A stretch of DNA of 64,000 bases. Origin: Paludibaculum fermentans (GTDB lineage: Bacteria > Acidobacteriota > Terriglobia > Bryobacterales > Bryobacteraceae). The notes below the pieces were generated by a model. The model was not told where the DNA came from, did no database searches, and saw nothing but the letters and a program-made list of their open reading frames with translations. The position numbers and the translations under genes are program-made. The stretch is from positions 8,881,501-8,945,500 of the forward strand of contig NZ_CP063849.1 in the NCBI RefSeq assembly GCF_015277775.1, given 5' to 3'. Below are positions 1-64,000 of this stretch, one piece after another. Position 1 is the first letter of the stretch. Each line of letters starts with the position of its first letter.

Positions 1-1
1 A

Positions 2-325
2 GAGCAGGACGTACTCTATGATCCGAAGTGTCGCAACGGTGAGCCGCTGGTGTACGTTTCCTTCAGCCCCAAGGTAACGGGGCAGATGAAAGCACTCCAT
101 CGAATCATCAAGAAAAAGCGTTATGCGCTGGTGACTATCGAAGGTACGATGCGTGGACCTGAACCAGTGAAACTTGATCCCAAGTTACCGGACTGGCTCA
201 AGGATCGCTTCAAAAATGCGCCGAAGCGATACGGCCATCTTGATTCGCTAGAAATGATGATCGAGGTTGGAAGGCTCGTGGATGCTAAAGACGTGGACGA
301 CGGCATGAAAGCGGCGGCAAAATAG
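2..325 (+). CDS. Hypothetical protein, 5' end outside window
   Basis: The reading frame is open from the first complete codon of the window to the TAG ending at 325, so the real start lies upstream. A GTG at 50 is an internal codon or, less likely, the start. The visible 107 residues are lysine-rich and soluble, with no signal peptide, membrane segment or motif I recognise. The composition (KKK, several DxK and RF patches) is that of a real cytoplasmic protein rather than a GC-rich shadow, and codon use matches the other genes. It is followed by over 1.2 kb without a convincing gene. Function unknown. Confidence 0.55.
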   Translation, partial: EQDVLYDPKCRNGEPLVYVSFSPKVTGQMKALHRIIKKKRYALVTIEGTMRGPEPVKLDPKLPDWLKDRFKNAPKRYGHLDSLEMMIEVGRLVDAKDVDDGMKAAAK

Positions 326-408
326 GGCGCTGCGCTGGTCGCCGACTCGTTCACGAGTCCTGCGGCCCCTGCAACTGCGCTTCGGCTTGTTCGACGGAAA
401 GGCGACAG

Positions 409-491
409 CCTGACCCGTCCCACTTCGCAAGTGATTGAACGAGCAGAGCTTATTGGGAACTCCGAACGCTTCGCCTGGGATTTGGCATCTA
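409..491 (+). repeat. 83-bp dispersed repeat, copy 1
   Basis: Begins CCTGACCCGTCCCACTTCG and ends TTTGGCATCTA. Copy 2 lies at 868-950 with the same length and no indel. The first 43 bases are nearly identical and the rest more diverged. The 23 bases GGCGACAGCCTGACCCGTCC plus CAC at 401-423 recur exactly at 973-995. It does not overlap a supported gene. Origin unknown; it resembles a decayed lineage-specific repeat family. Confidence 0.6.
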
Positions 492-867
492 TTGACGGGA
501 TCTGTCTGGCCGCCTCGCCAGACGCATAAATGCCACAGCATCAACAGCATGCGGTTCACGCTGCGGCTCAATGCGCGAGGAATGCGAACCAGGCTATCCT
601 GATTCCAGCCATCACAATTGCCACTGGGACGCATCAGTTCGAACGCAACGCCGGCCACCGCAAGCCCCTTGATCTGACCCTCTCCGAAGCAGAAACGGTC
701 TGACGGGCAGGAGTTACGCGCCCCCGCCCGGACCCACTCCGCGGCTGACTGGGGGCAACAAGGACCCGCACGTCCTTCGCCGCCCTGCGGCCGTCTCGTC
801 CGTGCAAATGGGGCATCTCTTGATCTCTTCCCCCCGACCCCCTCCTCGGCCTGGGAAAGGCAAACGG

Positions 868-950
868 CCTGACCCGTCCCACTTCGTAAATCATTGAACG
901 ACCAGAGCTTACAAGCCGTTGCGCGCATTTCGCGTGAGTTTTGGCATGTA
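868..950 (+). repeat. 83-bp dispersed repeat, copy 2
   Basis: Second copy of the 409-491 sequence, same orientation, 459 bp downstream and equal in length. The shared blocks are CCTGACCCGTCCCACTTCG, ATTGAACGA-CAGAGCTTA, and TTTGGCAT near the 3' end. Confidence 0.6.
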
Positions 951-972
951 ATGCCGGGAACGGCGACGGAGC

Positions 973-995
973 GGCGACAGCCTGACCCGTCCCAC
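973..995 (+). repeat. 23-bp exact repeat (short third copy)
   Basis: Exact copy of 401-423 (GGCGACAGCCTGACCCGTCC plus CAC). The similarity stops there, so this is a truncated copy of the 83-bp repeat including a few upstream bases. Confidence 0.6.
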
Positions 996-1543
996 CGCGA
1001 ATCACCAAAATTTGGTCTCTGGCTGGGGGAAGTCACCCTGAAACTGGCCGAGAGGCGCCGGTTCCCCTCTGCCGTTCGGTCTTGCCGCCAGACACCGAGC
1101 CCAGAAAGTCGGCCCCAGACCGCCCGGAAGTTCCAACTCTGCGCCATATCCCACAAACAGTACCTGAAGGTCTGCAATTAGCAGGGAGAAAACTGCGTTG
1201 AGACGGGTGCAACTGTCCCCTGTTCCAAGTCATAGCGCCAGCCGCACTCCGCGGAGCACGGCTGCCGGACATCTCCACACGAAACGCCCGGAAGCGCTCC
1301 GCGAAGATCAGTCCCGATCCTCACGAGAAAGCCCTCAGCCGCGCCAAGCCACTCGCCTCAACCCCACCTCTCCCCCAAATCCCACATCGAGGTTTGCTTC
1401 ATCACCGCATCTGAAACTCTTTTTTGCGTTTATTTTCAACACGCCCCTCCCCAAATCAGCCATTTTCCCTTGACCCCACCAGCTAACCTGGAATCGCGCC
1501 GGCACCCACGCCGGCCATTTTCATTTACAAGGAGATTCTCATC

Positions 1544-2251
1544 ATGGCTACCGCAGCTCAGATCAACGCCAACCAGGCTAACGCCAGGAAGTCCACCGGA
1601 CCCGTCACCATCGAGGGCAAATCGCGTACATCCCAGAACGCCCGCCGCCACGGCTTCACCGCCCAGCACCTCACCATCACGCCCGAAGACCGCGCCGCCT
1701 TCACCGCCCTCGAAGCCGCTCTGCGCCTCGACACCCGGCCCGCGAACTGCATCGAGGAAGAGATCTTCCATCGCATCCTCACCCACACCTGGAACCTGCG
1801 CCGTATCGAATCCTTCGAATGCATCATCCTTGCCGAAACGGACCCATTGGCCGAAACCAACACCCACGACGGCCAGCTCGAACGCTACGCCCGCTACCGC
1901 CGAGACCTGGAACGCGGCCTCTACCGTGCCCTTAAGGAGCTCAGCAAACTCCAAACCGAACGCGCTGCCCTAGCTCAACAACACCCCGATGTCGTCAAAG
2001 CTGTCCGCGAAAACGTACCCCTGGCCGAAGTCACCCGCCTGACCAGCAACACCGACGAACTCTTCTTCTATGAAGGTTACGGCCGGCCCCGCCGCGCTCT
2101 CGAACACCTCACCACGGGCATCGACACGAACCACCCCGACAACCAGGACCTGATCGCCGATCTCCAGTCGCTCCGCATTCCGCGAAACGAAACCAACCCG
2201 ATGCGCGAAGACGGTCTGCCCAACCTGAACTACAACTTCTCGGGCGTCTAG
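1544..2251 (+). CDS. Acidobacterial hypothetical protein, QINANxANARKSTGP family
   Basis: A 235-residue soluble protein starting MATAAQINANQANARKSTGP. This N-terminal signature, followed by EGKxRTSQNARRHGFTAQHL, is familiar from many uncharacterised proteins of Acidobacteria and Planctomycetes, often in many copies per genome. The middle (about 55-150) is predicted helical and charged, resembling a coiled or helical bundle. The C-terminus is Asn/Pro-rich (NPMREDGLPNLNYNFSGV). The start is supported by AAGGAGA 10 bases upstream of the ATG. There is no signal peptide, membrane segment or catalytic motif. It is isolated between two repeat-bearing gene-poor stretches, which suits a family that often sits near repeats. 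Function unknown. Confidence 0.85.
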   Translation: MATAAQINANQANARKSTGPVTIEGKSRTSQNARRHGFTAQHLTITPEDRAAFTALEAALRLDTRPANCIEEEIFHRILTHTWNLRRIESFECIILAETDPLAETNTHDGQLERYARYRRDLERGLYRALKELSKLQTERAALAQQHPDVVKAVRENVPLAEVTRLTSNTDELFFYEGYGRPRRALEHLTTGIDTNHPDNQDLIADLQSLRIPRNETNPMREDGLPNLNYNFSGV

Positions 2252-2538
2252 TCACCACAGCCAGGGCAATCCCGCCGCGTCGTGACGAAACGAAGCCGCT
2301 GACAATCCCTGCCGCCGTTCGCGCCACAAGCCGGAGACGCCTCCGCCACTGTTCCTTGAAATCTGAAACTGTACCCCGCCCGAAGTGTGTCTGCCCTCAC
2401 GGGGCGGCGCCCTCCTGGCTCGCGAGGCCGCCAGCGACGACGGCCTGAGCACCTCGAACCATCACGTCCAAGGCGGCAGCCCCCCGTTGACCGGCCAATC
2501 GGGGGGAGTGCGCCGTGTGCCAACCCCACGATCCACAG

Positions 2539-3320
2539 AGTCAACCATGGCCCGCCGGCCCGCCAAAGCGCCCGAAGCCGCAACGAACCACGACCGTTAG
2601 GGAGTCCCCATGGCCGTGCCGGCCGCCAAAGGCGATGAAGACGCGCCCGGGCAGCCCCTTAGAATCAATAACTTTAATTGCGTCTTCAACGGAGTGGTCC
2701 CCACCGCGCTGCGAACCGCGACTGGGAAGGAGTCTCAATATGGCCCTGCAGGCCGCCAAAGCGAAGGAAGCCGCAAACGGAGCCGCGAACGTGAGTGAGC
2801 GGATAGGCCGCTGAAGAGCTGCAACGACCCCATCCGGGCGACCCTTTGCCAGCGCGTCTTCAATGGAGCCCCCATTGCCCTCACGGGCCGCCAAAGCCGA
2901 GGAAGCCGCAAATTGAGCCGCGAACGTGAGGGACTGTGAAATAATCCCCCTTCTCGAAAATGGGCAAAATTGAGCGCGAGAATGGCCTTGCCAGAGGCCC
3001 GAGGAGCGATCGCAGCGGGCCGCCCAATGGTTTGCGTACCATCCTGCGGGGGACTTGATTGCGCGTTTTTGATTTTTCCACAGTCCCGTGAGTGAGCGGA
3101 TAGCCCGCTGAAGAGCTGCAATGACCTCATCCGGGGGACCCTTTGCCCGCGTCTCTTCAATGGAGTCCCCCATGGCCCTGCGGGCCGCCAAAGCGAGGGA
3201 AGTCGCTTTCGGAGCCGCGACTGAAAGGAGCGGGGAGGCAATGGCAAGCCTCCAACCAACCAGCAAAAGGGCCGTACCCCAAGTCGCGCGTCTTCAATGG
3301 ACTTGTCCCCACCGCGCTTC
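2539..3320 (+). repeat. Degenerate tandem direct repeats, about 133-174 bp period
   Basis: The anchor GCGTCTTCAAtGG starts at 2680, 2854, 3149 and 3288. After removing the inserted element between the second and third copies, the spacings are 174, 133 and 139 bp. Each unit carries a block around ATGGCCCTGCGGGCCGCCAA (near 2740, 2875 as ATTGCC, and 3172) followed by GGAAGCCGC and GGAGCCGCGA. A shorter pair about 57 bp apart (GCCCGCCAAAG near 2562 and 2619) precedes the main array. The core GGCCCTGCGGGCC is palindromic. In some units a GGAG box and ATG precede a very short open frame. Function unknown. Confidence 0.7.
2930..3087. mobile_element. MITE-like element, 158 bp, with GTGA target duplication
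   Basis: The left end is GGGACTGTGAAATAATC. The reverse complement of the right end is GGGACTGTGGAAAAATC, matching 15 of 17 positions. GTGA flanks both sides (2926-2929 and 3088-3091). The related repeat unit just upstream carries the empty site, CGAACGTGAGTGAGCGG at about 2785-2801, which equals the two flanks joined with one GTGA removed. No transposase fits inside 158 bp, so it would need to be mobilised in trans. The terminal GGGACTGTG is a common type of transposon end, but I cannot assign a family. The interior is more AT-rich than the surroundings. Confidence 0.75.
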
Positions 3321-3541
3321 AAATCACGGCCCAACGCCGCCCCGGACTCCGGCGGCACGCTCACCGACTCCTCCTGCAAGCATCATTCGGAGGCATAACA
3401 GCCATCTCACGAACCAAACCCAATTCCCGCACGCCATCCGCTCGGGTCTACCCGAAAGGCCGACCCAAAACTGCCAGAGCAGCGGGGAAAGGCGGCCTGC
3501 CGCCCGCGCCCCCCCGTCCTCACCGTCACCTGCCAGCTCAC

Positions 3542-4117
3542 CTAAAGCGGCACAACACCGCAGGTCCCCAACGCCTCGGGTTCGCCATCCAGTGGCCCCG
3601 TCGGCGCACCGCGCCGGGCCTTCGCGGTCATGCTCTCGATCGTGACGGCCAGCAGCGCCGTGGCCCGCAGTTGGGCTTCCGTCGCCGGAGCATAATGCTC
3701 GCCCGCCGTCCGTCCCGGAAAGTACCGCTCAATCATCCGCGCAAATACCGCCTGTTTCTGCTCGGGATCCTCGATCGGCTGGGCCCGGCCGAAGCAGACG
3801 ACGCTACGGTAGTTCATGGAATGATTGAGCGCCGTGCGCGAATAGACCAGGCCATCCACCATGGTGACGGTGACACACACGGCCGCCCCCGCCGCGAGCG
3901 CACGCAACGTGTGGCTGCTGTGACCCCCGTGAAGATACAGGCGGTCCGGCGCGCTGCTGTCATATTGATACGAGAAGGGAATCACGTAAGGTTGCCCGTC
4001 GACCTGGAAGCCCACATGGGCAACCGTGCCGGCAGCCAGGAAGTCGCCTGCCTCGGCGCTGGCGGCGCGCTCGGGATGCTGGCGGATGGTCGCGTTGACA
4101 GGGGTAGCGGTGTCCAT
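3542..4117 (-). CDS. Pyridoxamine 5'-phosphate oxidase-like flavin-binding protein
   Basis: A 191-residue protein of the PNPOx-like split-barrel superfamily, closest in look to the Pyridox_ox_2/NimA-like group. The early strand pattern VAHVGFQVDGQPYVIPFSYQ, then LYLHGGHSSHTLRAL and VCVTVTMVDGLVYSRTALNHSMNYRSVV, is typical of this FMN-binding fold. The C-terminal tail (about 155-191) contains a helix and a Pro/Gly-rich end. It is soluble, with no signal peptide. It is transcribed divergently from a MocR/PdxR-type regulator 121 bp away, an arrangement often seen where such regulators control vitamin B6-related or flavin-oxidase genes. Whether it oxidises pyridoxamine phosphate, reduces nitro groups or binds another cofactor cannot be told from sequence. 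Confidence 0.85.
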   Translation of the reverse strand: MDTATPVNATIRQHPERAASAEAGDFLAAGTVAHVGFQVDGQPYVIPFSYQYDSSAPDRLYLHGGHSSHTLRALAAGAAVCVTVTMVDGLVYSRTALNHSMNYRSVVCFGRAQPIEDPEQKQAVFARMIERYFPGRTAGEHYAPATEAQLRATALLAVTIESMTAKARRGAPTGPLDGEPEALGTCGVVPL

Positions 4118-4238
4118 GGGGAAACCCTATGATGCACCGCTAGGGCAGGGGCGAAAAGATCCAGAATAGACGCCGGGCAGGGGTCCACTTCCCGCACCAG
4201 GCACGCAGCATCGGACAATGGGAAGACCGGCACCCGGC

Positions 4239-5729
4239 ATGGGTAGAAAATCTTCCACCTTCCTGTCTCCCCTCTTCGCTCTCGACCCCGCGAGCGCCGA
4301 GCCGCTCTATCACCAGCTCTATCAGGGGATCCGCGATGCGATCCTCGACGGGCGTATCGCCAAAGGAACCCAATTGCCGTCGTCACGGCTGCTTTCGGCG
4401 GAACTGTCCGTTTCCCGCAATACGGTCGTGAACGCCTACGCGCAACTGCTGGCGGAAGGTTACCTGGAAGGGGAAGCCGGCTCGGGTACCTATGTGACGC
4501 TACGCCTGCCCGACGAAAGCTTGCGGGCTGTCCGCGGGAGCACCGGAGCGCCGACCGCGACGCCGGATCCGCCCCGCCTGTCACGGCAAGGCCAGGCGTT
4601 GCAGCGCTATGCGACCACCCATACGCTCTCCCGAAACGAACCCAGACCCTTCCGGCCCGGCGTGCCGGCCGTGGACGAGTTCCCCTTCCGGCTGTGGGAA
4701 CGAATGGTGGCGCAACAGTGGCGAAAGCACCCCTGGCCCATGCTCACCTACGGACCCGCCGAGGGCTACCATCCCTTGCGTGTGGCCATCGCCGACTACC
4801 TGCGCATGGCTCGAGCCGTGCGCTGCGACTGGCGGCAGGTGATCCTCGTGTCGGGCTCGCAGCAGGCGATCGACCTGACGGCCCGTGTGTTGCTCGATCC
4901 TGGCGATGGGGTCTGGATGGAAGAGCCCGGCTATCGCGGCGCCCGCGACTCGTTGGTGGCCGCCGGGCTCGCACTGGCCCCGGTCCCGGTCGATGCCGAA
5001 GGGATCAGCGTCAGCGCCGGCCGCGCCATGGCCCCCGCCGCCCGGCTGGCCTACGTGACGCCCTCGCACCAGTTCCCCTCGGGCGTGACGATGAGCGTGG
5101 CGAGACGGATGGAACTCCTGCGTTGGGCCTCGGAGTCGGGCGCGTGGATTCTGGAAGACGACTACGACAGCGAGTTCCGCTTTGTCAGCCGGCCCCTATC
5201 CGCCCTGCAGGGGCTCGATGAGAGCGGACGCGTCGTCTACACGGGGACCTTCAGCAAAGTTCTGTTCCCGTCGATGCGGCTAGGCTATCTCGTGGTTCCG
5301 CCGGCACTGGTCGAGGTGTTCACGGCCGCCCGCTCGATTGCGGACCGCCACTCGCCGATGGTGGATCAGGCAGTCCTCGCCGAATTCATGCGGGAAGGCC
5401 ACTTCGGCCGCCACATCCGCCGCATGCGCACGCTCTATCAGGAGCGGCGGGATGTCGTGGTCGAGGCCTTGACCCGCGAGTTGGGCGGCTTTCTGGAGCT
5501 CTCTCCGGCGGCGGCCGGAATGCATCTGGTGGGCTGGCTGCCGGAAGGGGTGGATGACCGGGCCGCGAGCCAGCGCGCGCTGGAGGCCGGCCTCGAAGCC
5601 CAGGCGATTTCGGCTTACTGCCTGGGACAACCCGCTCGGCGCGGTCTGATGCTTGGCTACGCCGGCTATTCGCCCGCCGCCCTGAAGCACGCCTCCGGTC
5701 AGTTGGCCCGGGCGCTGGCAGGGCTTTAG
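4239..5729 (+). CDS. MocR/PdxR-family regulator (GntR HTH plus aminotransferase domain)
   Basis: A 496-residue fusion. Residues about 15-85 form a GntR winged helix (PLYHQLYQGIRDAILDGRI, LPSSRLLSAELSVSRNTVVN, GSGTYV). Residues about 125-490 form a fold-type I aminotransferase-like domain with ILEDDYDSEFRF and the PLP lysine in TGTFSKVLFPSMRLGY (K340). In this family the second domain senses PLP or an amino compound and the protein regulates a neighbouring, often divergent, gene. The divergent PNPOx-like gene fits that role. I chose the ATG at 4239. An in-frame ATG at 4218 would add seven residues; neither has a clear Shine-Dalgarno. The target and ligand are inferred. Confidence 0.88.
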   Translation: MGRKSSTFLSPLFALDPASAEPLYHQLYQGIRDAILDGRIAKGTQLPSSRLLSAELSVSRNTVVNAYAQLLAEGYLEGEAGSGTYVTLRLPDESLRAVRGSTGAPTATPDPPRLSRQGQALQRYATTHTLSRNEPRPFRPGVPAVDEFPFRLWERMVAQQWRKHPWPMLTYGPAEGYHPLRVAIADYLRMARAVRCDWRQVILVSGSQQAIDLTARVLLDPGDGVWMEEPGYRGARDSLVAAGLALAPVPVDAEGISVSAGRAMAPAARLAYVTPSHQFPSGVTMSVARRMELLRWASESGAWILEDDYDSEFRFVSRPLSALQGLDESGRVVYTGTFSKVLFPSMRLGYLVVPPALVEVFTAARSIADRHSPMVDQAVLAEFMREGHFGRHIRRMRTLYQERRDVVVEALTRELGGFLELSPAAAGMHLVGWLPEGVDDRAASQRALEAGLEAQAISAYCLGQPARRGLMLGYAGYSPAALKHASGQLARALAGL

Positions 5730-5804
5730 GTCTGGAGAGGCCTGATCGCCCGTTGGCCCGGCCTGGAGGCGTAAGATAGCGGATGGAACGCAACGATTAC
5801 CTCG

Positions 5805-6701
5805 ATGGCTCTTATCTCACCTCTTTCCTCCTGCCGAATCCTGGCCATCTTCGTTCTGGCCCTCGGAGTGCAGCCATTGTTCTCAGCTTCACCCCGGCTC
5901 AAGGTCCTGATCATCGACGGTCAGAATAATCACGCCTGGAAAGAGACCACTCCGGTGCTGCAGGAGATCCTCGAGATGTCCGGCCGCTTCGAGGTGGACG
6001 TCGCCACCACCCCGCCGCAAGGCGGTGACATGAGCACGTTCAAGCCGGACTTCTCGAAGTACGCCGTGGTGGTGTCCAACTACAATGGCGATCCCTGGTC
6101 CAAAGAGACCAGCGAAGCCTTTGAGAAGTTTGTCCATGAGGGCGGCGGGTTTGTCTCCTACCATGCGGCGGACAACGCCTTTCCCGAGTGGCATCAGTAC
6201 AACCAGATGATCGCCGTCGGCGGCTGGGGCAACAGGAAGGCTCCGGAAGCCGGTGCCATGATCCGCCTCAGGGGCGAGGAAGTACGAGTGGAGCCGACAC
6301 CCGGCCGGTGTGGAAATCATGGCGCCCGCCTGCCATTTGTCGTCACCATGCGCGAACGGCGGCACCCCATCGTCAAGGGCCTGCCCAGGATGTGGAAGCA
6401 CGCGCCCGACGAACTGTACGACTCACTCTGCGGTCCCGCGGCGGATTTCGACCTGCTGGGCACGGCCCATTCCACCTCCCAGAATCGCGGAACCAATGAA
6501 GATGAGCCGATGCTGCTGGCGATTCGTTACGCCCGGGGCCGGGTCTTCCACACCACCTTGGGGCACGACGTGGCGGCCATGCACTGCGTGGGTTTCATCG
6601 CCACTCTCATGCGCGGGACGGAGTGGGCGGCCACCGGCAAGGTGACCATCCCGGTGCCGGCCGATTTCCCCTCCGCTGACCGGATGTCCATCCGGAAATA
6701 G
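5805..6701 (+). CDS. ThuA-domain protein, exported
   Basis: A 298-residue protein with a signal peptide (about residues 1-27, hydrophobic ILAIFVLALGVQPLFSA), followed by a ThuA/glutamine-amidotransferase-like domain: LKVLIIDGQNNHAWKETTP, YAVVVSNYNGDPW, GGGFVSYHAADNAFPEW, and a C-terminal RVFHTTLGHDVAAM and RGTEWAATG. ThuA proteins occur in sugar-utilisation contexts and in many exported copies in Acidobacteria and Planctomycetes; their reaction is poorly defined. A paralogue with the same ends (NGTEWAATGRV) lies at 51920-52810 on the minus strand. The gene is followed by the SpoIIE pair in the same direction, with an 85-bp gap to the likely start. Confidence 0.9.
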   Translation: MALISPLSSCRILAIFVLALGVQPLFSASPRLKVLIIDGQNNHAWKETTPVLQEILEMSGRFEVDVATTPPQGGDMSTFKPDFSKYAVVVSNYNGDPWSKETSEAFEKFVHEGGGFVSYHAADNAFPEWHQYNQMIAVGGWGNRKAPEAGAMIRLRGEEVRVEPTPGRCGNHGARLPFVVTMRERRHPIVKGLPRMWKHAPDELYDSLCGPAADFDLLGTAHSTSQNRGTNEDEPMLLAIRYARGRVFHTTLGHDVAAMHCVGFIATLMRGTEWAATGKVTIPVPADFPSADRMSIRK

Positions 6702-6786
6702 CGCTCCCATCCGGCGCCCCTGACTCCGGTACTTGGATCAGGCTCTCCTTGCAGGTACAATCGGGAATTCCCAGCGCCGGGCTGCC

Positions 6787-9248
6787 ATGTATCCAGGATT
6801 CATCCAGTCGCTCGCGTCCACGGCACTGTTCGCCCGTCTGCCGCGCCCCGCGGCATTGCTGGTCGTTGCCCTGGCCCCGCTCGCTCTGGTCGCGGGCCTG
6901 ACGCTCCGCTATGCCTCCAAAGTGCCCGCTTCCGTGCGCAGTGACGCCAGCCGCACGCAGTTGCAGGAGACGGCCAGGCGGCTAGGGACAGCCCAGGGAC
7001 TCTCCCTCGACGCGGCCGGCGCGCTGCTCAAAATCAAGCCGCAAACGACCCACCAGGTGTTCGCCCTGCGCGCCTCAGCCCGGTCAGTCGACGCAGCCGG
7101 CCGTCTGGCCGCGCCTTACCACTTCGTTCTCAACCTGGCCGAGCCGGACGGGGAACACAGCATCAGCGTCACCATGAACGGACGCGGCGACATCCTGCAG
7201 TTCGAGACGGAGCGGCCCAGGAACATCGGGCCCGCCCTGGGTCCGGAAGCAGCGGAGCAACTGGCAAAGCAGTATATGAAGGAGTGGCTCACCTTCATCC
7301 CTAACCCCCAGATCGATCGGGTCCGCGAAGCCTCGTCCCACCGCAAGGATGCTGAGGAAGAGGCCATCGCTCGCCGCTTTGACTTTGAAGGCCACCTCGG
7401 TGACCTGCCCAGGCTGCAGTTCAGCGGCCGGGTCGAGATTACGGGGTCCAAGGTGACCGCCGCCCGGGTCGAGCCCGAATTCGTCAGGGTCATGCGCACC
7501 TGGTCCGACGACGAATCCGGCTTCCGCGGGACCATCGGGGGGCTGGCCTTCTTCCTGGCCCTTTTTGCCTCCATCTATTCCATCCGCCTGTACCGCAAGC
7601 GCAGCCGAGAGAAAGAGGTGCCCCGCAAGCGGGCCATCATTCTCATCCTGGTTTTCGGGCTGTGCGGCGCGGGCTACCTCGCCCTCAATGCAGAGTCGTT
7701 TGCCAACTCCGACGGCGCCTCCACCTTGCCCTGGTATGTCACGCTGGGCATTGGCGCGCTGGGTGGCATCTTCCTTGCCATGGGCGGGGTGCTGGTCGGT
7801 GCTGCCTATGCCAGCGGGGAAGGGGAGCTCCGGGAAGGCTATCCCGACAAGCTCACTTCGTTTGATGCTCTGCTGGCCGGCCGCTACCGCGTGAACAACG
7901 TCGCGGTCTCCCTGGGCACCGGCGCGGTCTTCACCGCCTGGGCCTTCCTGGTCACGTCTCTCGCCTGCCGGCTCCTGTCCTCCAGCGATGCGCTGCTGCT
8001 TTCCGACGAAGCCATGGCCGCGGCCTACGGGAACCTCCCGTGGTTGAGCGGACTGCTGATGCTGCCGCCCCAAATCGCCTGGACGGTCGTCTCCGGCCTC
8101 TTTGTGCCGCTCACATTCGTTCTGCGCAATGTGCGCCGGCCGGCCTGGAAGTGGACGATTCTGCTGCTGTGCCCGTTCCTCATCTCGGCCGGATTCACCG
8201 ACAACAGCCTGGCCTCGCCAACCCGCGTGCTCGACATGGTGGTGGGCGTCGCCGTCGTTCTGACGCCCTTCTTCCTCCAGGATGTACTGGCGGCGCTCGT
8301 CTCCTCGCTCCTCTTTTCCCTGGCGATCCAGACTTCCACCATGGCTGCCCTGGCGCCGTTTTCGCTGCCCAGCGGCCTGCTGCAGATTGGAATTGTCACC
8401 TTGGGGCTGGCCGCCCTCACCGCCATCTCCTGGCGCGGCGAGTCCGTCACGGAAGACGAGGTCAAGCCTGAGTACGCGCGCAATCTGGACCAGCGCCTTT
8501 CTATGCAGGCCGAGGTCCATGCCGCTCGCGAAGCGCAACTCCGTCTGCTGCCGGATAAGCCGCCTCAGATTCCGGGACTTTCCATCGCTGCCTCGTGCCG
8601 CCCCACCGGCGATGTCGGAGCCGACTTCTACGACTTCTTCCCGCTGCCGGGCGGCGGGCTGGCCGTCTTCGTCGCCAGCGGCGGCGGACTCGGCGTCGCC
8701 TCGGCCCTCACCATCGCGCTGGCCAAGGGCTTCCTCATGTCGGATCTGCGCCGCGGCGATTCGCCCGCCCGCACCCTGGCCCGCCTGCGCGCCCTTCTCA
8801 CCGGCCGGTTGGGCGAAGTGGCCCAACGTGCTCGCTTTGCCGTGGCCACCATCGATCCGCAACGGCGCACCTTCCAGGCGGCGCGCTGGGGGGAAGTGCC
8901 CGCCGTTTGGATCCTGCGCGACCTGATGGCGCATCCCCTGGTCTTCACCGACAGTCCGGATGGCCTGCCGGAAGCGGCCGTGCCGCTGGAAGTGGGCGAT
9001 ACGGTGTTGTTTCACACGGAAGGCCTCATCTCGGCCCTGGAGGATCAGTCGCCCACCGGCATGCGCGACTGGTTCCGCAATCTGGCCCGCATCACCCGCG
9101 CCTGCGGCGCGCTGGACTTCCACAACTTCCTGCTGCAGCGGCTGGCCGGCGGCAGCGAGAAACGCCTGACGCGCCGATTGACCAGCGACCTTACCGCTGT
9201 GGTGTTGCGCCTGGAAAAGGTCCAGGTGGTGGAACAGGAACACGTGGC

Positions 9249-9252
<4 letters not shown>
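6787..9252 (+). CDS. Membrane SpoIIE/PP2C-like protein with altered catalytic residues
   Basis: About 821 residues from the ATG at 6787 (an upstream ATG at 6733 is in frame but lacks support). One N-terminal membrane segment (about 22-42) is followed by a roughly 200-residue extracytoplasmic region, a block of several membrane segments (about 252-560), and a C-terminal SpoIIE-type phosphatase domain (about 580-815). Family landmarks are present but changed. GGDFYD reads GADFYD (611-616). The DVSGKG block reads VASGGG (629-634), losing the metal-binding Asp. YSDGLTE reads HTEGLIS (743-749). The terminal DDLT reads SDLT (800-803). It is therefore probably inactive or impaired as a phosphatase. 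Its stop overlaps the next start as ATGA, so the two are translationally coupled. Confidence 0.85.
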
Positions 9253-11684
<2,432 letters not shown>

Positions 11685-11729
11685 CCCTCTTTTTCGCTAT
11701 CACCGTCCCGACTTGATAAGCTATGGCCC

Positions 11730-14729
<3,000 letters not shown>

Positions 14730-14738
14730 GAGAACACC

Positions 14739-16139
<1,401 letters not shown>

Positions 16140-16150
16140 ACTGGGGATTC

Positions 16151-16915
16151 ATGGCGAATCCTTTCGAGACAGACAAGATGGCCGCCGGCTATGCCACTGC
16201 GCGGCCGCCCGTGCATGCGCGAGTAATTGAGCGGGCTCACCGCGCCCTGGGCCGCCCAGTTCCCTTCCGGCGGGCTTTGGATGTCGGCTGTGGAGCCGGG
16301 CTGTCCACCCGCGCCCTGGACGGCTTTGCCGAGCACTCCATCGGGATGGAGCCGGCCGAGCCCATGCTCAAATGGCATTCGACTCTGGCGCCGGGCGCCG
16401 ACTTCCTGGTCGGCCGGGCCGAGGCGCTGCCGGTCCAGTCTGGCTGTGTCGACCTCATCACCGCGGCCGGAGCGCTGAACTATACGAATCTGGACCAGTT
16501 CTTCCCGGAGGCGCTACGCACGCTGACGCCCGATGGCACGCTGCTGGTCTACGACTTCTCGCCGGGCCGCTCCTTCCGTGAGAACGACCGGCTGGACGAC
16601 TGGTTCACGGCCTTTGCCACGCGCTATCCCTGGCCGCACAATGAGGCACGCGAGCTGAATCCGCAGATCCTCGGGTCGCTCGACTCCGGCTGCCGCCTCG
16701 GCCAGCACGAGTACTTCGAGATCGGCCTCACGCTTTCGCCTGATTTCTACCTGGAGTACATGCTCACCGAAACCAACGTCGCTTCCGCCATGCGCAACGG
16801 CGGGTCCTACGACGAGATCCGGCATTGGTGCAGCGAGACGCTGGCCCCAGTCTGGGACGGCCGCGAGCGTGAGGTTCTCTTCCGCGGCTACTTCGCCTGC
16901 CTGAGCCGCCAGTAG
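16151..16915 (+). CDS. Class I SAM-dependent methyltransferase
   Basis: 254 residues, cytoplasmic. The Rossmann methyltransferase core shows motif I in ALDVGCGAGLSTRAL, an acidic end of strand 2 in IGMEPAEPML, VGRAEALPVQSGCVDLITAAGALNYT for motifs II and III, and LTPDGTLLVYDFSPG after it. This is the Methyltransf_11/25 type. The C-terminal third is less conserved and would set the substrate, which I cannot name. It begins 11 bp after the DUF1501 gene in the same direction, so it may be co-transcribed although the functions are not obviously linked. It is convergent with the next gene, with only four bases between stops. Confidence 0.88.
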   Translation: MANPFETDKMAAGYATARPPVHARVIERAHRALGRPVPFRRALDVGCGAGLSTRALDGFAEHSIGMEPAEPMLKWHSTLAPGADFLVGRAEALPVQSGCVDLITAAGALNYTNLDQFFPEALRTLTPDGTLLVYDFSPGRSFRENDRLDDWFTAFATRYPWPHNEARELNPQILGSLDSGCRLGQHEYFEIGLTLSPDFYLEYMLTETNVASAMRNGGSYDEIRHWCSETLAPVWDGREREVLFRGYFACLSRQ

Positions 16916-16919
16916 CCGG

Positions 16920-17657
16920 TTAGAGCTCGAGGTGGTTCTGGTAGACCATCTGGCTCAACCGGAACTTCTCGTGGATGGCGAAGATCTGCAGGTCGCTGAC
17001 GCACTCCACTTCCTCGTCCTTCAGTTCGATGGGCGCGGTATTGGGGAAGTGGATCTGGATGGCGATCGTCAGGCCCTGGGGCACGACCTCCACTTTGGTG
17101 GGTTTGATGATGCGGCCGGAACGCGTCCTCAGGAAGGAGGTCCGCTCTGTCTCGATCTCGACGACTCCGGCGCCCAGGTGGGCCACTTCGGCCGGAACGC
17201 CGTAGATCTCCAGGATGTAGTCCTGCGGCGGAGCGCCGATCAGGGAGTTGATCTTCGCCTCGCCCTGCTTCTGCTGCCGGGCTTTGTAGAGCGCCGTGGC
17301 ATGGCGGATGGGCAGGGCGGTGGCCCAGCGTACGATGATGTCCGCCTTGGCGGGCAGGCTGGTCCTCGGCACGCCGATGCCGCCCACCGGGCTACCGCCC
17401 TTGATGGTGCCGTTCGGTGTATTGCCGGGGACGTCCTTGTAGCTGAAGGGCCGGTCGCCCGGCTTCACCCACATCAGGTTGACCGACTTCACGTGGGCCC
17501 AAGGCGAATCCGACACCATGCGGACCACGGCGTCGTCATTCCAGTTAGGGAACGGCTTGTCCTTCCAGTCGGCACCATAGGCCAGAACCGCGGACGCAAG
17601 CAGTGCTCCGCAACCGAGAACACATCGAACTCGACCAGTGATCAAAATGGAGCCCAT
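16920..17657 (-). CDS. Acidobacterial hypothetical exported protein
   Basis: 245 residues from the ATG at 17657, preceded by an AAAGAG Shine-Dalgarno-like box; the frame stays open 35 codons further upstream but without a good start. A signal peptide (about 1-28, VRCVLGCGALLASAVLAYG) is followed by DWKDKPFPNWNDDAVVRMVSDSPWA, a beginning I associate with unassigned acidobacterial proteins of this length. The rest is mixed alpha/beta with basic patches (KARQQKQGEAK) and a beta-rich end (IAIQIHFPNTAPIELKDEEV). No cysteine pair or catalytic motif is visible. It is divergent from a GntR/FCD regulator with about 160 bp between starts, so it could be a target of it. Confidence 0.8.
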   Translation of the reverse strand: MGSILITGRVRCVLGCGALLASAVLAYGADWKDKPFPNWNDDAVVRMVSDSPWAHVKSVNLMWVKPGDRPFSYKDVPGNTPNGTIKGGSPVGGIGVPRTSLPAKADIIVRWATALPIRHATALYKARQQKQGEAKINSLIGAPPQDYILEIYGVPAEVAHLGAGVVEIETERTSFLRTRSGRIIKPTKVEVVPQGLTIAIQIHFPNTAPIELKDEEVECVSDLQIFAIHEKFRLSQMVYQNHLEL

Positions 17658-17816
17658 CTCTTTCCAGGATACCGCCCGTGCTAGATCGGACGCGCCGCGC
17701 GGCCGGGCGGTTCCTCGATCCAACGGCTGGTGCGAGTTTCTGAAATTCCACATTCTTGCCATCTGAAATACAAAGATCTAAACTCAGCCTTTCTGGTAGC
17801 GTTTTCAGGAGAACCT

Positions 17817-18488
17817 ATGGAGTTCGTCAAGATACGCCGGGAACGGGCCGTGGACGCGGTCTATGACGCCCTGCGGCAGGCGATTGTGAGCTGCTCCATG
17901 AAGCCCGGCGAGCGCCTCAATGTGGAGGAACTGGCCGGGAAGATGGGCGTCAGCCTGACGCCGGTGCGCGGCGCCATCCAGCAGTTGGCTACGGAGGGTT
18001 TGGTCGAGGTCCGGCCCCGGAGCGGCACCTTCGTGGCCAGCCTCACGCCCCAGGATCTGGACGAAACCTTCAAGCTGCGCAGCGCGCTGGAGTGCCTGGC
18101 GGCGGAGGAGGCCATTGAACGCATCCAGCCTGAACAACTGGCGCGCCTGCATGAACTCCTGAAGTCCCTCAAGCGCAAAGTCACCAACGAAGCCGAACGG
18201 CGCGCGCATGAGCAGGGCAACTCGGAGTTTCACCAGATCTTCATCGATGCCTCAGGGAATCAACGGCTTGCGGACATGTATCATGCCCTGAACGCGCACA
18301 TCAAGATTGTCCGGATCCACGCGGGTGAGTCCGGCTGGCCGCTGCGTTTGCAGGAAGAGCAGGCCGAACACGAGGCCATCGTAGCCGCCCTGGAAGCCAG
18401 GGATGCCGCGGCCCTGACCGCCGCGCTGCGCAAGCACATCTACCGCGCCAAGGATGCCATGATCGCCGTCATACGGGCTGCGGAGTAG
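17817..18488 (+). CDS. GntR-family regulator with FCD domain
   Basis: 223 residues. The GntR winged helix (about 8-72) reads AVDAVYDALRQAIVSCSMKP, LNVEELAGKMGVSLTPVRGA, EGLVEVRPRSGTFVASL. The all-helical FCD ligand domain (about 78-210) carries the expected metal or ligand residues in FHQIFIDASGN, EEQAEHEAIVAALEARDAA and the final LRKHIYRAKDAM. FCD regulators respond to organic acids or sugar acids and usually repress an adjacent catabolic gene. The ATG at 17817 has AGGAGA seven bases upstream; the frame extends upstream but without support. It is divergent from the hypothetical exported gene. Downstream lies the exosortase gene in convergent orientation. Confidence 0.92.
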   Translation: MEFVKIRRERAVDAVYDALRQAIVSCSMKPGERLNVEELAGKMGVSLTPVRGAIQQLATEGLVEVRPRSGTFVASLTPQDLDETFKLRSALECLAAEEAIERIQPEQLARLHELLKSLKRKVTNEAERRAHEQGNSEFHQIFIDASGNQRLADMYHALNAHIKIVRIHAGESGWPLRLQEEQAEHEAIVAALEARDAAALTAALRKHIYRAKDAMIAVIRAAE

Positions 18489-18511
18489 CCGCGGTCCGAA
18501 GCGGTTCCCCC

Positions 18512-20161
18512 TTACCAGTAGCGCCAGTCGCCTGTGTACCAGACCAGTGCAGCCAGGGCCGCGTTGGTGACGGCGTGCGCCAGGACCGCGTCGCCCAGCC
18601 GCCCGCGATGAATCTGGACCAGGGCGTAGGCCGCACCCGCGACGATGCCGGCCAGCCATCTTGATTCGTGCATAGCCCCAAAGGCGATGGACGAGACCAG
18701 GAAGGGCAGCCAGGCGAACTTGCGCCAATCCACCGACTCAAAGTCGGCATCGGCCACCCGGCGCATGAGGTATCCGCGAAAGGCCAGTTCCTCGGCGATC
18801 GGGACTGTCACGACGGCGGCCAGCAGCCGGCACACCACCCAGAAGACCTGCAGCGGTCCCGGCATCGAAACGAAACCAGGGGGCAGGCCGGCCCGGGCTT
18901 CCGCGCCGCTGGGCGTGGTCCAGACCCAGAGGGCGGCTACCGCCAGCCCCACCAGGGCCGCCACGGGGCCGAAGCGCCAGTCCACGCGGGCATACTCCTT
19001 GCGGAAGTACCAAAGCGTCACCACCGCGGCCAGCAGGCGCAGGGGGTAGAGCCACTCAAAGTCAGCCGAACCGGCGCGCGAGATGATGGACGCGGCCAGG
19101 ATCGCCAGGAACGGCATCAGGTAAGCCGCCACCGGATTGGATCCGTCCGCGATCTCCTCCAGCGGCTCGGCTGCACGTGCGGAGGCGTGCTGGAACATCT
19201 CGATCCGGCGGGAGAGGACGCAGAACAGGATGGCGGTGGAGATGAACGCAATCCACCCCGCCTCGGAATGGAAGCCGCCCAGGGCGATCCGGTCCGCGCC
19301 GGCGTGCCCGATGAGGATCAGCGCCGCGATGCGGAGCGCGTTCAGCGTCCAGATCAACAAGGCGCCCGCGGGAATCAGGACCAGCGCCGCCGGAACGCGG
19401 TATTCCTTGCGGAAGAAGAACAGCCAGGCCACGCTGAACGCCAGGAACAGTCCTACTCCTTCATAGCCGGAGCAGGCCGGGTCGATCGTGACGTTAAAGC
19501 GCTCGGTTCCGATCACCGCTTTTGCCGGATTCGAGGTCAGGCCGGGCAGAATCGGCTGAAGAATAAAGCGAACGACCTGAAAGGTGATCGCACTGGACCC
19601 CTTCCAGAGGGACGCGGCTGCCGGCCGGGCCGCCGCGGCCACGAAGGCCACCGCCAGGCCCCAACCCCAGCCCCAGCCTACCGAGCGGAGCAGGGCGAGC
19701 CAGAAGGCCTTGGGGAGCACCGCCAGCACGAGGCAGGCGACCCCCACCAGTCCGCTGGCCAGCCAGGCTACCGGAAGCCAGATCGGGACACTGCGGGTTG
19801 AACCGGCAAAGAGCAGAGGGGAAAGCGCGGCAAATGTGGCCATGCAGACGGCGTGCGCTGCCAGCAGCGGAACCAGCACCGGGCCGGTCTTTGCACGGAA
19901 CACGGCCAGCAGGCCGCTCGCTCCGCCCTGGCTCAACATGAGAGCCGTAGCGAAGAAGGCGGCTGAAGCCCGCACCAGGATCGCACCCGCATTGCGAATC
20001 CACGTGGCCAGCCCACCCTGCGCCGAAAGATCTTCCGTGTCGAGCAGGACGCTCGCAATCAGTAGCTCTGCGAGTAATAGCGCTATAAGAATTGCAAATC
20101 GGAGGGCGGACTGAGGCAGAGATCCGAAATGTACATCATTTCGGCGAACGGGAGACGACAT
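18512..20161 (-). CDS. Exosortase E/CPBP protease fusion (VPEID-CTERM system)
   Basis: 549 residues and mostly membrane. Residues about 1-325 are an exosortase with the catalytic triad expected for the family: Cys230 in DPACSGYEG, Arg277 in TLNALRIAA and His298 in GGFHSEAGW. Residues about 345-549 are a CPBP intramembrane protease (Abi family) with EE457-458 in PIAEELAFRGYLMRR, His498 in FGAMHESRW and His529 in LAHAVTNAA. This fusion is the known exosortase E/protease architecture associated with VPEID-CTERM substrates, and a 54-residue protein with that sorting tail is encoded just upstream on the same strand. The exosortase cleaves and transfers sorted proteins at the inner membrane; the role of the CPBP half is unknown. 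The start has a poor ribosome-binding site, so coupling to the small gene is possible. Confidence 0.93.
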   Translation of the reverse strand: MSSPVRRNDVHFGSLPQSALRFAILIALLLAELLIASVLLDTEDLSAQGGLATWIRNAGAILVRASAAFFATALMLSQGGASGLLAVFRAKTGPVLVPLLAAHAVCMATFAALSPLLFAGSTRSVPIWLPVAWLASGLVGVACLVLAVLPKAFWLALLRSVGWGWGWGLAVAFVAAAARPAAASLWKGSSAITFQVVRFILQPILPGLTSNPAKAVIGTERFNVTIDPACSGYEGVGLFLAFSVAWLFFFRKEYRVPAALVLIPAGALLIWTLNALRIAALILIGHAGADRIALGGFHSEAGWIAFISTAILFCVLSRRIEMFQHASARAAEPLEEIADGSNPVAAYLMPFLAILAASIISRAGSADFEWLYPLRLLAAVVTLWYFRKEYARVDWRFGPVAALVGLAVAALWVWTTPSGAEARAGLPPGFVSMPGPLQVFWVVCRLLAAVVTVPIAEELAFRGYLMRRVADADFESVDWRKFAWLPFLVSSIAFGAMHESRWLAGIVAGAAYALVQIHRGRLGDAVLAHAVTNAALAALVWYTGDWRYW

Positions 20162-20253
20162 GAGAGGGTGTCAGGCGGAAGGGGCGGACGCAGGACTCAG
20201 GCGAGTCCCTTGCACCGGCGCAGGCGCCAGTGCAAGGAGACTAGCAGGAAAAA

Positions 20254-20418
20254 CTACCGGCGGCGGCTACGCAGAACCAACACCGCACCCGTCAGAAGGG
20301 TGAGGGCGCTGGTGGCGGTCGCACCGCTGATTTCAGGAACGGACTGAGCGGATGCCACAACCCCAAGGCCAACCATGAGGCAGAGCAACCCGAAGGACTT
20401 TTGAACCAAACGCGTCAT
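20254..20418 (-). CDS. VPEID-CTERM sorted mini-protein, 54 aa
   Basis: A short gene encoding 54 residues. Residues 1-24 are a signal peptide (MTRLVQKSFGLLCLMVGLGV then VASA). They are followed directly by the sorting tail VPEISGATATSALTL, a hydrophobic segment ending LVLR and the basic end SRRR. This is the tripartite pattern (motif, membrane helix, arginine cluster) of VPEID-CTERM proteins, with Ser for the Asp of VPEID. Between the signal peptide and the tail there are almost no residues, so hardly any mature domain is left. A Shine-Dalgarno (GAGGAG) precedes the ATG. It lies 92 bp before the exosortase E/protease gene on the same strand, its expected processing enzyme. Confidence 0.87.
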   Translation of the reverse strand: MTRLVQKSFGLLCLMVGLGVVASAQSVPEISGATATSALTLLTGAVLVLRSRRR

Positions 20419-20455
20419 AGCTTGAACTCCTCTGTAAGAATCGGACCGTTCCGAA

Positions 20456-20485
20456 ATGCTATTAGGTACGGGCCCTCCCCGTCAA
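20456..20485 (-). promoter_or_regulatory. Sigma70-type promoter of the VPEID-CTERM/exosortase unit
   Basis: Read on the minus strand: TTGACG at 20485-20480, an 18-bp spacer, then TAGCAT at 20461-20456. TAATAG at 20464-20459, with a 15-bp spacer, is a less likely alternative. Transcription would start near 20449, giving a leader of about 30 bases that contains the GAGGAG box of the 54-aa gene. Predicted by eye only. Confidence 0.5.
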
Positions 20486-20490
20486 GGGAA

Positions 20491-20545
20491 AACTGGCACT
20501 TTCTAACGCTGAGGGATCTTTGGTTAGCCCGAACTGGTACTTTCT
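20491..20545 (-). promoter_or_regulatory. Two direct repeats upstream of the exosortase-unit promoter
   Basis: AGAAAGTGCCAGTT (20504-20491) and AGAAAGTACCAGTT (20545-20532) on the minus strand are 14 bases with one difference. Their starts are 41 bp apart, close to four helical turns, and the proximal copy ends five bases upstream of the -35 box. This is the layout of paired activator sites. The motif ACTGGTAC also occurs in the cpaB leader near 26326. The binding protein is unknown. Confidence 0.5.
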
Positions 20546-20629
20546 CTCAAAAATAGTACTTTTGGCGAGGCCAGCAGCTGCCAAGTGGAGCCAAGGTACC
20601 GGTAGCACTAGATCTATGTGCCAAGCTTC

Positions 20630-21298
20630 TCAAGGCTTTATCACCAGTACTTCCGATAGCTGCTTCTTTTCGATGGCAGGCACTTTTGCGTCTCTGGCCG
20701 GGTAGCCGACGGGGATCAGCAGGCAGGCGCGTTCGTTCTTCGGCCGCCCCAGGATTGCGGCCAGAAAGCCCATGGGACTCGGCGTATGCGTCAGGGTGGC
20801 GAGACCGGCGATGTGGAGCGCGGCAATGAGAAGCCCCGCGGCGATGCCTACCGATTCCTGGACATAGTAATGCTTTACCTTTTGCGCCCCGGCTAGTCCG
20901 TAATCCTGCCGAAACACGACGATCAGGTATGGCGCCGTCTCCAGGAACGGCTTCCGCCAGTCGGTGCCGAGGGGGCGCAGCGCGTCCAGCCACTCTCCGG
21001 GCATCCGGTGGGCGTAGCTTTCGCGCTCCTCGGCCTCGGCGGCCACGCGGATTTGCCGCTTGGTCTCCACATCGCCGACAACGACGAAGGTCCACGGTTG
21101 CTGGTTCGCGCCCGAGGGGGCAGAGGCGGCGCACCGGATCGCCGTCTCGATCAAATGGAACGGGACCGGTTCGTCGCTGAAGTCGCGCACGGAGCGCCGC
21201 CGTTGCATCCGGGCATGGAATTCCTCCAGCCGCCTCGTCTGCTCCTCCGGGGACAGGCGCTGAAAGTCCAGGGATAAGAAGGCGGGCTCTGAATCCAT
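20630..21298 (-). CDS. Nitroreductase-family flavoprotein (iodotyrosine dehalogenase-like group)
   Basis: 222 residues from the ATG at 21298. Typical nitroreductase features: RRRSVRDFSDEPVP binds the FMN phosphate near residue 33, followed by IRCAASAPSGANQQPWTFVVV. The later YVQESVGIAAGLLIAALHIAGLAT, LTHTPSPMGFLAAIL and RACLLIPVGYPA complete the fold. The SAPSGANxQPW sequence and overall length resemble the iodotyrosine deiodinase-like branch, which dehalogenates or reduces small aromatics using NAD(P)H-derived flavin. The substrate is uncertain. It is soluble. It lies upstream of the VPEID-CTERM gene on the same strand, with a separate promoter between them, so a functional link is doubtful. 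Confidence 0.88.
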   Translation of the reverse strand: MDSEPAFLSLDFQRLSPEEQTRRLEEFHARMQRRRSVRDFSDEPVPFHLIETAIRCAASAPSGANQQPWTFVVVGDVETKRQIRVAAEAEERESYAHRMPGEWLDALRPLGTDWRKPFLETAPYLIVVFRQDYGLAGAQKVKHYYVQESVGIAAGLLIAALHIAGLATLTHTPSPMGFLAAILGRPKNERACLLIPVGYPARDAKVPAIEKKQLSEVLVIKP

Positions 21299-21358
21299 AG
21301 CTGATGGAAAGGAAGGCGGGAAGCCGGTACGGCGCGGAAAAGCCGAAGTCACTTCCGC

Positions 21359-21378
21359 TTCAGCCGCGAGCGGCTGAA
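21359..21378. promoter_or_regulatory. Perfect inverted repeat in divergent intergenic region
   Basis: TTCAGCCGC-GA-GCGGCTGAA is a nine-base perfect dyad with a two-base centre. It lies 60 bp upstream of the nitroreductase start and about 150 bp upstream of the aminotransferase start. It could be an operator for either gene or a REP-like palindrome. No T-run follows on either side, which argues against a terminator. Confidence 0.45.
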
Positions 21379-21530
21379 ACTGTGGTCTAAATTACCACGA
21401 CGGCGTGGCTTTGCTGGATGGCCCGGACGGGTTCAGCCCGCGAGCCGCACAGAATGCCAAACGCGAGGACGGAGGCCAAAACACAGGCCCAGCAATAGTT
21501 CCTCATGTCCGGCAGTGTAGCATAGACCTT

Positions 21531-22727
21531 ATGGGTTCATTGCCAGACGAGTTTTACCGCATATCCAAATTGCCACCCTACGTCTTTGCCGTCGTGAACG
21601 AAATGAAGGCAAAACTGCGTGCGGCGCAGTATGACGTAGTTGATTTCGGGATGGGCAATCCCGACGGCGCAACCCCGCGCCCCATCGTGAGCAAACTGGC
21701 AGAGGCAGCACGGAACCCCAAGAATCATCGCTACTCCGTGTCGAGGGGCATACCTAACCTGCGGCACGAGGTCTGTAAGCGCTACGCCCGGAACTACGGC
21801 GTCGAGCTTGATCCGGAAGACGAAGCGATCGTGACCATCGGCTCCAAGGACGCGCTGGCCCACCTGCTGTTCGCCGTCGTTGGACCGGGGGATCACGTCA
21901 TCACGCCGGCCCCCTGCTACCCCATCCATCAATGGGGTGTCATCATGGCCGAGGGTGAGGCCGTGCCTCTGCCCGTCTCCAATCCAGCCGACTTCCTGAA
22001 CGGCCTGGAAGATCACTACCGGAAGGCCACCAAGCCGCCGCAGATCATCCTGATGAACTTCCCGCACAATCCCACCACGGCTTGTGTGGATCTCGATTTC
22101 TTCAAGGAAGTGATCCGCATGGCCCACCAGCACGGCACCATGGTGGTCCACGACTTCGCCTACGCCGACCTGGGCTTCGACGGCTATCGCGCACCCAGCA
22201 TCCTGCAGGTGGAGGGGGCCAAGGACGTCGCTGTCGAGATCTTCACCATGTCGAAGAGCTACAACATGGCAGGCTGGCGAGTCGGCTTCTGCGTCGGCAA
22301 CAAGAAGATGATCAAGGCGCTGGCCCGCATCAAGAGCTATCTGGACTACGGCAACTTCCAGCCTATCCAGATTGCCTCCATCATCGGGCTGCGCGAGTGC
22401 GAGGGTGAAGTCGAGAAGATCCGCCACCTTTACGAGAAGCGGCGCGACCTGCTGGTCGACGGACTCAATGCGGCAGGCTGGCCGGTGGAGAAGCCGAAGG
22501 GCTCGATGTTCGTTTGGGCTCCGATCCCGGAGGCATTCAAGTCCGCGGGCTCCCTCGAGTTCTCCAAGCTTCTGCTGGAGAAGGCACTGGTCGCCGTCTC
22601 GCCCGGTATCGGCTTCGGACCGGCCGGCGACAGCCACGTCCGTTTCGCACTCATCGAGAACCACCACCGGTCGCGCCAGGCAATTCGTTGTATCAAGCAG
22701 TTCCTGAAGGACTGCAAGGTAGCCTGA
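21531..22727 (+). CDS. alaC: PLP-dependent aminotransferase, AlaC-like
   Basis: 398 residues from the ATG at 21531; the frame is open further upstream but 21531 matches the usual start of this family. A class I/II fold-type I aminotransferase: [35 protein letters not shown], the cofactor-binding [47 protein letters not shown], the Schiff-base lysine in [15 protein letters not shown], and [16 protein letters not shown] with the substrate-carboxylate Arg. This is the alanine/aspartate group that includes AlaC, which converts pyruvate and glutamate to alanine and 2-oxoglutarate. The exact amino acid is inferred from overall resemblance. An acetyltransferase gene follows 18 bp downstream in the same direction. 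Confidence 0.88.
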
Positions 22728-22745
22728 CGCTGATATGATCGCGCT

Positions 22746-23717
22746 ATGGCCGCGCGTGAGCAGACCAGGCCTTTGAGGCTCCTCGAACTCCGGGCTCTAC
22801 CTGCGTCTTCCCTCAGCCGCCTGCTGGGGGAGGAGAAGGCGCGCTGGCTATCGCTGTTGCACTGGGACTTTACGCCGTCCGCGGACCTGGTGACACGCTA
22901 TGTGTCCATGCAGGCCCTGGACGGCTATGTCCTGGTGGATGACGGGGAGCCGGTCGGCTATGTGTATTGGGTGATGGAGGACCACAAGGGCCTCATCGGC
23001 GACCTGTATGTTCGCGACGCCTGGCGCTCGCCCGCCAACGAAAACATGCTGATGGGCGCCGCGCTGGGCCAGTTGCGCCGCTACCCTTGGATCCGCCGTG
23101 TGGAAGCCCAGCTTATGCAGCTTTCCATGCGCGGCTCGCAAGTGGCGCCCGCCGGGCTCCATCCGCGCATTTACCCGCGGCATTTCATGCTTGCGTCCGT
23201 GGCTGGGGTAGACTCGGCCCGGCCCATCCGCGTGGATCCGGGTATCCAGTTGGAGAACTGGAGCATGCGTTGGCTGGATGCCTCTGCCCAGTTGATTGGG
23301 TCCGTCTATGCCGGGCACGTGGATAGCGCCATCAACGACCAGTACAATTCCGACCAGGGCGCCCGCCGCTTCCTTCAGAACATCGTGCAGTATCCCGGCT
23401 GCGGGTACTTCTCCAACGCTGCGTCGTGGGTGGCCCTCAACCGCCGAGGACAGGTTGTCGGCATGTCGCTGGCCAGCAAAGTGGCGTCGCAAATAGGGCA
23501 CATTGCCCAGCTCTGCCTGTCTCGCGAACTGCAGGGCGGCGGGGCAGGTTACGAAATGCTGCGGCGCAGCATGCTGGCTCTGGCCGCGGATGGATGCCGG
23601 GAGGTTTCCCTCACCGTCACCGCCTCCAATGAGCGCGCCATCCGGCTGTATGAGCGTTTCGGCTTCCGCGCCATCTACCACTTCGAGGCGTTGGTTTGGG
23701 AGACCTTCTGGACCTGA
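22746..23717 (+). CDS. GNAT-family N-acetyltransferase
   Basis: 323 residues, soluble. The C-terminal half (about 180-315) is a clear GNAT domain: GHIAQLCLSRELQGGGAGYEM for the acetyl-CoA pyrophosphate loop, then CREVSLTVTASNERAIRLYE and RFGFRAIYHFEALVWETF. The N-terminal half (about 20-160) has weaker GNAT-like features (GYVLVDDGEPVGYVYWVMED, IGDLYVRDAWR), suggesting a tandem-GNAT protein. The substrate is unknown. It is 18 bp downstream of the aminotransferase and ends one base before the stop of the minus-strand tadC, so it is convergent with the tad genes. Confidence 0.88.
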   Translation: MAAREQTRPLRLLELRALPASSLSRLLGEEKARWLSLLHWDFTPSADLVTRYVSMQALDGYVLVDDGEPVGYVYWVMEDHKGLIGDLYVRDAWRSPANENMLMGAALGQLRRYPWIRRVEAQLMQLSMRGSQVAPAGLHPRIYPRHFMLASVAGVDSARPIRVDPGIQLENWSMRWLDASAQLIGSVYAGHVDSAINDQYNSDQGARRFLQNIVQYPGCGYFSNAASWVALNRRGQVVGMSLASKVASQIGHIAQLCLSRELQGGGAGYEMLRRSMLALAADGCREVSLTVTASNERAIRLYERFGFRAIYHFEALVWETFWT

Positions 23718-23718
23718 C

Positions 23719-24633
23719 CTACATTCCGAGCGTCGGTCCGATGGCTTCGTAGAACGTCAGCACCGCCGGCCCCAGGGTGATGACGAACACCGCCGGCATG
23801 ATGAGGAAGAACACCGGAAACACCAGTTTCACGCTCAACTTGCGGGCCGATTCCTGTGCCTTGTGGCGGCGGCGGGTGCGGAGATACCGCGCATGATTGC
23901 GCAACGCCGGACCCAGGCTGGTGCCAAAACGGTCGCTGTCGATCAGCACGGTGGAGAGCTTGCGCAGCTCCATCGAGTTGGTCCGTTGTCCGAGTGAGTA
24001 CAATACCTCAGTTCTCGACCGTCCGGCGCGCAACTCCACCTGAACCTGCCCGAATTCGCTGGAGAGTTCGGGATACAGCCCGCGCAGTTCCCGGCTGGTT
24101 TCAATCAGGGCGCTGTCCAGGGACTGGCCTGCTTCGATGCCGAGCACCATCAGATCCAAGGCATTGGGCAGGGCCCGTTCCAGTTGGTAGCAGCGCTGGT
24201 TTACCTTTGCGTCCAGCACCCGGTCCGGCAGCAGGAATCCGAAGCCCATGCCGCAAATGGACAGCACAAAGCCCATGGACAGGCTCTCGTGATCCAGCAG
24301 TCCAATCCAGCCCAACACGACACCGCAGAACAGTGCGACCGCGACTTTGGTGCCGTAGAAGATCGTACCGGCCGCGGGAGACCGGTAGCCCGCGGCGATC
24401 AGCGAGTTCCGGGTGTGATCCTTGCGCGGCTTCTGGCCCGCGGCCAGTTCGCCGATGACGAACATCGATTCCTGGAGGCTCGCCGAGAGGCCCTTCTGGC
24501 CGGAGGACTGGGGCGTCTGCAAGCCGCCGTCCTGGATGGTGGCGGCGGTCCGCCATCGCACCAGCAGCAGCGCCGCCCCGACCGTGGCCATCACGAACAG
24601 GAAGAAACAGACCGCCATCATTGTTTCTGACAT
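23719..24633 (-). CDS. tadC: TadC-like type II secretion F-domain protein
   Basis: 304 residues. An N-terminal membrane segment (about 5-24, MMAVCFFLFVMATVGAALLL) is followed by a central membrane pair (about 95-150) and a T2SSF cytoplasmic domain (about 155-275) with ALPNALDLMVLGIEAGQSLD, ELRGLYPELSSEFGQVQVEL and LRKLSTVLIDSDRFGTSL, then a final hydrophobic hairpin (VFPVFFLIMPAVFVITLGPAVL). It is the inner-membrane platform of a Flp/Tad pilus. It lies seven bases after tadB. No ATPase (tadA), secretin, prepilin peptidase or pilin gene is in this window. Confidence 0.9.
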   Translation of the reverse strand: MSETMMAVCFFLFVMATVGAALLLVRWRTAATIQDGGLQTPQSSGQKGLSASLQESMFVIGELAAGQKPRKDHTRNSLIAAGYRSPAAGTIFYGTKVAVALFCGVVLGWIGLLDHESLSMGFVLSICGMGFGFLLPDRVLDAKVNQRCYQLERALPNALDLMVLGIEAGQSLDSALIETSRELRGLYPELSSEFGQVQVELRAGRSRTEVLYSLGQRTNSMELRKLSTVLIDSDRFGTSLGPALRNHARYLRTRRRHKAQESARKLSVKLVFPVFFLIMPAVFVITLGPAVLTFYEAIGPTLGM

Positions 24634-24640
24634 GTCTGCC

Positions 24641-25606
24641 TCAAATCCTCACCTGCGCCACTCGTTTGATCACGAAATGGGCCACGACGTTAGCGAGAGC
24701 GGCGGCGCCCAGCATGGCGCGGCCTTCGGCTCTCCGCAGCATGATCGACATATATTCCGGATTCACCAGGAACATCAGAACCCCAATCATGATCGGCACG
24801 ATCGTCAGCACCATGCCTGTGATGCGGCTGTGCGCCGACACCGCGCGCACTTCGCTTTCCAGCGCTCCGTTGTCCCGCATCGTCTCACCCAGGCGTCCCA
24901 GGACGTCATTGAGCCGTCCGCCGACCCGATTCTGCAACTTGACCGCGGCGACGAAGAGCCGCACTTCGGGCACTGGAATCCGGTCCGCCAGATTGTCCAG
25001 GGCCTGATCCCAGCCCACGCCCAGATTCCACTCTTCCCGCGTGCGGCGCATTTCGGACGACAGCGGTTCGGGTTGTTCCAAAGCCAGGAGTTCGACCGCG
25101 GCGGAAAGCGGATAACCTGCTTTCAGGGCCCGCGTCATGGAATCCAAGGCTTCGGGGAACTGAGCCGCGAAGGTCTCAAAGCGTTTGCGGCGGAGCCTGC
25201 GGATGTAAAGGTAGGGGCTTGCCACCACGGCCGCCACAATCAGCACCGAGGGCACCAAAGGGATGAATTCGATCTGCCACAGCAGCGCGGCCGTAGCCGT
25301 GCCGCCCAGCAGCATCATCAAGGTCACACGGCCGACCGACCAGCGCAGGTTCGCCTCGGAGATCATCGCCCTCAGCTCTTCGACGTGGCTGAACTTTTCC
25401 AGCAGCATCGACCAGACCTTGATAGTGCTGAGGTCTTCTCCCTTAATGACTTGCGGTTCGCCGCTCTGCTCGCCTGTCTCAAAAACCAGTTCCGTTCCGG
25501 CGCGCCGGGCGCGCACGTGCATCGACGCCCAGTAGAACGACACTGCCAGCAGTGCCGTCAGGAAGGCGGTGCCGAACATCATCAGGAAGATGACAAGGCC
25601 TAGCAT
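24641..25606 (-). CDS. tadB: TadB-like type II secretion F-domain protein
   Basis: 321 residues. A membrane segment (about 1-25, LVIFLMMFGTAFLTALLAVSF) is followed by a cytoplasmic stretch, a membrane pair around 95-140 (LVPSVLIVAAVVASPYLYI), and a T2SSF domain (about 148-270) with FPEALDSMTRALKAGYPLSA, NLGVGWDQALDNLADRIPVP and LRLFVAAVKLQNRVGGRL, ending in a hydrophobic hairpin (GMVLTIVPIMIGVLMFLVNP). It partners with TadC as the pilus platform. It begins three bases after cpaB ends, so the three genes form one transcription unit. Confidence 0.9.
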   Translation of the reverse strand: MLGLVIFLMMFGTAFLTALLAVSFYWASMHVRARRAGTELVFETGEQSGEPQVIKGEDLSTIKVWSMLLEKFSHVEELRAMISEANLRWSVGRVTLMMLLGGTATAALLWQIEFIPLVPSVLIVAAVVASPYLYIRRLRRKRFETFAAQFPEALDSMTRALKAGYPLSAAVELLALEQPEPLSSEMRRTREEWNLGVGWDQALDNLADRIPVPEVRLFVAAVKLQNRVGGRLNDVLGRLGETMRDNGALESEVRAVSAHSRITGMVLTIVPIMIGVLMFLVNPEYMSIMLRRAEGRAMLGAAALANVVAHFVIKRVAQVRI

Positions 25607-25609
25607 GGC

Positions 25610-26308
25610 TTAGGGGTGCACGGCTGCCGCGGCATTCAGGAGGGCAGCGGGCGCGACGCTCTTCGCGCCTTCCACTGAGCGGTCGTTGGGATTGCGCAGC
25701 ACCAGGCGCAGTTGAAGAGTGGCATCGGCCAGGCTCAACCGGTCGGCGTCGTTCGGCGAAACCAGCAACGTGATCACCGGACGCCCGTTTCCAGGTTCGT
25801 TTCCGGTCACACTGAGCACCTCCACGTCTTCCAGCATTCGACGCAGTTGCTGCGCACCCCGGGTGTCCAGCACCTGGATGTCCACGCGGCTGCCGGAGCG
25901 GATCATCGCCACCACTCCGCTGGAATCGATTGGATGGATGCTCACGGCCCGGCGGCCGGCCGGGATGGCCAATGACGGACCGCCGGCGGCGCCGCGGCGC
26001 GCAACATGCGAACTGGTGATGGGCTGGTTGGGCGAGACGGGCTCGAGGAGGGTCAATCCCACTGCCTGCTCCGGGGCCGGGATCGCATTCGGGGGCAGCG
26101 CTTTCTGGTCGAAATCGACGACCTTCACGTCTTCCTGACGCAGAACAGCGCCACGGTCCAAAGCATGCACCGCCAATACAGCCGTGCGCGGGTTGTCGGC
26201 CGAAGCGGAGCCTCGCAGCCGGGGAATCAACAGCCCGTAGAAAATTCCGGTCGCCACGACAGCCGCCACAAAGGCGACTCCCAACAGCGGCATTAGATTC
26301 CGTTTCAT
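25610..26308 (-). CDS. cpaB: CpaB-family Flp pilus assembly protein
   Basis: 232 residues from the ATG at 26308, preceded by a GAGG box. A signal/membrane segment (about 5-26, LMPLLGVAFVAAVVATGIFYGLL) leads to a SAF domain (about 42-115; AVLAVHALDRGAVLRQEDVKVVD, GLTLLEPVSPNQPITSSHVA) and a C-terminal RcpC/CpaB domain (about 125-215; RAVSIHPIDSSGVVAMIRSG, VDIQVLDTR, VITLLVSPNDADRLSLADA). CpaB works with the Tad secretin in the periplasm. It is the first gene of a cpaB-tadB-tadC unit. Its leader holds a 31-bp inverted repeat. Confidence 0.9.
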   Translation of the reverse strand: MKRNLMPLLGVAFVAAVVATGIFYGLLIPRLRGSASADNPRTAVLAVHALDRGAVLRQEDVKVVDFDQKALPPNAIPAPEQAVGLTLLEPVSPNQPITSSHVARRGAAGGPSLAIPAGRRAVSIHPIDSSGVVAMIRSGSRVDIQVLDTRGAQQLRRMLEDVEVLSVTGNEPGNGRPVITLLVSPNDADRLSLADATLQLRLVLRNPNDRSVEGAKSVAPAALLNAAAAVHP

Positions 26309-26324
26309 CGCGTACCTCGAGGCG

Positions 26325-26355
26325 GACTGGTACGGTTCTCCTACTGATACCAGTC
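26325..26355 (-). promoter_or_regulatory. 31-bp inverted repeat in the cpaB leader
   Basis: GACTGGTA (26325-26332), 15 bases, then TACCAGTC (26348-26355): a perfect eight-base dyad, 17 to 47 bases upstream of the cpaB ATG. It could be an operator or an RNA hairpin near the ribosome-binding site. The half-site ACTGGTAC also appears upstream of the exosortase unit at 20533-20540. Confidence 0.5.
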
Positions 26356-26456
26356 CTGCCCCAGTACACCATGCGCCCATATCGGCTCATATCAGTTGAA
26401 GACCCTAGTACCTCCGAGTTTGAACCTGAGACGGTTCGTACCCCCGGACCGCTACA

Positions 26457-27281
26457 ATGAAAGCAGTGGAAACTCGCCGTATGTGCCCGCATTGCCGGGC
26501 GTTTATCACCACCAGCGACAAGGTCTGTCCCTATTGCGACACCCCCGTTGGTCCTACCGCCGCTGAACGCATGGGCGGAGCCGACCTGTTCGGCGGCCTA
26601 ATCCCATCGGCTCAGTTCCTCACCATCCTGCTGCTCACGATGAACATCGGGATGTACCTGGTGACCATGCTGGCCTCGGCCAAGGTCGGGGAATCCAACG
26701 CGCTGATCCGTTACGGCGCCGCGCTGCCCGAAGGGGTCTTCGGCGGCCAGTGGTGGCGTATCATCACCGCGGGCTTCCTGCATGGCGGCCTGATGCACAT
26801 CGGTTTCAACATGTGGGCGTTAATGGACGTCGGGCGGCACGCCGAAGAGACCTACGGCGCCAAGCGGATGGCCGTGATCTACCTGCTTTCGACGATGGGC
26901 GGCTTCGCGCTGAGCATGGTGCGCGGCACGCAGTTGACGGTGGGCGCCTCGGCCGGCCTGTTTGGCCTGATCGGCGCCATGATCGCCATCGGCGTCATCC
27001 ACCGCACTTCGCAGCAGGCGGCCGCGATCAAGGCTTTCTATATCCGCTGGGCGATCTACGGCCTGCTCTGGGGGCTGCTACCCGGATTTCACGTCGATAA
27101 CGCAGCGCACCTGGGCGGTATCGCCACCGGCTTCGTCGTTGCCTGGGCCGCGGGCACGCCCCGCGAGTTTGACGTCACGCGCGAGCGCATCTGGAGCATT
27201 CTGGCCGGACTCTCGGCGGCCGTCACCGCCTATGCGTTCGTCCGCCTCTTCCTCTGGCTGCAGAGCATAGCATCCGTCTAG
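26457..27281 (+). CDS. Rhomboid intramembrane serine protease with zinc ribbon
   Basis: 274 residues. Residues 10-27 hold a zinc-ribbon pair, CPHC (10-13) and CPYC (24-27). The membrane domain (about 50-272) is a rhomboid with the conserved HGGLMHIGFNMWAL (His109, His114, Asn118), the catalytic Ser165 in VGASAGLFGLIG and His218 in DNAAHLGGIATGF. Rhomboids cleave membrane proteins inside the bilayer. The N-terminal zinc ribbon is common in acidobacterial and deltaproteobacterial relatives and may recruit substrates. A later start at Met9 (26481) is possible but would cut just before the ribbon. It is divergent from the tad unit. Confidence 0.92.
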   Translation: MKAVETRRMCPHCRAFITTSDKVCPYCDTPVGPTAAERMGGADLFGGLIPSAQFLTILLLTMNIGMYLVTMLASAKVGESNALIRYGAALPEGVFGGQWWRIITAGFLHGGLMHIGFNMWALMDVGRHAEETYGAKRMAVIYLLSTMGGFALSMVRGTQLTVGASAGLFGLIGAMIAIGVIHRTSQQAAAIKAFYIRWAIYGLLWGLLPGFHVDNAAHLGGIATGFVVAWAAGTPREFDVTRERIWSILAGLSAAVTAYAFVRLFLWLQSIASV

Positions 27282-27303
27282 AGACACAGGCGATAATGAG
27301 GCC

Positions 27304-28290
27304 ATGCGCGCATGGCTCATGGAATCCTACGAAGGTGTCGACAAGCTCCGCCTGACTGAGGTGCCCGATCCGCAACCCGGGCCCGGCGAGGTTCAGCTCG
27401 AAATGCACCTGGCCGGCCTGAATCCTGCCGACGCCTTCCTGGCGCTGGCCCAATACCCCGCCAAACCGGCGCTGCCGCACATCCTGGGCCGCGACGGCGT
27501 GGGCACCGTGCGCGTGGTGGGGGCAGGCGTCACGAACGTCCAGCCGGGCGATGCCGTTGGCATCCTGCGCTGTGACGCGGGCGTTGAAATCTGGGGCACG
27601 CTGGCCGGTAAGACGGTGGTGCCCGCCGCCAGCCTGGCGCCCGTCCCGGCCGGCTGGACCCAGGAGCAGATGGCCGGCGCGCCGCTGGTTTTCCTCACCG
27701 CCTGGCAGGCCCTCGCGCAATGGGGCGAACTGCCGCGGGAAGGGCAGGTTGTGCTCGTCACCGGAGCCTCCGGCGGCGTCGGCGTTGCCAGCGTCCTGCT
27801 GGCGAAGTCACTGGGCGCCACGGTTGTGGGCCTCTCCCGCAATCCCGAGAAGAGTGAAACCGTCCGCCAGTTGGGCGCCGACTTCGTCTTCGATCCCGCC
27901 GATCCCGCCCTGCGCAAGAAGGTCATGGCCGCCATCGCCCCGCGCAAAGTCGATTTCGTCGTCGATAGCGTGGCCGGGCCGCTCTTTTCGCAGATCATCG
28001 CCATGCTTGGTTACGGTGGACGGATCAGTGTCGTGGGCCGCAGCGCCGGCACCGTGCCCGACTTCAACACCGCCACTCTCTTCTTCCGCCGCAACCGGAT
28101 TGGCGGCGTCTCGGTCGGGGATTACACGCCCGAAGGGGCCCAGAGCGCCTGGACGGAGATCGTCCGCCGGCTGGACGCCATGGACCGGCGACCCGTGGTG
28201 GATCAGGTGTTCCCGTTTGAAGATGTGAAACAGGCCTTCGCCCGCCTGGCTGAAGGGCCGATGGGCAAGGTTCTGGTGAAGGTCTCGTAG
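27304..28290 (+). CDS. Zinc-independent MDR-family quinone/alcohol oxidoreductase
   Basis: 328 residues, soluble, medium-chain dehydrogenase/reductase superfamily of the quinone oxidoreductase type. The N-terminal GroES-like domain has VQLEMHLAGLNPADAFLAL and ILGRDGVGTVRVVGAGV. The Rossmann half has VLVTGASGGVGVASVLLAKS (NADPH loop), then VVGLSRNPEKSETVRQLGAD and YGGRISVVGRSAG, and ends with QVFPFEDVKQAFARLAEG and MGKVLVKV. The catalytic zinc and structural zinc cysteines are absent, as in quinone oxidoreductases. The natural acceptor is unknown. It is 22 bp after the rhomboid gene in the same direction, and convergent with the radical SAM gene. Confidence 0.9.
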   Translation: MRAWLMESYEGVDKLRLTEVPDPQPGPGEVQLEMHLAGLNPADAFLALAQYPAKPALPHILGRDGVGTVRVVGAGVTNVQPGDAVGILRCDAGVEIWGTLAGKTVVPAASLAPVPAGWTQEQMAGAPLVFLTAWQALAQWGELPREGQVVLVTGASGGVGVASVLLAKSLGATVVGLSRNPEKSETVRQLGADFVFDPADPALRKKVMAAIAPRKVDFVVDSVAGPLFSQIIAMLGYGGRISVVGRSAGTVPDFNTATLFFRRNRIGGVSVGDYTPEGAQSAWTEIVRRLDAMDRRPVVDQVFPFEDVKQAFARLAEGPMGKVLVKVS

Positions 28291-28299
28291 CTGGCCGGG

Positions 28300-29337
28300 C
28301 TAGCAGCCCGCGCCGGTGCCCGCAGGCTTCGCTTTCGTGCCCCGGCTGAAGCTGAGGTAGTTGGTGACGTTCTCGCGCAGGAGTTGCGGGAAGTTTTTGT
28401 CCAGATTCGACCGGATGGCTACGTAGCACTCATCGCACTGATTGTGCATGGTGAACTCGTTGACCATCTTCTCCTGGTCTTCCAGCTTGTAGCGCTTGAA
28501 CTGCATCGAGCATGGCTGCAACATGCCATCCGCCGTGACGACCAGGAACCGCAGGCCGGCCTTGCAGCCGGGTGCGCCGCCGGTTTCGAAGTAGTGCCGC
28601 GTTGCGTTGACGGTTGTCGGGGCGCTGACGATCCAGTTCGATTCATCGCGCCGCTTTTCGATACGGTCCAGTTGGGAGTTCAGGACCGCCAACTGCTCCG
28701 GAGCGCCGGGGAACAGTTCCCGGCAGCCGGTCCGGCGCGCCGAGTACGCGCTGTAGCAGATGTTTACGCCCCACTTGTGGGCCTGGTCCGCCGCGCCGTT
28801 GATTTCGCCGACGTTGGCCGCCGTGATGCACGTATTCAGCACGATGTCGTCGTAACCGTAGGCCGCGCACGCCGGGATGACATCGTTCAGATGGGAGTAG
28901 AGGCCCGGATACATGCGGAACTCATCATGCCGGTTATCGGGGAAGTCCAAGGACACCGAGAACTGGTCCACGCCCGCATCCCGCAACTCGAGATACCGCT
29001 GCGGCGTCATCAGCGACCAGCTCGACACCAGGATGATGTACGGCAGGCCGTTCGCCAGCTTGATGCTGCGCACCACGTCGCTGAGGTCTTCGCGCATCAG
29101 CGGTTCTCCACCGGATACCTGCACCACACACGGCTTCAAAGTCTCCGTGTAGTGCCGGTAATCCGCCGGCCGCATGTTCTTCGAATCATCCTTCGGACCG
29201 CCGTGATCGCAGTGCCGGCAGTAGCAGGTGCAGGAATCGGTGACTTCGAAGGATACAACGATAGGGCGTTGCGCGAGCCAATTCATCGATCCCTGTCCGA
29301 TGATCCTCAGTGACTGACCAATGGGAACCTTGCGCAT
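28300..29337 (-). CDS. Radical SAM protein with cysteine-rich C-terminus
   Basis: 345 residues. The radical SAM cluster motif CxxxCxxC is at C36, C40 and C43 within TDSCTCYCRHCDHGG. SAM-binding features follow: VQVSGGEPLMREDLSDVV (GGEP) and the strand-helix repeats YIILVSSWSLMTPQRYLEL and GVDQFSVSLDFPDNRHDEF. The C-terminal quarter has cysteines in GAPGCKAGLRFLVVTADGML, QPCSMQF, NQCDECYVAI and a final Gly-Cys, resembling a SPASM/auxiliary-cluster domain. That architecture occurs in peptide-modifying and cofactor-maturing enzymes. No precursor peptide gene is obvious nearby. It is divergent from acetate kinase. The reaction is unknown. Confidence 0.88.
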   Translation of the reverse strand: MRKVPIGQSLRIIGQGSMNWLAQRPIVVSFEVTDSCTCYCRHCDHGGPKDDSKNMRPADYRHYTETLKPCVVQVSGGEPLMREDLSDVVRSIKLANGLPYIILVSSWSLMTPQRYLELRDAGVDQFSVSLDFPDNRHDEFRMYPGLYSHLNDVIPACAAYGYDDIVLNTCITAANVGEINGAADQAHKWGVNICYSAYSARRTGCRELFPGAPEQLAVLNSQLDRIEKRRDESNWIVSAPTTVNATRHYFETGGAPGCKAGLRFLVVTADGMLQPCSMQFKRYKLEDQEKMVNEFTMHNQCDECYVAIRSNLDKNFPQLLRENVTNYLSFSRGTKAKPAGTGAGC

Positions 29338-29408
29338 GAACCTAAATCATACCAAGAGGCCCGAATAACGTGCAAGAAGGTAATGATTTACAGTACAGAG
29401 GTAGCCAC

Positions 29409-30473
29409 ATGCGGATCCTAGTTCTGAACGCGGGCAGCTCGTCCCTCAAATACCAGCTCATCGAGACCGGTGTGCGCGATGAACACGTCATCGTGAAAGG
29501 CGCCGTGGAACGGATCGGCGCGGCCGGCAGCCCGGTCCACAATCACACCGAGGCCGTCGAGGAGATCCTGCCCAATCTAGGGCCCATCGATGGGGTAGGG
29601 CATCGCGTGGTCCATGGCGGCGAACGCTTCAAGGCCTCGGCGCTCATCGACCTCGAAGTCGAGCACGCCATCGCCGACTGCTGCTCCCTCGCACCGCTCC
29701 ACAATCCTCATCACCTGGCCTGCTACCGCGCGGCCCACGCGCTGCTACCCAATGTGCCGCACGTGGCCGTCTTCGATACAGCCTTCTTCCACACCATCCC
29801 GCGGCGGGCGTTCCTCTACGCGGTGCCCTACGAGCTCTACGAGTCGGACCATATCCGGCGCTACGGTTTCCATGGCACGTCGCACCGCTATGTCAGCGGC
29901 AAGGCGGCCGAGCAGTTAGGGATTCCGCCGGATGAGGTCAAGTTAATCACCTGCCACTTGGGTAACGGCTGTTCCGTTGCGGCGATCGAGGGCGGCAAGG
30001 CCGTCGACATCTCGATGGGCCTGACCCCCCAGGAGGGCCTGGTGATGGGGACGCGCTCCGGTGACATCGACATCGGGGTGATCTTCCACCTGGCGCGCCA
30101 GAAGGGCATGACCCTCGACGAGATCGAGAAGCTCCTGATTCACCGCAGCGGTCTGCTGGGTCTCTCCGGCCGCTCCAACGACATGCGCGACCTGGTCCAC
30201 GCGGCGCAGGAGGGCGACGCGCGTGCCCGCATCGCTGTCGAAGTCTTCTGCTACCGAGTGAAGAAGTATATCGGAGCCTTCTGGGCCATCCTGGGCGGCG
30301 CCGATGCGATTGTCTTCACCGGCGGCATCGGAGAAAACCGGCCGGAGATCCGGGACGAGATCATGGCGGGGCTGGAGAACCTCGGGGCCGTCGAAGTGCT
30401 GGTCATCCCGACCAATGAGGAGCTTGTCATCGCCCGCGACACCGCCCGGCTCATCGGAAGAGGAAGAGCGTAG
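29409..30473 (+). CDS. ackA: Acetate kinase
   Basis: 354 residues from the ATG at 29409, with GAGG upstream. Signatures of the acetate/propionate kinase family: ILVLNAGSSSLKYQL at the start, GVGHRVVHGGERF, AVFDTAFFHTIPRRAFLYAV, YGFHGTSHRYVSGKAAEQL, ITCHLGNGCSVAAIEGGKAV, GLTPQEGLVMGTRSGDID and IVFTGGIGENRPEIRDEIM. It interconverts acetate plus ATP with acetyl phosphate plus ADP. It is shorter than the usual 400 residues, from shortening in the N-terminal half. No phosphotransacetylase gene is adjacent. Its 3' end overlaps the convergent TauE/SafE gene by 23 bp. Confidence 0.93.
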   Translation: MRILVLNAGSSSLKYQLIETGVRDEHVIVKGAVERIGAAGSPVHNHTEAVEEILPNLGPIDGVGHRVVHGGERFKASALIDLEVEHAIADCCSLAPLHNPHHLACYRAAHALLPNVPHVAVFDTAFFHTIPRRAFLYAVPYELYESDHIRRYGFHGTSHRYVSGKAAEQLGIPPDEVKLITCHLGNGCSVAAIEGGKAVDISMGLTPQEGLVMGTRSGDIDIGVIFHLARQKGMTLDEIEKLLIHRSGLLGLSGRSNDMRDLVHAAQEGDARARIAVEVFCYRVKKYIGAFWAILGGADAIVFTGGIGENRPEIRDEIMAGLENLGAVEVLVIPTNEELVIARDTARLIGRGRA

Positions 30474-31179
30474 AGGCGGCAGTGAGGATCACGACGAGGG
30501 CTTCAAAGACCTTCTCTGGAATGTGGGGCACCAGTTTCCGGCCGCCGATTGCCCCCACCATCACGGCGGGGATCATCAGGACGTCGAAGGTGAGCGACTG
30601 CCGGCTGAACAGGCCGTGCCAGGCGTAGATGGGCACCTTGGTCAGGTTGATGATGAAGAAGAACCAGGCGCCGGTGGCGATGAACTCCTCCTTGGGGAGT
30701 TTCTTGCTGAGCAGGTACAGGCTCATCACCGGACCGGCCGCGTTGGCCACCGTGGTCGCAAAGCCCGCTGTCGCTCCGTATAGCACCGGGTGCGGCGACA
30801 CGGCCATGCCGTTCCTGGCGTACTTCCGCCACAGGTAGGCGAGCAGCATTACCAGGACGATGCCGCCCACCACCGGCCGCAGTACGCCTTCCTTGAGATT
30901 CAGGGCCAGCGCTCCGCCGGTCATACCGAGCAGGACCCAGGGCACCAGGGAAAACAGCCGTCCGGCCGCCGCATGGCGCCGCCAATAGATCACCGCGAAC
31001 AGGTCCGCCGTGCAGAGCATCGGCAGCAGCCAGGCCGCCGAGACGCGTGCGTCGCCCACGGTGAGAATGATCAGCGGGACGACGAGGATGCCGAGCCCGG
31101 GCAGGCCGGTCTTGGCCACGCCGACACACATCGCGCACAGCGCGCCAACCAGCCATTGCCAGATTTCCAGATGGGGCAT
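30451..31179 (-). CDS. TauE/SafE-family sulfite/anion exporter
   Basis: 242 residues, an integral membrane protein of about eight segments, of the TauE/SafE family. Visible features are VGVAKTGLPGLGILVVPLII near the N-terminus (a conserved Gly/Lys stretch), the central pair LFSLVPWVLLGMTGGALALN and VVGGIVLVMLLAYLWRKYA, then AGFATTVANAAGPVMSLYLLSKKL, FFFIINLTKVPIYAWHGLFS and a C-terminal VPHIPEKVFEALVVILTAAS. Members move sulfite, sulfoacetate or related organic anions. The substrate is not predictable here. It converges on ackA and overlaps its end by 23 bp. Confidence 0.9.
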   Translation of the reverse strand: MPHLEIWQWLVGALCAMCVGVAKTGLPGLGILVVPLIILTVGDARVSAAWLLPMLCTADLFAVIYWRRHAAAGRLFSLVPWVLLGMTGGALALNLKEGVLRPVVGGIVLVMLLAYLWRKYARNGMAVSPHPVLYGATAGFATTVANAAGPVMSLYLLSKKLPKEEFIATGAWFFFIINLTKVPIYAWHGLFSRQSLTFDVLMIPAVMVGAIGGRKLVPHIPEKVFEALVVILTAASTLFLFR

Positions 31180-31221
31180 GAGGACTAAACGCGGGACCTA
31201 GTCCTCCAGCATAACCTCTAC

Positions 31222-32484
31222 TCAGCGGCCGTTGAATTCCTTCACCGCGTCCAGCATGGCCACCAGGTTCTTCACTGGGGTACCCGCCTGCACGTTGTGG
31301 ATCGAATCGAACACGAACCCGCCGCCGGTGGAGAAGATCTCGCAGCGCCGCAGCACTTCGGCGCGCACCTGATCCGGCGTCCCGAAGGGCAGCGTCTTCT
31401 GCGTATCCACGCCACCGCCCCAGAACACCAGGCGGTCGCCATACTTCGCCTTCAGCGTCTCCGGATCCATCCCCACGGCCGAGCACTGCACCGGGTTGAT
31501 GATGTCGAAGCCCGCGTCGATGAAGGAATCGAAGAACTTCTCCACGCTGCCGCAGGAGTGCTTGAAGCACTTCCAGCCGGTGTTCTTGTGCACCCAGTCG
31601 TTCACGGCCTTGTAGTAGGGGAACCAGAGTTCGCGGAGGGTCCGGACGGAGCAGAACTGCGACGTTTGCGTGCCGAAATCGGTCCCGCACAGGAACACGG
31701 CATCCACCGAGTCGCCGATGCGGGCATGCACCCGCTCCAGGTTCCGGATGCCGTTCTCGCACTGGTACGCGAAGATTTTGTGGACGTAGTCCTTGCGGCT
31801 GCTGGTGGACATGTACCACTCGGCCACGTCGCGGATCCCCTTTGGATTCTTCAGGAACGGAGCCGGCACCAGCGCGATGTCGCCGAACGCCGTCCCGCCG
31901 AAGGTCGCCAGGATGCCCTTGCCGGTCTGCTGCGCCGCCGTGACGCTGGCGCTGACGTGATCCAGGTCCGCTTCCGATAGCGGAGTGAACTCCTCCAGGT
32001 TGTCCTGGATATTCAGCAAGTCCTCATCGAACGGTGGCTGCCGCACGATGGTGTCGAAGAACGCGCTGCCCAGCGGCATGCGCCCGCTGGGGGCGGCGGT
32101 CTCATCGCCTTCCGGATACACCAGGATGTCGCCGTTCGCCTCGGTGCGCCAACGGAACTCAGTGGAGACCAGCACCGGCAGGCCGCGGAAGTCCCACTCT
32201 TTCCATTCGCTGTTCGCGAACCCGAACATTGTGTTGCGGGGAAACACTCCGGTGACGTCCAGGCCCATCGCCTCGCTCAGGTCCGGTTCCACCAATCCGA
32301 GCATCTGGTAGGGCTCATGCACCTTCACCGGACGCTTCTCCAGGCCGTAGAAATCCCGCAACGCAGCCACGCACGAGACGTGGACCCCGGTCACCGCGCT
32401 CCCGCCAAAGTCGATCGGGATCCGGTCCGGCTGGCGGTGCGCCAACGCGTCCCGGAGCCTCTGGCGGCTGGTAGTGGGTGCCAT
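31222..32484 (-). CDS. Uroporphyrinogen decarboxylase-fold protein, probable methyltransferase
   Basis: 420 residues with the URO-D/MtaA TIM-barrel fold: QRLRDALAHRQPDRIPIDFG near the N-terminus, DVTGVFPRNTMFGFANSEWKE, the central HARIGDSVDAVFLCGTDFGTQ, and ELWFPYYKAVNDWVHKNTGW. The motif KCFKHSCGSVEKFFDSFIDA, with a later Cys in NPVQCSAVGMDPETLKAK, gives the His-x-Cys plus Cys zinc set typical of corrinoid/CoM methyltransferases rather than of haem-pathway HemE. I therefore favour methyl transfer, possibly demethylating a methoxylated or methylated compound. No corrinoid protein gene lies next to it. It is divergent from the sulfatase. Confidence 0.85.
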   Translation of the reverse strand: MAPTTSRQRLRDALAHRQPDRIPIDFGGSAVTGVHVSCVAALRDFYGLEKRPVKVHEPYQMLGLVEPDLSEAMGLDVTGVFPRNTMFGFANSEWKEWDFRGLPVLVSTEFRWRTEANGDILVYPEGDETAAPSGRMPLGSAFFDTIVRQPPFDEDLLNIQDNLEEFTPLSEADLDHVSASVTAAQQTGKGILATFGGTAFGDIALVPAPFLKNPKGIRDVAEWYMSTSSRKDYVHKIFAYQCENGIRNLERVHARIGDSVDAVFLCGTDFGTQTSQFCSVRTLRELWFPYYKAVNDWVHKNTGWKCFKHSCGSVEKFFDSFIDAGFDIINPVQCSAVGMDPETLKAKYGDRLVFWGGGVDTQKTLPFGTPDQVRAEVLRRCEIFSTGGGFVFDSIHNVQAGTPVKNLVAMLDAVKEFNGR

Positions 32485-32579
32485 GCTTACGATTCCTTCC
32501 CTGGAGCCTGTCTATTCATACTTCAGGATCAATCTATCTGAATGGGTCAGGCCAGTCAATGAAATGCATAATGGATCCT

Positions 32580-34001
32580 ATGCAAAGGCGTTCGTTCCTT
32601 GCCGCGGCGGCTGCCGGTCTGCTGCCTGCCGCCGGCAAACCTAAACCCAATATTGTCCTGATCCTGGCCGACGATCTCGGCTGGTCGGACATCGGCTGTT
32701 ACGGCAACAAGGACATCGCCACCCCCCATCTCGACCGGTTGGCCACGCAGGGCGCGCGGTTTACGCAGGCCTACGCCGCCTGCCCGGTTTGCTCGCCGAC
32801 CCGCGCCAGCATCATGACGGGCCGATACCCGGTCCGTACCGGAGTCACCGACTGGATTCCCGGCCGCAAACCCGATCCGAAAAGCCCAATCACCACGCCG
32901 CTCACCGCCAGGCAGCTGAGTCTGAATGAGCGCACCATCGCCGAATGCCTCAAGCCCGCCGGCTACCGCAGTGCCAGCATCGGCAAGTGGCATCTCGGCG
33001 GCGAGGGCTTCCTGCCGACGGACCAGGGCTTCGACATCAATATCGGCGGCAGTCACATCGGCAGCCCGCCGCCTTCCGGCAAGCTCGGGTCCAGTTACTT
33101 TGGTCCCTTCGAACTGCCCAATCTCAAAGCCGGCCCGGGCGAATCCCTCACGGAAAAGCTCACCGACGCGGCCACCTCTTTCATCGCCCAGCAGAAGTCG
33201 AATCCTTACTTCGTTTATCTGTCCCACTACACGGTGCACATCCCGCTGCAGGCCCGCGAGGAGGACATTGACCGCTACCGCGCCCGCGCCAACGGCCGCT
33301 ACAACCCGGTCTATGCCGCCATGCGCGAGAGCATGGACCAGAGCGTCGGCCGCGTCATGGAAGCCGTCGAGAAGAGCGGAGCCGCTGACAATACGCTGCT
33401 CATGTTCTTCGCCGACAACGGCGGGCTGCGGTATGAGGGGAAGAGCCCGTCCGCGGTCACCGACAACGCACCGCTGCGGGCAGGGAAGGGGCATCTGTAT
33501 GAAGGCGGAATTCGGGAACCGCTGATCATCCGCTATCCCGGAGTGGTGAAGGCCGGCACGGTGATCGACACGCCGGTCTGCAGCGTCGACTTCCTGCCCA
33601 CCTTCGCCGAAATGGCGGGGCAGAAAGCCGCCGACGTGGACGGAGTCAGCCTCCTGCCCCTGCTGCACGGCGGGCAACTGAGACCGCGGCCCCTGTTCTG
33701 GCACTACCCGCACTACTCCAACCAGGGCGGGGCGCCCGGCAGCGCGATCAGGGAAGGGGACTGGAAACTCATTGAGTTCCATGCCGATGGCCGCCGCGAG
33801 CTCTTCAACCTGGCCGAGGATCCAGGTGAACACAGGAATCTGATCCGCAGCCAGGCGAAGGTGGCGGATCGACTGCAGGCCAAGCTGAACCGGTGGCGTG
33901 AATCGACGAATGCCGTTATGCCGGCCAGGAACCCCAATGCCGACCCGGCGTGGCCCGGATTCCAACTGTCGGGCGAGGAGAAGCCCACGCCGCCGCAATA
34001 G
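32580..34001 (+). CDS. Exported arylsulfatase-type sulfatase
   Basis: 473 residues from the ATG at 32580 (an ATG at 32571 adds three residues). A twin-arginine-like leader ([18 protein letters not shown]) precedes the sulfatase N-terminal domain. Family features are [20 protein letters not shown] (Asp31 and Asp32 metal ligands), [20 protein letters not shown] with the formylglycine precursor Cys71, [41 protein letters not shown] and the C-terminal [12 protein letters not shown]. It needs a formylglycine-generating enzyme, which is not in this window. It probably removes sulfate from an exported polysaccharide or aromatic sulfate. Confidence 0.92.
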
Positions 34002-34078
34002 CCTCTCGTTTCCAACCGGGGCCCAAGCGGGGCCGCCCCGATGCCCGGGTGTTATCCTGGTACTTGGTACCCGCCCGC

Positions 34079-34432
34079 ATGGAAATCTTCAAGGATTTCA
34101 CCTTCGAAGCAGCTCACCGACTGCCCAACCTGCCGCCCGAGCACAAATGTTCGCGCTTGCATGGGCATTCTTTTCACGTCCGCATCTGTGTCCAGGGCGC
34201 GCCAGACCCCATCCTGGGCTGGGTGATGGACTTCTCCGACATCAAAGCCATCTTCAAGCCCATCCTCCTGCAACTCGATCACTACTATCTCAACGACATC
34301 CCCGGCCTCGAAAATCCCACCAGCGAGGTCATTTCCATGTGGATTTGGAACAAATTAAAGCCGCTATTGCCCGCCCTCTGCCGTGTCGAAGTTCGAGAGA
34401 CATGCACCGCCGGCTGCTCCTACGCGGGCTGA
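34079..34432 (+). CDS. queD: 6-pyruvoyl-tetrahydropterin synthase/QueD-family protein
   Basis: 117 residues from the ATG at 34079. Zinc ligands His13 (EAAHRLP), His28 and His30 (LHGHSF) and the active-site Cys24 (KCSRLHGH) are in place, followed by [40 protein letters not shown] and the C-terminal [15 protein letters not shown]. In bacteria this fold makes 6-carboxy-tetrahydropterin for queuosine, or pterins. The other queuosine genes are absent from the window, so the exact product is not certain. It is the last plus-strand gene before a promoter region for the SagB-like gene. The ORF extends upstream but the family starts here. Confidence 0.9.
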
Positions 34433-34492
34433 TGGATTCCTCCACAATCTGTAGATAGTTTGTATTTTCTTTGTAAACGAGACAAAAGACTC

Positions 34493-34521
34493 TTGAAGTA
34501 TTTTTTCCCGCTTGCTAGCAT
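34493..34521 (+). promoter_or_regulatory. Sigma70-type promoter before the SagB-like gene
   Basis: TTGAAG at 34493-34498, a 17-bp spacer with a T-run, and TAGCAT at 34516-34521. The region is markedly AT-rich compared with its surroundings. Transcription would begin near 34528, only a few bases before the ATG at 34534, so the message would be almost leaderless; there is no Shine-Dalgarno upstream. By eye only. Confidence 0.5.
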
Positions 34522-34533
34522 GAGTAAAAATTC

Positions 34534-35208
34534 ATGAAGCGGCCTCCCCTGATTGCAAACGATTCGCAAGTGATGCCACCCCCGACAGCTCCCGTGCGTG
34601 AGCCCACGGCGGACTCCATCGTGCTGCCGGTGCCGCCGGCTCTGCCCGACGGGCCGACGCTGGATCACTGCCTCCGCAATCGGCGTTCTTCGCGCAGCTT
34701 CCTGCCGGATTCGCTCACGCTTGCTGAAACCAGCCGGCTCCTGTGGGCCGCGCAGGGCTACACCGGGCTGGGCGGGCTCCGCACCGCACCCTCCGCCGGA
34801 GCCTTCTACCCCGTCCGCTCTTATCTCCTGGCCGCCTCCGTGAAGGGGCTCGCGGCCGGCTTCTACGGTTTCGACACCGATGCCGGCAGCCTTCGCCTGC
34901 TTCGCAAGGGAGAACGGCGCAAGTCCCTGGCCCGCGCCGTCGCCGGCCAGACCTGTGTCGAGGAGTGCGCTGTCGCCCTGCTGCTCACCGGTTGGTACAA
35001 GCGGGCCGCCAGGGAGTTCGGTGACGCTGCCCCCCGCCTGGCTGCCATGGAGTGCGGACACATCGGCCAGAACTTCTGCCTGCAGGCGACGGCCCTCGGC
35101 TTGGGGGCGATCGGCCTGGGCCGCCTGGATCCCGAAGCCGTACGCCTGCTGCTCCGTCTACCCGAGGACGAGGAGCCGCTATATCTCCTACTCGCGGGCC
35201 GTGTCTAG
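34534..35208 (+). CDS. SagB/ThcOx-family nitroreductase-like oxidoreductase
   Basis: 224 residues, soluble. A nitroreductase-fold flavoprotein of the SagB/ThcOx subgroup: LDHCLRNRRSSRSFLPDSLT (FMN phosphate region), LLWAAQGYTGLGGLRTAPSA, AGAFYPVRSYLLAASVKGLA, GFYGFDTDAGSLRLLRKGE, then MECGHIGQNFCLQATALGLG and LLLRLPEDEEPLYLLLAGRV. Relatives dehydrogenate azolines in azole-containing peptides, but the cyclodehydratase partner genes and any precursor peptide are missing here, so a different small-molecule role is equally possible. Convergent with the AAA ATPase gene, with 10 bp between stops. Confidence 0.85.
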   Translation: MKRPPLIANDSQVMPPPTAPVREPTADSIVLPVPPALPDGPTLDHCLRNRRSSRSFLPDSLTLAETSRLLWAAQGYTGLGGLRTAPSAGAFYPVRSYLLAASVKGLAAGFYGFDTDAGSLRLLRKGERRKSLARAVAGQTCVEECAVALLLTGWYKRAAREFGDAAPRLAAMECGHIGQNFCLQATALGLGAIGLGRLDPEAVRLLLRLPEDEEPLYLLLAGRV

Positions 35209-35218
35209 CGGCTCGCCC

Positions 35219-36871
35219 TCAGCGTTCCGCGCCCTTCGCCGGCGTTGCCTTGATGGCGCGCTCAAAGGCCCATGCCCGGATGTGGTTGATCTGTTCGCGC
35301 ATGGTGCGGGACAGGGGCACTGAGCGGGCCGCCAGCGTGAGCAGGTCCTTCGGATTCACGGTCGTGTCCGAGAGCTTCGCTTTCGTGATGGCGCTGATGA
35401 CGCACTGCTCCACTTCGGCGCCCGTCCAGCCCTTGGTGAATTCCATGAGCTGCGGAAGGTTCAGCGTGTCGGGATCATAGCCGCGGCGTGACAGGTGAAT
35501 GCGGAAGATCTCGGTGCGCTCCTCTTCGGTGGGCAGGTCGACGAAGAACACCTCGTCAAAGCGGCCTTTGCGGATCATCTCGGCGGGCAGCAGGTCGATC
35601 CGGTTGGCGGTGGCGGCCACGAACAGGCCGGGCGTCTTTTCCTGCATCCAGGTGAGGAAGAAAGCGAAGATGCGGCCCTGTTCGCCGCTGGATTCGTTGG
35701 CGGTGACGGCCATCTCGATCTCGTCGAACCAGAGCACCGCCGGCGCGATGTCCTCCATTTGATGGCACGCATCGGCGAACGCAGTTTCGGGTTTGCCATG
35801 ACGGCCGGAGAAGACCTCGACCATATCCATGCGGTACAGGGGCAGTTGGAAATGGGCCGAGATCGCCTTGACGCAGAGGCTCTTGCCGCAGCCCGGAATG
35901 CCCATCATGAGCACGCCTTTGGGCACGATCTCCTTGCTGAGCGAATCACGCAGATCGAAGAGCTTGCGGCGTTCGAGCAGCCATTTCTTCATGTTCTCAA
36001 GTCCGCCGACCGCATCCATGGTGGTCGGGGTGGAGATGAACTCGAGTACACCGCCGCGGCTGACGAGCAGGCGCTTTTCTTCCAGAAGGGCGGGCCGGGA
36101 TTCCTCCGATAGCGGCGTTCCGCCCGCTGTCGCGCGGCGCAGGGTGTAGCGGATCTCTTCGAGAGTGAGGCCGAGGAGGGCGGGCGCGAGCCCTGCGATC
36201 ACTTCGCTGGATGGCGGCTGGGCGTGCCCGCTCGTTTCATCGCGGACGAAGGCGGTGATTTCCGCGATGTCGGGTGTGCGGAGTTCGACGTAAGCGAGCG
36301 AGCGCTCGAGCTCCTCCGGGACGTCGTGGATGGGGGAGGTGATGACGATGAATTTATTGCGGTCGGTGCAGGTGGCGTACAGGTCGCGCAGGTGGCGCCG
36401 CACGAGCGCCGACTCGCGCATGGCCTCGTGGAAATCCTTGAGGTGGTAGAGGCCGGGCTCGGGGGTGGCGGCGATGAAGGCGAGGACGCCCGTTGCGGAC
36501 TCCGTACCTGGCTGCGCGGTGGCGTCTCCGGCGCGCCTGAGGCCATCGGTGAGGCTCCACGACCAGACCGGGATAGCGCTGTCGCGGCCCTCCACGGGTA
36601 TCGCCGGCGAGAGCTCCGCCAGGATTCTGGCGACCCGTTCTTCCTCCGTCGTGCGGACGTAAGTGAGGGGCCGGCCGGAGAGGAAAAGCTCGCGGAGGGT
36701 TCTGACGGCGCGGCTGGCCTGTGCCGCGGCCGAGGAGGCTTCTGGAACGTTCACGAGTATTAGACGCGCGAGGCGGTCAAAAGGACGGGCCGGCGGTTCG
36801 GGAATGGTGGTTTCGGACAGGGCGGTACTCAGAAAGACGCCGTCCCCGCGTCCGGTTATGATCCAATACAA
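35219..36871 (-). CDS. Ycf46-like AAA ATPase
   Basis: Up to 550 residues. N-terminal region (about 31-250) of the Ycf46 type, with RTTEEERVARILAEL, then a single AAA module: Walker A GIPGCGKS (324-331), Walker B VLWFDEIE (379-386), sensor ATANR followed by LLPAEMIRKGRFDEVFFVDL, and an arginine-finger and lid region MEFTKGWTGAEVEQCVISAI. Ycf46 proteins in cyanobacteria are linked to inorganic-carbon responses; the target here is unknown. The start is uncertain: the longest frame begins with TTG at 36871, only five bases from the divergent GH99-like start. A GTG start at residue 40 is possible but would remove sequence that looks conserved. Confidence 0.83.
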   Translation of the reverse strand: MYWIITGRGDGVFLSTALSETTIPEPPARPFDRLARLILVNVPEASSAAAQASRAVRTLRELFLSGRPLTYVRTTEEERVARILAELSPAIPVEGRDSAIPVWSWSLTDGLRRAGDATAQPGTESATGVLAFIAATPEPGLYHLKDFHEAMRESALVRRHLRDLYATCTDRNKFIVITSPIHDVPEELERSLAYVELRTPDIAEITAFVRDETSGHAQPPSSEVIAGLAPALLGLTLEEIRYTLRRATAGGTPLSEESRPALLEEKRLLVSRGGVLEFISTPTTMDAVGGLENMKKWLLERRKLFDLRDSLSKEIVPKGVLMMGIPGCGKSLCVKAISAHFQLPLYRMDMVEVFSGRHGKPETAFADACHQMEDIAPAVLWFDEIEMAVTANESSGEQGRIFAFFLTWMQEKTPGLFVAATANRIDLLPAEMIRKGRFDEVFFVDLPTEEERTEIFRIHLSRRGYDPDTLNLPQLMEFTKGWTGAEVEQCVISAITKAKLSDTTVNPKDLLTLAARSVPLSRTMREQINHIRAWAFERAIKATPAKGAER

Positions 36872-36876
36872 ACGAG

Positions 36877-38046
36877 ATGACTCGACGCGAGCTCCTAGCC
36901 ACGCCAGCCCTCCTGGTCCAGAATCCGCCCGCAGTGCCCGAATACCAGATCGGCGCCTACTACTTCCCTAATTATCACGTCGACCCTCGCAACGAACGCA
37001 CTCACGGCCGGGGCTGGACCGAATGGGAGCTCGTGAAACACGCTTTGCCCCGCTATGAGGGCCATCGCCAGCCGCGCAAGCCGCTGTGGGGCTATGAGGA
37101 CGAATCCAACCCCCGCGTCTTCGAGAAGAAGATCGACGCGGCCGCCAGCCACGGTTTGAACCACTTCATCTTCGACTACTACTGGTACAACGACGGACCC
37201 TACCTGAACCGCTGTCTCGATCGCGGCTACCTGGGCTCCGCCAACCATCAGAAGGTGAAGTTCGCGCTGATGTGGGCCAATCACGACTGGCTCGACATCC
37301 ACCCGGCCCGGGCCGGTGTTCGCGCTCCGCTGCTCTACCCCGGAGCCCTCACCCGTGACGCCTGGGATTGGATGACCGACAACATCGTCACCCGCTACTT
37401 TGCCCATCCCTCTTACTGGCGTCCCGGCGGCCTGCCCTATTTCTCGATCTACGAGCTCTACAAGTTCGTCGACTCCATGGGCGGCACGGAAGAGGCCGCG
37501 GCGGCGCTGCAGCAGTTGCGCAACAAGGCCGGCCGCATCCACATCAATGCGGTGGTCTGGGGCGTGAAGCTGCTGCCCAGCGAGACCACCATCACCAACC
37601 CCAATCAGATGCTCAAGCTGCTGGGCATTGACAGCGTGACCAGTTATGTCTGGATCCACCACTTCCCGCTGACCACCTTCCCGTCAGAGCCCTATGAACG
37701 CGCCGCCCAGTTCATGTACTCCTACTGGCGCAAGGCCGCGGCCGACTTCAACATTCCCTATCACCCCAACGTCACCATGGGGTGGGACGCCTCGCCGCGC
37801 ACCTGCCAGTCCGACACGTTTGAGGATCGCGGCTACCCGTTCATGCCGATGCTCAGCGGCAATACGCCGGAAGCGTTCCGCCGCGCGCTGCAGGAGTGCA
37901 AACGCTTCCTCGACAGTCAGCGGAACATGCTCAAGATTTTCAACATCAATGCGTGGAATGAATGGACCGAAGGCAGCTACCTCGAGCCTGATACCGAAAA
38001 CGGCCTGGGTTATCTCGAAGCCATCCGCGACACATTCTCGAGCTGA
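36877..38046 (+). CDS. WbsX/GH99-like protein
   Basis: 389 residues. A short twin-arginine-like N-terminus (TRRELLATPALL) precedes the WbsX/GH99-like barrel: YQIGAYYFPNYHVDPRNERT, HGRGWTEWELVKHALPRYEG, AASHGLNHFIFDYYWYNDGP, KFALMWANHDWLDIHPARAG, TRYFAHPSYWRPGGLPYFSI, MGWDASPRTCQSDTFEDRGY and INAWNEWTEGSYLEPDTENG. These segments are characteristic of proteins acting on mannose-type glycans; WbsX members occur in polysaccharide and O-antigen clusters and their reaction is unsettled. The 3' end overlaps the convergent RND permease gene by 37 bp. Confidence 0.88.
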   Translation: MTRRELLATPALLVQNPPAVPEYQIGAYYFPNYHVDPRNERTHGRGWTEWELVKHALPRYEGHRQPRKPLWGYEDESNPRVFEKKIDAAASHGLNHFIFDYYWYNDGPYLNRCLDRGYLGSANHQKVKFALMWANHDWLDIHPARAGVRAPLLYPGALTRDAWDWMTDNIVTRYFAHPSYWRPGGLPYFSIYELYKFVDSMGGTEEAAAALQQLRNKAGRIHINAVVWGVKLLPSETTITNPNQMLKLLGIDSVTSYVWIHHFPLTTFPSEPYERAAQFMYSYWRKAAADFNIPYHPNVTMGWDASPRTCQSDTFEDRGYPFMPMLSGNTPEAFRRALQECKRFLDSQRNMLKIFNINAWNEWTEGSYLEPDTENGLGYLEAIRDTFSS

Positions 38047-41000
38047 AGCGGCGTCTCGGGCCGCAGCCAGCGCTGGAACCGCTCCATGTAGAGGTAGATC
38101 ACCGGAGTGATGTACAGCGTCAGGAATTGCGACACAATCAGGCCGCCCACCACGGCCAGCCCCAGCGGCTGGCGGGCGTCGGCGCCTTCACCGTACTTCA
38201 ACGCGATCGGCAACGTGCCGAACAGGGCCGCCACCGTGGTCATCATGATGGGCCGGAAGCGCAGCTTGCAGCCCTCATAGATCGCCTCGTGCGCGGGCTT
38301 GCCTTCCACCCGCTGCGCCTCCAGGGCAAAGTCGATCATCATGATGGCGTTCTTCTTGACGACGCCGAACAACATGATCAAACCCACGAAGGCATACAGG
38401 TCGAGCTCTTTGTGGAAGAGCCGCAAGGTCACCAGCGCGCCAAAGACCGCCGAAGGCAGGCCCGACAGAATCGTGATGGGGTGGATGAAGCTCTCATACA
38501 GGATCCCCAGTACGATGTAGATCACCAGGATCGCCACGATCAGCAGCACTGAGAGCCCCTGGAACGACTCCTGGAACTCCTTCACCGTGCCCTGGAAGTT
38601 CACGCCGATCGTGGCCGGCATGCGCAGTTCGCGCACCGCAGACATCACCGCATCGGCCGCCTCACCCAGCGAGTAGCCGGGCTTCAGGTTGAAGGCCACG
38701 GTCACGGCAGGCAACTGCCCGAAGTGATTCACGCTGAGCGGACCCACGGTCCTGTGCCGCTTCACCAGCGAGTCCAGCGGGACCAGCTTGCTCTGCGACG
38801 AGCGCACGTAGAGCTTCTCCAGCGACTCCGGATTCTTCTGGAAGTTCTGGTCCACCTCCAGGATCACCGAGTACTCGTTGGCCGGCGTGTAGATGGTCGA
38901 GATCTGCCGGTTGCCATAGGCGCTGTAGAGCGCGTCCTGGATCTGCTGCGGCGTGACGCCCATCGACACCGCGCGGTCGCGGTCGATCTCCACCATTACC
39001 TGCGGGCTGGCGATCTGCAGGTCGGTATTGATGTCGACAAAGCCGGGCAGCGTCCGCATTTTCGTCATTAGCGGCTCCACCCAGTCGTACATCTCCTTCA
39101 GATTGGAGCTCTGCATGGTCATCTGGTAGGCGCTGGTCGAAAACTGCCCGCTCACCGTAATGGGCGGCGGATTCTGCAGGAAGGTCATGATGCCCGGCAC
39201 CTCCGCCAATTGCGGCCGCAGCGAGGCCATTACGTCGTCCACGCTGCGATTCCGCTGGTCGCGGTCCTTCATCCGGACGAAGACGAAGCCCTGGTTGCCC
39301 GGCATCGCCACGGCGATGGCGCCTTCCACCGCCGGATCCTTCTGGATGATGCTCGCCACGGCCAGTTGGTGGTTCGCCATCGACTCGTACGAGATGTCCT
39401 GTCCGGCGCGGGTCACGCCAAACATGAAGCCGCTGTCCTGGCTGGGGATGAAACCGGTGGGCATGGTGATGAACAGGTAGACTGTTCCGCCCAACAGCGC
39501 AAACGACATCAGGATCGTGATGAACTGGTGCCGCAGCACGCCGCGCAGGGTCACATCGTACGCCCAGGCCAGCCCGTTGAAGCCGCGCTCCAGCGCCATG
39601 TAGGTGCGGCCGTGTTTCGCGCCGTGGTCGAACTTCAGGAACCGGCTGCCCAGCATCGGCGTGAAGCTCAGCGAGACGAAGCCGGAGATGAGAATCGCCA
39701 CCGTGATGGTCACCGCAAACTCGTGCAGCAGCCGGCCCACAATGCCGCCCATGAACAGCACTGGGATGAACACCGCTACCAGCGAGACGGTCATCGAGAC
39801 GATGGTGAACCCGATCTCCTTCGAGGCCAGCAGCGCCGCCTCCATGCGCGGATGGCCCATCTCCATGTAGCGCACGATGTTCTCGAGCATCACGATGGCG
39901 TCGTCCACCACAAAGCCCACTGAGAGCGTCAAGGCCATCAGCGAAAGGTTATTCAGGCTGTAGCCCAGCAGGTACATCACGGCGAACGTGCCCACAATCG
40001 ACAGCGGCACCGCCACGCCGGGAATCATCGTCGCCGAGAGATTCCTCAGGAACAGCGAGATCACCAGGATCACCAGGCACACCGTCAGGACCAGCGTGAA
40101 CTCCACATCCCGGATCGAGCCCCGGATCGACTGCGACGCGTCGAAGGCGATCTGCAACTCCACTGAGGCCGGCAGCTCGCGGCGGAACTGCGGCAGCAGC
40201 GCCAGGATGTTGTCCACCACCTCTACCGTGTTCGTGCCCGGCTGCCGCTGCACGGCCAGGGTCAAGCCGCGCTTGCCCTTGAACCACGCCGCCGCCTTGT
40301 CGTTCTCCACTGTATCCAGGACGTTGCCGAGCTCCGACAAGCGCACCGGCTGCCCATTGCGCCAGGCCACCACCAGCGGCCGGAACTGGTCGGCGCTGGT
40401 CAACTGGCCGTTCGACTGCACCGTGAACGCCTGCCGGGAACCGTACAACTTGCCCGTCGGCAGGTTCACGTTATTCTTCTGGATCGCGCTGGCCACCTCA
40501 TCGATCCCGATGCCGCGCGCCGACATCGCATCCGGATTCACCTGCACGCGCACGGCATACTTCTGCGAGCCGTAAACCGTCACGCGTGACACGCCGCTCG
40601 CCATCGAAATGCGCTGCGCCAGCAGCGTCTCGGCATACTCGTCCACCGTGTACAGCGGCAAGGTGTCCGAAGTGAGCGACAGGAACAGCACCGGCTGCTC
40701 CGCCGGATTCACCTTCTGATAGGAAGGCGGCCGCGGCATGTTGGGCGGCAACTGCCCGCCCGCTTTCGCGATAGCCGACTGGATGTCCTGCGCGGCGGAA
40801 TCGATGTCCCGCTTCAGTTCGAACTGTACGGTGATCGACGTCGAGCTCTGGCTGTTGGTCGAGTTCATCGACTTCACGCCGGCAATGGTCGAGAACTCCC
40901 GCTCCAGCGGAGTGGCCACCGCGGAGGCCATGGTCTCCGGATCGGCGCCTGGCAGCGCGGCTTGGACCTGAATCGTCGGGTAGTCCACACTCGGCAGTGC

Positions 41001-41105
41001 CGCCACCGGCAGGGCCCGGAAGCCCACGACGCCAAACAGGATAATGGCGAAGGTGACCAGCGCGGTCATCACCGGCCGGTCGATGAAGATCTTGGATACG
41101 TGCAT
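38010..41105 (-). CDS. RND efflux permease, HAE1/MdtB-type
   Basis: 1031 residues with the typical twelve membrane segments in two halves: a first segment at about 9-30 after the amphipathic VSKIFIDRPVMTAL, two large periplasmic loops (about 35-330 and 555-860), and the clusters VCLVILVISLFLRNLSATMI and ALTLSVGFVVDDAIVMLENI. The early GADPETMASAVATPLEREF and the DD pair in TM4 (proton relay) are as expected for the hydrophobe/amphiphile efflux family. Export of drugs, detergents or metabolites with an outer-membrane TolC-like protein is inferred; that channel is not encoded here. It follows the adaptor gene by two bases. Confidence 0.95.
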   Translation of the reverse strand: MHVSKIFIDRPVMTALVTFAIILFGVVGFRALPVAALPSVDYPTIQVQAALPGADPETMASAVATPLEREFSTIAGVKSMNSTNSQSSTSITVQFELKRDIDSAAQDIQSAIAKAGGQLPPNMPRPPSYQKVNPAEQPVLFLSLTSDTLPLYTVDEYAETLLAQRISMASGVSRVTVYGSQKYAVRVQVNPDAMSARGIGIDEVASAIQKNNVNLPTGKLYGSRQAFTVQSNGQLTSADQFRPLVVAWRNGQPVRLSELGNVLDTVENDKAAAWFKGKRGLTLAVQRQPGTNTVEVVDNILALLPQFRRELPASVELQIAFDASQSIRGSIRDVEFTLVLTVCLVILVISLFLRNLSATMIPGVAVPLSIVGTFAVMYLLGYSLNNLSLMALTLSVGFVVDDAIVMLENIVRYMEMGHPRMEAALLASKEIGFTIVSMTVSLVAVFIPVLFMGGIVGRLLHEFAVTITVAILISGFVSLSFTPMLGSRFLKFDHGAKHGRTYMALERGFNGLAWAYDVTLRGVLRHQFITILMSFALLGGTVYLFITMPTGFIPSQDSGFMFGVTRAGQDISYESMANHQLAVASIIQKDPAVEGAIAVAMPGNQGFVFVRMKDRDQRNRSVDDVMASLRPQLAEVPGIMTFLQNPPPITVSGQFSTSAYQMTMQSSNLKEMYDWVEPLMTKMRTLPGFVDINTDLQIASPQVMVEIDRDRAVSMGVTPQQIQDALYSAYGNRQISTIYTPANEYSVILEVDQNFQKNPESLEKLYVRSSQSKLVPLDSLVKRHRTVGPLSVNHFGQLPAVTVAFNLKPGYSLGEAADAVMSAVRELRMPATIGVNFQGTVKEFQESFQGLSVLLIVAILVIYIVLGILYESFIHPITILSGLPSAVFGALVTLRLFHKELDLYAFVGLIMLFGVVKKNAIMMIDFALEAQRVEGKPAHEAIYEGCKLRFRPIMMTTVAALFGTLPIALKYGEGADARQPLGLAVVGGLIVSQFLTLYITPVIYLYMERFQRWLRPETPLQLENVSRMASR

Positions 41106-41107
41106 GG

Positions 41108-42403
41108 CTACGACCCCTGCTCGCCGGACTGCACGCCGTGCACGGCTTTCACTGCCGCGCCCGGCCTCAGCAGCAACTGGCCGTCCGTCACCACGGTCTC
41201 GCCGTTGGCGACTCCGCTCTCAATGACGAGTTTCCCGCTGACGGCCGGACCCGTCTTCACCATGCGCAGGTCCACCGTCTGGTCGGCCTTCACGACGTAC
41301 ACGAAGGGGCCCTTCTGGCCCGATTGCACGGCTTCCGACGGCACCACCACGGCATTTTCGAGCGTGCCCAGCGTCAGGGAGACATCCACAAACCGGCCCG
41401 GCCACAAGGCGTGATTGCCGTTGTCGAAGACGGCCTTCAACCGGATGGTGCCCGTGGTGGCGTCGATCGCGTTGTCGATCACCGCCAGCCGGCCCTGCAC
41501 CGGTTGGAATCCGCCGTCCTGCACGGAAGCGGTCACCGCCAACTGCCGGCCCTGGCTACTGCGCCGCACCGCATCCAATTGCTGCTGCGGTACACCAAAG
41601 GAAACGAAGATCGGGGCCACCTGGTTGATCACCACCAGCGCCGTGTCTCCATTGGCCTTCACCAGGTTGCCGATGTTCACCAGCAGGTTGCCCGTGCGGC
41701 CCGCGAGCGGCGAACGAATTTCGCAGTAGCTCAAGTCGAGCCGGGCCCGCTCCACCGTCGCCTTGTCCGTCTCCACATTGGCCCTGGCTGTCTCAATGGC
41801 GGCCTCATCGGCGCGAGCCGATTCGCGCAGCGCATCCGCGGTGGTCTTGTACTGGTCGTATTGCGAACGGGAAACGACGCCTTCCTTGACGAGTTGCTCA
41901 TACCTCGCCGCATCCGCCTCGGCATTGCGCAGTTGCGCCCGGTCGCGCGCCAGGTTCGCTTCGGCCTGCCGCATCATGGATTCGTCGCGCGCCGCCGCAC
42001 CCTGCGCCTGCCGCAGAGCTTCCCGGTACGGCCGCGGATCGATCTCGAATAACAGGTCGCCGGCCTTCACATCGCTGCCTTCGGAGAAGTGAACCTTCAT
42101 CAGCGGACCGGCCACCAGTGATTTCACCTGAACCGTGGAGTACGCTTCTACGGTGCCCACCGCGCGCACGCCGGTCGGAACCGATTGGATCGCTGCTTTC
42201 GCCACCGTGACCGGCACCGCCGGAGGCGGACCACCGGCCCGAACCTCCTCCTTCTTGCACGCCATGAACGACATCAGGCACACTGCGGCCCCAGCTGTCA
42301 GCGCGACTCGGGAAAATCGCCGGTCTGTGGCGGAACCCGCCGGAAGTCGGAGGGGGGTGGATACACGAACTGCGGGAAGTATGGATAGTTGCATGCGCGG
42401 CAA
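41108..42403 (-). CDS. RND periplasmic adaptor lipoprotein
   Basis: 431 residues (an internal ATG at 42394 is also plausible). A hydrophobic stretch ending MSFMACKKEE gives a lipobox-like Cys after SFMA, so it is a probable lipoprotein of the inner membrane. The lipoyl half-motifs VEAYSTVQVKSLVAGPLMKV and LSYCEIRSPLAGRTGNLLVN flank a long coiled-coil hairpin (about 125-195; REALRQAQGAAARDESMMRQ, ARDRAQLRNAEADAARYEQL), followed by beta-barrel and membrane-proximal domains. It bridges the permease to an outer-membrane channel. It is two bases upstream of the permease gene in the same operon. Confidence 0.93.
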   Translation of the reverse strand: MPRMQLSILPAVRVSTPLRLPAGSATDRRFSRVALTAGAAVCLMSFMACKKEEVRAGGPPPAVPVTVAKAAIQSVPTGVRAVGTVEAYSTVQVKSLVAGPLMKVHFSEGSDVKAGDLLFEIDPRPYREALRQAQGAAARDESMMRQAEANLARDRAQLRNAEADAARYEQLVKEGVVSRSQYDQYKTTADALRESARADEAAIETARANVETDKATVERARLDLSYCEIRSPLAGRTGNLLVNIGNLVKANGDTALVVINQVAPIFVSFGVPQQQLDAVRRSSQGRQLAVTASVQDGGFQPVQGRLAVIDNAIDATTGTIRLKAVFDNGNHALWPGRFVDVSLTLGTLENAVVVPSEAVQSGQKGPFVYVVKADQTVDLRMVKTGPAVSGKLVIESGVANGETVVTDGQLLLRPGAAVKAVHGVQSGEQGS

Positions 42404-42575
42404 CCCGAGACACTCAAAAGGGAGGTTGATCCCACCAGATTAGCACCACCAACCGGAGGTGAAGCCGGAATTCAGACAGCAAACACCGCTTTTTGTAAAC
42501 TTTGCAGCCCACTCGGTCATTGACTTCGCTGCGTGACTACAGCACCTTGGAGCTGTCTACATACTGGAGCAATTC

Positions 42576-42995
42576 ATGCAGATCCACGCAATCTCCCTGC
42601 ATTCCAAGCCCGCCGCGGTTCTGGCCATCGCAGCCGCGCTCGCCTTCGGCTTCCCGGCGCTAACCCAGGAGCAGAAGGCCCCGCCAGCGAAAGCGGCCAA
42701 GACCTCACCCTCGGACCAGTCCATGCAGGACCGCATCCTCACCCTGCAGCTCTCGGTGCGCGAGTTGGAATCCCGCGTAGCCGAACTGCAGATGACGGCC
42801 AGGACATCAGACTCTTCGGGCCGCAACTACCAGTCCGTCATCAGCTCGCTGCAATCCACTGTGGCGAGCCAGCAGAGTTCCCTCCAGTCGCTGCAGATGT
42901 CTGTCCAAAGCCTGCAGAATGCGGTCGCCAGCCTGCAGTCGCGTGTTCACGCCTCCACACCGGCTCCCACCGATCCGCAGGCGGCGCCCGAGTGA
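42576..42995 (+). CDS. Small exported coiled-coil protein
   Basis: 139 residues. A signal peptide (about 1-30, PAAVLAIAAALAFGFPALT) is followed by a lysine/proline spacer, and then a region from about 50 to 128 with leucine at heptad positions and serine/glutamine between (QSTVASQQSSLQSLQMSVQS, LQNAVASLQSRV). It should form a parallel coiled coil of about 75 residues in the periplasm, possibly trimeric. There is no catalytic motif. The start is preceded by GGAG at eight bases. It resembles short Lpp-like or YbgF-like scaffold proteins only in form. Function unknown. Confidence 0.78.
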   Translation: MQIHAISLHSKPAAVLAIAAALAFGFPALTQEQKAPPAKAAKTSPSDQSMQDRILTLQLSVRELESRVAELQMTARTSDSSGRNYQSVISSLQSTVASQQSSLQSLQMSVQSLQNAVASLQSRVHASTPAPTDPQAAPE

Positions 42996-43070
42996 GCCAG
43001 GCCGGCGCTGGGGTATATAGTATGGTTTGAGATCCGCCGGTCTGAATCCCGGCGAGAAGGGACTCATCCC

Positions 43071-44489
43071 ATGCGCCAGCCACCTGCCCCGTCACGCCGC
43101 GAGTTTCTCAGCCGGACGGCGGCCGTGGGTGCGCTCGGCTTCCCCACCATCGTCCCGGCGCGCGTGTTTGGCGCTGCCGCGCCCAGCAACCTGATCCAAG
43201 TCGCCCAGATCGGCTGCGGCCGCATCGCCCGCGGGTCCGAGTTTCCCGGCGTCTTCCGCCGCTCCGATCTCGCCCGCTTCACCGCCGTCTGCGATCTGGA
43301 CACGGTCCGCCTGGAGGACGCGAAGAGCCTCGTCGAATCCACCTATGGCCGGAAGGTGGGCAAGGACCAGTTCACCGGCGTGAAAACGTACCGTGATTAC
43401 CGCGAAGTGCTGGCCGACAAGAGCATCGACGCCGTCTGCATCAGTACGCCCGACCACTGGCATGCTCAACCCGCCATGGAAGCCGCCCTGGCCGGCAAGG
43501 ATATCTACCTGCAGAAGCCCGCCTCGCTGACCATCGCCGAAGGCCGTCAGATGGCCGATGTCGTGAAGAGGTCCGGCCGTATCTTCCAGCAGGGCAGCCA
43601 GCAGCGCTCGGAGTTCCAGTTCCGCTACGCCTGCGAACTCATCCGCAACGGCCGGCTGGGCAGGATCACCGAGATCTACATCGGGCTGCCGGAAGACCCG
43701 GGCGGCGACGATGAGCCAGAGATGCCCGTCCCCGGCAATCTTAACTACGACATGTGGTTGGGTAGTACGCCCAAGGTCTACTACACCGAGAAGCGGGTCC
43801 ATCCGCAGGCTGCCGAGCCGAGAGCCCGCTACAACCGGCCGGGCTGGCTGCGCTGCGAACAGTTCGGCGCCGGCATGATCACCGGTTGGGGCGCGCACCA
43901 CATCGACACCGCCCACGTCGCCATGGGCACTGAACATTCCGGCCCCATCGAGGCCTTGGCCACGGCCGAGTTCCCCAAAAAGGGACTGTGGGACGTGCAC
44001 GGCCCCTATCACGTACGGATGCAGTACGCCAACGGGGTCACGATGTATCTCAGCGAGAAGTACCCCACCGGCCTGAAGTTCATCGGCGAAGAAGGCTGGT
44101 TGTGGGTGACGCGCGGCAAGTACCAGCTCAGCGACTCAGCCGCCGGCAAACCGCGCAGCACCGTGCTGGATGCCAGCAACCTGAACATCCTGCGCAACGG
44201 CATCAAGGATAACGAACCGCACCTCCACGCCAGCCCGGAGAACGACCACCATCTCGATTGGCTGACGGCGATCAGGAACCGGACCCAGCCGGTCGCGCCG
44301 GTCGAGGACGGCCACCGGTCGTGTTCGGCCTGCCTGGTCGCGCATGCGTCCATGAAACTGGGCCGTGCCGTGAAGTGGGATCCCGGGAAAGAGCAGTTTG
44401 GCGATGCCGAGGCGAACCGGATGCTGGCCCGCGAACAGCGCGCACCCTACGGCACCGCTCACGTCCTGGCCAAGCTCTCGAAAGGCTGA
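43071..44489 (+). CDS. Tat-exported Gfo/Idh/MocA-family oxidoreductase
   Basis: 472 residues. A twin-arginine leader (SRREFLSRTAAVGALG; cleavage near FGAAA) precedes a Rossmann domain with IQVAQIGCGRIARG (nucleotide loop), DKSIDAVCISTPDHWHAQPA, AALAGKDIYLQKPASLTIAE (the Glu-Lys-Pro is read Gln-Lys-Pro here) and the C-terminal alpha/beta domain with WLGSTPKVYYTEKRVHPQAA, GMITGWGAHHIDTAHVAMGT and PENDHHLDWLTAIRNRTQPV. Family members oxidise or reduce sugars and inositols using NAD(P). Tat export of NAD-dependent enzymes is common in this lineage, where the cofactor may be prebound. Convergent with the next gene, with three bases between stops. Confidence 0.92.
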   Translation: MRQPPAPSRREFLSRTAAVGALGFPTIVPARVFGAAAPSNLIQVAQIGCGRIARGSEFPGVFRRSDLARFTAVCDLDTVRLEDAKSLVESTYGRKVGKDQFTGVKTYRDYREVLADKSIDAVCISTPDHWHAQPAMEAALAGKDIYLQKPASLTIAEGRQMADVVKRSGRIFQQGSQQRSEFQFRYACELIRNGRLGRITEIYIGLPEDPGGDDEPEMPVPGNLNYDMWLGSTPKVYYTEKRVHPQAAEPRARYNRPGWLRCEQFGAGMITGWGAHHIDTAHVAMGTEHSGPIEALATAEFPKKGLWDVHGPYHVRMQYANGVTMYLSEKYPTGLKFIGEEGWLWVTRGKYQLSDSAAGKPRSTVLDASNLNILRNGIKDNEPHLHASPENDHHLDWLTAIRNRTQPVAPVEDGHRSCSACLVAHASMKLGRAVKWDPGKEQFGDAEANRMLAREQRAPYGTAHVLAKLSKG

Positions 44490-44492
44490 CCG

Positions 44493-45725
44493 TTACCAGA
44501 CGTGCGTGGCGGCCACGGTCGGCCGGGCCGGAGTGCCCTTGTAGACCGTGGTATGCAGCAGGACCTGGATATTCCTCTTCGGCCAGTCCGCCGGAGCCTT
44601 CTCCAGCGCCTGGTTCATCCGTTCACTGTCCGTCAGGAACTCGCCTGCCGCCCGCGTCCCATACTGGGTGATCCCCGCCGCCGAAACCAGCGTCTGCCCG
44701 GTGGCCGAATCGAACAAGCGGGAGACGATCGCGTAGTCCTCGGGCGTCTTTCCATCCGGAGCCAGGTCCTTCAATGACCACGACTGCTTGTTGGTCGTGT
44801 CCATAATGCGCCGCTGTCCCTGGTCCTGCTCGAAAACGAACCGCAGCTTGCCCGTCATTTCCAGCGTCCAAAGGTTCGAAAACGCACCGATAAGTACGGC
44901 TGGGGAGCTGCGCAGGTCGCTGAACGAGAGGTCGTTCGCGTACCGCAACTCCACCGGCTTGCCCCGGCCGGCAAACATCGTAGAAAGCAGGACGGCCGCG
45001 TGCGCATTCCCGATGCCCACAAACTGCTCCGTCACGGGAATAATGTCCCGGCCGTGCAGCACAGTGTCAGGATTCAGCAGCACCGGCGTCGACCCTCGCT
45101 GATGGCTGGGATTCGTCGCCTTATACGCCTCGTGCACGTCCCTCGACAGGAAATACACCACCGGCTGCCCGCAGTAGATCAACACCGGTTTCGTGTTCGT
45201 CATCACGGGAGCCCAGAACTGCTCCAACACTCCCGCCGGCCGCAGCATCCGGGTCGCCCAGATGCCGCCCACGATGAGACACAGCAGCACCGCAATTCCG
45301 ATCGCCATGGTTGGCAATTTGCCGGCTCGCACTGGAAGGATCTCCGCCGGCGGAGGAGCAAAATGGAACTCCGCCCGGTAAGAACCGGAACGCAGCTCGA
45401 TGCGGACCGCGCCTGAATCTGTACCCTCCTGGTAATACTGAGCCAGCCGCTTTCGGATCTCCGTCGCTCGCACCCGTACGATCGGATCTTCGCCGGTGTC
45501 GTAATCCGGAACCCGCTCAAACACCTCGATCCCTATGTTGCGTTCTTTGAGTTGGTCGTCCTTGCCGTGCAGGCTGTGCTCGACGACATAGCGCAGGAAG
45601 CGCTGCGATTGTTTGCTGTTCCGGAACGCCGGGCTCGACAGCAACTGTTCCAGCGCCGCGCGGATCGCTGTCCGCTGTTCGTCGCTAATCGGGATGTCGC
45701 TTGTTTCCGGCGCGTTGGGGCGCAT
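44493..45725 (-). CDS. Acidobacterial membrane protein with conserved N-terminal helical domain
   Basis: 410 residues. The N-terminal 100 residues (RNSKQSQRFLRYVVEHSLHG, LKERNIGIEVFERVPDYDTG, EDPIVRVRATEIRKRLAQYY) match a domain I associate with many acidobacterial proteins that place it before sensor or repeat domains. A single membrane segment spans about 140-158 (MAIGIAVLLCLIVGGIWATR). The C-terminal 250 residues (FWAPVMTNTKPVLIYCGQPV, EQFVGIGNAHAAVLLSTMFA) look like a solute-sensing or enzyme-like domain outside the cytoplasm, unassigned. The N-terminal basic helices suggest DNA binding, so a membrane-tethered regulator is possible. Function unknown. Confidence 0.8.
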   Translation of the reverse strand: MRPNAPETSDIPISDEQRTAIRAALEQLLSSPAFRNSKQSQRFLRYVVEHSLHGKDDQLKERNIGIEVFERVPDYDTGEDPIVRVRATEIRKRLAQYYQEGTDSGAVRIELRSGSYRAEFHFAPPPAEILPVRAGKLPTMAIGIAVLLCLIVGGIWATRMLRPAGVLEQFWAPVMTNTKPVLIYCGQPVVYFLSRDVHEAYKATNPSHQRGSTPVLLNPDTVLHGRDIIPVTEQFVGIGNAHAAVLLSTMFAGRGKPVELRYANDLSFSDLRSSPAVLIGAFSNLWTLEMTGKLRFVFEQDQGQRRIMDTTNKQSWSLKDLAPDGKTPEDYAIVSRLFDSATGQTLVSAAGITQYGTRAAGEFLTDSERMNQALEKAPADWPKRNIQVLLHTTVYKGTPARPTVAATHVW

Positions 45726-45879
45726 GGTAACGGTGCTTTACGGTCCTTTTCTCTGCACAGAGCATACCGCAAACCCGGCCGCAAATCGGACTTTTTTTGG
45801 GAATCCAGAGGAGCCGATCCGTAGCGCACCTTCCCCTGTCTTCCTCATCGCGCCCACACTGCGTTTGCTGGTGAACGCG

Positions 45880-46851
45880 ATGCTGCTTCCACAATCTGCC
45901 CGGCAAGGCTTCCTGAACGTAGGGCGAAGGGCCATGGCCTGCGAATTCTCCACCCTGTTTCCAGGGCGCACCACCCACGCTGTCGACGCGGGCTGCGCCG
46001 CCCTCGACGAAGTCGACCGGCTGGAGGACCTCCTGTCCATCTACCGCGACGACAGCGAGATGTCCCGTTTGAACCGGTGCCGTTCCAATGAGTACACGAC
46101 CGTCCCAGAAGTGTACGAAGTCATCCGGTTGGCGGCGGGTCTATGGGCGGAAACGGGCGGGGGCTTCGACATGGCGGTCGCGCCGCTGGTCCGCATCTGG
46201 GGCTTCTTCCGCGGACCGCGCCGCGTTCCCTCCGACGCTGAGATCGAGCAAGCCCTCGCCCTCTGCGGCAGCCGTCATCTTTACTTCCCAAAGACGGAAT
46301 GGACCCTCGGCTTCCGCCGGCCGGGCATCGAATTCAATCCCGGGGCCATCGGCAAGGGCTACGCCATCGACAGGGCTATCCGCCTGATGTGGAACCACTT
46401 CGGGATCCGCTGCGCCCTGATGCAGGCTGGCCAGAGCAGTCTCTACGGGCTGGGTGCACCGGCCGGTGCACCGCGCGGCTGGAACGTCGACATCGGCGAT
46501 CCGTTCGGTTCGACGCGCCCCTTGGCCAGGGTGTATCTGCGCAATCGAGGACTCGGGACCTCCGGAGCCGCGAACCAATACTTCGAGGTGAATGGCCTAA
46601 GGTACGGCCACATCCTCGACCCCCGGACCGGCCGCCCCGCCGGGCAACTGGCCAGTGCGACGGCCGTTGCACGCAGCTCGGCCGAGGCGGATGCCCTGTC
46701 CACCGCCTTCTTTGTGATGGGTACGGAATGGGTTCGGTCGTTCTGCGAGACCCATCGGGCTATCGGCGCCGTGCTGGTGCCGCTGAAAACAGACAAGCCT
46801 GCGCGCGGGCCCATCGTCCTGGGCGCGGCGGATGTGGAGGTAAGTGCATGA
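45880..46851 (+). CDS. apbE: FAD:protein FMN transferase (ApbE family)
   Basis: 323 residues from the ATG at 45880 (the frame is open about 90 codons upstream without a better start). ApbE landmarks: EVDRLEDLLSIYRDDSEMSR, GGGFDMAVAPLVRIWGFF, IEFNPGAIGKGYAIDRAIRL (lysine of the FAD site), ALMQAGQSSLYGLGAPAG, YGHILDPRTGRPAG and ADALSTAFFVMGTEWV. It transfers FMN from FAD to a Ser/Thr of target proteins outside the cytoplasm. There is no signal peptide or lipobox, unlike many ApbE proteins. It starts a three-gene unit: its stop overlaps the next start as ATGA. No classical flavinylation target (S/T-GA-T/S motif) is obvious beside it. Confidence 0.88.
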   Translation: MLLPQSARQGFLNVGRRAMACEFSTLFPGRTTHAVDAGCAALDEVDRLEDLLSIYRDDSEMSRLNRCRSNEYTTVPEVYEVIRLAAGLWAETGGGFDMAVAPLVRIWGFFRGPRRVPSDAEIEQALALCGSRHLYFPKTEWTLGFRRPGIEFNPGAIGKGYAIDRAIRLMWNHFGIRCALMQAGQSSLYGLGAPAGAPRGWNVDIGDPFGSTRPLARVYLRNRGLGTSGAANQYFEVNGLRYGHILDPRTGRPAGQLASATAVARSSAEADALSTAFFVMGTEWVRSFCETHRAIGAVLVPLKTDKPARGPIVLGAADVEVSA

Positions 46852-48080
46852 ATAGAGGGAGCAAATGGATGCTCGTCGCCTTGCGGATCGCCATCGGCTG
46901 GCACTTTCTGTACGAAGGCGTCTACAAGATTGACTCCGACCGCGGCACTGCTCAGTATGCAGCCGCGCGCTACCCCTTGCAGGCGGCTACGGGCCGTCTT
47001 CACAACGACTTGACGAAGAACCTGCCGCTGCCCGAGGTTTCGGCCAGGGTCGATGCCTGGAACGACGAGATCGTGAAGGTGTTCAAGGCCCGGCAGCCGC
47101 TTTCCGAGGACCAGAAGGCCAAACTGACCGATCTCGGCGACAAGATCAAGCTGGCTGCCGCCACAGGCGTCCAAGGTGCTGATTTGATGCAGTTTGACTG
47201 GACGCTCGTGCACGAGGAAGTGCTCAAACTGGCCACGGAGCAGGAGGGCGAGCGGTTCTCCTCCCTGCCGTTCTTACAGGCTTCGGCCGGACCGTTCCGG
47301 TCGCTTTTCCGAGGCCTGGTCCCGGACATGGACGGACTGGAACGCCTCACCGCTGCGTCGTTGAAACAGCGCATGGACGATCGCTATGGCGAGATCCTGA
47401 GCCACTTTTCGGACGCCGGGAAGCCGTTCACTCCGGAGCAACAGAAGCGCCTGGCCGCCGCGCGCGACACTGTCAAAACCGCCGCGGTGGAGACCGTGAG
47501 CGCACCGTGGTTCCAGACCCGGCTCGCCGACTACCGCGTGCTGCGGCAGCGAGTGGCGGAGACGGAGCTGCACGCCCCGTTCACCCGCGAACGCCTGGAT
47601 GCCGACCGCAAGAAACTCGATGTCATCGCCGGTGAGCTACTCAGCTACCTGAACGAGCCGCTCTCCGAGTTGGCCGTCCAGACGCAGACCATCGCCACCG
47701 TCGAGCAGTTGGGTGCGGGTCCGCTGCCGCGCCCGGGCGACGGCGCAGCCTGGGTCGACCGCGCCATCAAGACCAGCCTGACGGTGATCGGCATCCTGTT
47801 GATGCTCGGCCTGTTCACGCCCGTAGCCGCATGCGCCGCCGCCGCGCAACTGGCCGTCTTCTACCTGGCCTCGCCGCCCTGGCCAGGACTGCCGGCGATG
47901 TCGGTGGCCGGTCATTACCTCTTTGTCGATCGGAATCTGATCGAGGCCTTTGCGGCGCTCGTGATCGCCACCACGGCCACCGGCCGCTGGGCCGGCCTCG
48001 ATTTCTACCTGGCGCGGGCTTTCCGCGCCGTAAAAACCCAACATCCAGAAGCAGTTATGGTCACCAGGAGCCTGTCATGA
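46848..48080 (+). CDS. DoxX-like membrane protein with large insert
   Basis: 410 residues from the ATG at 46848, overlapping apbE. The first membrane segment (about 7-23, WMLVALRIAIGWHFLYEG) has the RIAIGWHFLYEGVYKI start of DoxX-family proteins. A charged, helical extracytoplasmic region of about 250 residues follows (KAKLTDLGDKIKLAAATGVQ, EQQKRLAAARDTVKTAAVET). The last 120 residues hold three further segments (VDRAIKTSLTVIGILLMLGL, AAAAQLAVFYLASPPWPGLP, FAALVIATTATGRWAGLDFY). DoxX proteins are linked to membrane redox chemistry. It is the middle gene of apbE-doxX-gfo/idh; the overlaps (ATGA at both ends) imply equal stoichiometry. Confidence 0.83.
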   Translation: MNRGSKWMLVALRIAIGWHFLYEGVYKIDSDRGTAQYAAARYPLQAATGRLHNDLTKNLPLPEVSARVDAWNDEIVKVFKARQPLSEDQKAKLTDLGDKIKLAAATGVQGADLMQFDWTLVHEEVLKLATEQEGERFSSLPFLQASAGPFRSLFRGLVPDMDGLERLTAASLKQRMDDRYGEILSHFSDAGKPFTPEQQKRLAAARDTVKTAAVETVSAPWFQTRLADYRVLRQRVAETELHAPFTRERLDADRKKLDVIAGELLSYLNEPLSELAVQTQTIATVEQLGAGPLPRPGDGAAWVDRAIKTSLTVIGILLMLGLFTPVAACAAAAQLAVFYLASPPWPGLPAMSVAGHYLFVDRNLIEAFAALVIATTATGRWAGLDFYLARAFRAVKTQHPEAVMVTRSLS

Positions 48081-49510
48081 TCCTCAACGAACAACAACGC
48101 CAAGTGGGCAAGGATAACTTCTCCGGCGCCTTGAAGATGACGCGCCGCGACCTGATTCCGGCGCTGGTGACGGTCCCCTCCGTCACGGCTTTTTACTGGG
48201 GCTACAGCAGCTTACGCGGCAATCCCGTGCGCGCGGCGCTGATCGGCGCCGGCGGCCAGGGCCGGTCGCACATCGATTCGATCAATCCGGACTACATCAA
48301 GCTGGTGGCCTTCTCCGACATCCGGCCCAGCATGCAGAAGAAGGCGCGGGTCTCGCTGGAAGGCAAGTTCGGTTCCGATGCCCGCCACATCGAGCTGATC
48401 GAGGACTACCACAAGCTGTTGGATCGCGACGACATCGAGATGGTGATCATCGCGCTGCCGCTGCACCTGCACGCTCCCTGCGCGATCGAAGCCATGCAGA
48501 AGGGCAAGCACGTCCTGTGCGAAAAGCTCATGGCCAAGACCGTCACCGACTGCAAACGCATGGGTAGGGAGGCGAGGAAGACCGGGCGTCTGTTGTCCAT
48601 CGGCCACCAGCGCCACTACAGCTATCTCTACGCCAATGCATTGGAAGTGGCGAAGCAGAAGGACATCCTGGGCGACGTCCGGCACATCCGCGCCTTCTGG
48701 CACCGCAACCAGACCGGTGGCGGCAAGCCCGGCGGGGAGAAGGGCGATTTCGACACCTGGTTCGCCAAAGTCCCGGCCGAAGACAAGCAGGTGGATTTTG
48801 CCCGTTACGGCTACAAGAGCCTGGATGAACTCGTCCGCTGGCGCCTGCAGAAACGGACCGGCGAAGGGCTGATGGCCGAACTCGGCAGCCACCAGTTGGA
48901 CGCGTGCAGCATTCTGCTCAAGGCAGTTCTGAATGAGAAGGACACCCACGGCGGCAAGACGATGGTCCATCCCAAGGCGGTCTCCGGAGTAGGCGTGAAC
49001 TCCTACTTCAGCGACGGCCGCGAGGTGGAGGACCACATCTTCCTTACTTATGAATACCCCGGCGATACGGTTGTGACCTACTCCAGCATCACGACCAACG
49101 AAGCAGACGGTTACGGCGAGCAGGTGATGGGCTCGAAGGGCACGCTGGCGATCCTGTCGGAACGCGATGTCTACCTGTTGAAAGAGAAGTCGTTGCGGGA
49201 CACCCGAATCTCGTGGGCGGAACGCCGCATCAGCCAGCCCTCGGCGGTCTCGACTTCCACTGCCCAGTGGACCTCCGGCGGCGGCCTGCAGGATACGCTC
49301 ACCAGCCGCGGCTACCGGGAAGAGCAGGAACACCTGGCTTGGCTGATCCGCCATCCGGGCGAGGGGCAACCTCGTTGCGGAGCCGAGGTCGGGCTCTCCG
49401 ACGCTGTGGTCACCCTGGTCTCCAACATGTCGGCCCGGCAGCGCCGGCGCATCGAGTTCAAGCCTTCCTGGTTTGACCTGAACTCGGACGACGCCCCGGA
49501 GACGGCCTGA
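48077..49510 (+). CDS. Gfo/Idh/MocA-family oxidoreductase, Tat-like anchor, in apbE-doxX operon
   Basis: 477 residues from the ATG at 48077 (an overlap with the doxX stop). A conserved leader (MILNEQQRQVGKDNFSGALK then TRRDLIPALVTVPSVTAFYW) looks twin-arginine-like and uncleaved. The Rossmann domain starts RAALIGAGGQGRSHID, then MVIIALPLHLHAPCAIEAMQ, GKHVLCEKLMAKTVTDCK and RRHYSYLYANALEVAKQKDI-type helices, with the C-terminal domain containing LMAELGSHQLDACSILLKAV and QVMGSKGTLAILSERDVYLL. It probably oxidises a sugar or inositol at the membrane, passing electrons through the DoxX protein; that electron path is inferred. The sequence DNFSGAL resembles an ApbE site but lacks the final Thr/Ser. 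Confidence 0.88.
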   Translation: MILNEQQRQVGKDNFSGALKMTRRDLIPALVTVPSVTAFYWGYSSLRGNPVRAALIGAGGQGRSHIDSINPDYIKLVAFSDIRPSMQKKARVSLEGKFGSDARHIELIEDYHKLLDRDDIEMVIIALPLHLHAPCAIEAMQKGKHVLCEKLMAKTVTDCKRMGREARKTGRLLSIGHQRHYSYLYANALEVAKQKDILGDVRHIRAFWHRNQTGGGKPGGEKGDFDTWFAKVPAEDKQVDFARYGYKSLDELVRWRLQKRTGEGLMAELGSHQLDACSILLKAVLNEKDTHGGKTMVHPKAVSGVGVNSYFSDGREVEDHIFLTYEYPGDTVVTYSSITTNEADGYGEQVMGSKGTLAILSERDVYLLKEKSLRDTRISWAERRISQPSAVSTSTAQWTSGGGLQDTLTSRGYREEQEHLAWLIRHPGEGQPRCGAEVGLSDAVVTLVSNMSARQRRRIEFKPSWFDLNSDDAPETA

Positions 49511-49515
49511 GCGGT

Positions 49516-51249
49516 CTACTTCCTGGCCAACGGCTTGAGCAGATCGGCGGTCTCACTGGAGAAGCCGGAGATGCCGCCGGTGTGACGCAAGGGCGTGAAT
49601 CCAAACTTATCCACGTGATTCGGATTCGCGCCCAGCTCCAGCAGCAGCTTCACACTGTCGTTGCGATGAGAAAGCGCAGCCCAGGAGAGGTTGGTCATCT
49701 TGTCGTCATCGGTCTCGTCGACGCTCACGCCACTCTTAATCAGGTATCGAACCAGATCATACTGGCCCAAGGCCACGGCAACCCCAAGTGGCGTCATGGC
49801 AGCCAGGCCGGTCAGCATGGAGAACTGTTTTGGATCCGCGCCGTGAGCGATCAACTCCTCGGCCATGCCGACGTCGCCCGTATAGGCAACGCGCATCAGG
49901 GGCGTCATTCTGAACTTCACATTCGCCCTGGTTTTGGGGCTGGCGCCTTTCGCGATCAGTGCTTTGAGCACGGGCCTGTTGCCCTTGACCAGCGAGGCGA
50001 CCAGCAGGGCGTCGTAGCCCGATTTGGACTGGGCGTTGACGTTGGCGCCGCGGTCGAGCAGCAGCCGTACTTTGGCTTCGTCGTCGACGGCCATCATGAG
50101 CAGTGAAGTCCCCTCCGGTGTGGCCGTGTTCACGTCGAGCCCCTTGTCGAGCAGTGCGGTCAGCTCGCTGAGGGAGCCGAACAGCGCTGTCTTCATCCAG
50201 GGCTGCTCTGCGCGAGGGGTCGCGCTGGTGACGGGCGCCGCCACGGTTGGACTGGCAGCAGCCGGCAGCATCTCGGCCAGCGCCATGACTGCCCAACTGG
50301 TGGCGGCACAGGAGAGGTACTGGTCGTGACCGCCCGGGAATCCGCTCTCGAAGTAGGGCGGACTGACCTGCGCCGGCGTGCGGAGGCGCGTTTTGACCAG
50401 CCAGGCTCCATCGGGCCGCTGGTTCTTCACCAGCCAGGCAACTCCATTCTCGATTTCGGCTTGGCCGGCACTGACGTGGCCCGCCTGGCGAAGGGCTGTG
50501 ATCGCTTGAGCGGTCGAATAGGCGTCGCTTGCCAGGCCGGGAACCTGTGGCCAGCCGCCATCGCTGTTGTGGCGGGCGAGCAACTCCTGGGCGGCCGCTT
50601 TGCGGTCGGCTTCCGGGGCGCCCGCCCACTTCAGGCCCAGCAGTCGGAAGGTGGAGCCCTCGGTGTCAGCCGGCTTCGTGCCGTTCAGCCACAGGCGCGC
50701 CTTGGCCAGCGTGGCTGCCCGCTGCCTGCTCAACTCCTCCGGCAGGTAGTAAGCCACGGCGGCGGCCGCCAGGCTTGTCGAAGTGAACACGCTTTGGCTG
50801 TGCGGCGGACGGTTGTCGAAATTGGACCAGTGACCATCCTCCAATTGAAGATTGGCGAGGCGTCGCGCGTACACCGCAAGCGTCAGGCTGGGCGCAATCC
50901 CCGACGCCTGGGCGCCCCATAGGAAGTATCCCTCACTCAGCGCGGGATCGATCAGCCTGCGATCTTCCACCGCGGCGTCGATGGACGACAGGAACTCGAG
51001 CGAGGTGCCGGCGACAGCCTGGGCCACTTTCTCATCGACCGCCAAACCGTGCGCCCGAGCCGTCTCCAACGCCACCGCCGGCATCGTCTGGTGGTGGCAG
51101 GAGTAGCACGGGACCTTCCAGTTCGAACCTACCTTCTGGATCAAGGCGATCGACCGCTGGGCGGCCGCGCGGACCTGTTGCTGCGATGGGGCCGCACAGA
51201 ACACGGGCGCCGAAAGACAAAGCGTGGCACAGGCAAGAGACCGGATCAT
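49516..51249 (-). CDS. Cyclase-fold/ankyrin protein with CxxCH motif, exported
   Basis: 577 residues from the ATG at 51249. A signal peptide (about 1-20, MIRSLACATLCLSAPVFCAA) is followed by VPCYSCHHQTMPAVALETA, a CxxCH haem-type motif, and a helical region with repeated glycine-tryptophan blocks (SQSVFTSTSLAAAAVAYYL, NSDGGWPQVPGLASDAYSTA, QRPDGAWLVKTRLRTPAQVS) like the squalene-cyclase/prenyltransferase alpha-alpha barrel. The last 200 residues are ankyrin repeats (TPEGTSLLMMAVDDEAKVRL, KSGYDALLVASLVKGNRPVL, MTPLMRVAYTGDVGMAEELI, LSWAALSHRNDSVKLLLELG). It starts with a strong GGAGGAGAG box behind a clear promoter. Function unknown. Confidence 0.85.
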   Translation of the reverse strand: MIRSLACATLCLSAPVFCAAPSQQQVRAAAQRSIALIQKVGSNWKVPCYSCHHQTMPAVALETARAHGLAVDEKVAQAVAGTSLEFLSSIDAAVEDRRLIDPALSEGYFLWGAQASGIAPSLTLAVYARRLANLQLEDGHWSNFDNRPPHSQSVFTSTSLAAAAVAYYLPEELSRQRAATLAKARLWLNGTKPADTEGSTFRLLGLKWAGAPEADRKAAAQELLARHNSDGGWPQVPGLASDAYSTAQAITALRQAGHVSAGQAEIENGVAWLVKNQRPDGAWLVKTRLRTPAQVSPPYFESGFPGGHDQYLSCAATSWAVMALAEMLPAAASPTVAAPVTSATPRAEQPWMKTALFGSLSELTALLDKGLDVNTATPEGTSLLMMAVDDEAKVRLLLDRGANVNAQSKSGYDALLVASLVKGNRPVLKALIAKGASPKTRANVKFRMTPLMRVAYTGDVGMAEELIAHGADPKQFSMLTGLAAMTPLGVAVALGQYDLVRYLIKSGVSVDETDDDKMTNLSWAALSHRNDSVKLLLELGANPNHVDKFGFTPLRHTGGISGFSSETADLLKPLARK

Positions 51250-51280
51250 CGTATGCTCTCCTCCGCACTCGGACCCGACT

Positions 51281-51309
51281 AGTATCAGTACAGAACAGTA
51301 CAGAGTCAA
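51281..51309 (-). promoter_or_regulatory. Sigma70-type promoter with tandem 10-bp repeats in its spacer
   Basis: On the minus strand: TTGACT (51309-51304), a 17-bp spacer, then GATACT (51286-51281). The plus-strand text of 51286-51305 is two near-identical decamers, CAGTACAGAA and CAGTACAGAG, filling the spacer, where a repressor would occlude RNA polymerase. The leader to the ATG at 51249 is about 25 bases. The decamer CAGTACAGAG also occurs at 29391-29400, just before ackA. By eye only. Confidence 0.55.
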
Positions 51310-51410
51310 TCGAAAGTTAGGAGGCGCCGCGCCGCCCTTGTTGCGCCGCGGACAGGCGATCCTGCACCATCTGAGTGTGGGTCGGCAAGACCCCGCCAAT
51401 TGCATATCGC

Positions 51411-51917
51411 ATGCTGAGCCTCTCCGTCATGTCGATTCCATTCCCCAGTGGGACGAGGCTAGTGGGGCCGATCCTCGGCCTGCTGGCCGTGCTGTTGTGG
51501 CGTGTGCGCGAGGCGAAAGGGCCCGTCTCCATCAAGAAGATCGTGATCCCGCCGCTAGGCATGGCCACCGGCATGTCGATGTTCGTGCTGCCCGCGTTCC
51601 GGATTCCCTGGCTGTGGGCGCTGGGCGCCGTGCTCATTGGAGCGCTGCTGCTTGCCTACCCCCTGCTGCGGACCACTCGCCTGGAACGGGATGGCGAGGC
51701 GATCATGATGCGGCGCTCGAATGCCTTCTTTGCCGTATTGCTGGGCTTGTTCGCGATCCGCTTCGCGGCGCGCGGCTATCTCGACACGATCCTCTCCGGG
51801 CAGCAGACCGCGGCTCTCGCTTATCTGCTCGCCTTCGGAATGATCGTACGCTGGAGATCGCAGATGTTCCTGGAGTATCGGGCTCTGACCAGCACCTTGG
51901 CGCTCCCATCGGCCTGA
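51411..51917 (+). CDS. CcdC/DUF1453-like membrane protein
   Basis: 168 residues from the ATG at 51411 (51429 is an alternative; the frame opens further upstream). Several membrane segments: SGTRLVGPILGLLAVLLWRV, MATGMSMFVLPAFRIPWLWA, LGAVLIGALLLAYPLLRTTR, AFFAVLLGLFAIRFAARGYL and TAALAYLLAFGMIVRWRSQM. The linking segments (KKIVIPPLGMATGMSMFVLP, LRTTRLERDGEAIMMRRSNA) are those of the CcdC/DUF1453 family, which is linked to cytochrome c maturation or export in Bacillus but is of unclear function elsewhere. It is divergent from the cyclase/ankyrin gene and converges on a ThuA gene with two bases between stops. Confidence 0.8.
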   Translation: MLSLSVMSIPFPSGTRLVGPILGLLAVLLWRVREAKGPVSIKKIVIPPLGMATGMSMFVLPAFRIPWLWALGAVLIGALLLAYPLLRTTRLERDGEAIMMRRSNAFFAVLLGLFAIRFAARGYLDTILSGQQTAALAYLLAFGMIVRWRSQMFLEYRALTSTLALPSA

Positions 51918-51919
51918 GC

Positions 51920-52810
51920 TTACCCGGCCCAACCGATCGCCGGCCTGGCGCTGACGCGGCCGGTAGCCGCCCACTCTGTTCCATTCACAAGTAGTGTCTG
52001 GAAGTGCGGATCGAGCAGGTTCGGGTTGGGTTCATCCTTCCACGTATGCCCGAGCATGGTGGTGTAGATACGCCCCTTGCCCCAGGACCGAACCCAATCC
52101 AGCGGCTCGCGCCGGCGCGAGTCCTTCGACAGCGCGTAGGTGAGGATCCGCAGTTCCTTCTCGATTGCCCCATGCTTCGGCTGCGCGGCCCCGTGCTGGC
52201 CGTGCGTCAATTGCTCAGAGGGATGGACCCAGGTCTTCGGTAGCCCGCGCGTGACGGGGTGGCGTGGATCCCGGACCGACATCTCGAAATCGTGTCGCGG
52301 GCCATGGCCCGGGCCGAGCCCCTCGCCAGCGGGCACGACAACCACTCGCTCGTGTTCATCCAGGATCAGCCCGGGTCCAAAGGTCTTGTCGCGCCAGCCC
52401 AGGCCGATCATCTCGTTGTAGTCGGTCCATTCGAGGAACGCGTTGTTGGCGGCGTGAAAGACGACCAGGCCGCCGCCCTTCGACACGTACTGTTCGAGGC
52501 TCTGTTCCACGGGGGTGGGCCAGCGGACTCCATCGCTCTTGTGGCCGCCGTTGAAGTTGTTGATCACAACGGAATAGCGGTGGAACTCAGGCCGCCAGCG
52601 CGCCCATCCTTCCTGGTCTACGGCAGTGGAGGGCGTCGTGGAGACTTCGACCTGGAAGCGCCCGGAGGCTTCCAGGATGCCGCGCAGGGCACGGGTGCCG
52701 GCCTTCCAGTCGTGGTTGTTCATGCCGTCGACAATGAGGACGGGCAACCGGGCCGCCGGTGCGGCCGCGAAGGCGGAGAGAACAACCTGGCGTCGAGAGA
52801 GGGTTGGCAT
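51920..52810 (-). CDS. ThuA-domain protein with twin-arginine leader
   Basis: 296 residues. The twin-arginine-like N-terminus (TLSRRQVVLSAFAAAPAARL) leads into a ThuA domain: LPVLIVDGMNNHDWKAGTRA, YSVVINNFNGGHKSDGVRWP, GGGLVVFHAANNAFLEWTDY, FEMSVRDPRHPVTRGLPKTW, RIYTTMLGHTWKDEPNPN and LLVNGTEWAATGRVSARPAI. It is paralogous to the ThuA gene at 5805-6701 but uses the Tat route instead of Sec. Divergent from the mannonate dehydratase gene with a 126-bp intergenic region, which may hold shared regulatory sites. Confidence 0.9.
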   Translation of the reverse strand: MPTLSRRQVVLSAFAAAPAARLPVLIVDGMNNHDWKAGTRALRGILEASGRFQVEVSTTPSTAVDQEGWARWRPEFHRYSVVINNFNGGHKSDGVRWPTPVEQSLEQYVSKGGGLVVFHAANNAFLEWTDYNEMIGLGWRDKTFGPGLILDEHERVVVVPAGEGLGPGHGPRHDFEMSVRDPRHPVTRGLPKTWVHPSEQLTHGQHGAAQPKHGAIEKELRILTYALSKDSRRREPLDWVRSWGKGRIYTTMLGHTWKDEPNPNLLDPHFQTLLVNGTEWAATGRVSARPAIGWAG

Positions 52811-52936
52811 AGAGAATTACCCGTGCACACGCCGCATTGTATAGTGTCCGCGAGGCCCGGCTCCACCGCCCACCGGCCAGATCGCTCCCGCTGCGCCAGG
52901 CTGGCTCTGATAGCATGTCGGGCGAAGGAGTACTCG

Positions 52937-54016
52937 ATGGCCCGCATCACTCGTCGAACTTATGTGAAGGCGCCGCTGGCGGCGTTCGCTTTGAGCGCGG
53001 CGGAGGCGGCTCCCGCCGGCCGGACAACCGGCCAGGGCGGCATCCAGTTTTCCGAGATCCTCAACCCGGGCGAAGTCTCGCGCATGCGGCTGGCCAGGCA
53101 GATTGGGATCAATCACGCGATCGTCAATGTGAACTCGACTTTGGCCAAGGTGCCGCGTACGGAGTACGTCCAGGCGCTGACGAAGATCAAAGAAGAATTC
53201 ACCGCCGCTGGTTTGAAGATTGCGGGTGTCGAGAGCCACCCTGTACCAGCGGAGAAGATCAAGCTCGGCTTGCCGGGACGCGATGAGGAGCTCGAGAACT
53301 ACCAGGCGGCCATCGCGGCGCTAGCCCAGGTGGGCGTGCCGATGGTCTGCTACAACTTCATGGCGGGCCTGGGCTGGTACCGTACACGCGTCGACCTGAA
53401 GGAACGCGGCGGCGCGCTGACCTCCGAGTTCAACAACGCCGACGCGAAGAAGTTGGGCCTGACGAAGTTCGGCGAAGTGACGGAAGCGCAGATGTGGTCG
53501 AACATCGAGTACTTCCAGAAGGCGGTCATCCCGGTAGCTGAGAAGCACAACATCCTGATGGCGCTGCATCCGGACGATCCGCCGCTGTCGCCGCTGCGCG
53601 GCCTCGCCCGCATCGTCATCAGTGCGAAGAACTACCGGCGCATCATGAACATTGTCCCGAGCCCGGTGAACGGCATCACATACTGCCAGGCGAACTTCGT
53701 GGCCATGGGCGAAGACGTCTATTCGCTGGCCCAGGAGTGGCTGAAGGAGAAGAAGATCTTCTTCGTGCACTTCCGCGACATCGAAGGCAAGGGCGAACGG
53801 TTCCGCGAGACCTTCCACGACAACGGCCCGACGGACATGGCTCGGATGCTGAAGATCTACGGCGAAGGCGGTTTCAACGGCCCCATGCGGCCCGACCACG
53901 CTCCAACGCTGGAAGGCGAAGAGAACGACCGGCCGGGCTACGCGATGGGCGGCAAGGTGTTCGCGATTGGGTATATGCGGGGCATCCTCGATGCCTACAA
54001 GCTGCCGCACTCCTAA
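52937..54016 (+). CDS. uxuA: Mannonate dehydratase-like protein with Tat-like leader
   Basis: 359 residues from the ATG at 52937, preceded by GGAG. The leader RITRRTYVKAPLAAFALSAA is twin-arginine-like, unusual because mannonate dehydratase (UxuA) normally stays in the cytoplasm. Core features of the xylose-isomerase-like UxuA barrel: QIGINHAIVNVNSTLAKVPR, GVPMVCYNFMAGLGWYRTR, VIPVAEKHNILMALHPDDPP (metal-site His/Asp), RIMNIVPSPVNGITYCQANF, FFVHFRDIEGKGERFRETFH and NGPMRPDHAPTLEGEENDR. It removes water from D-mannonate to give 2-keto-3-deoxygluconate in hexuronate breakdown. It begins a group with GH95 and GH4 enzymes, 36 bp ahead of GH95. Confidence 0.85.
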   Translation: MARITRRTYVKAPLAAFALSAAEAAPAGRTTGQGGIQFSEILNPGEVSRMRLARQIGINHAIVNVNSTLAKVPRTEYVQALTKIKEEFTAAGLKIAGVESHPVPAEKIKLGLPGRDEELENYQAAIAALAQVGVPMVCYNFMAGLGWYRTRVDLKERGGALTSEFNNADAKKLGLTKFGEVTEAQMWSNIEYFQKAVIPVAEKHNILMALHPDDPPLSPLRGLARIVISAKNYRRIMNIVPSPVNGITYCQANFVAMGEDVYSLAQEWLKEKKIFFVHFRDIEGKGERFRETFHDNGPTDMARMLKIYGEGGFNGPMRPDHAPTLEGEENDRPGYAMGGKVFAIGYMRGILDAYKLPHS

Positions 54017-54052
54017 GGGGCGGCCGAATCGAAGGGGACATTGGGAGTGAAT

Positions 54053-56446
54053 ATGCGATCAGTGCGTTTGGGGTTGGCTTCGGCATTGCTGGTGTGTCCG
54101 GTGCTGTGGGGTGAGGCTCCGGGAGCGAACACGCTCTGGTACCGCCAGCCGGCGGCGAAGTGGGTGGAGGCGCTGCCGGTAGGCAACGGCCGCCTGGGCG
54201 GGATGGTCTTCGGCGGCGTACCCGTGGAAAAGATCCAGCTCAACGAAGACAGCATCTGGGCCGGCGAAAAGCGCGATCGCAACAACCCCGAGGGGGCCAA
54301 GGCCTTGCCCGAGGTGCGCCGCCTGTTGAAGGAAGGCCGCATCAAGGAGGCCGAGGCGCTGGCCGAGAAGTCGATCATCTCGAAGCCGAAGCGGCTGCCG
54401 CCCTATCAGACTATGGGTGACCTGGTGCTGAAGTTCAGCAACCAGGCAGAGGTCACCGGATACCGCAGGATGTTGGACCTGGATCGCGGAGTGGTGCGGG
54501 TAGAGTACCAATCGGGGGGAGCGACCTATACCCGCGAGGTCTTTGCGTCCGCCGTGGCGCACGTCCTGGTAGTTCGTCTGACCTGCGACAAGCCGGGAAG
54601 GCTGTCGTTCTCGGCCACGCTGACGAGGGAAGCGGACAGCAAGACCACTGCGACGAACGCAGGAGTTTCCATGAAGGGGCAGGCGCTGGTCCACGACAGA
54701 TTCCATGCCGACGAGCGGCCCGAGGGCGTAAAGTTCGCGGCGAAATTACTGATGCTGGAAACGGGCGGCCGGAAGCGTGTGGAGGGGCAGGAGTTGATCG
54801 TAGATGGGGCGAATGCCGTCACACTGTTGCTGGCTGCAGCGACGGACATGACGGTGAAGGAGCCGGCTCCGGTGCTCGGGCCGGCGGCGGTGGCTGAGAA
54901 CGCCTTGAAGGTTGCGACCACCGCATCACGCAAGCCCTACACTGCCCTACTGGCCGACCACATTGCCGATCACCAGCGCCTCTTCCGCCGCATGGAGTTT
55001 CACCTCGATGGCCCAGTCTCTGACCTGCCTACCGATGAGCGGCTAAAGCGCGTCCAGGCTGGCGAGCCCGATCTGGCGCTCGAGACCCTCTACTTCCAAT
55101 ATGGGCGCTACCTGCTGATTGCCAGCAGCCGGCCCGGCGGTTACCCCGCCAACCTGCAGGGCATCTGGAACGACAGCCTGGCTCCGGCGTGGGACAGCAA
55201 GTTCACCATCAACATCAACACCGAGATGAACTACTGGCCCGTGGAGACGTGCAATCTGTCGGAACTGCACCTGCCGCTCTTTGACCTCATCGACAAGGCC
55301 AAGCCGGACGGACGGCGTATCGCGAAAGAACTGTACGGAGCGCGCGGCTTCGTCCTGCACCACAATACGGACGGCTGGGGCCACGCGGTGCCCATCGATG
55401 GCGCAATCTACGGCATCTGGCCGATGGGCGCGGCCTGGCTGAGCCTGCATGCCTGGGATCACTACGAGTTCACCGGCGACCGTAAATTCCTGGCAGAACG
55501 CGCCTATCCCGATCTCAAGGAAGCTTCGGAGTTCTTCCTCGACTACCTGCAGGATGACGGGAAAGGCCATCTGATCACGGGCCCGTCCATCAGTCCCGAG
55601 AACCGCTACCGCACCGCGGGCGGCGCAGTCGGCGTGCTCTGCATGGCGCCTACGATGGACACGGAAATCACGCGGGCGCTGTTCAATCGCCTCATTCAGG
55701 CGAGTGAGGTGCTGGGCATCGATCCCGAGTTCCGGACGAAGGTCGCCGCGGCCCGCGCGAAACTCGTGCCGTTCCAGGTGGGCAAGCGCGGCCAGTTGCA
55801 GGAATGGGCCGAAGACTACGACGAGCCGGATCCAGGCCACCGCCACATCTCCCCGCTGTTCGCGCTGCATCCGGACAACCAGATCACGCTGCGCGGGACT
55901 CCGGAGCTGGCGCGCGCGGCGCGCAACACGCTCGAAGGCCGGTTGAAGGCCGGCAGCGGCCACACCGGCTGGAGCCGGGCCTGGATCATCAACTTTTGGG
56001 CTCGCCTGGAAGAGGGTGACACGGCCCATGAAAACATCGTCGCGCTGCTGGCGAAGTCCACCCTGCCGAACCTGTTCGACAACCATCCCCCCTTTCAGAT
56101 CGACGGCAACTTCGGCGGCACGGCCGGCATGGCGGAACTGCTGCTACAGAGCCACGCGGGCGAGATCAGCCTGCTGCCGGCGCTGCCCAAGGCTTGGGCC
56201 GGCGGATCCGTCAAGGGCCTGAAGGCACGGGGCAATGTGGAAGTGTCGATTCAGTGGACCGCGGGCAAGGCCGCTTCCGCGGTGCTCAAACCGGCTACGG
56301 CCGCGACGCACAAAGTCCGGCCGCCCAAGGGGCAGCAGATCGCATCCATCACCTCGGCGGGCAAGCCGCTGGCGTTGCGTGCGGAGTCCGATGGAACGGT
56401 CAGCGTCCGCCTCCCGGCGGGTGAGAACAAAGTCACGTTCCGGTAG
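54053..56446 (+). CDS. Exported GH95 alpha-L-fucosidase
   Basis: 797 residues from the ATG at 54053, with GGAG upstream. A signal peptide (about 1-20, [16 protein letters not shown]) precedes the GH95 N-terminal beta-domain ([60 protein letters not shown]) and the alpha/alpha barrel with catalytic-type segments [60 protein letters not shown] and [20 protein letters not shown] (general acid/base Asp). GH95 enzymes release alpha-L-fucose, or related alpha-L-galactose, by inversion. It sits between mannonate dehydratase and GH4 genes in one direction. Confidence 0.93.
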
Positions 56447-56494
56447 AACGAGCGCGCGCTGTGGTAGAACATCAGGCAGCAGGAGGGATTGGGC

Positions 56495-57922
56495 ATGGCA
56501 CATAAAATCGCAATGATCGGTGCGGGCAGCATCGTGTTCTGCAAGACGCTGATGAGCGATATCATGGCGACTCCGGCGCTGGCCGGTAGTGAATTCGCGT
56601 TGATGAGCCGCACGGAGCCGAAGCTGCGGGCAATGGAAGCCTTCGGGCAGCGTATGCTGCGTGACAACGGATTGCCCGGCAGCGTGTGGGCGACCCTCGA
56701 TCGCGCGGAAGCGATCCGCGACGCTGACTTCGTCGTGGTGATGGTTCAGGTGGGCGGAGTCGAGGCGTTCGGGCTCGACTACAAGATTCCGTTGAAGTAC
56801 GGCGTCGACCAGTGCATCGCCGATTCCCTCGGGCCCGGCGGCATCTTCCGTGGGATGCGCACGATTCCCCTGCTGGTCGACATCGCCAAGGACATGGAGC
56901 GGCTGGCGAAGCCCGGCGCGATCCTGCTGCAATATGCGAATCCCATGGCGGCCAACTGCCTGGCGCTGGGCAAGGCGTCCAAAGTCTCGTTTGTCGGCCT
57001 GTGCCACGGTGTCCAGACGACGCTCGATCTCATCTCGCGCTACTGCGACGTGCCCAAGGACGAGATCACCTACACCTGCGGCGGCATCAATCACATGGAC
57101 TGGTTCCTTCGCCTGGAGCACAAGGGCGAGGATCTTTATCCCGACCTGCGGGCGGTCTTCGAGCGGCCCGAGTTCTACAAGAACGAAAAGGTGCGCGGCG
57201 AGGTGTTCCGCCACTTCGGTTACTTCATGACCGAGAGCACCGGCCATCTCAGCGAATACGTCCCGTGGTTCCGCAAGAACGCCAAGGCGATGGAGCTCTA
57301 CTGCGACGAGCCGAGCTTCGGCGGAGAAAGCGGAGCCTACTACTCCTGGTGCAAGGCGATTGCGGACATCTACGCCGAGCACGATCCGCTGGAGACCGAG
57401 TCGACCAAAATCAGTCACCGCAGTGTGGAGTATTGCTCCTACATCATGGAGGCCGTGGCAACGGGCAAGCCGTTCCGCTTCATGGGCAACGTGCGGAATG
57501 ACGGCTACATCACGAACCTGCCGCGCGGCTGCTGTGTCGAGGTGCCAACGTTCGCCGACGATACAGGCTTGCGGCCGACTGTGGTGGGTGATCTTCCCCC
57601 GCAGTGTGCGGCGCTCTGCATGACCAATGTGAACGTGCAGTTGCTGGCGGCCGAGGCAGCGCTCAACGCGGATCCCGAAAGGCTGGTGCAGGCGGTCGCC
57701 ATGGACCCGCTCACCAGTGCCGTGTGCACACTGGGAGAGATTCGCGAGATGTGCACCGAGATGTTGGAAGCCCAGCGCGAATGGCTGCCCGGCTTCCACG
57801 GCCGCTACATCAAGCAGAAGCCCGTGATCAGCATCCCGGCCGATTGCGAGCCGGTGGATGTGCCGCTGGATCCTGCACTGGCGATCGGGAAGAGGTTCTC
57901 GACGCTGTTGGAGCGGAGTTAA
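56495..57922 (+). CDS. GH4-family NAD- and Mn-dependent glycosidase, alpha-galactosidase-like
   Basis: 475 residues from the ATG at 56495, with AGGAGGG seven bases upstream. The GH4 nucleotide fold is at the N-terminus (HKIAMIGAGSIVFCKTLMSD, ADFVVVMVQVGGVEAFGLDY), with metal-binding Cys in VGLCHGVQTTLDLISRYCDV and His in GGINHMDWFLRLEHKGEDLY. The rest is MelA-like (NDGYITNLPRGCCVEVPTFA, PQCAALCMTNVNVQLLAAEA). GH4 enzymes use NAD and manganese by an elimination mechanism. The MelA-like branch acts on unphosphorylated alpha-galactosides or galacturonides and works in the cytoplasm, so uptake of its substrate is required. The 3' end overlaps the convergent MscS gene by four bases. Confidence 0.92.
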   Translation: MAHKIAMIGAGSIVFCKTLMSDIMATPALAGSEFALMSRTEPKLRAMEAFGQRMLRDNGLPGSVWATLDRAEAIRDADFVVVMVQVGGVEAFGLDYKIPLKYGVDQCIADSLGPGGIFRGMRTIPLLVDIAKDMERLAKPGAILLQYANPMAANCLALGKASKVSFVGLCHGVQTTLDLISRYCDVPKDEITYTCGGINHMDWFLRLEHKGEDLYPDLRAVFERPEFYKNEKVRGEVFRHFGYFMTESTGHLSEYVPWFRKNAKAMELYCDEPSFGGESGAYYSWCKAIADIYAEHDPLETESTKISHRSVEYCSYIMEAVATGKPFRFMGNVRNDGYITNLPRGCCVEVPTFADDTGLRPTVVGDLPPQCAALCMTNVNVQLLAAEAALNADPERLVQAVAMDPLTSAVCTLGEIREMCTEMLEAQREWLPGFHGRYIKQKPVISIPADCEPVDVPLDPALAIGKRFSTLLERS

Positions 57923-59502
57923 GGATTTACCCGGAACGACGGCGGCTGGTAGTGCGGAGGCCGGTCCGCCTCCGGCGTCGTCACCGTATTCCCATCCCGT
58001 AACGCCAGATAGTTGGGCGACATGATCTCCACGCCCGCCTTGTTGAACGAGTCCTGAATGTTCTGGTGTAGCCTCGAGTAGATGAACTCGAACTCGTTCG
58101 GCCGGTCCGTAAATGCGTTCAACTGATAACTGATGTTGAAGTCGTTCAGCGCGGTTTGCAGGACGAAGGGGACCGGTTCCAGCAGGATCCCTTCCGTGTT
58201 CTGCGCCGCGCGGATCAACAGCTCATGCACCTGCCGCCACGGCACGTCATAGCCAATCGTCGCCGTGGTGTGCAGGATCAGGCCCCGGTTCCTGGCCATG
58301 GCGCTGAAGTTCTGGATCATGCCGCCCAGGATGGTGGAGTTCGGGATCACCACTTCCACGTTCTTGATCGTGCGCAGGCGCGTGACCAGCAGCGACTTCT
58401 CCAGTACGTCGCCGATGGTGTCGCCGAATTGGACACGGTCGCCCACCCGGTAAGGCCGCATGTACGTCAGCGTGATGCCCGCCAGCACATTGCCCACCGA
58501 TGAGCCGGAACCGATCGAGATCAGCACGCCCAGGAAGATCGACACACCTTTGAAGGCCTCTGACTGCCCGCCCGGCAGATAAGGAAACGAGACCACCAGC
58601 GCGAAGACGACCACCAGGATCCGCACCAGTTGATAGGTGGGGAGGGCCATCTCCGGATGCAGTCCCGGCACGGTGATGTCGCTATGCTCGATGGCGCGGG
58701 CGACTACCATGAGCAGACGCAGCAGGTAGTAGCTGATCACGCAGACGATGACGACGAAGCCGCCCTTGGGCAGATAGTCCACCACGGAACGGCCGATGCC
58801 GCCGAACGTGGATTTCAGGTAGTCGATCAGTGTCGTCGAGATGCCGGCAGTCTGCGGGAATTGACTGAACGAGAACGAGATCAGCAGCGAGAACTGCGAC
58901 AGCAGAAAGAGCACCACGAGCAGCTTCAACAGCGAGAGGGCCAGCAGCGAAGCACGCTGCCACAGGATCAGTCCGAACCCGCGCACCTGCCGGGCCTTCG
59001 TCTCCCGCTGGAACCAGTTCGCGATGTGCCGGCTCAGCCAGTCCAGGCCGCGCTTGATCAGCCAGCAGAGCAGGAAGAAGGCTGCCCAGGCGAGCAGCGT
59101 CTTGGCCGAAGCGATCAGGTAGCTCACCACGGTGTGCTGGTTGTGATACGACTCGAGCGCCGTCTGAATGGCCAGCGAGTAGCGGGCCGCCAACTCATCG
59201 CGCGGCACTCCGGCCGCCTCCGCATCCGCGTTGGTGACCAGCATGATGTAGACCGATCCGGCGGCGACGGCCGTGACATTCTGCGACGGCAGGTTCTTGA
59301 TGCTGACGGCCGGCCGGGCGAACTTGTCTCCAATCTTTTCGATCCGGCTCCGGATGTCGGCAGCCCGTTCCTCAGCCGAGAACGGAGCGGCTCCGGTGTA
59401 GACCCGCAGCACTTCCGTGCCATCAATGACGACGGGTGAACCTGCCTGCTGTGCCCATAGGCAGCAGAACAGGATCACTGGTAAGGCTGGGATGCTTCGC
59501 AT
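57919..59502 (-). CDS. MscS-family mechanosensitive channel with extended N-terminus
   Basis: 527 residues. A signal peptide (about 1-20) and an extracytoplasmic domain (about 30-130; VLRVYTGAAPFSAEERAADI, FARPAVSIKNLPSQNVTAVA) lead to several membrane segments (about 132-340) and the MscS pore region (GVLISIGSGSSVGNVLAGIT, LTYMRPYRVGDRVQFGDTIG, DVLEKSLLVTRLRTIKNVEV, VIPNSTILGGMIQNFSAMAR), with a C-terminal alpha/beta domain (TIGYDVPWRQVHELLIRAAQ, SYQLNAFTDRPNEFEFIYSR). It is larger than E. coli MscS and resembles the plant/bacterial MscS-like group with an exported N-terminal domain. It opens on membrane tension or a ligand. Convergent with the GH4 gene. Confidence 0.92.
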   Translation of the reverse strand: MRSIPALPVILFCCLWAQQAGSPVVIDGTEVLRVYTGAAPFSAEERAADIRSRIEKIGDKFARPAVSIKNLPSQNVTAVAAGSVYIMLVTNADAEAAGVPRDELAARYSLAIQTALESYHNQHTVVSYLIASAKTLLAWAAFFLLCWLIKRGLDWLSRHIANWFQRETKARQVRGFGLILWQRASLLALSLLKLLVVLFLLSQFSLLISFSFSQFPQTAGISTTLIDYLKSTFGGIGRSVVDYLPKGGFVVIVCVISYYLLRLLMVVARAIEHSDITVPGLHPEMALPTYQLVRILVVVFALVVSFPYLPGGQSEAFKGVSIFLGVLISIGSGSSVGNVLAGITLTYMRPYRVGDRVQFGDTIGDVLEKSLLVTRLRTIKNVEVVIPNSTILGGMIQNFSAMARNRGLILHTTATIGYDVPWRQVHELLIRAAQNTEGILLEPVPFVLQTALNDFNISYQLNAFTDRPNEFEFIYSRLHQNIQDSFNKAGVEIMSPNYLALRDGNTVTTPEADRPPHYQPPSFRVNP

Positions 59503-59550
59503 GGTTCTGATTCAATCCAGGGTAAACCGGGCGCAGGCCCGATGCTACGC

Positions 59551-61044
59551 CTAATCGGGCAGCGTGGCCGCCGGCGGCGCGGCGATGTCCGTCGGCCGCG
59601 GGCTGCGCTGCAGCAGGCCCGTACGCGCCGGCTGCGTGCGATCCTCCCGGCCCCGCATGCGGCGGAAGAGAAACTGGAGGCCCTTGCCTGCCTGGTACAC
59701 AGGATTGTTGAAGGTGAAATCATTGCCCGCCGTCAGCATCACCTGGCGGCCCATCCGTTGCATGCGGCCGCCGCTCACGCGCATCGGAGCGCCGGGATCC
59801 AAGCTGCGCAGCGGCGTGCGGCAGGGGTTGATCTCGAGCACCGCCACCGCCCCGTCCGTCTCCAGGATCTCCCCCGTGTAGTTCTTCGTCGTCTGCGGCA
59901 CCCACGGGCGCTCAATCAACTCGGCGGAGTCCACGCAACCTGTGAATGCCAGGTCATTCACAATCTTGGCGCGCTCGTTGTCGATATTGCGGTCCACCAC
60001 GTGGATCAGGCGGTTGTTGCTGAAGGAGAACGTAACAGCGATGTCCTGCGTCGAGCTGGCCGCCAGGACAGGCCGCCGGCTCCACGCTTCCGGCTGCTCG
60101 AAGACACGCAGGTGATGGCGCTTCGAGTAGCTGTTCAGCGCCTTGGAAAATTGGAAGACAGCCGGCTTCTCGTCCAGCAGCATGCCGCTCATCGGGGCGC
60201 GCGGATAGGGCTTCGCTTCGGCTACGGCCCGGAACGACATCCAGCCGGATGACTTGGTCAGCCTGTCGGCGTGGATCCAGCCCGCCGCCGTGAAGGCGCG
60301 TTCCACCGACTCCGGCTCGCCCAGGAAGACGAGGTTGACGAAGTCACCAGGCTTGCCATTCTTCTCGCGATAGGTCCGGAAGGTCATGCTTCGAACGAGA
60401 TTCAGCAGCCGCTCGCGATCCTCGGGATTCGCCGTCAGTCTTGGCATTGGCGTCGACCAGGTTGTATCGACCTCCAGCGGCTCAGTGAGGGCCAGGAACA
60501 TCTCCGTGCCGGCGGGAAAGTAGATCTCGGCTTCGGGGAAGCGCAGCACCGCGGCCGTGCTGCCGGTCAGCACCATCTGCAGCAGCGGATCCCAGATGAA
60601 GATGTTCCTCGTAATGCCGGCCAGGCGGTGGCCCATCGGCGCCGTGGCGCGGATGCCGACGATCTTGCCCGATGGATCCACCGTCTCGCGCGCGTTGTCC
60701 ACCGACGCGATTCGCGTCTTCAATGGCCGCGTCGTCCCATCGGGTAGGGCAATGGTGTCGAACGTGAGCTTCATCGATGCGCGCAGGTTCCTGGCGCCCC
60801 AGCCGATGCGCTTCACCTCCGTCAGCGTGCCCGAGAGCAGCGAGCCCTGCGGCAGCAGCGTGTGGCCGTCCACTCGCACCGGCGCGATCAGGTCCGCGCG
60901 GATCGTCTCACCCTGCTTGCTGGAGTACGACGACAGATTCTGCCGCAAGCGCAATTCAAGCAATGTGCCGGCGGACACTGTGGCCGCCTGGCTCGCCATT
61001 GCACACAAGGGGAATACCCAGAGAAATCGACGAAAAGGCTTCAT
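59551..61044 (-). CDS. Exported LssY_C-domain protein
   Basis: 497 residues. A signal peptide (about 1-25, RFLWVFPLCAMASQAATVSA) precedes an N-terminal beta-domain (LELRLRQNLSSYSSKQGETI, LLPQGSLLSGTLTEVKRIGW), a linker, and an LssY C-terminal domain (about 205-385; VNLVFLGEPESVERAFTAAG, WIHADRLT, YSKRHHLRVFE, SNNRLIHVVDRNIDNERAKI, VNDLAFTGCV). LssY_C occurs alone or fused to PAP2 or DedA-type membrane domains; its role is unknown, and this copy lacks those membrane partners. The C-terminal 110 residues are proline/arginine-rich. It is convergent with no gene and lies 48 bp from the MscS gene in the same direction. Confidence 0.82.
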   Translation of the reverse strand: MKPFRRFLWVFPLCAMASQAATVSAGTLLELRLRQNLSSYSSKQGETIRADLIAPVRVDGHTLLPQGSLLSGTLTEVKRIGWGARNLRASMKLTFDTIALPDGTTRPLKTRIASVDNARETVDPSGKIVGIRATAPMGHRLAGITRNIFIWDPLLQMVLTGSTAAVLRFPEAEIYFPAGTEMFLALTEPLEVDTTWSTPMPRLTANPEDRERLLNLVRSMTFRTYREKNGKPGDFVNLVFLGEPESVERAFTAAGWIHADRLTKSSGWMSFRAVAEAKPYPRAPMSGMLLDEKPAVFQFSKALNSYSKRHHLRVFEQPEAWSRRPVLAASSTQDIAVTFSFSNNRLIHVVDRNIDNERAKIVNDLAFTGCVDSAELIERPWVPQTTKNYTGEILETDGAVAVLEINPCRTPLRSLDPGAPMRVSGGRMQRMGRQVMLTAGNDFTFNNPVYQAGKGLQFLFRRMRGREDRTQPARTGLLQRSPRPTDIAAPPAATLPD

Positions 61045-61075
61045 GTTTGCGTGAAGTCAGGTTCTTTCATTCTAG

Positions 61076-64000
<2,925 letters not shown>

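Follow-up and report, generated by a model that had tools for sequence, protein, structure and literature searches.

A probable sorting substrate with almost nothing to sort

What does an exosortase do when its partner substrate carries hardly any protein? The locus that raises this question lies in a 64,000-nucleotide stretch of DNA from the soil bacterium Paludibaculum fermentans (hereafter the window), where two neighbouring genes are encoded on the minus strand, on which all features given below lie. The upstream gene (20254..20418; MTRLVQKSFGLLCLMVGLGVVASAQSVPEISGATATSALTLLTGAVLVLRSRRR) encodes a 54-residue protein that begins with a signal peptide (residues 1–24; 20347..20418), assigned by eye and with the A-x-A rule, a simple rule for the signal peptidase cut, which places the predicted cut after ASA. 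The whole predicted mature segment consists of three residues, QSV (20338..20346), and leads directly into the sorting motif PEI (20329..20337), a C-terminal hydrophobic helix delimited by eye (residues 31–49; 20272..20328) and the basic C-terminal cluster RSRRR (20257..20271). This layout bears out an earlier note on this DNA, which had read the product as a signal peptide followed almost at once by a sorting tail, a helix and a basic end. A ribosome-binding site, GAGGAG (20427..20432), precedes the ATG of the small gene, and a sigma-70-like promoter, TTGACG-18-TAGCAT (20456..20485), matches at 9 of 12 positions, with both elements conserved in two relatives.

The small gene lies 92 bp upstream (gap 20162–20253) of xrtE (18512..20161), which encodes a 549-residue fusion of exosortase E with a CPBP (glutamic-type) intramembrane protease. 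XrtE scored 215 bits on TIGR04162 (cut-off 150), which places it in the exosortase E/protease family; it also passed TIGR03008 and TIGR04178, and its CPBP half scored 54.3 bits on PF02517 (cut-off 22.4). The exosortase residues Cys230 (codon 19472..19474), Arg277 (19331..19333) and His298 (19268..19270), said in the earlier note to be intact, are indeed present and were invariant in an alignment of 26 XrtE sequences; in a looser set of 33 rows that includes fragments, C230 was found in 29, R277 in 33 and H298 in 30. CPBP proteases carry the motifs EExxxR, FxxxH and HxxxN, and all three occur in XrtE, with Glu457 and Glu458 (EExxxR; codons 18788..18793), Arg462, Phe494, His498, His529 and Asn533 invariant in the same 26 sequences. 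The window neighbours, which by appearance are a GntR-type regulator, a nitroreductase-like and an aminotransferase-like protein, include no recurrent partner.

Signal peptide, motif, helix and basic C-terminal end together make up the VPEID-CTERM architecture. The small protein scored 11.7–12.4 bits on the corresponding model, TIGR04161 (cut-off 33), so the VPEID-CTERM name given to it in the earlier note rests on resemblance and position: layout and location speak for the label, the model score of 12.4 bits against it. Nine acidobacterial PE[I/L] proteins tested on TIGR04161 gave a best score of 29.9 bits, and none of ten other small proteins tested reached 33 bits (best 30.6). As regards PEP-CTERM, the protein has PEI, not PEP, and TIGR02595 is absent from its family matches.

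The pair is conserved across the class

A search with TIGR04162 at 1e-20 matched 32 of 399 class genomes (best three candidates per genome scored). Two of these (G185 and G225) were CPBP-only, which left 30 genomes with 33 fusion loci, counting two doubtful fusions, one split over two frames (G293) and one with a stop at a contig end (G189). The small gene was followed with a profile, A1, made of 28 small proteins taken from neighbours of the fusion, the first 12 of them through a motif search of its flanks. A1 matched at least 69 places in 34 class genomes (best 16 candidates per genome scored); absences and copy numbers refer to these searches, copy counts being lower bounds, and high scores among the profile's own rows are no test of it.

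The small protein was found in 30 of 30 fusion genomes and in 4 of 369 others (Fisher 3.5e-41, which ignores kinship). Three of these four (G004, G101 and G052) each have another exosortase, and the match in the fourth (G222) is weak and probably spurious. A copy adjoins the fusion in 29 of 33 loci, always on the same strand (29/29), and the nearest copy lies within 545 bp of the fusion's matched stretch; the copy in G302 was counted though doubtful, having no in-frame start before the motif. Since neighbours of the fusion were the source of A1, adjacency is partly given by construction, which does not hold for the absence of the small gene from 365 other class genomes. An improved motif scan, which recovers 54 of 55 known copies with three surplus matches, found no copy at the four remaining fusion loci and no small substrate at nine CPBP-only loci. 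Outside the class, a phylum-wide search for the fusion (best four per genome) returned CPBP-only matches, all from one genus. The small gene can be multiplied, with five copies in a row in G213, six around xrtE in G001 and as many as eight A1 matches in a single genome (G246), one or more of them doubtful. The earlier note had suggested looking for the pair in relatives and had named absence of the small gene beside homologous fusions as evidence against its reading; what we found is adjacency in nearly all loci and retention in every fusion genome. Together, these results demonstrate that the small gene and XrtE are a real, conserved pair.

Selection on the small protein

The small gene evolves as a protein, with dN/dS of 0.10–0.31 in ten pairs of small genes and of 0.16–0.18 when the window gene is compared with its two nearest relatives. 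Invariant columns are P, E and one helix alanine in 28 rows, and P and E alone in 38. By the A-x-A rule the predicted mature part spans 0–8 residues (median 4) in the 28 relatives, and a few further family copies have, by eye, about 9–13 residues before the motif. When the open frames of the at least 69 A1 matches are measured whatever their start, 44 are of 90 residues or fewer, 21 fall between 91 and 165, and four are longer: one of 824 residues lies opposite a 742-residue open frame, one of 450 overlaps xrtE, and those of 496 and 573 (G246:C44 and G222:C81) are probably spurious. At G133:C8, G246:C63 and G296:C127, one match each continues past the tail.

Across nine close pairs, identical positions amounted to 189/220 in the tail, 131/207 in the signal peptide and 14/35 in the mature residues, and the predicted mature peptide varies even between close relatives (QSV, RIA and, by eye, AVPA). 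Its sequence therefore seems, from these alignments, free to vary. Conservation is lowest in these mature residues, which counts against a signalling peptide with a set sequence; a short released peptide, as suggested in the earlier note, may still be the product. Mature parts are longer outside Bryobacteraceae, at about 15–50 residues in family f10 and 7–33 in Rhodobacterales (both by eye), with a 205-residue frame in Novosphingobium, so the emptiness belongs to a lineage.

A probable single substrate for XrtE in the genome

In the own genome, A1, a profile able to match tails alone, gave one match at E <= 10 and no second PEI-type substrate (best 150 of 189 candidates), and TIGR04161 found nothing above its cut-off of 33, the best of seven weak matches, which include the window gene, scoring 17.7 bits. 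Longer VPEID-CTERM proteins, for which the earlier note had suggested scanning the genome, were thus found neither above the TIGR04161 cut-off nor by A1. The genome does hold at least 34 PEP-CTERM matches in frames of 166–965 residues (best 150 of 191 scored), and a separate second exosortase on a plasmid. PEP-CTERM matches in short frames in G261, G004 and G101 look like pieces of longer proteins (five of five examined).

A single target whose gene adjoins that of the enzyme is the mark of a dedicated system, and this arrangement was found here (among the same best 150 of 189 candidates). With no longer PEI-type substrate found in the own genome, XrtE appears dedicated to the empty one. The competitor or titrator role offered in the earlier note finds no support, as the best 150 of 189 candidates in the genome yielded no second PEI-type substrate at E <= 10; the small protein may still influence the 34 PEP-CTERM proteins, for which there is another exosortase.

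A lipid hydroxylase beside copies in relatives

Clustering of 607 neighbouring genes revealed one recurrent partner, at ten loci; PF04116 (fatty acid hydroxylase) is matched by nine of its ten proteins, all except a fragment. A PF04116 survey of 30 of the 34 genomes with an A1 match (G163, G272, G052 and G222 were left out) gave 38 matches, 12 of which have a small gene within 3 kb, where about 0.11 would be expected (Poisson 7e-21, ignoring kinship). Eleven of the 12 are within 67 bp of the small gene's open frame, one overlapping it by 52 bp, and the twelfth lies across xrtE. They are spread over 10 genomes, 7 genera and two families, and they cluster on a tree of 35 of the 38 rows (three fragments dropped), with 3 changes compared with 10.2 in shuffles. 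The hydroxylase profile A3 was built from those beside a small gene, and high scores of its own rows are no test. On NF052566, the OlsE model, four of four tested hydroxylases scored 65–74 bits (cut-off 475), which falls short of membership. The own genome and the congener G198 have no PF04116 match, and 20 of the 30 surveyed genomes have no hydroxylase beside a copy; the hydroxylase is therefore an accessory at most.

The same tree holds a second clade (G177:C56, G075:C111, G296:C90, G133:C64 and G195:C2; support 100/99), in which five of five hydroxylases adjoin full-size PEP-CTERM proteins (four by scan, G296:C90 by eye), four of these neighbours being homologous at 30–40% identity. In total, 17 of the 38 hydroxylases adjoin an exosortase substrate, empty or full-size. 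Since full-size proteins are among them, the hydroxylase does not by itself argue for a cargo-free purpose.

A class-wide search with the first hydroxylase reached at least 15 further genomes (best six per genome), and seven of these genomes were examined. In G006 the hydroxylase follows two tandem cargo-free PEP proteins and an ordinary PEP-CTERM protein; one cargo-free analogue scored 25.7 bits on TIGR02595 (cut-off 16), and this genome (91% complete) gave no exosortase at 1e-3. In G356 a cargo-free PEP protein in an 88-residue frame lies 13 bp from the hydroxylase, and in G057 one in a 60-residue frame lies 760 bp off, with another at the end of a longer frame. No cargo-free protein was found near the hydroxylase in G052 (contig end), G216, G204 or G278. 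Related hydroxylases elsewhere in the phylum (best seven per genome) had such a substrate within 1.5 kb in 0 of 30 loci, 29 of them outside the class and one at a G004 contig end, and the background of PEP-type tails, counted over 574 kb of other loci, was about 9. The hydroxylases beside empty and full-size exosortase substrates are a genetic pointer that hints at a lipid.

Other partners and expression signals

In G299 an unfused exosortase (PF09721, 152 bits; TIGR02602, 130 bits, cut-off 105.55) is followed, after 57 bp, by the open frame of a dispersed copy. In G069, G282 and G335, copies with a PELNP motif adjoin a membrane protein. One of these three proteins is HTTM-like (26.1 bits, cut-off 27.7), and the two others are its homologues; HTTM proteins include the SDP-maturation protein SdpB. 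Other recurrent neighbours in the gene clustering were, by appearance, ABC-F-like, TonB-dependent-receptor-like and permease-like. No recurrent receptor or immunity gene was noticed among the clustered neighbours, which were judged by sequence and were in part annotated.

The gap between the small gene and xrtE folds at -39 kcal/mol (z -4.8), with a core hairpin at 20208..20237; two close relatives have different sequence in this gap. Among 16 foldable gaps including that of the window, compared without shuffles or length correction, 12 folded at -19.9 kcal/mol or lower and four of 21–40 bases at -2.0 to -5.7. A plausible reading of the hairpin is that it allows more substrate than enzyme to be made.

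A proposed role and its alternatives

We propose that the 54-residue protein is, with high confidence, a dedicated cargo-free substrate of XrtE. The whole model, in which XrtE passes a few residues of this substrate to a membrane lipid, we hold at a probability of roughly 0.45. In brief, signal peptidase would remove the N-terminal helix, Cys230 of XrtE would cut the protein at the PE motif, and XrtE would hand what is left, a few residues, to an amine-bearing membrane lipid to give a peptidyl lipid, as has been proposed for archaeosortase A. The CPBP half, whose catalytic motifs are conserved, would then clear the left-over helix, much as the earlier note had suggested, or release the product, and tailoring of the acceptor or the product may, in relatives, fall to a lipid hydroxylase resembling OlsE or to an HTTM-like membrane protein. 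The transfer of residues to a lipid by XrtE, taken as a step of its own, we infer tentatively; the added cases of a hydroxylase beside exosortase substrates raised our estimate for it. The other estimates were kept, because finding a hydroxylase next to full-size proteins also makes a purely cargo-free reading less convincing. That disposable, encoded mini-substrates serve to cap a membrane lipid, as a lipopeptide or aminolipid tailored by the OlsE-like hydroxylase and the HTTM-like protein, is a speculative and somewhat unlikely extension.

Among the alternatives, the small protein could stay uncleaved and, as a two-helix hairpin, bind XrtE in the role of regulator, chaperone or subunit, its PEI docked in the active site without being used. 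The N-terminal helix, more often identical in the nine pairs (131/207) than the mature residues (14/35), and the adjacency of the two genes on one strand fit such a role, which we nevertheless consider unlikely: as many as eight profile matches occur per genome (G246, at least one doubtful), dispersed copies sit by the hydroxylase instead of XrtE and one beside an unfused exosortase, cargo-free PEP proteins accompany the same kind of hydroxylase in G006, G356 and G057, and longer versions with a real mature part exist in f10 and Rhodobacterales. We think it distinctly unlikely that the protein is a precursor from which signal peptidase, exosortase and CPBP protease excise a short secreted peptide, a pheromone or antimicrobial. 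The CPBP family takes its name from CaaX protease and bacteriocin processing (PMC11980579), tandem arrays have differing linkers, and the HTTM-like membrane protein adjoins three copies; however, the predicted peptide has 0–8 residues that differ even between close relatives, and the clustered neighbours showed no recurrent receptor or immunity gene.

Titration, in which the small protein occupies XrtE and so limits the sorting of other proteins, would profit from a hairpin that could allow much more substrate than enzyme, but the genome search (best 150 of 189 candidates) turned up no further PEI-type substrate and the 34 PEP-CTERM proteins have another exosortase, which makes it improbable. 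About 50 residues, two hydrophobic helices and tandem copies also recall a small hydrophobic toxin of a type I toxin–antitoxin system with a chance likeness to a sorting tail, a reading made very improbable by the invariant PE and the near-perfect co-occurrence with an exosortase. Toxin and phage families gave sub-threshold matches to the small protein and no family match, the holin family PF07332 reaching 16.6 bits (cut-off 28.4). The longer mature parts outside Bryobacteraceae would suit a functionless, degenerate remnant of a longer substrate, and we give this the least credence, against dN/dS of 0.10–0.31 in ten pairs and a gene kept in 30 of 30 fusion genomes and multiplied to several copies.

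To our knowledge, the acceptor to which bacterial exosortases attach their substrates has not been established. A natural substrate of about 50 residues, about three of them mature, is small enough to be followed whole by mass spectrometry, and the presence of the pair in a cultivated organism would make cut site and acceptor directly testable. Should the product turn out to be a modified lipid, one class of 'protein sorting' systems would need a new description, in which the sorting tail would be a tool of lipid chemistry, not of protein display.

Relation to known systems

The closest known system is XrtE/VPEID-CTERM (TIGR04162 and TIGR04161), which shares the enzyme family, scored here above its cut-off, and a small PE[I/L] substrate beside the enzyme. 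On Rhodobacterales plasmids, 57- and 88-residue proteins near xrtE are annotated VPEID-CTERM, so annotation already knows of short substrates as such. Of 11 plasmid regions examined from 13 matching records, eight carry a small PEI gene immediately upstream of xrtE (five annotated hypothetical, one VPEID-CTERM, two with no gene listed). In Leisingera the small PEI gene lies about 1.7 kb downstream and bears the VPEID-CTERM annotation, Novosphingobium has its PEI-ending 205-residue frame downstream, and a motif scan of the Rhodovulum xrtE region found no PEI substrate. The acidobacterial substrates differ in scoring below TIGR04161, in their 0–8 predicted mature residues (28 relatives) and in forming arrays and dispersed copies, some beside a lipid hydroxylase. 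A search of the open-licence literature for an exosortase together with VPEID-CTERM or a fatty acid hydroxylase found none, and the brevity of VPEID-CTERM proteins may have been remarked on before; what is new here is the tandem and dispersed copies and the hydroxylase beside some of them.

Canonical PEP-CTERM/EpsH exosortase systems share the motif, helix and basic cluster; their motif is PEP, and their own-genome matches lie in 166–965-residue frames, with cargo-free PEP proteins in G006, G356 and G057. One enzyme with one target encoded by an adjacent gene is also described for rhombosortase/GlyGly-CTERM (PMC3237569), whose protease is unrelated to XrtE. In the account of PMC11980579, MrtJ/JDVT-CTERM likewise joins a CPBP protease to a single substrate as a dedicated pair, and for the myxosortase MrtX, also a CPBP enzyme, cutting of a C-terminal sorting tail has been shown; in both systems, the CPBP protease is the sorting enzyme, whereas that of XrtE sits behind an intact exosortase.

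Two comparisons bear on the lipid. OlsE hydroxylates ornithine lipid (PMC11631085), and the neighbouring hydroxylases match PF04116 (9/10 tested) and, weakly, the OlsE model (4/4); at 65–74 bits against a cut-off of 475 they are relatives of OlsE, not OlsE itself. Archaeosortase A of Haloferax and Methanosarcina belongs to the same superfamily and is likewise linked to membrane-lipid genes: as described in PMC7157517, artA adjoins pssA and pssD, and an aminolipid, archaetidylethanolamine, is the proposed acceptor. The substrate discussed there is the S-layer glycoprotein, whereas that of XrtE is cargo-free and its associated lipid gene encodes a hydroxylase.

Small substrates and hydroxylase neighbours

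In the second clade of PF04116 (fatty acid hydroxylase) proteins, a full-size PEP-CTERM protein, bearing the canonical exosortase sorting tail, adjoined the hydroxylase in all five cases, four found by scan and one by eye (fetched loci, each with its own coordinates: L139 1300-2250, L141 1275-2201, L142 1557-2450, L144 3115-3972 and L146 3031-4044). Cargo-free substrates, which have few residues between signal peptide and sorting motif, also occurred near hydroxylases. In the related genome G006, two such proteins with a classical PEP motif lie in tandem, followed by an OlsE-like hydroxylase (L165 5828-6204 and 6431-7306); no exosortase was found in this 91% complete genome searched at 1e-3. 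Further cargo-free PEP-type proteins lie close to the same kind of hydroxylase in G356 (L166 6804-7070) and G057 (L170 6394-6576). In G195, hydroxylase gene pieces flank a small substrate gene on both sides in an odd order (L115 5551-6703). The small protein of G052 carries PEF instead of PEI (L122 693-1175), and a relative of the hydroxylase is encoded on a different contig.

Membrane proteins and exosortases

PELNP-motif copies in three genomes were each adjoined by an HTTM-like membrane protein (L074 10250-11674, L128 5427-6962 and L116 5332-6744), and these three proteins are homologous. In G299, a cargo-free substrate stands behind an unfused exosortase (L117 1976-3063). The exosortase and CPBP parts of xrtE are separate in G293, in two frames (contig C2, 24639-25875); the gene may truly be split there, or the arrangement may stem from a frameshift or from an error in the assembly. 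In the window genome, the only TIGR04178-detected exosortase other than XrtE is encoded on the 55-kb plasmid (51604-51879); the 34 PEP-CTERM matches (150 of 191 candidates scored) are chromosomal, unlike this second exosortase.

Plasmid-borne genes outside the class

On Rhodobacterales plasmids, small PEI genes directly upstream of xrtE were annotated only as hypothetical proteins at five loci (L098 9316-9525, L099 9178-9372, L100 9167-9382, L101 9159-9386 and L102 9159-9386). On a Novosphingobium plasmid, an xrtE-like match is followed by a 205-aa open frame ending in PEID, a helix and a basic end (L096 9015-9632), possibly a full-length substrate.
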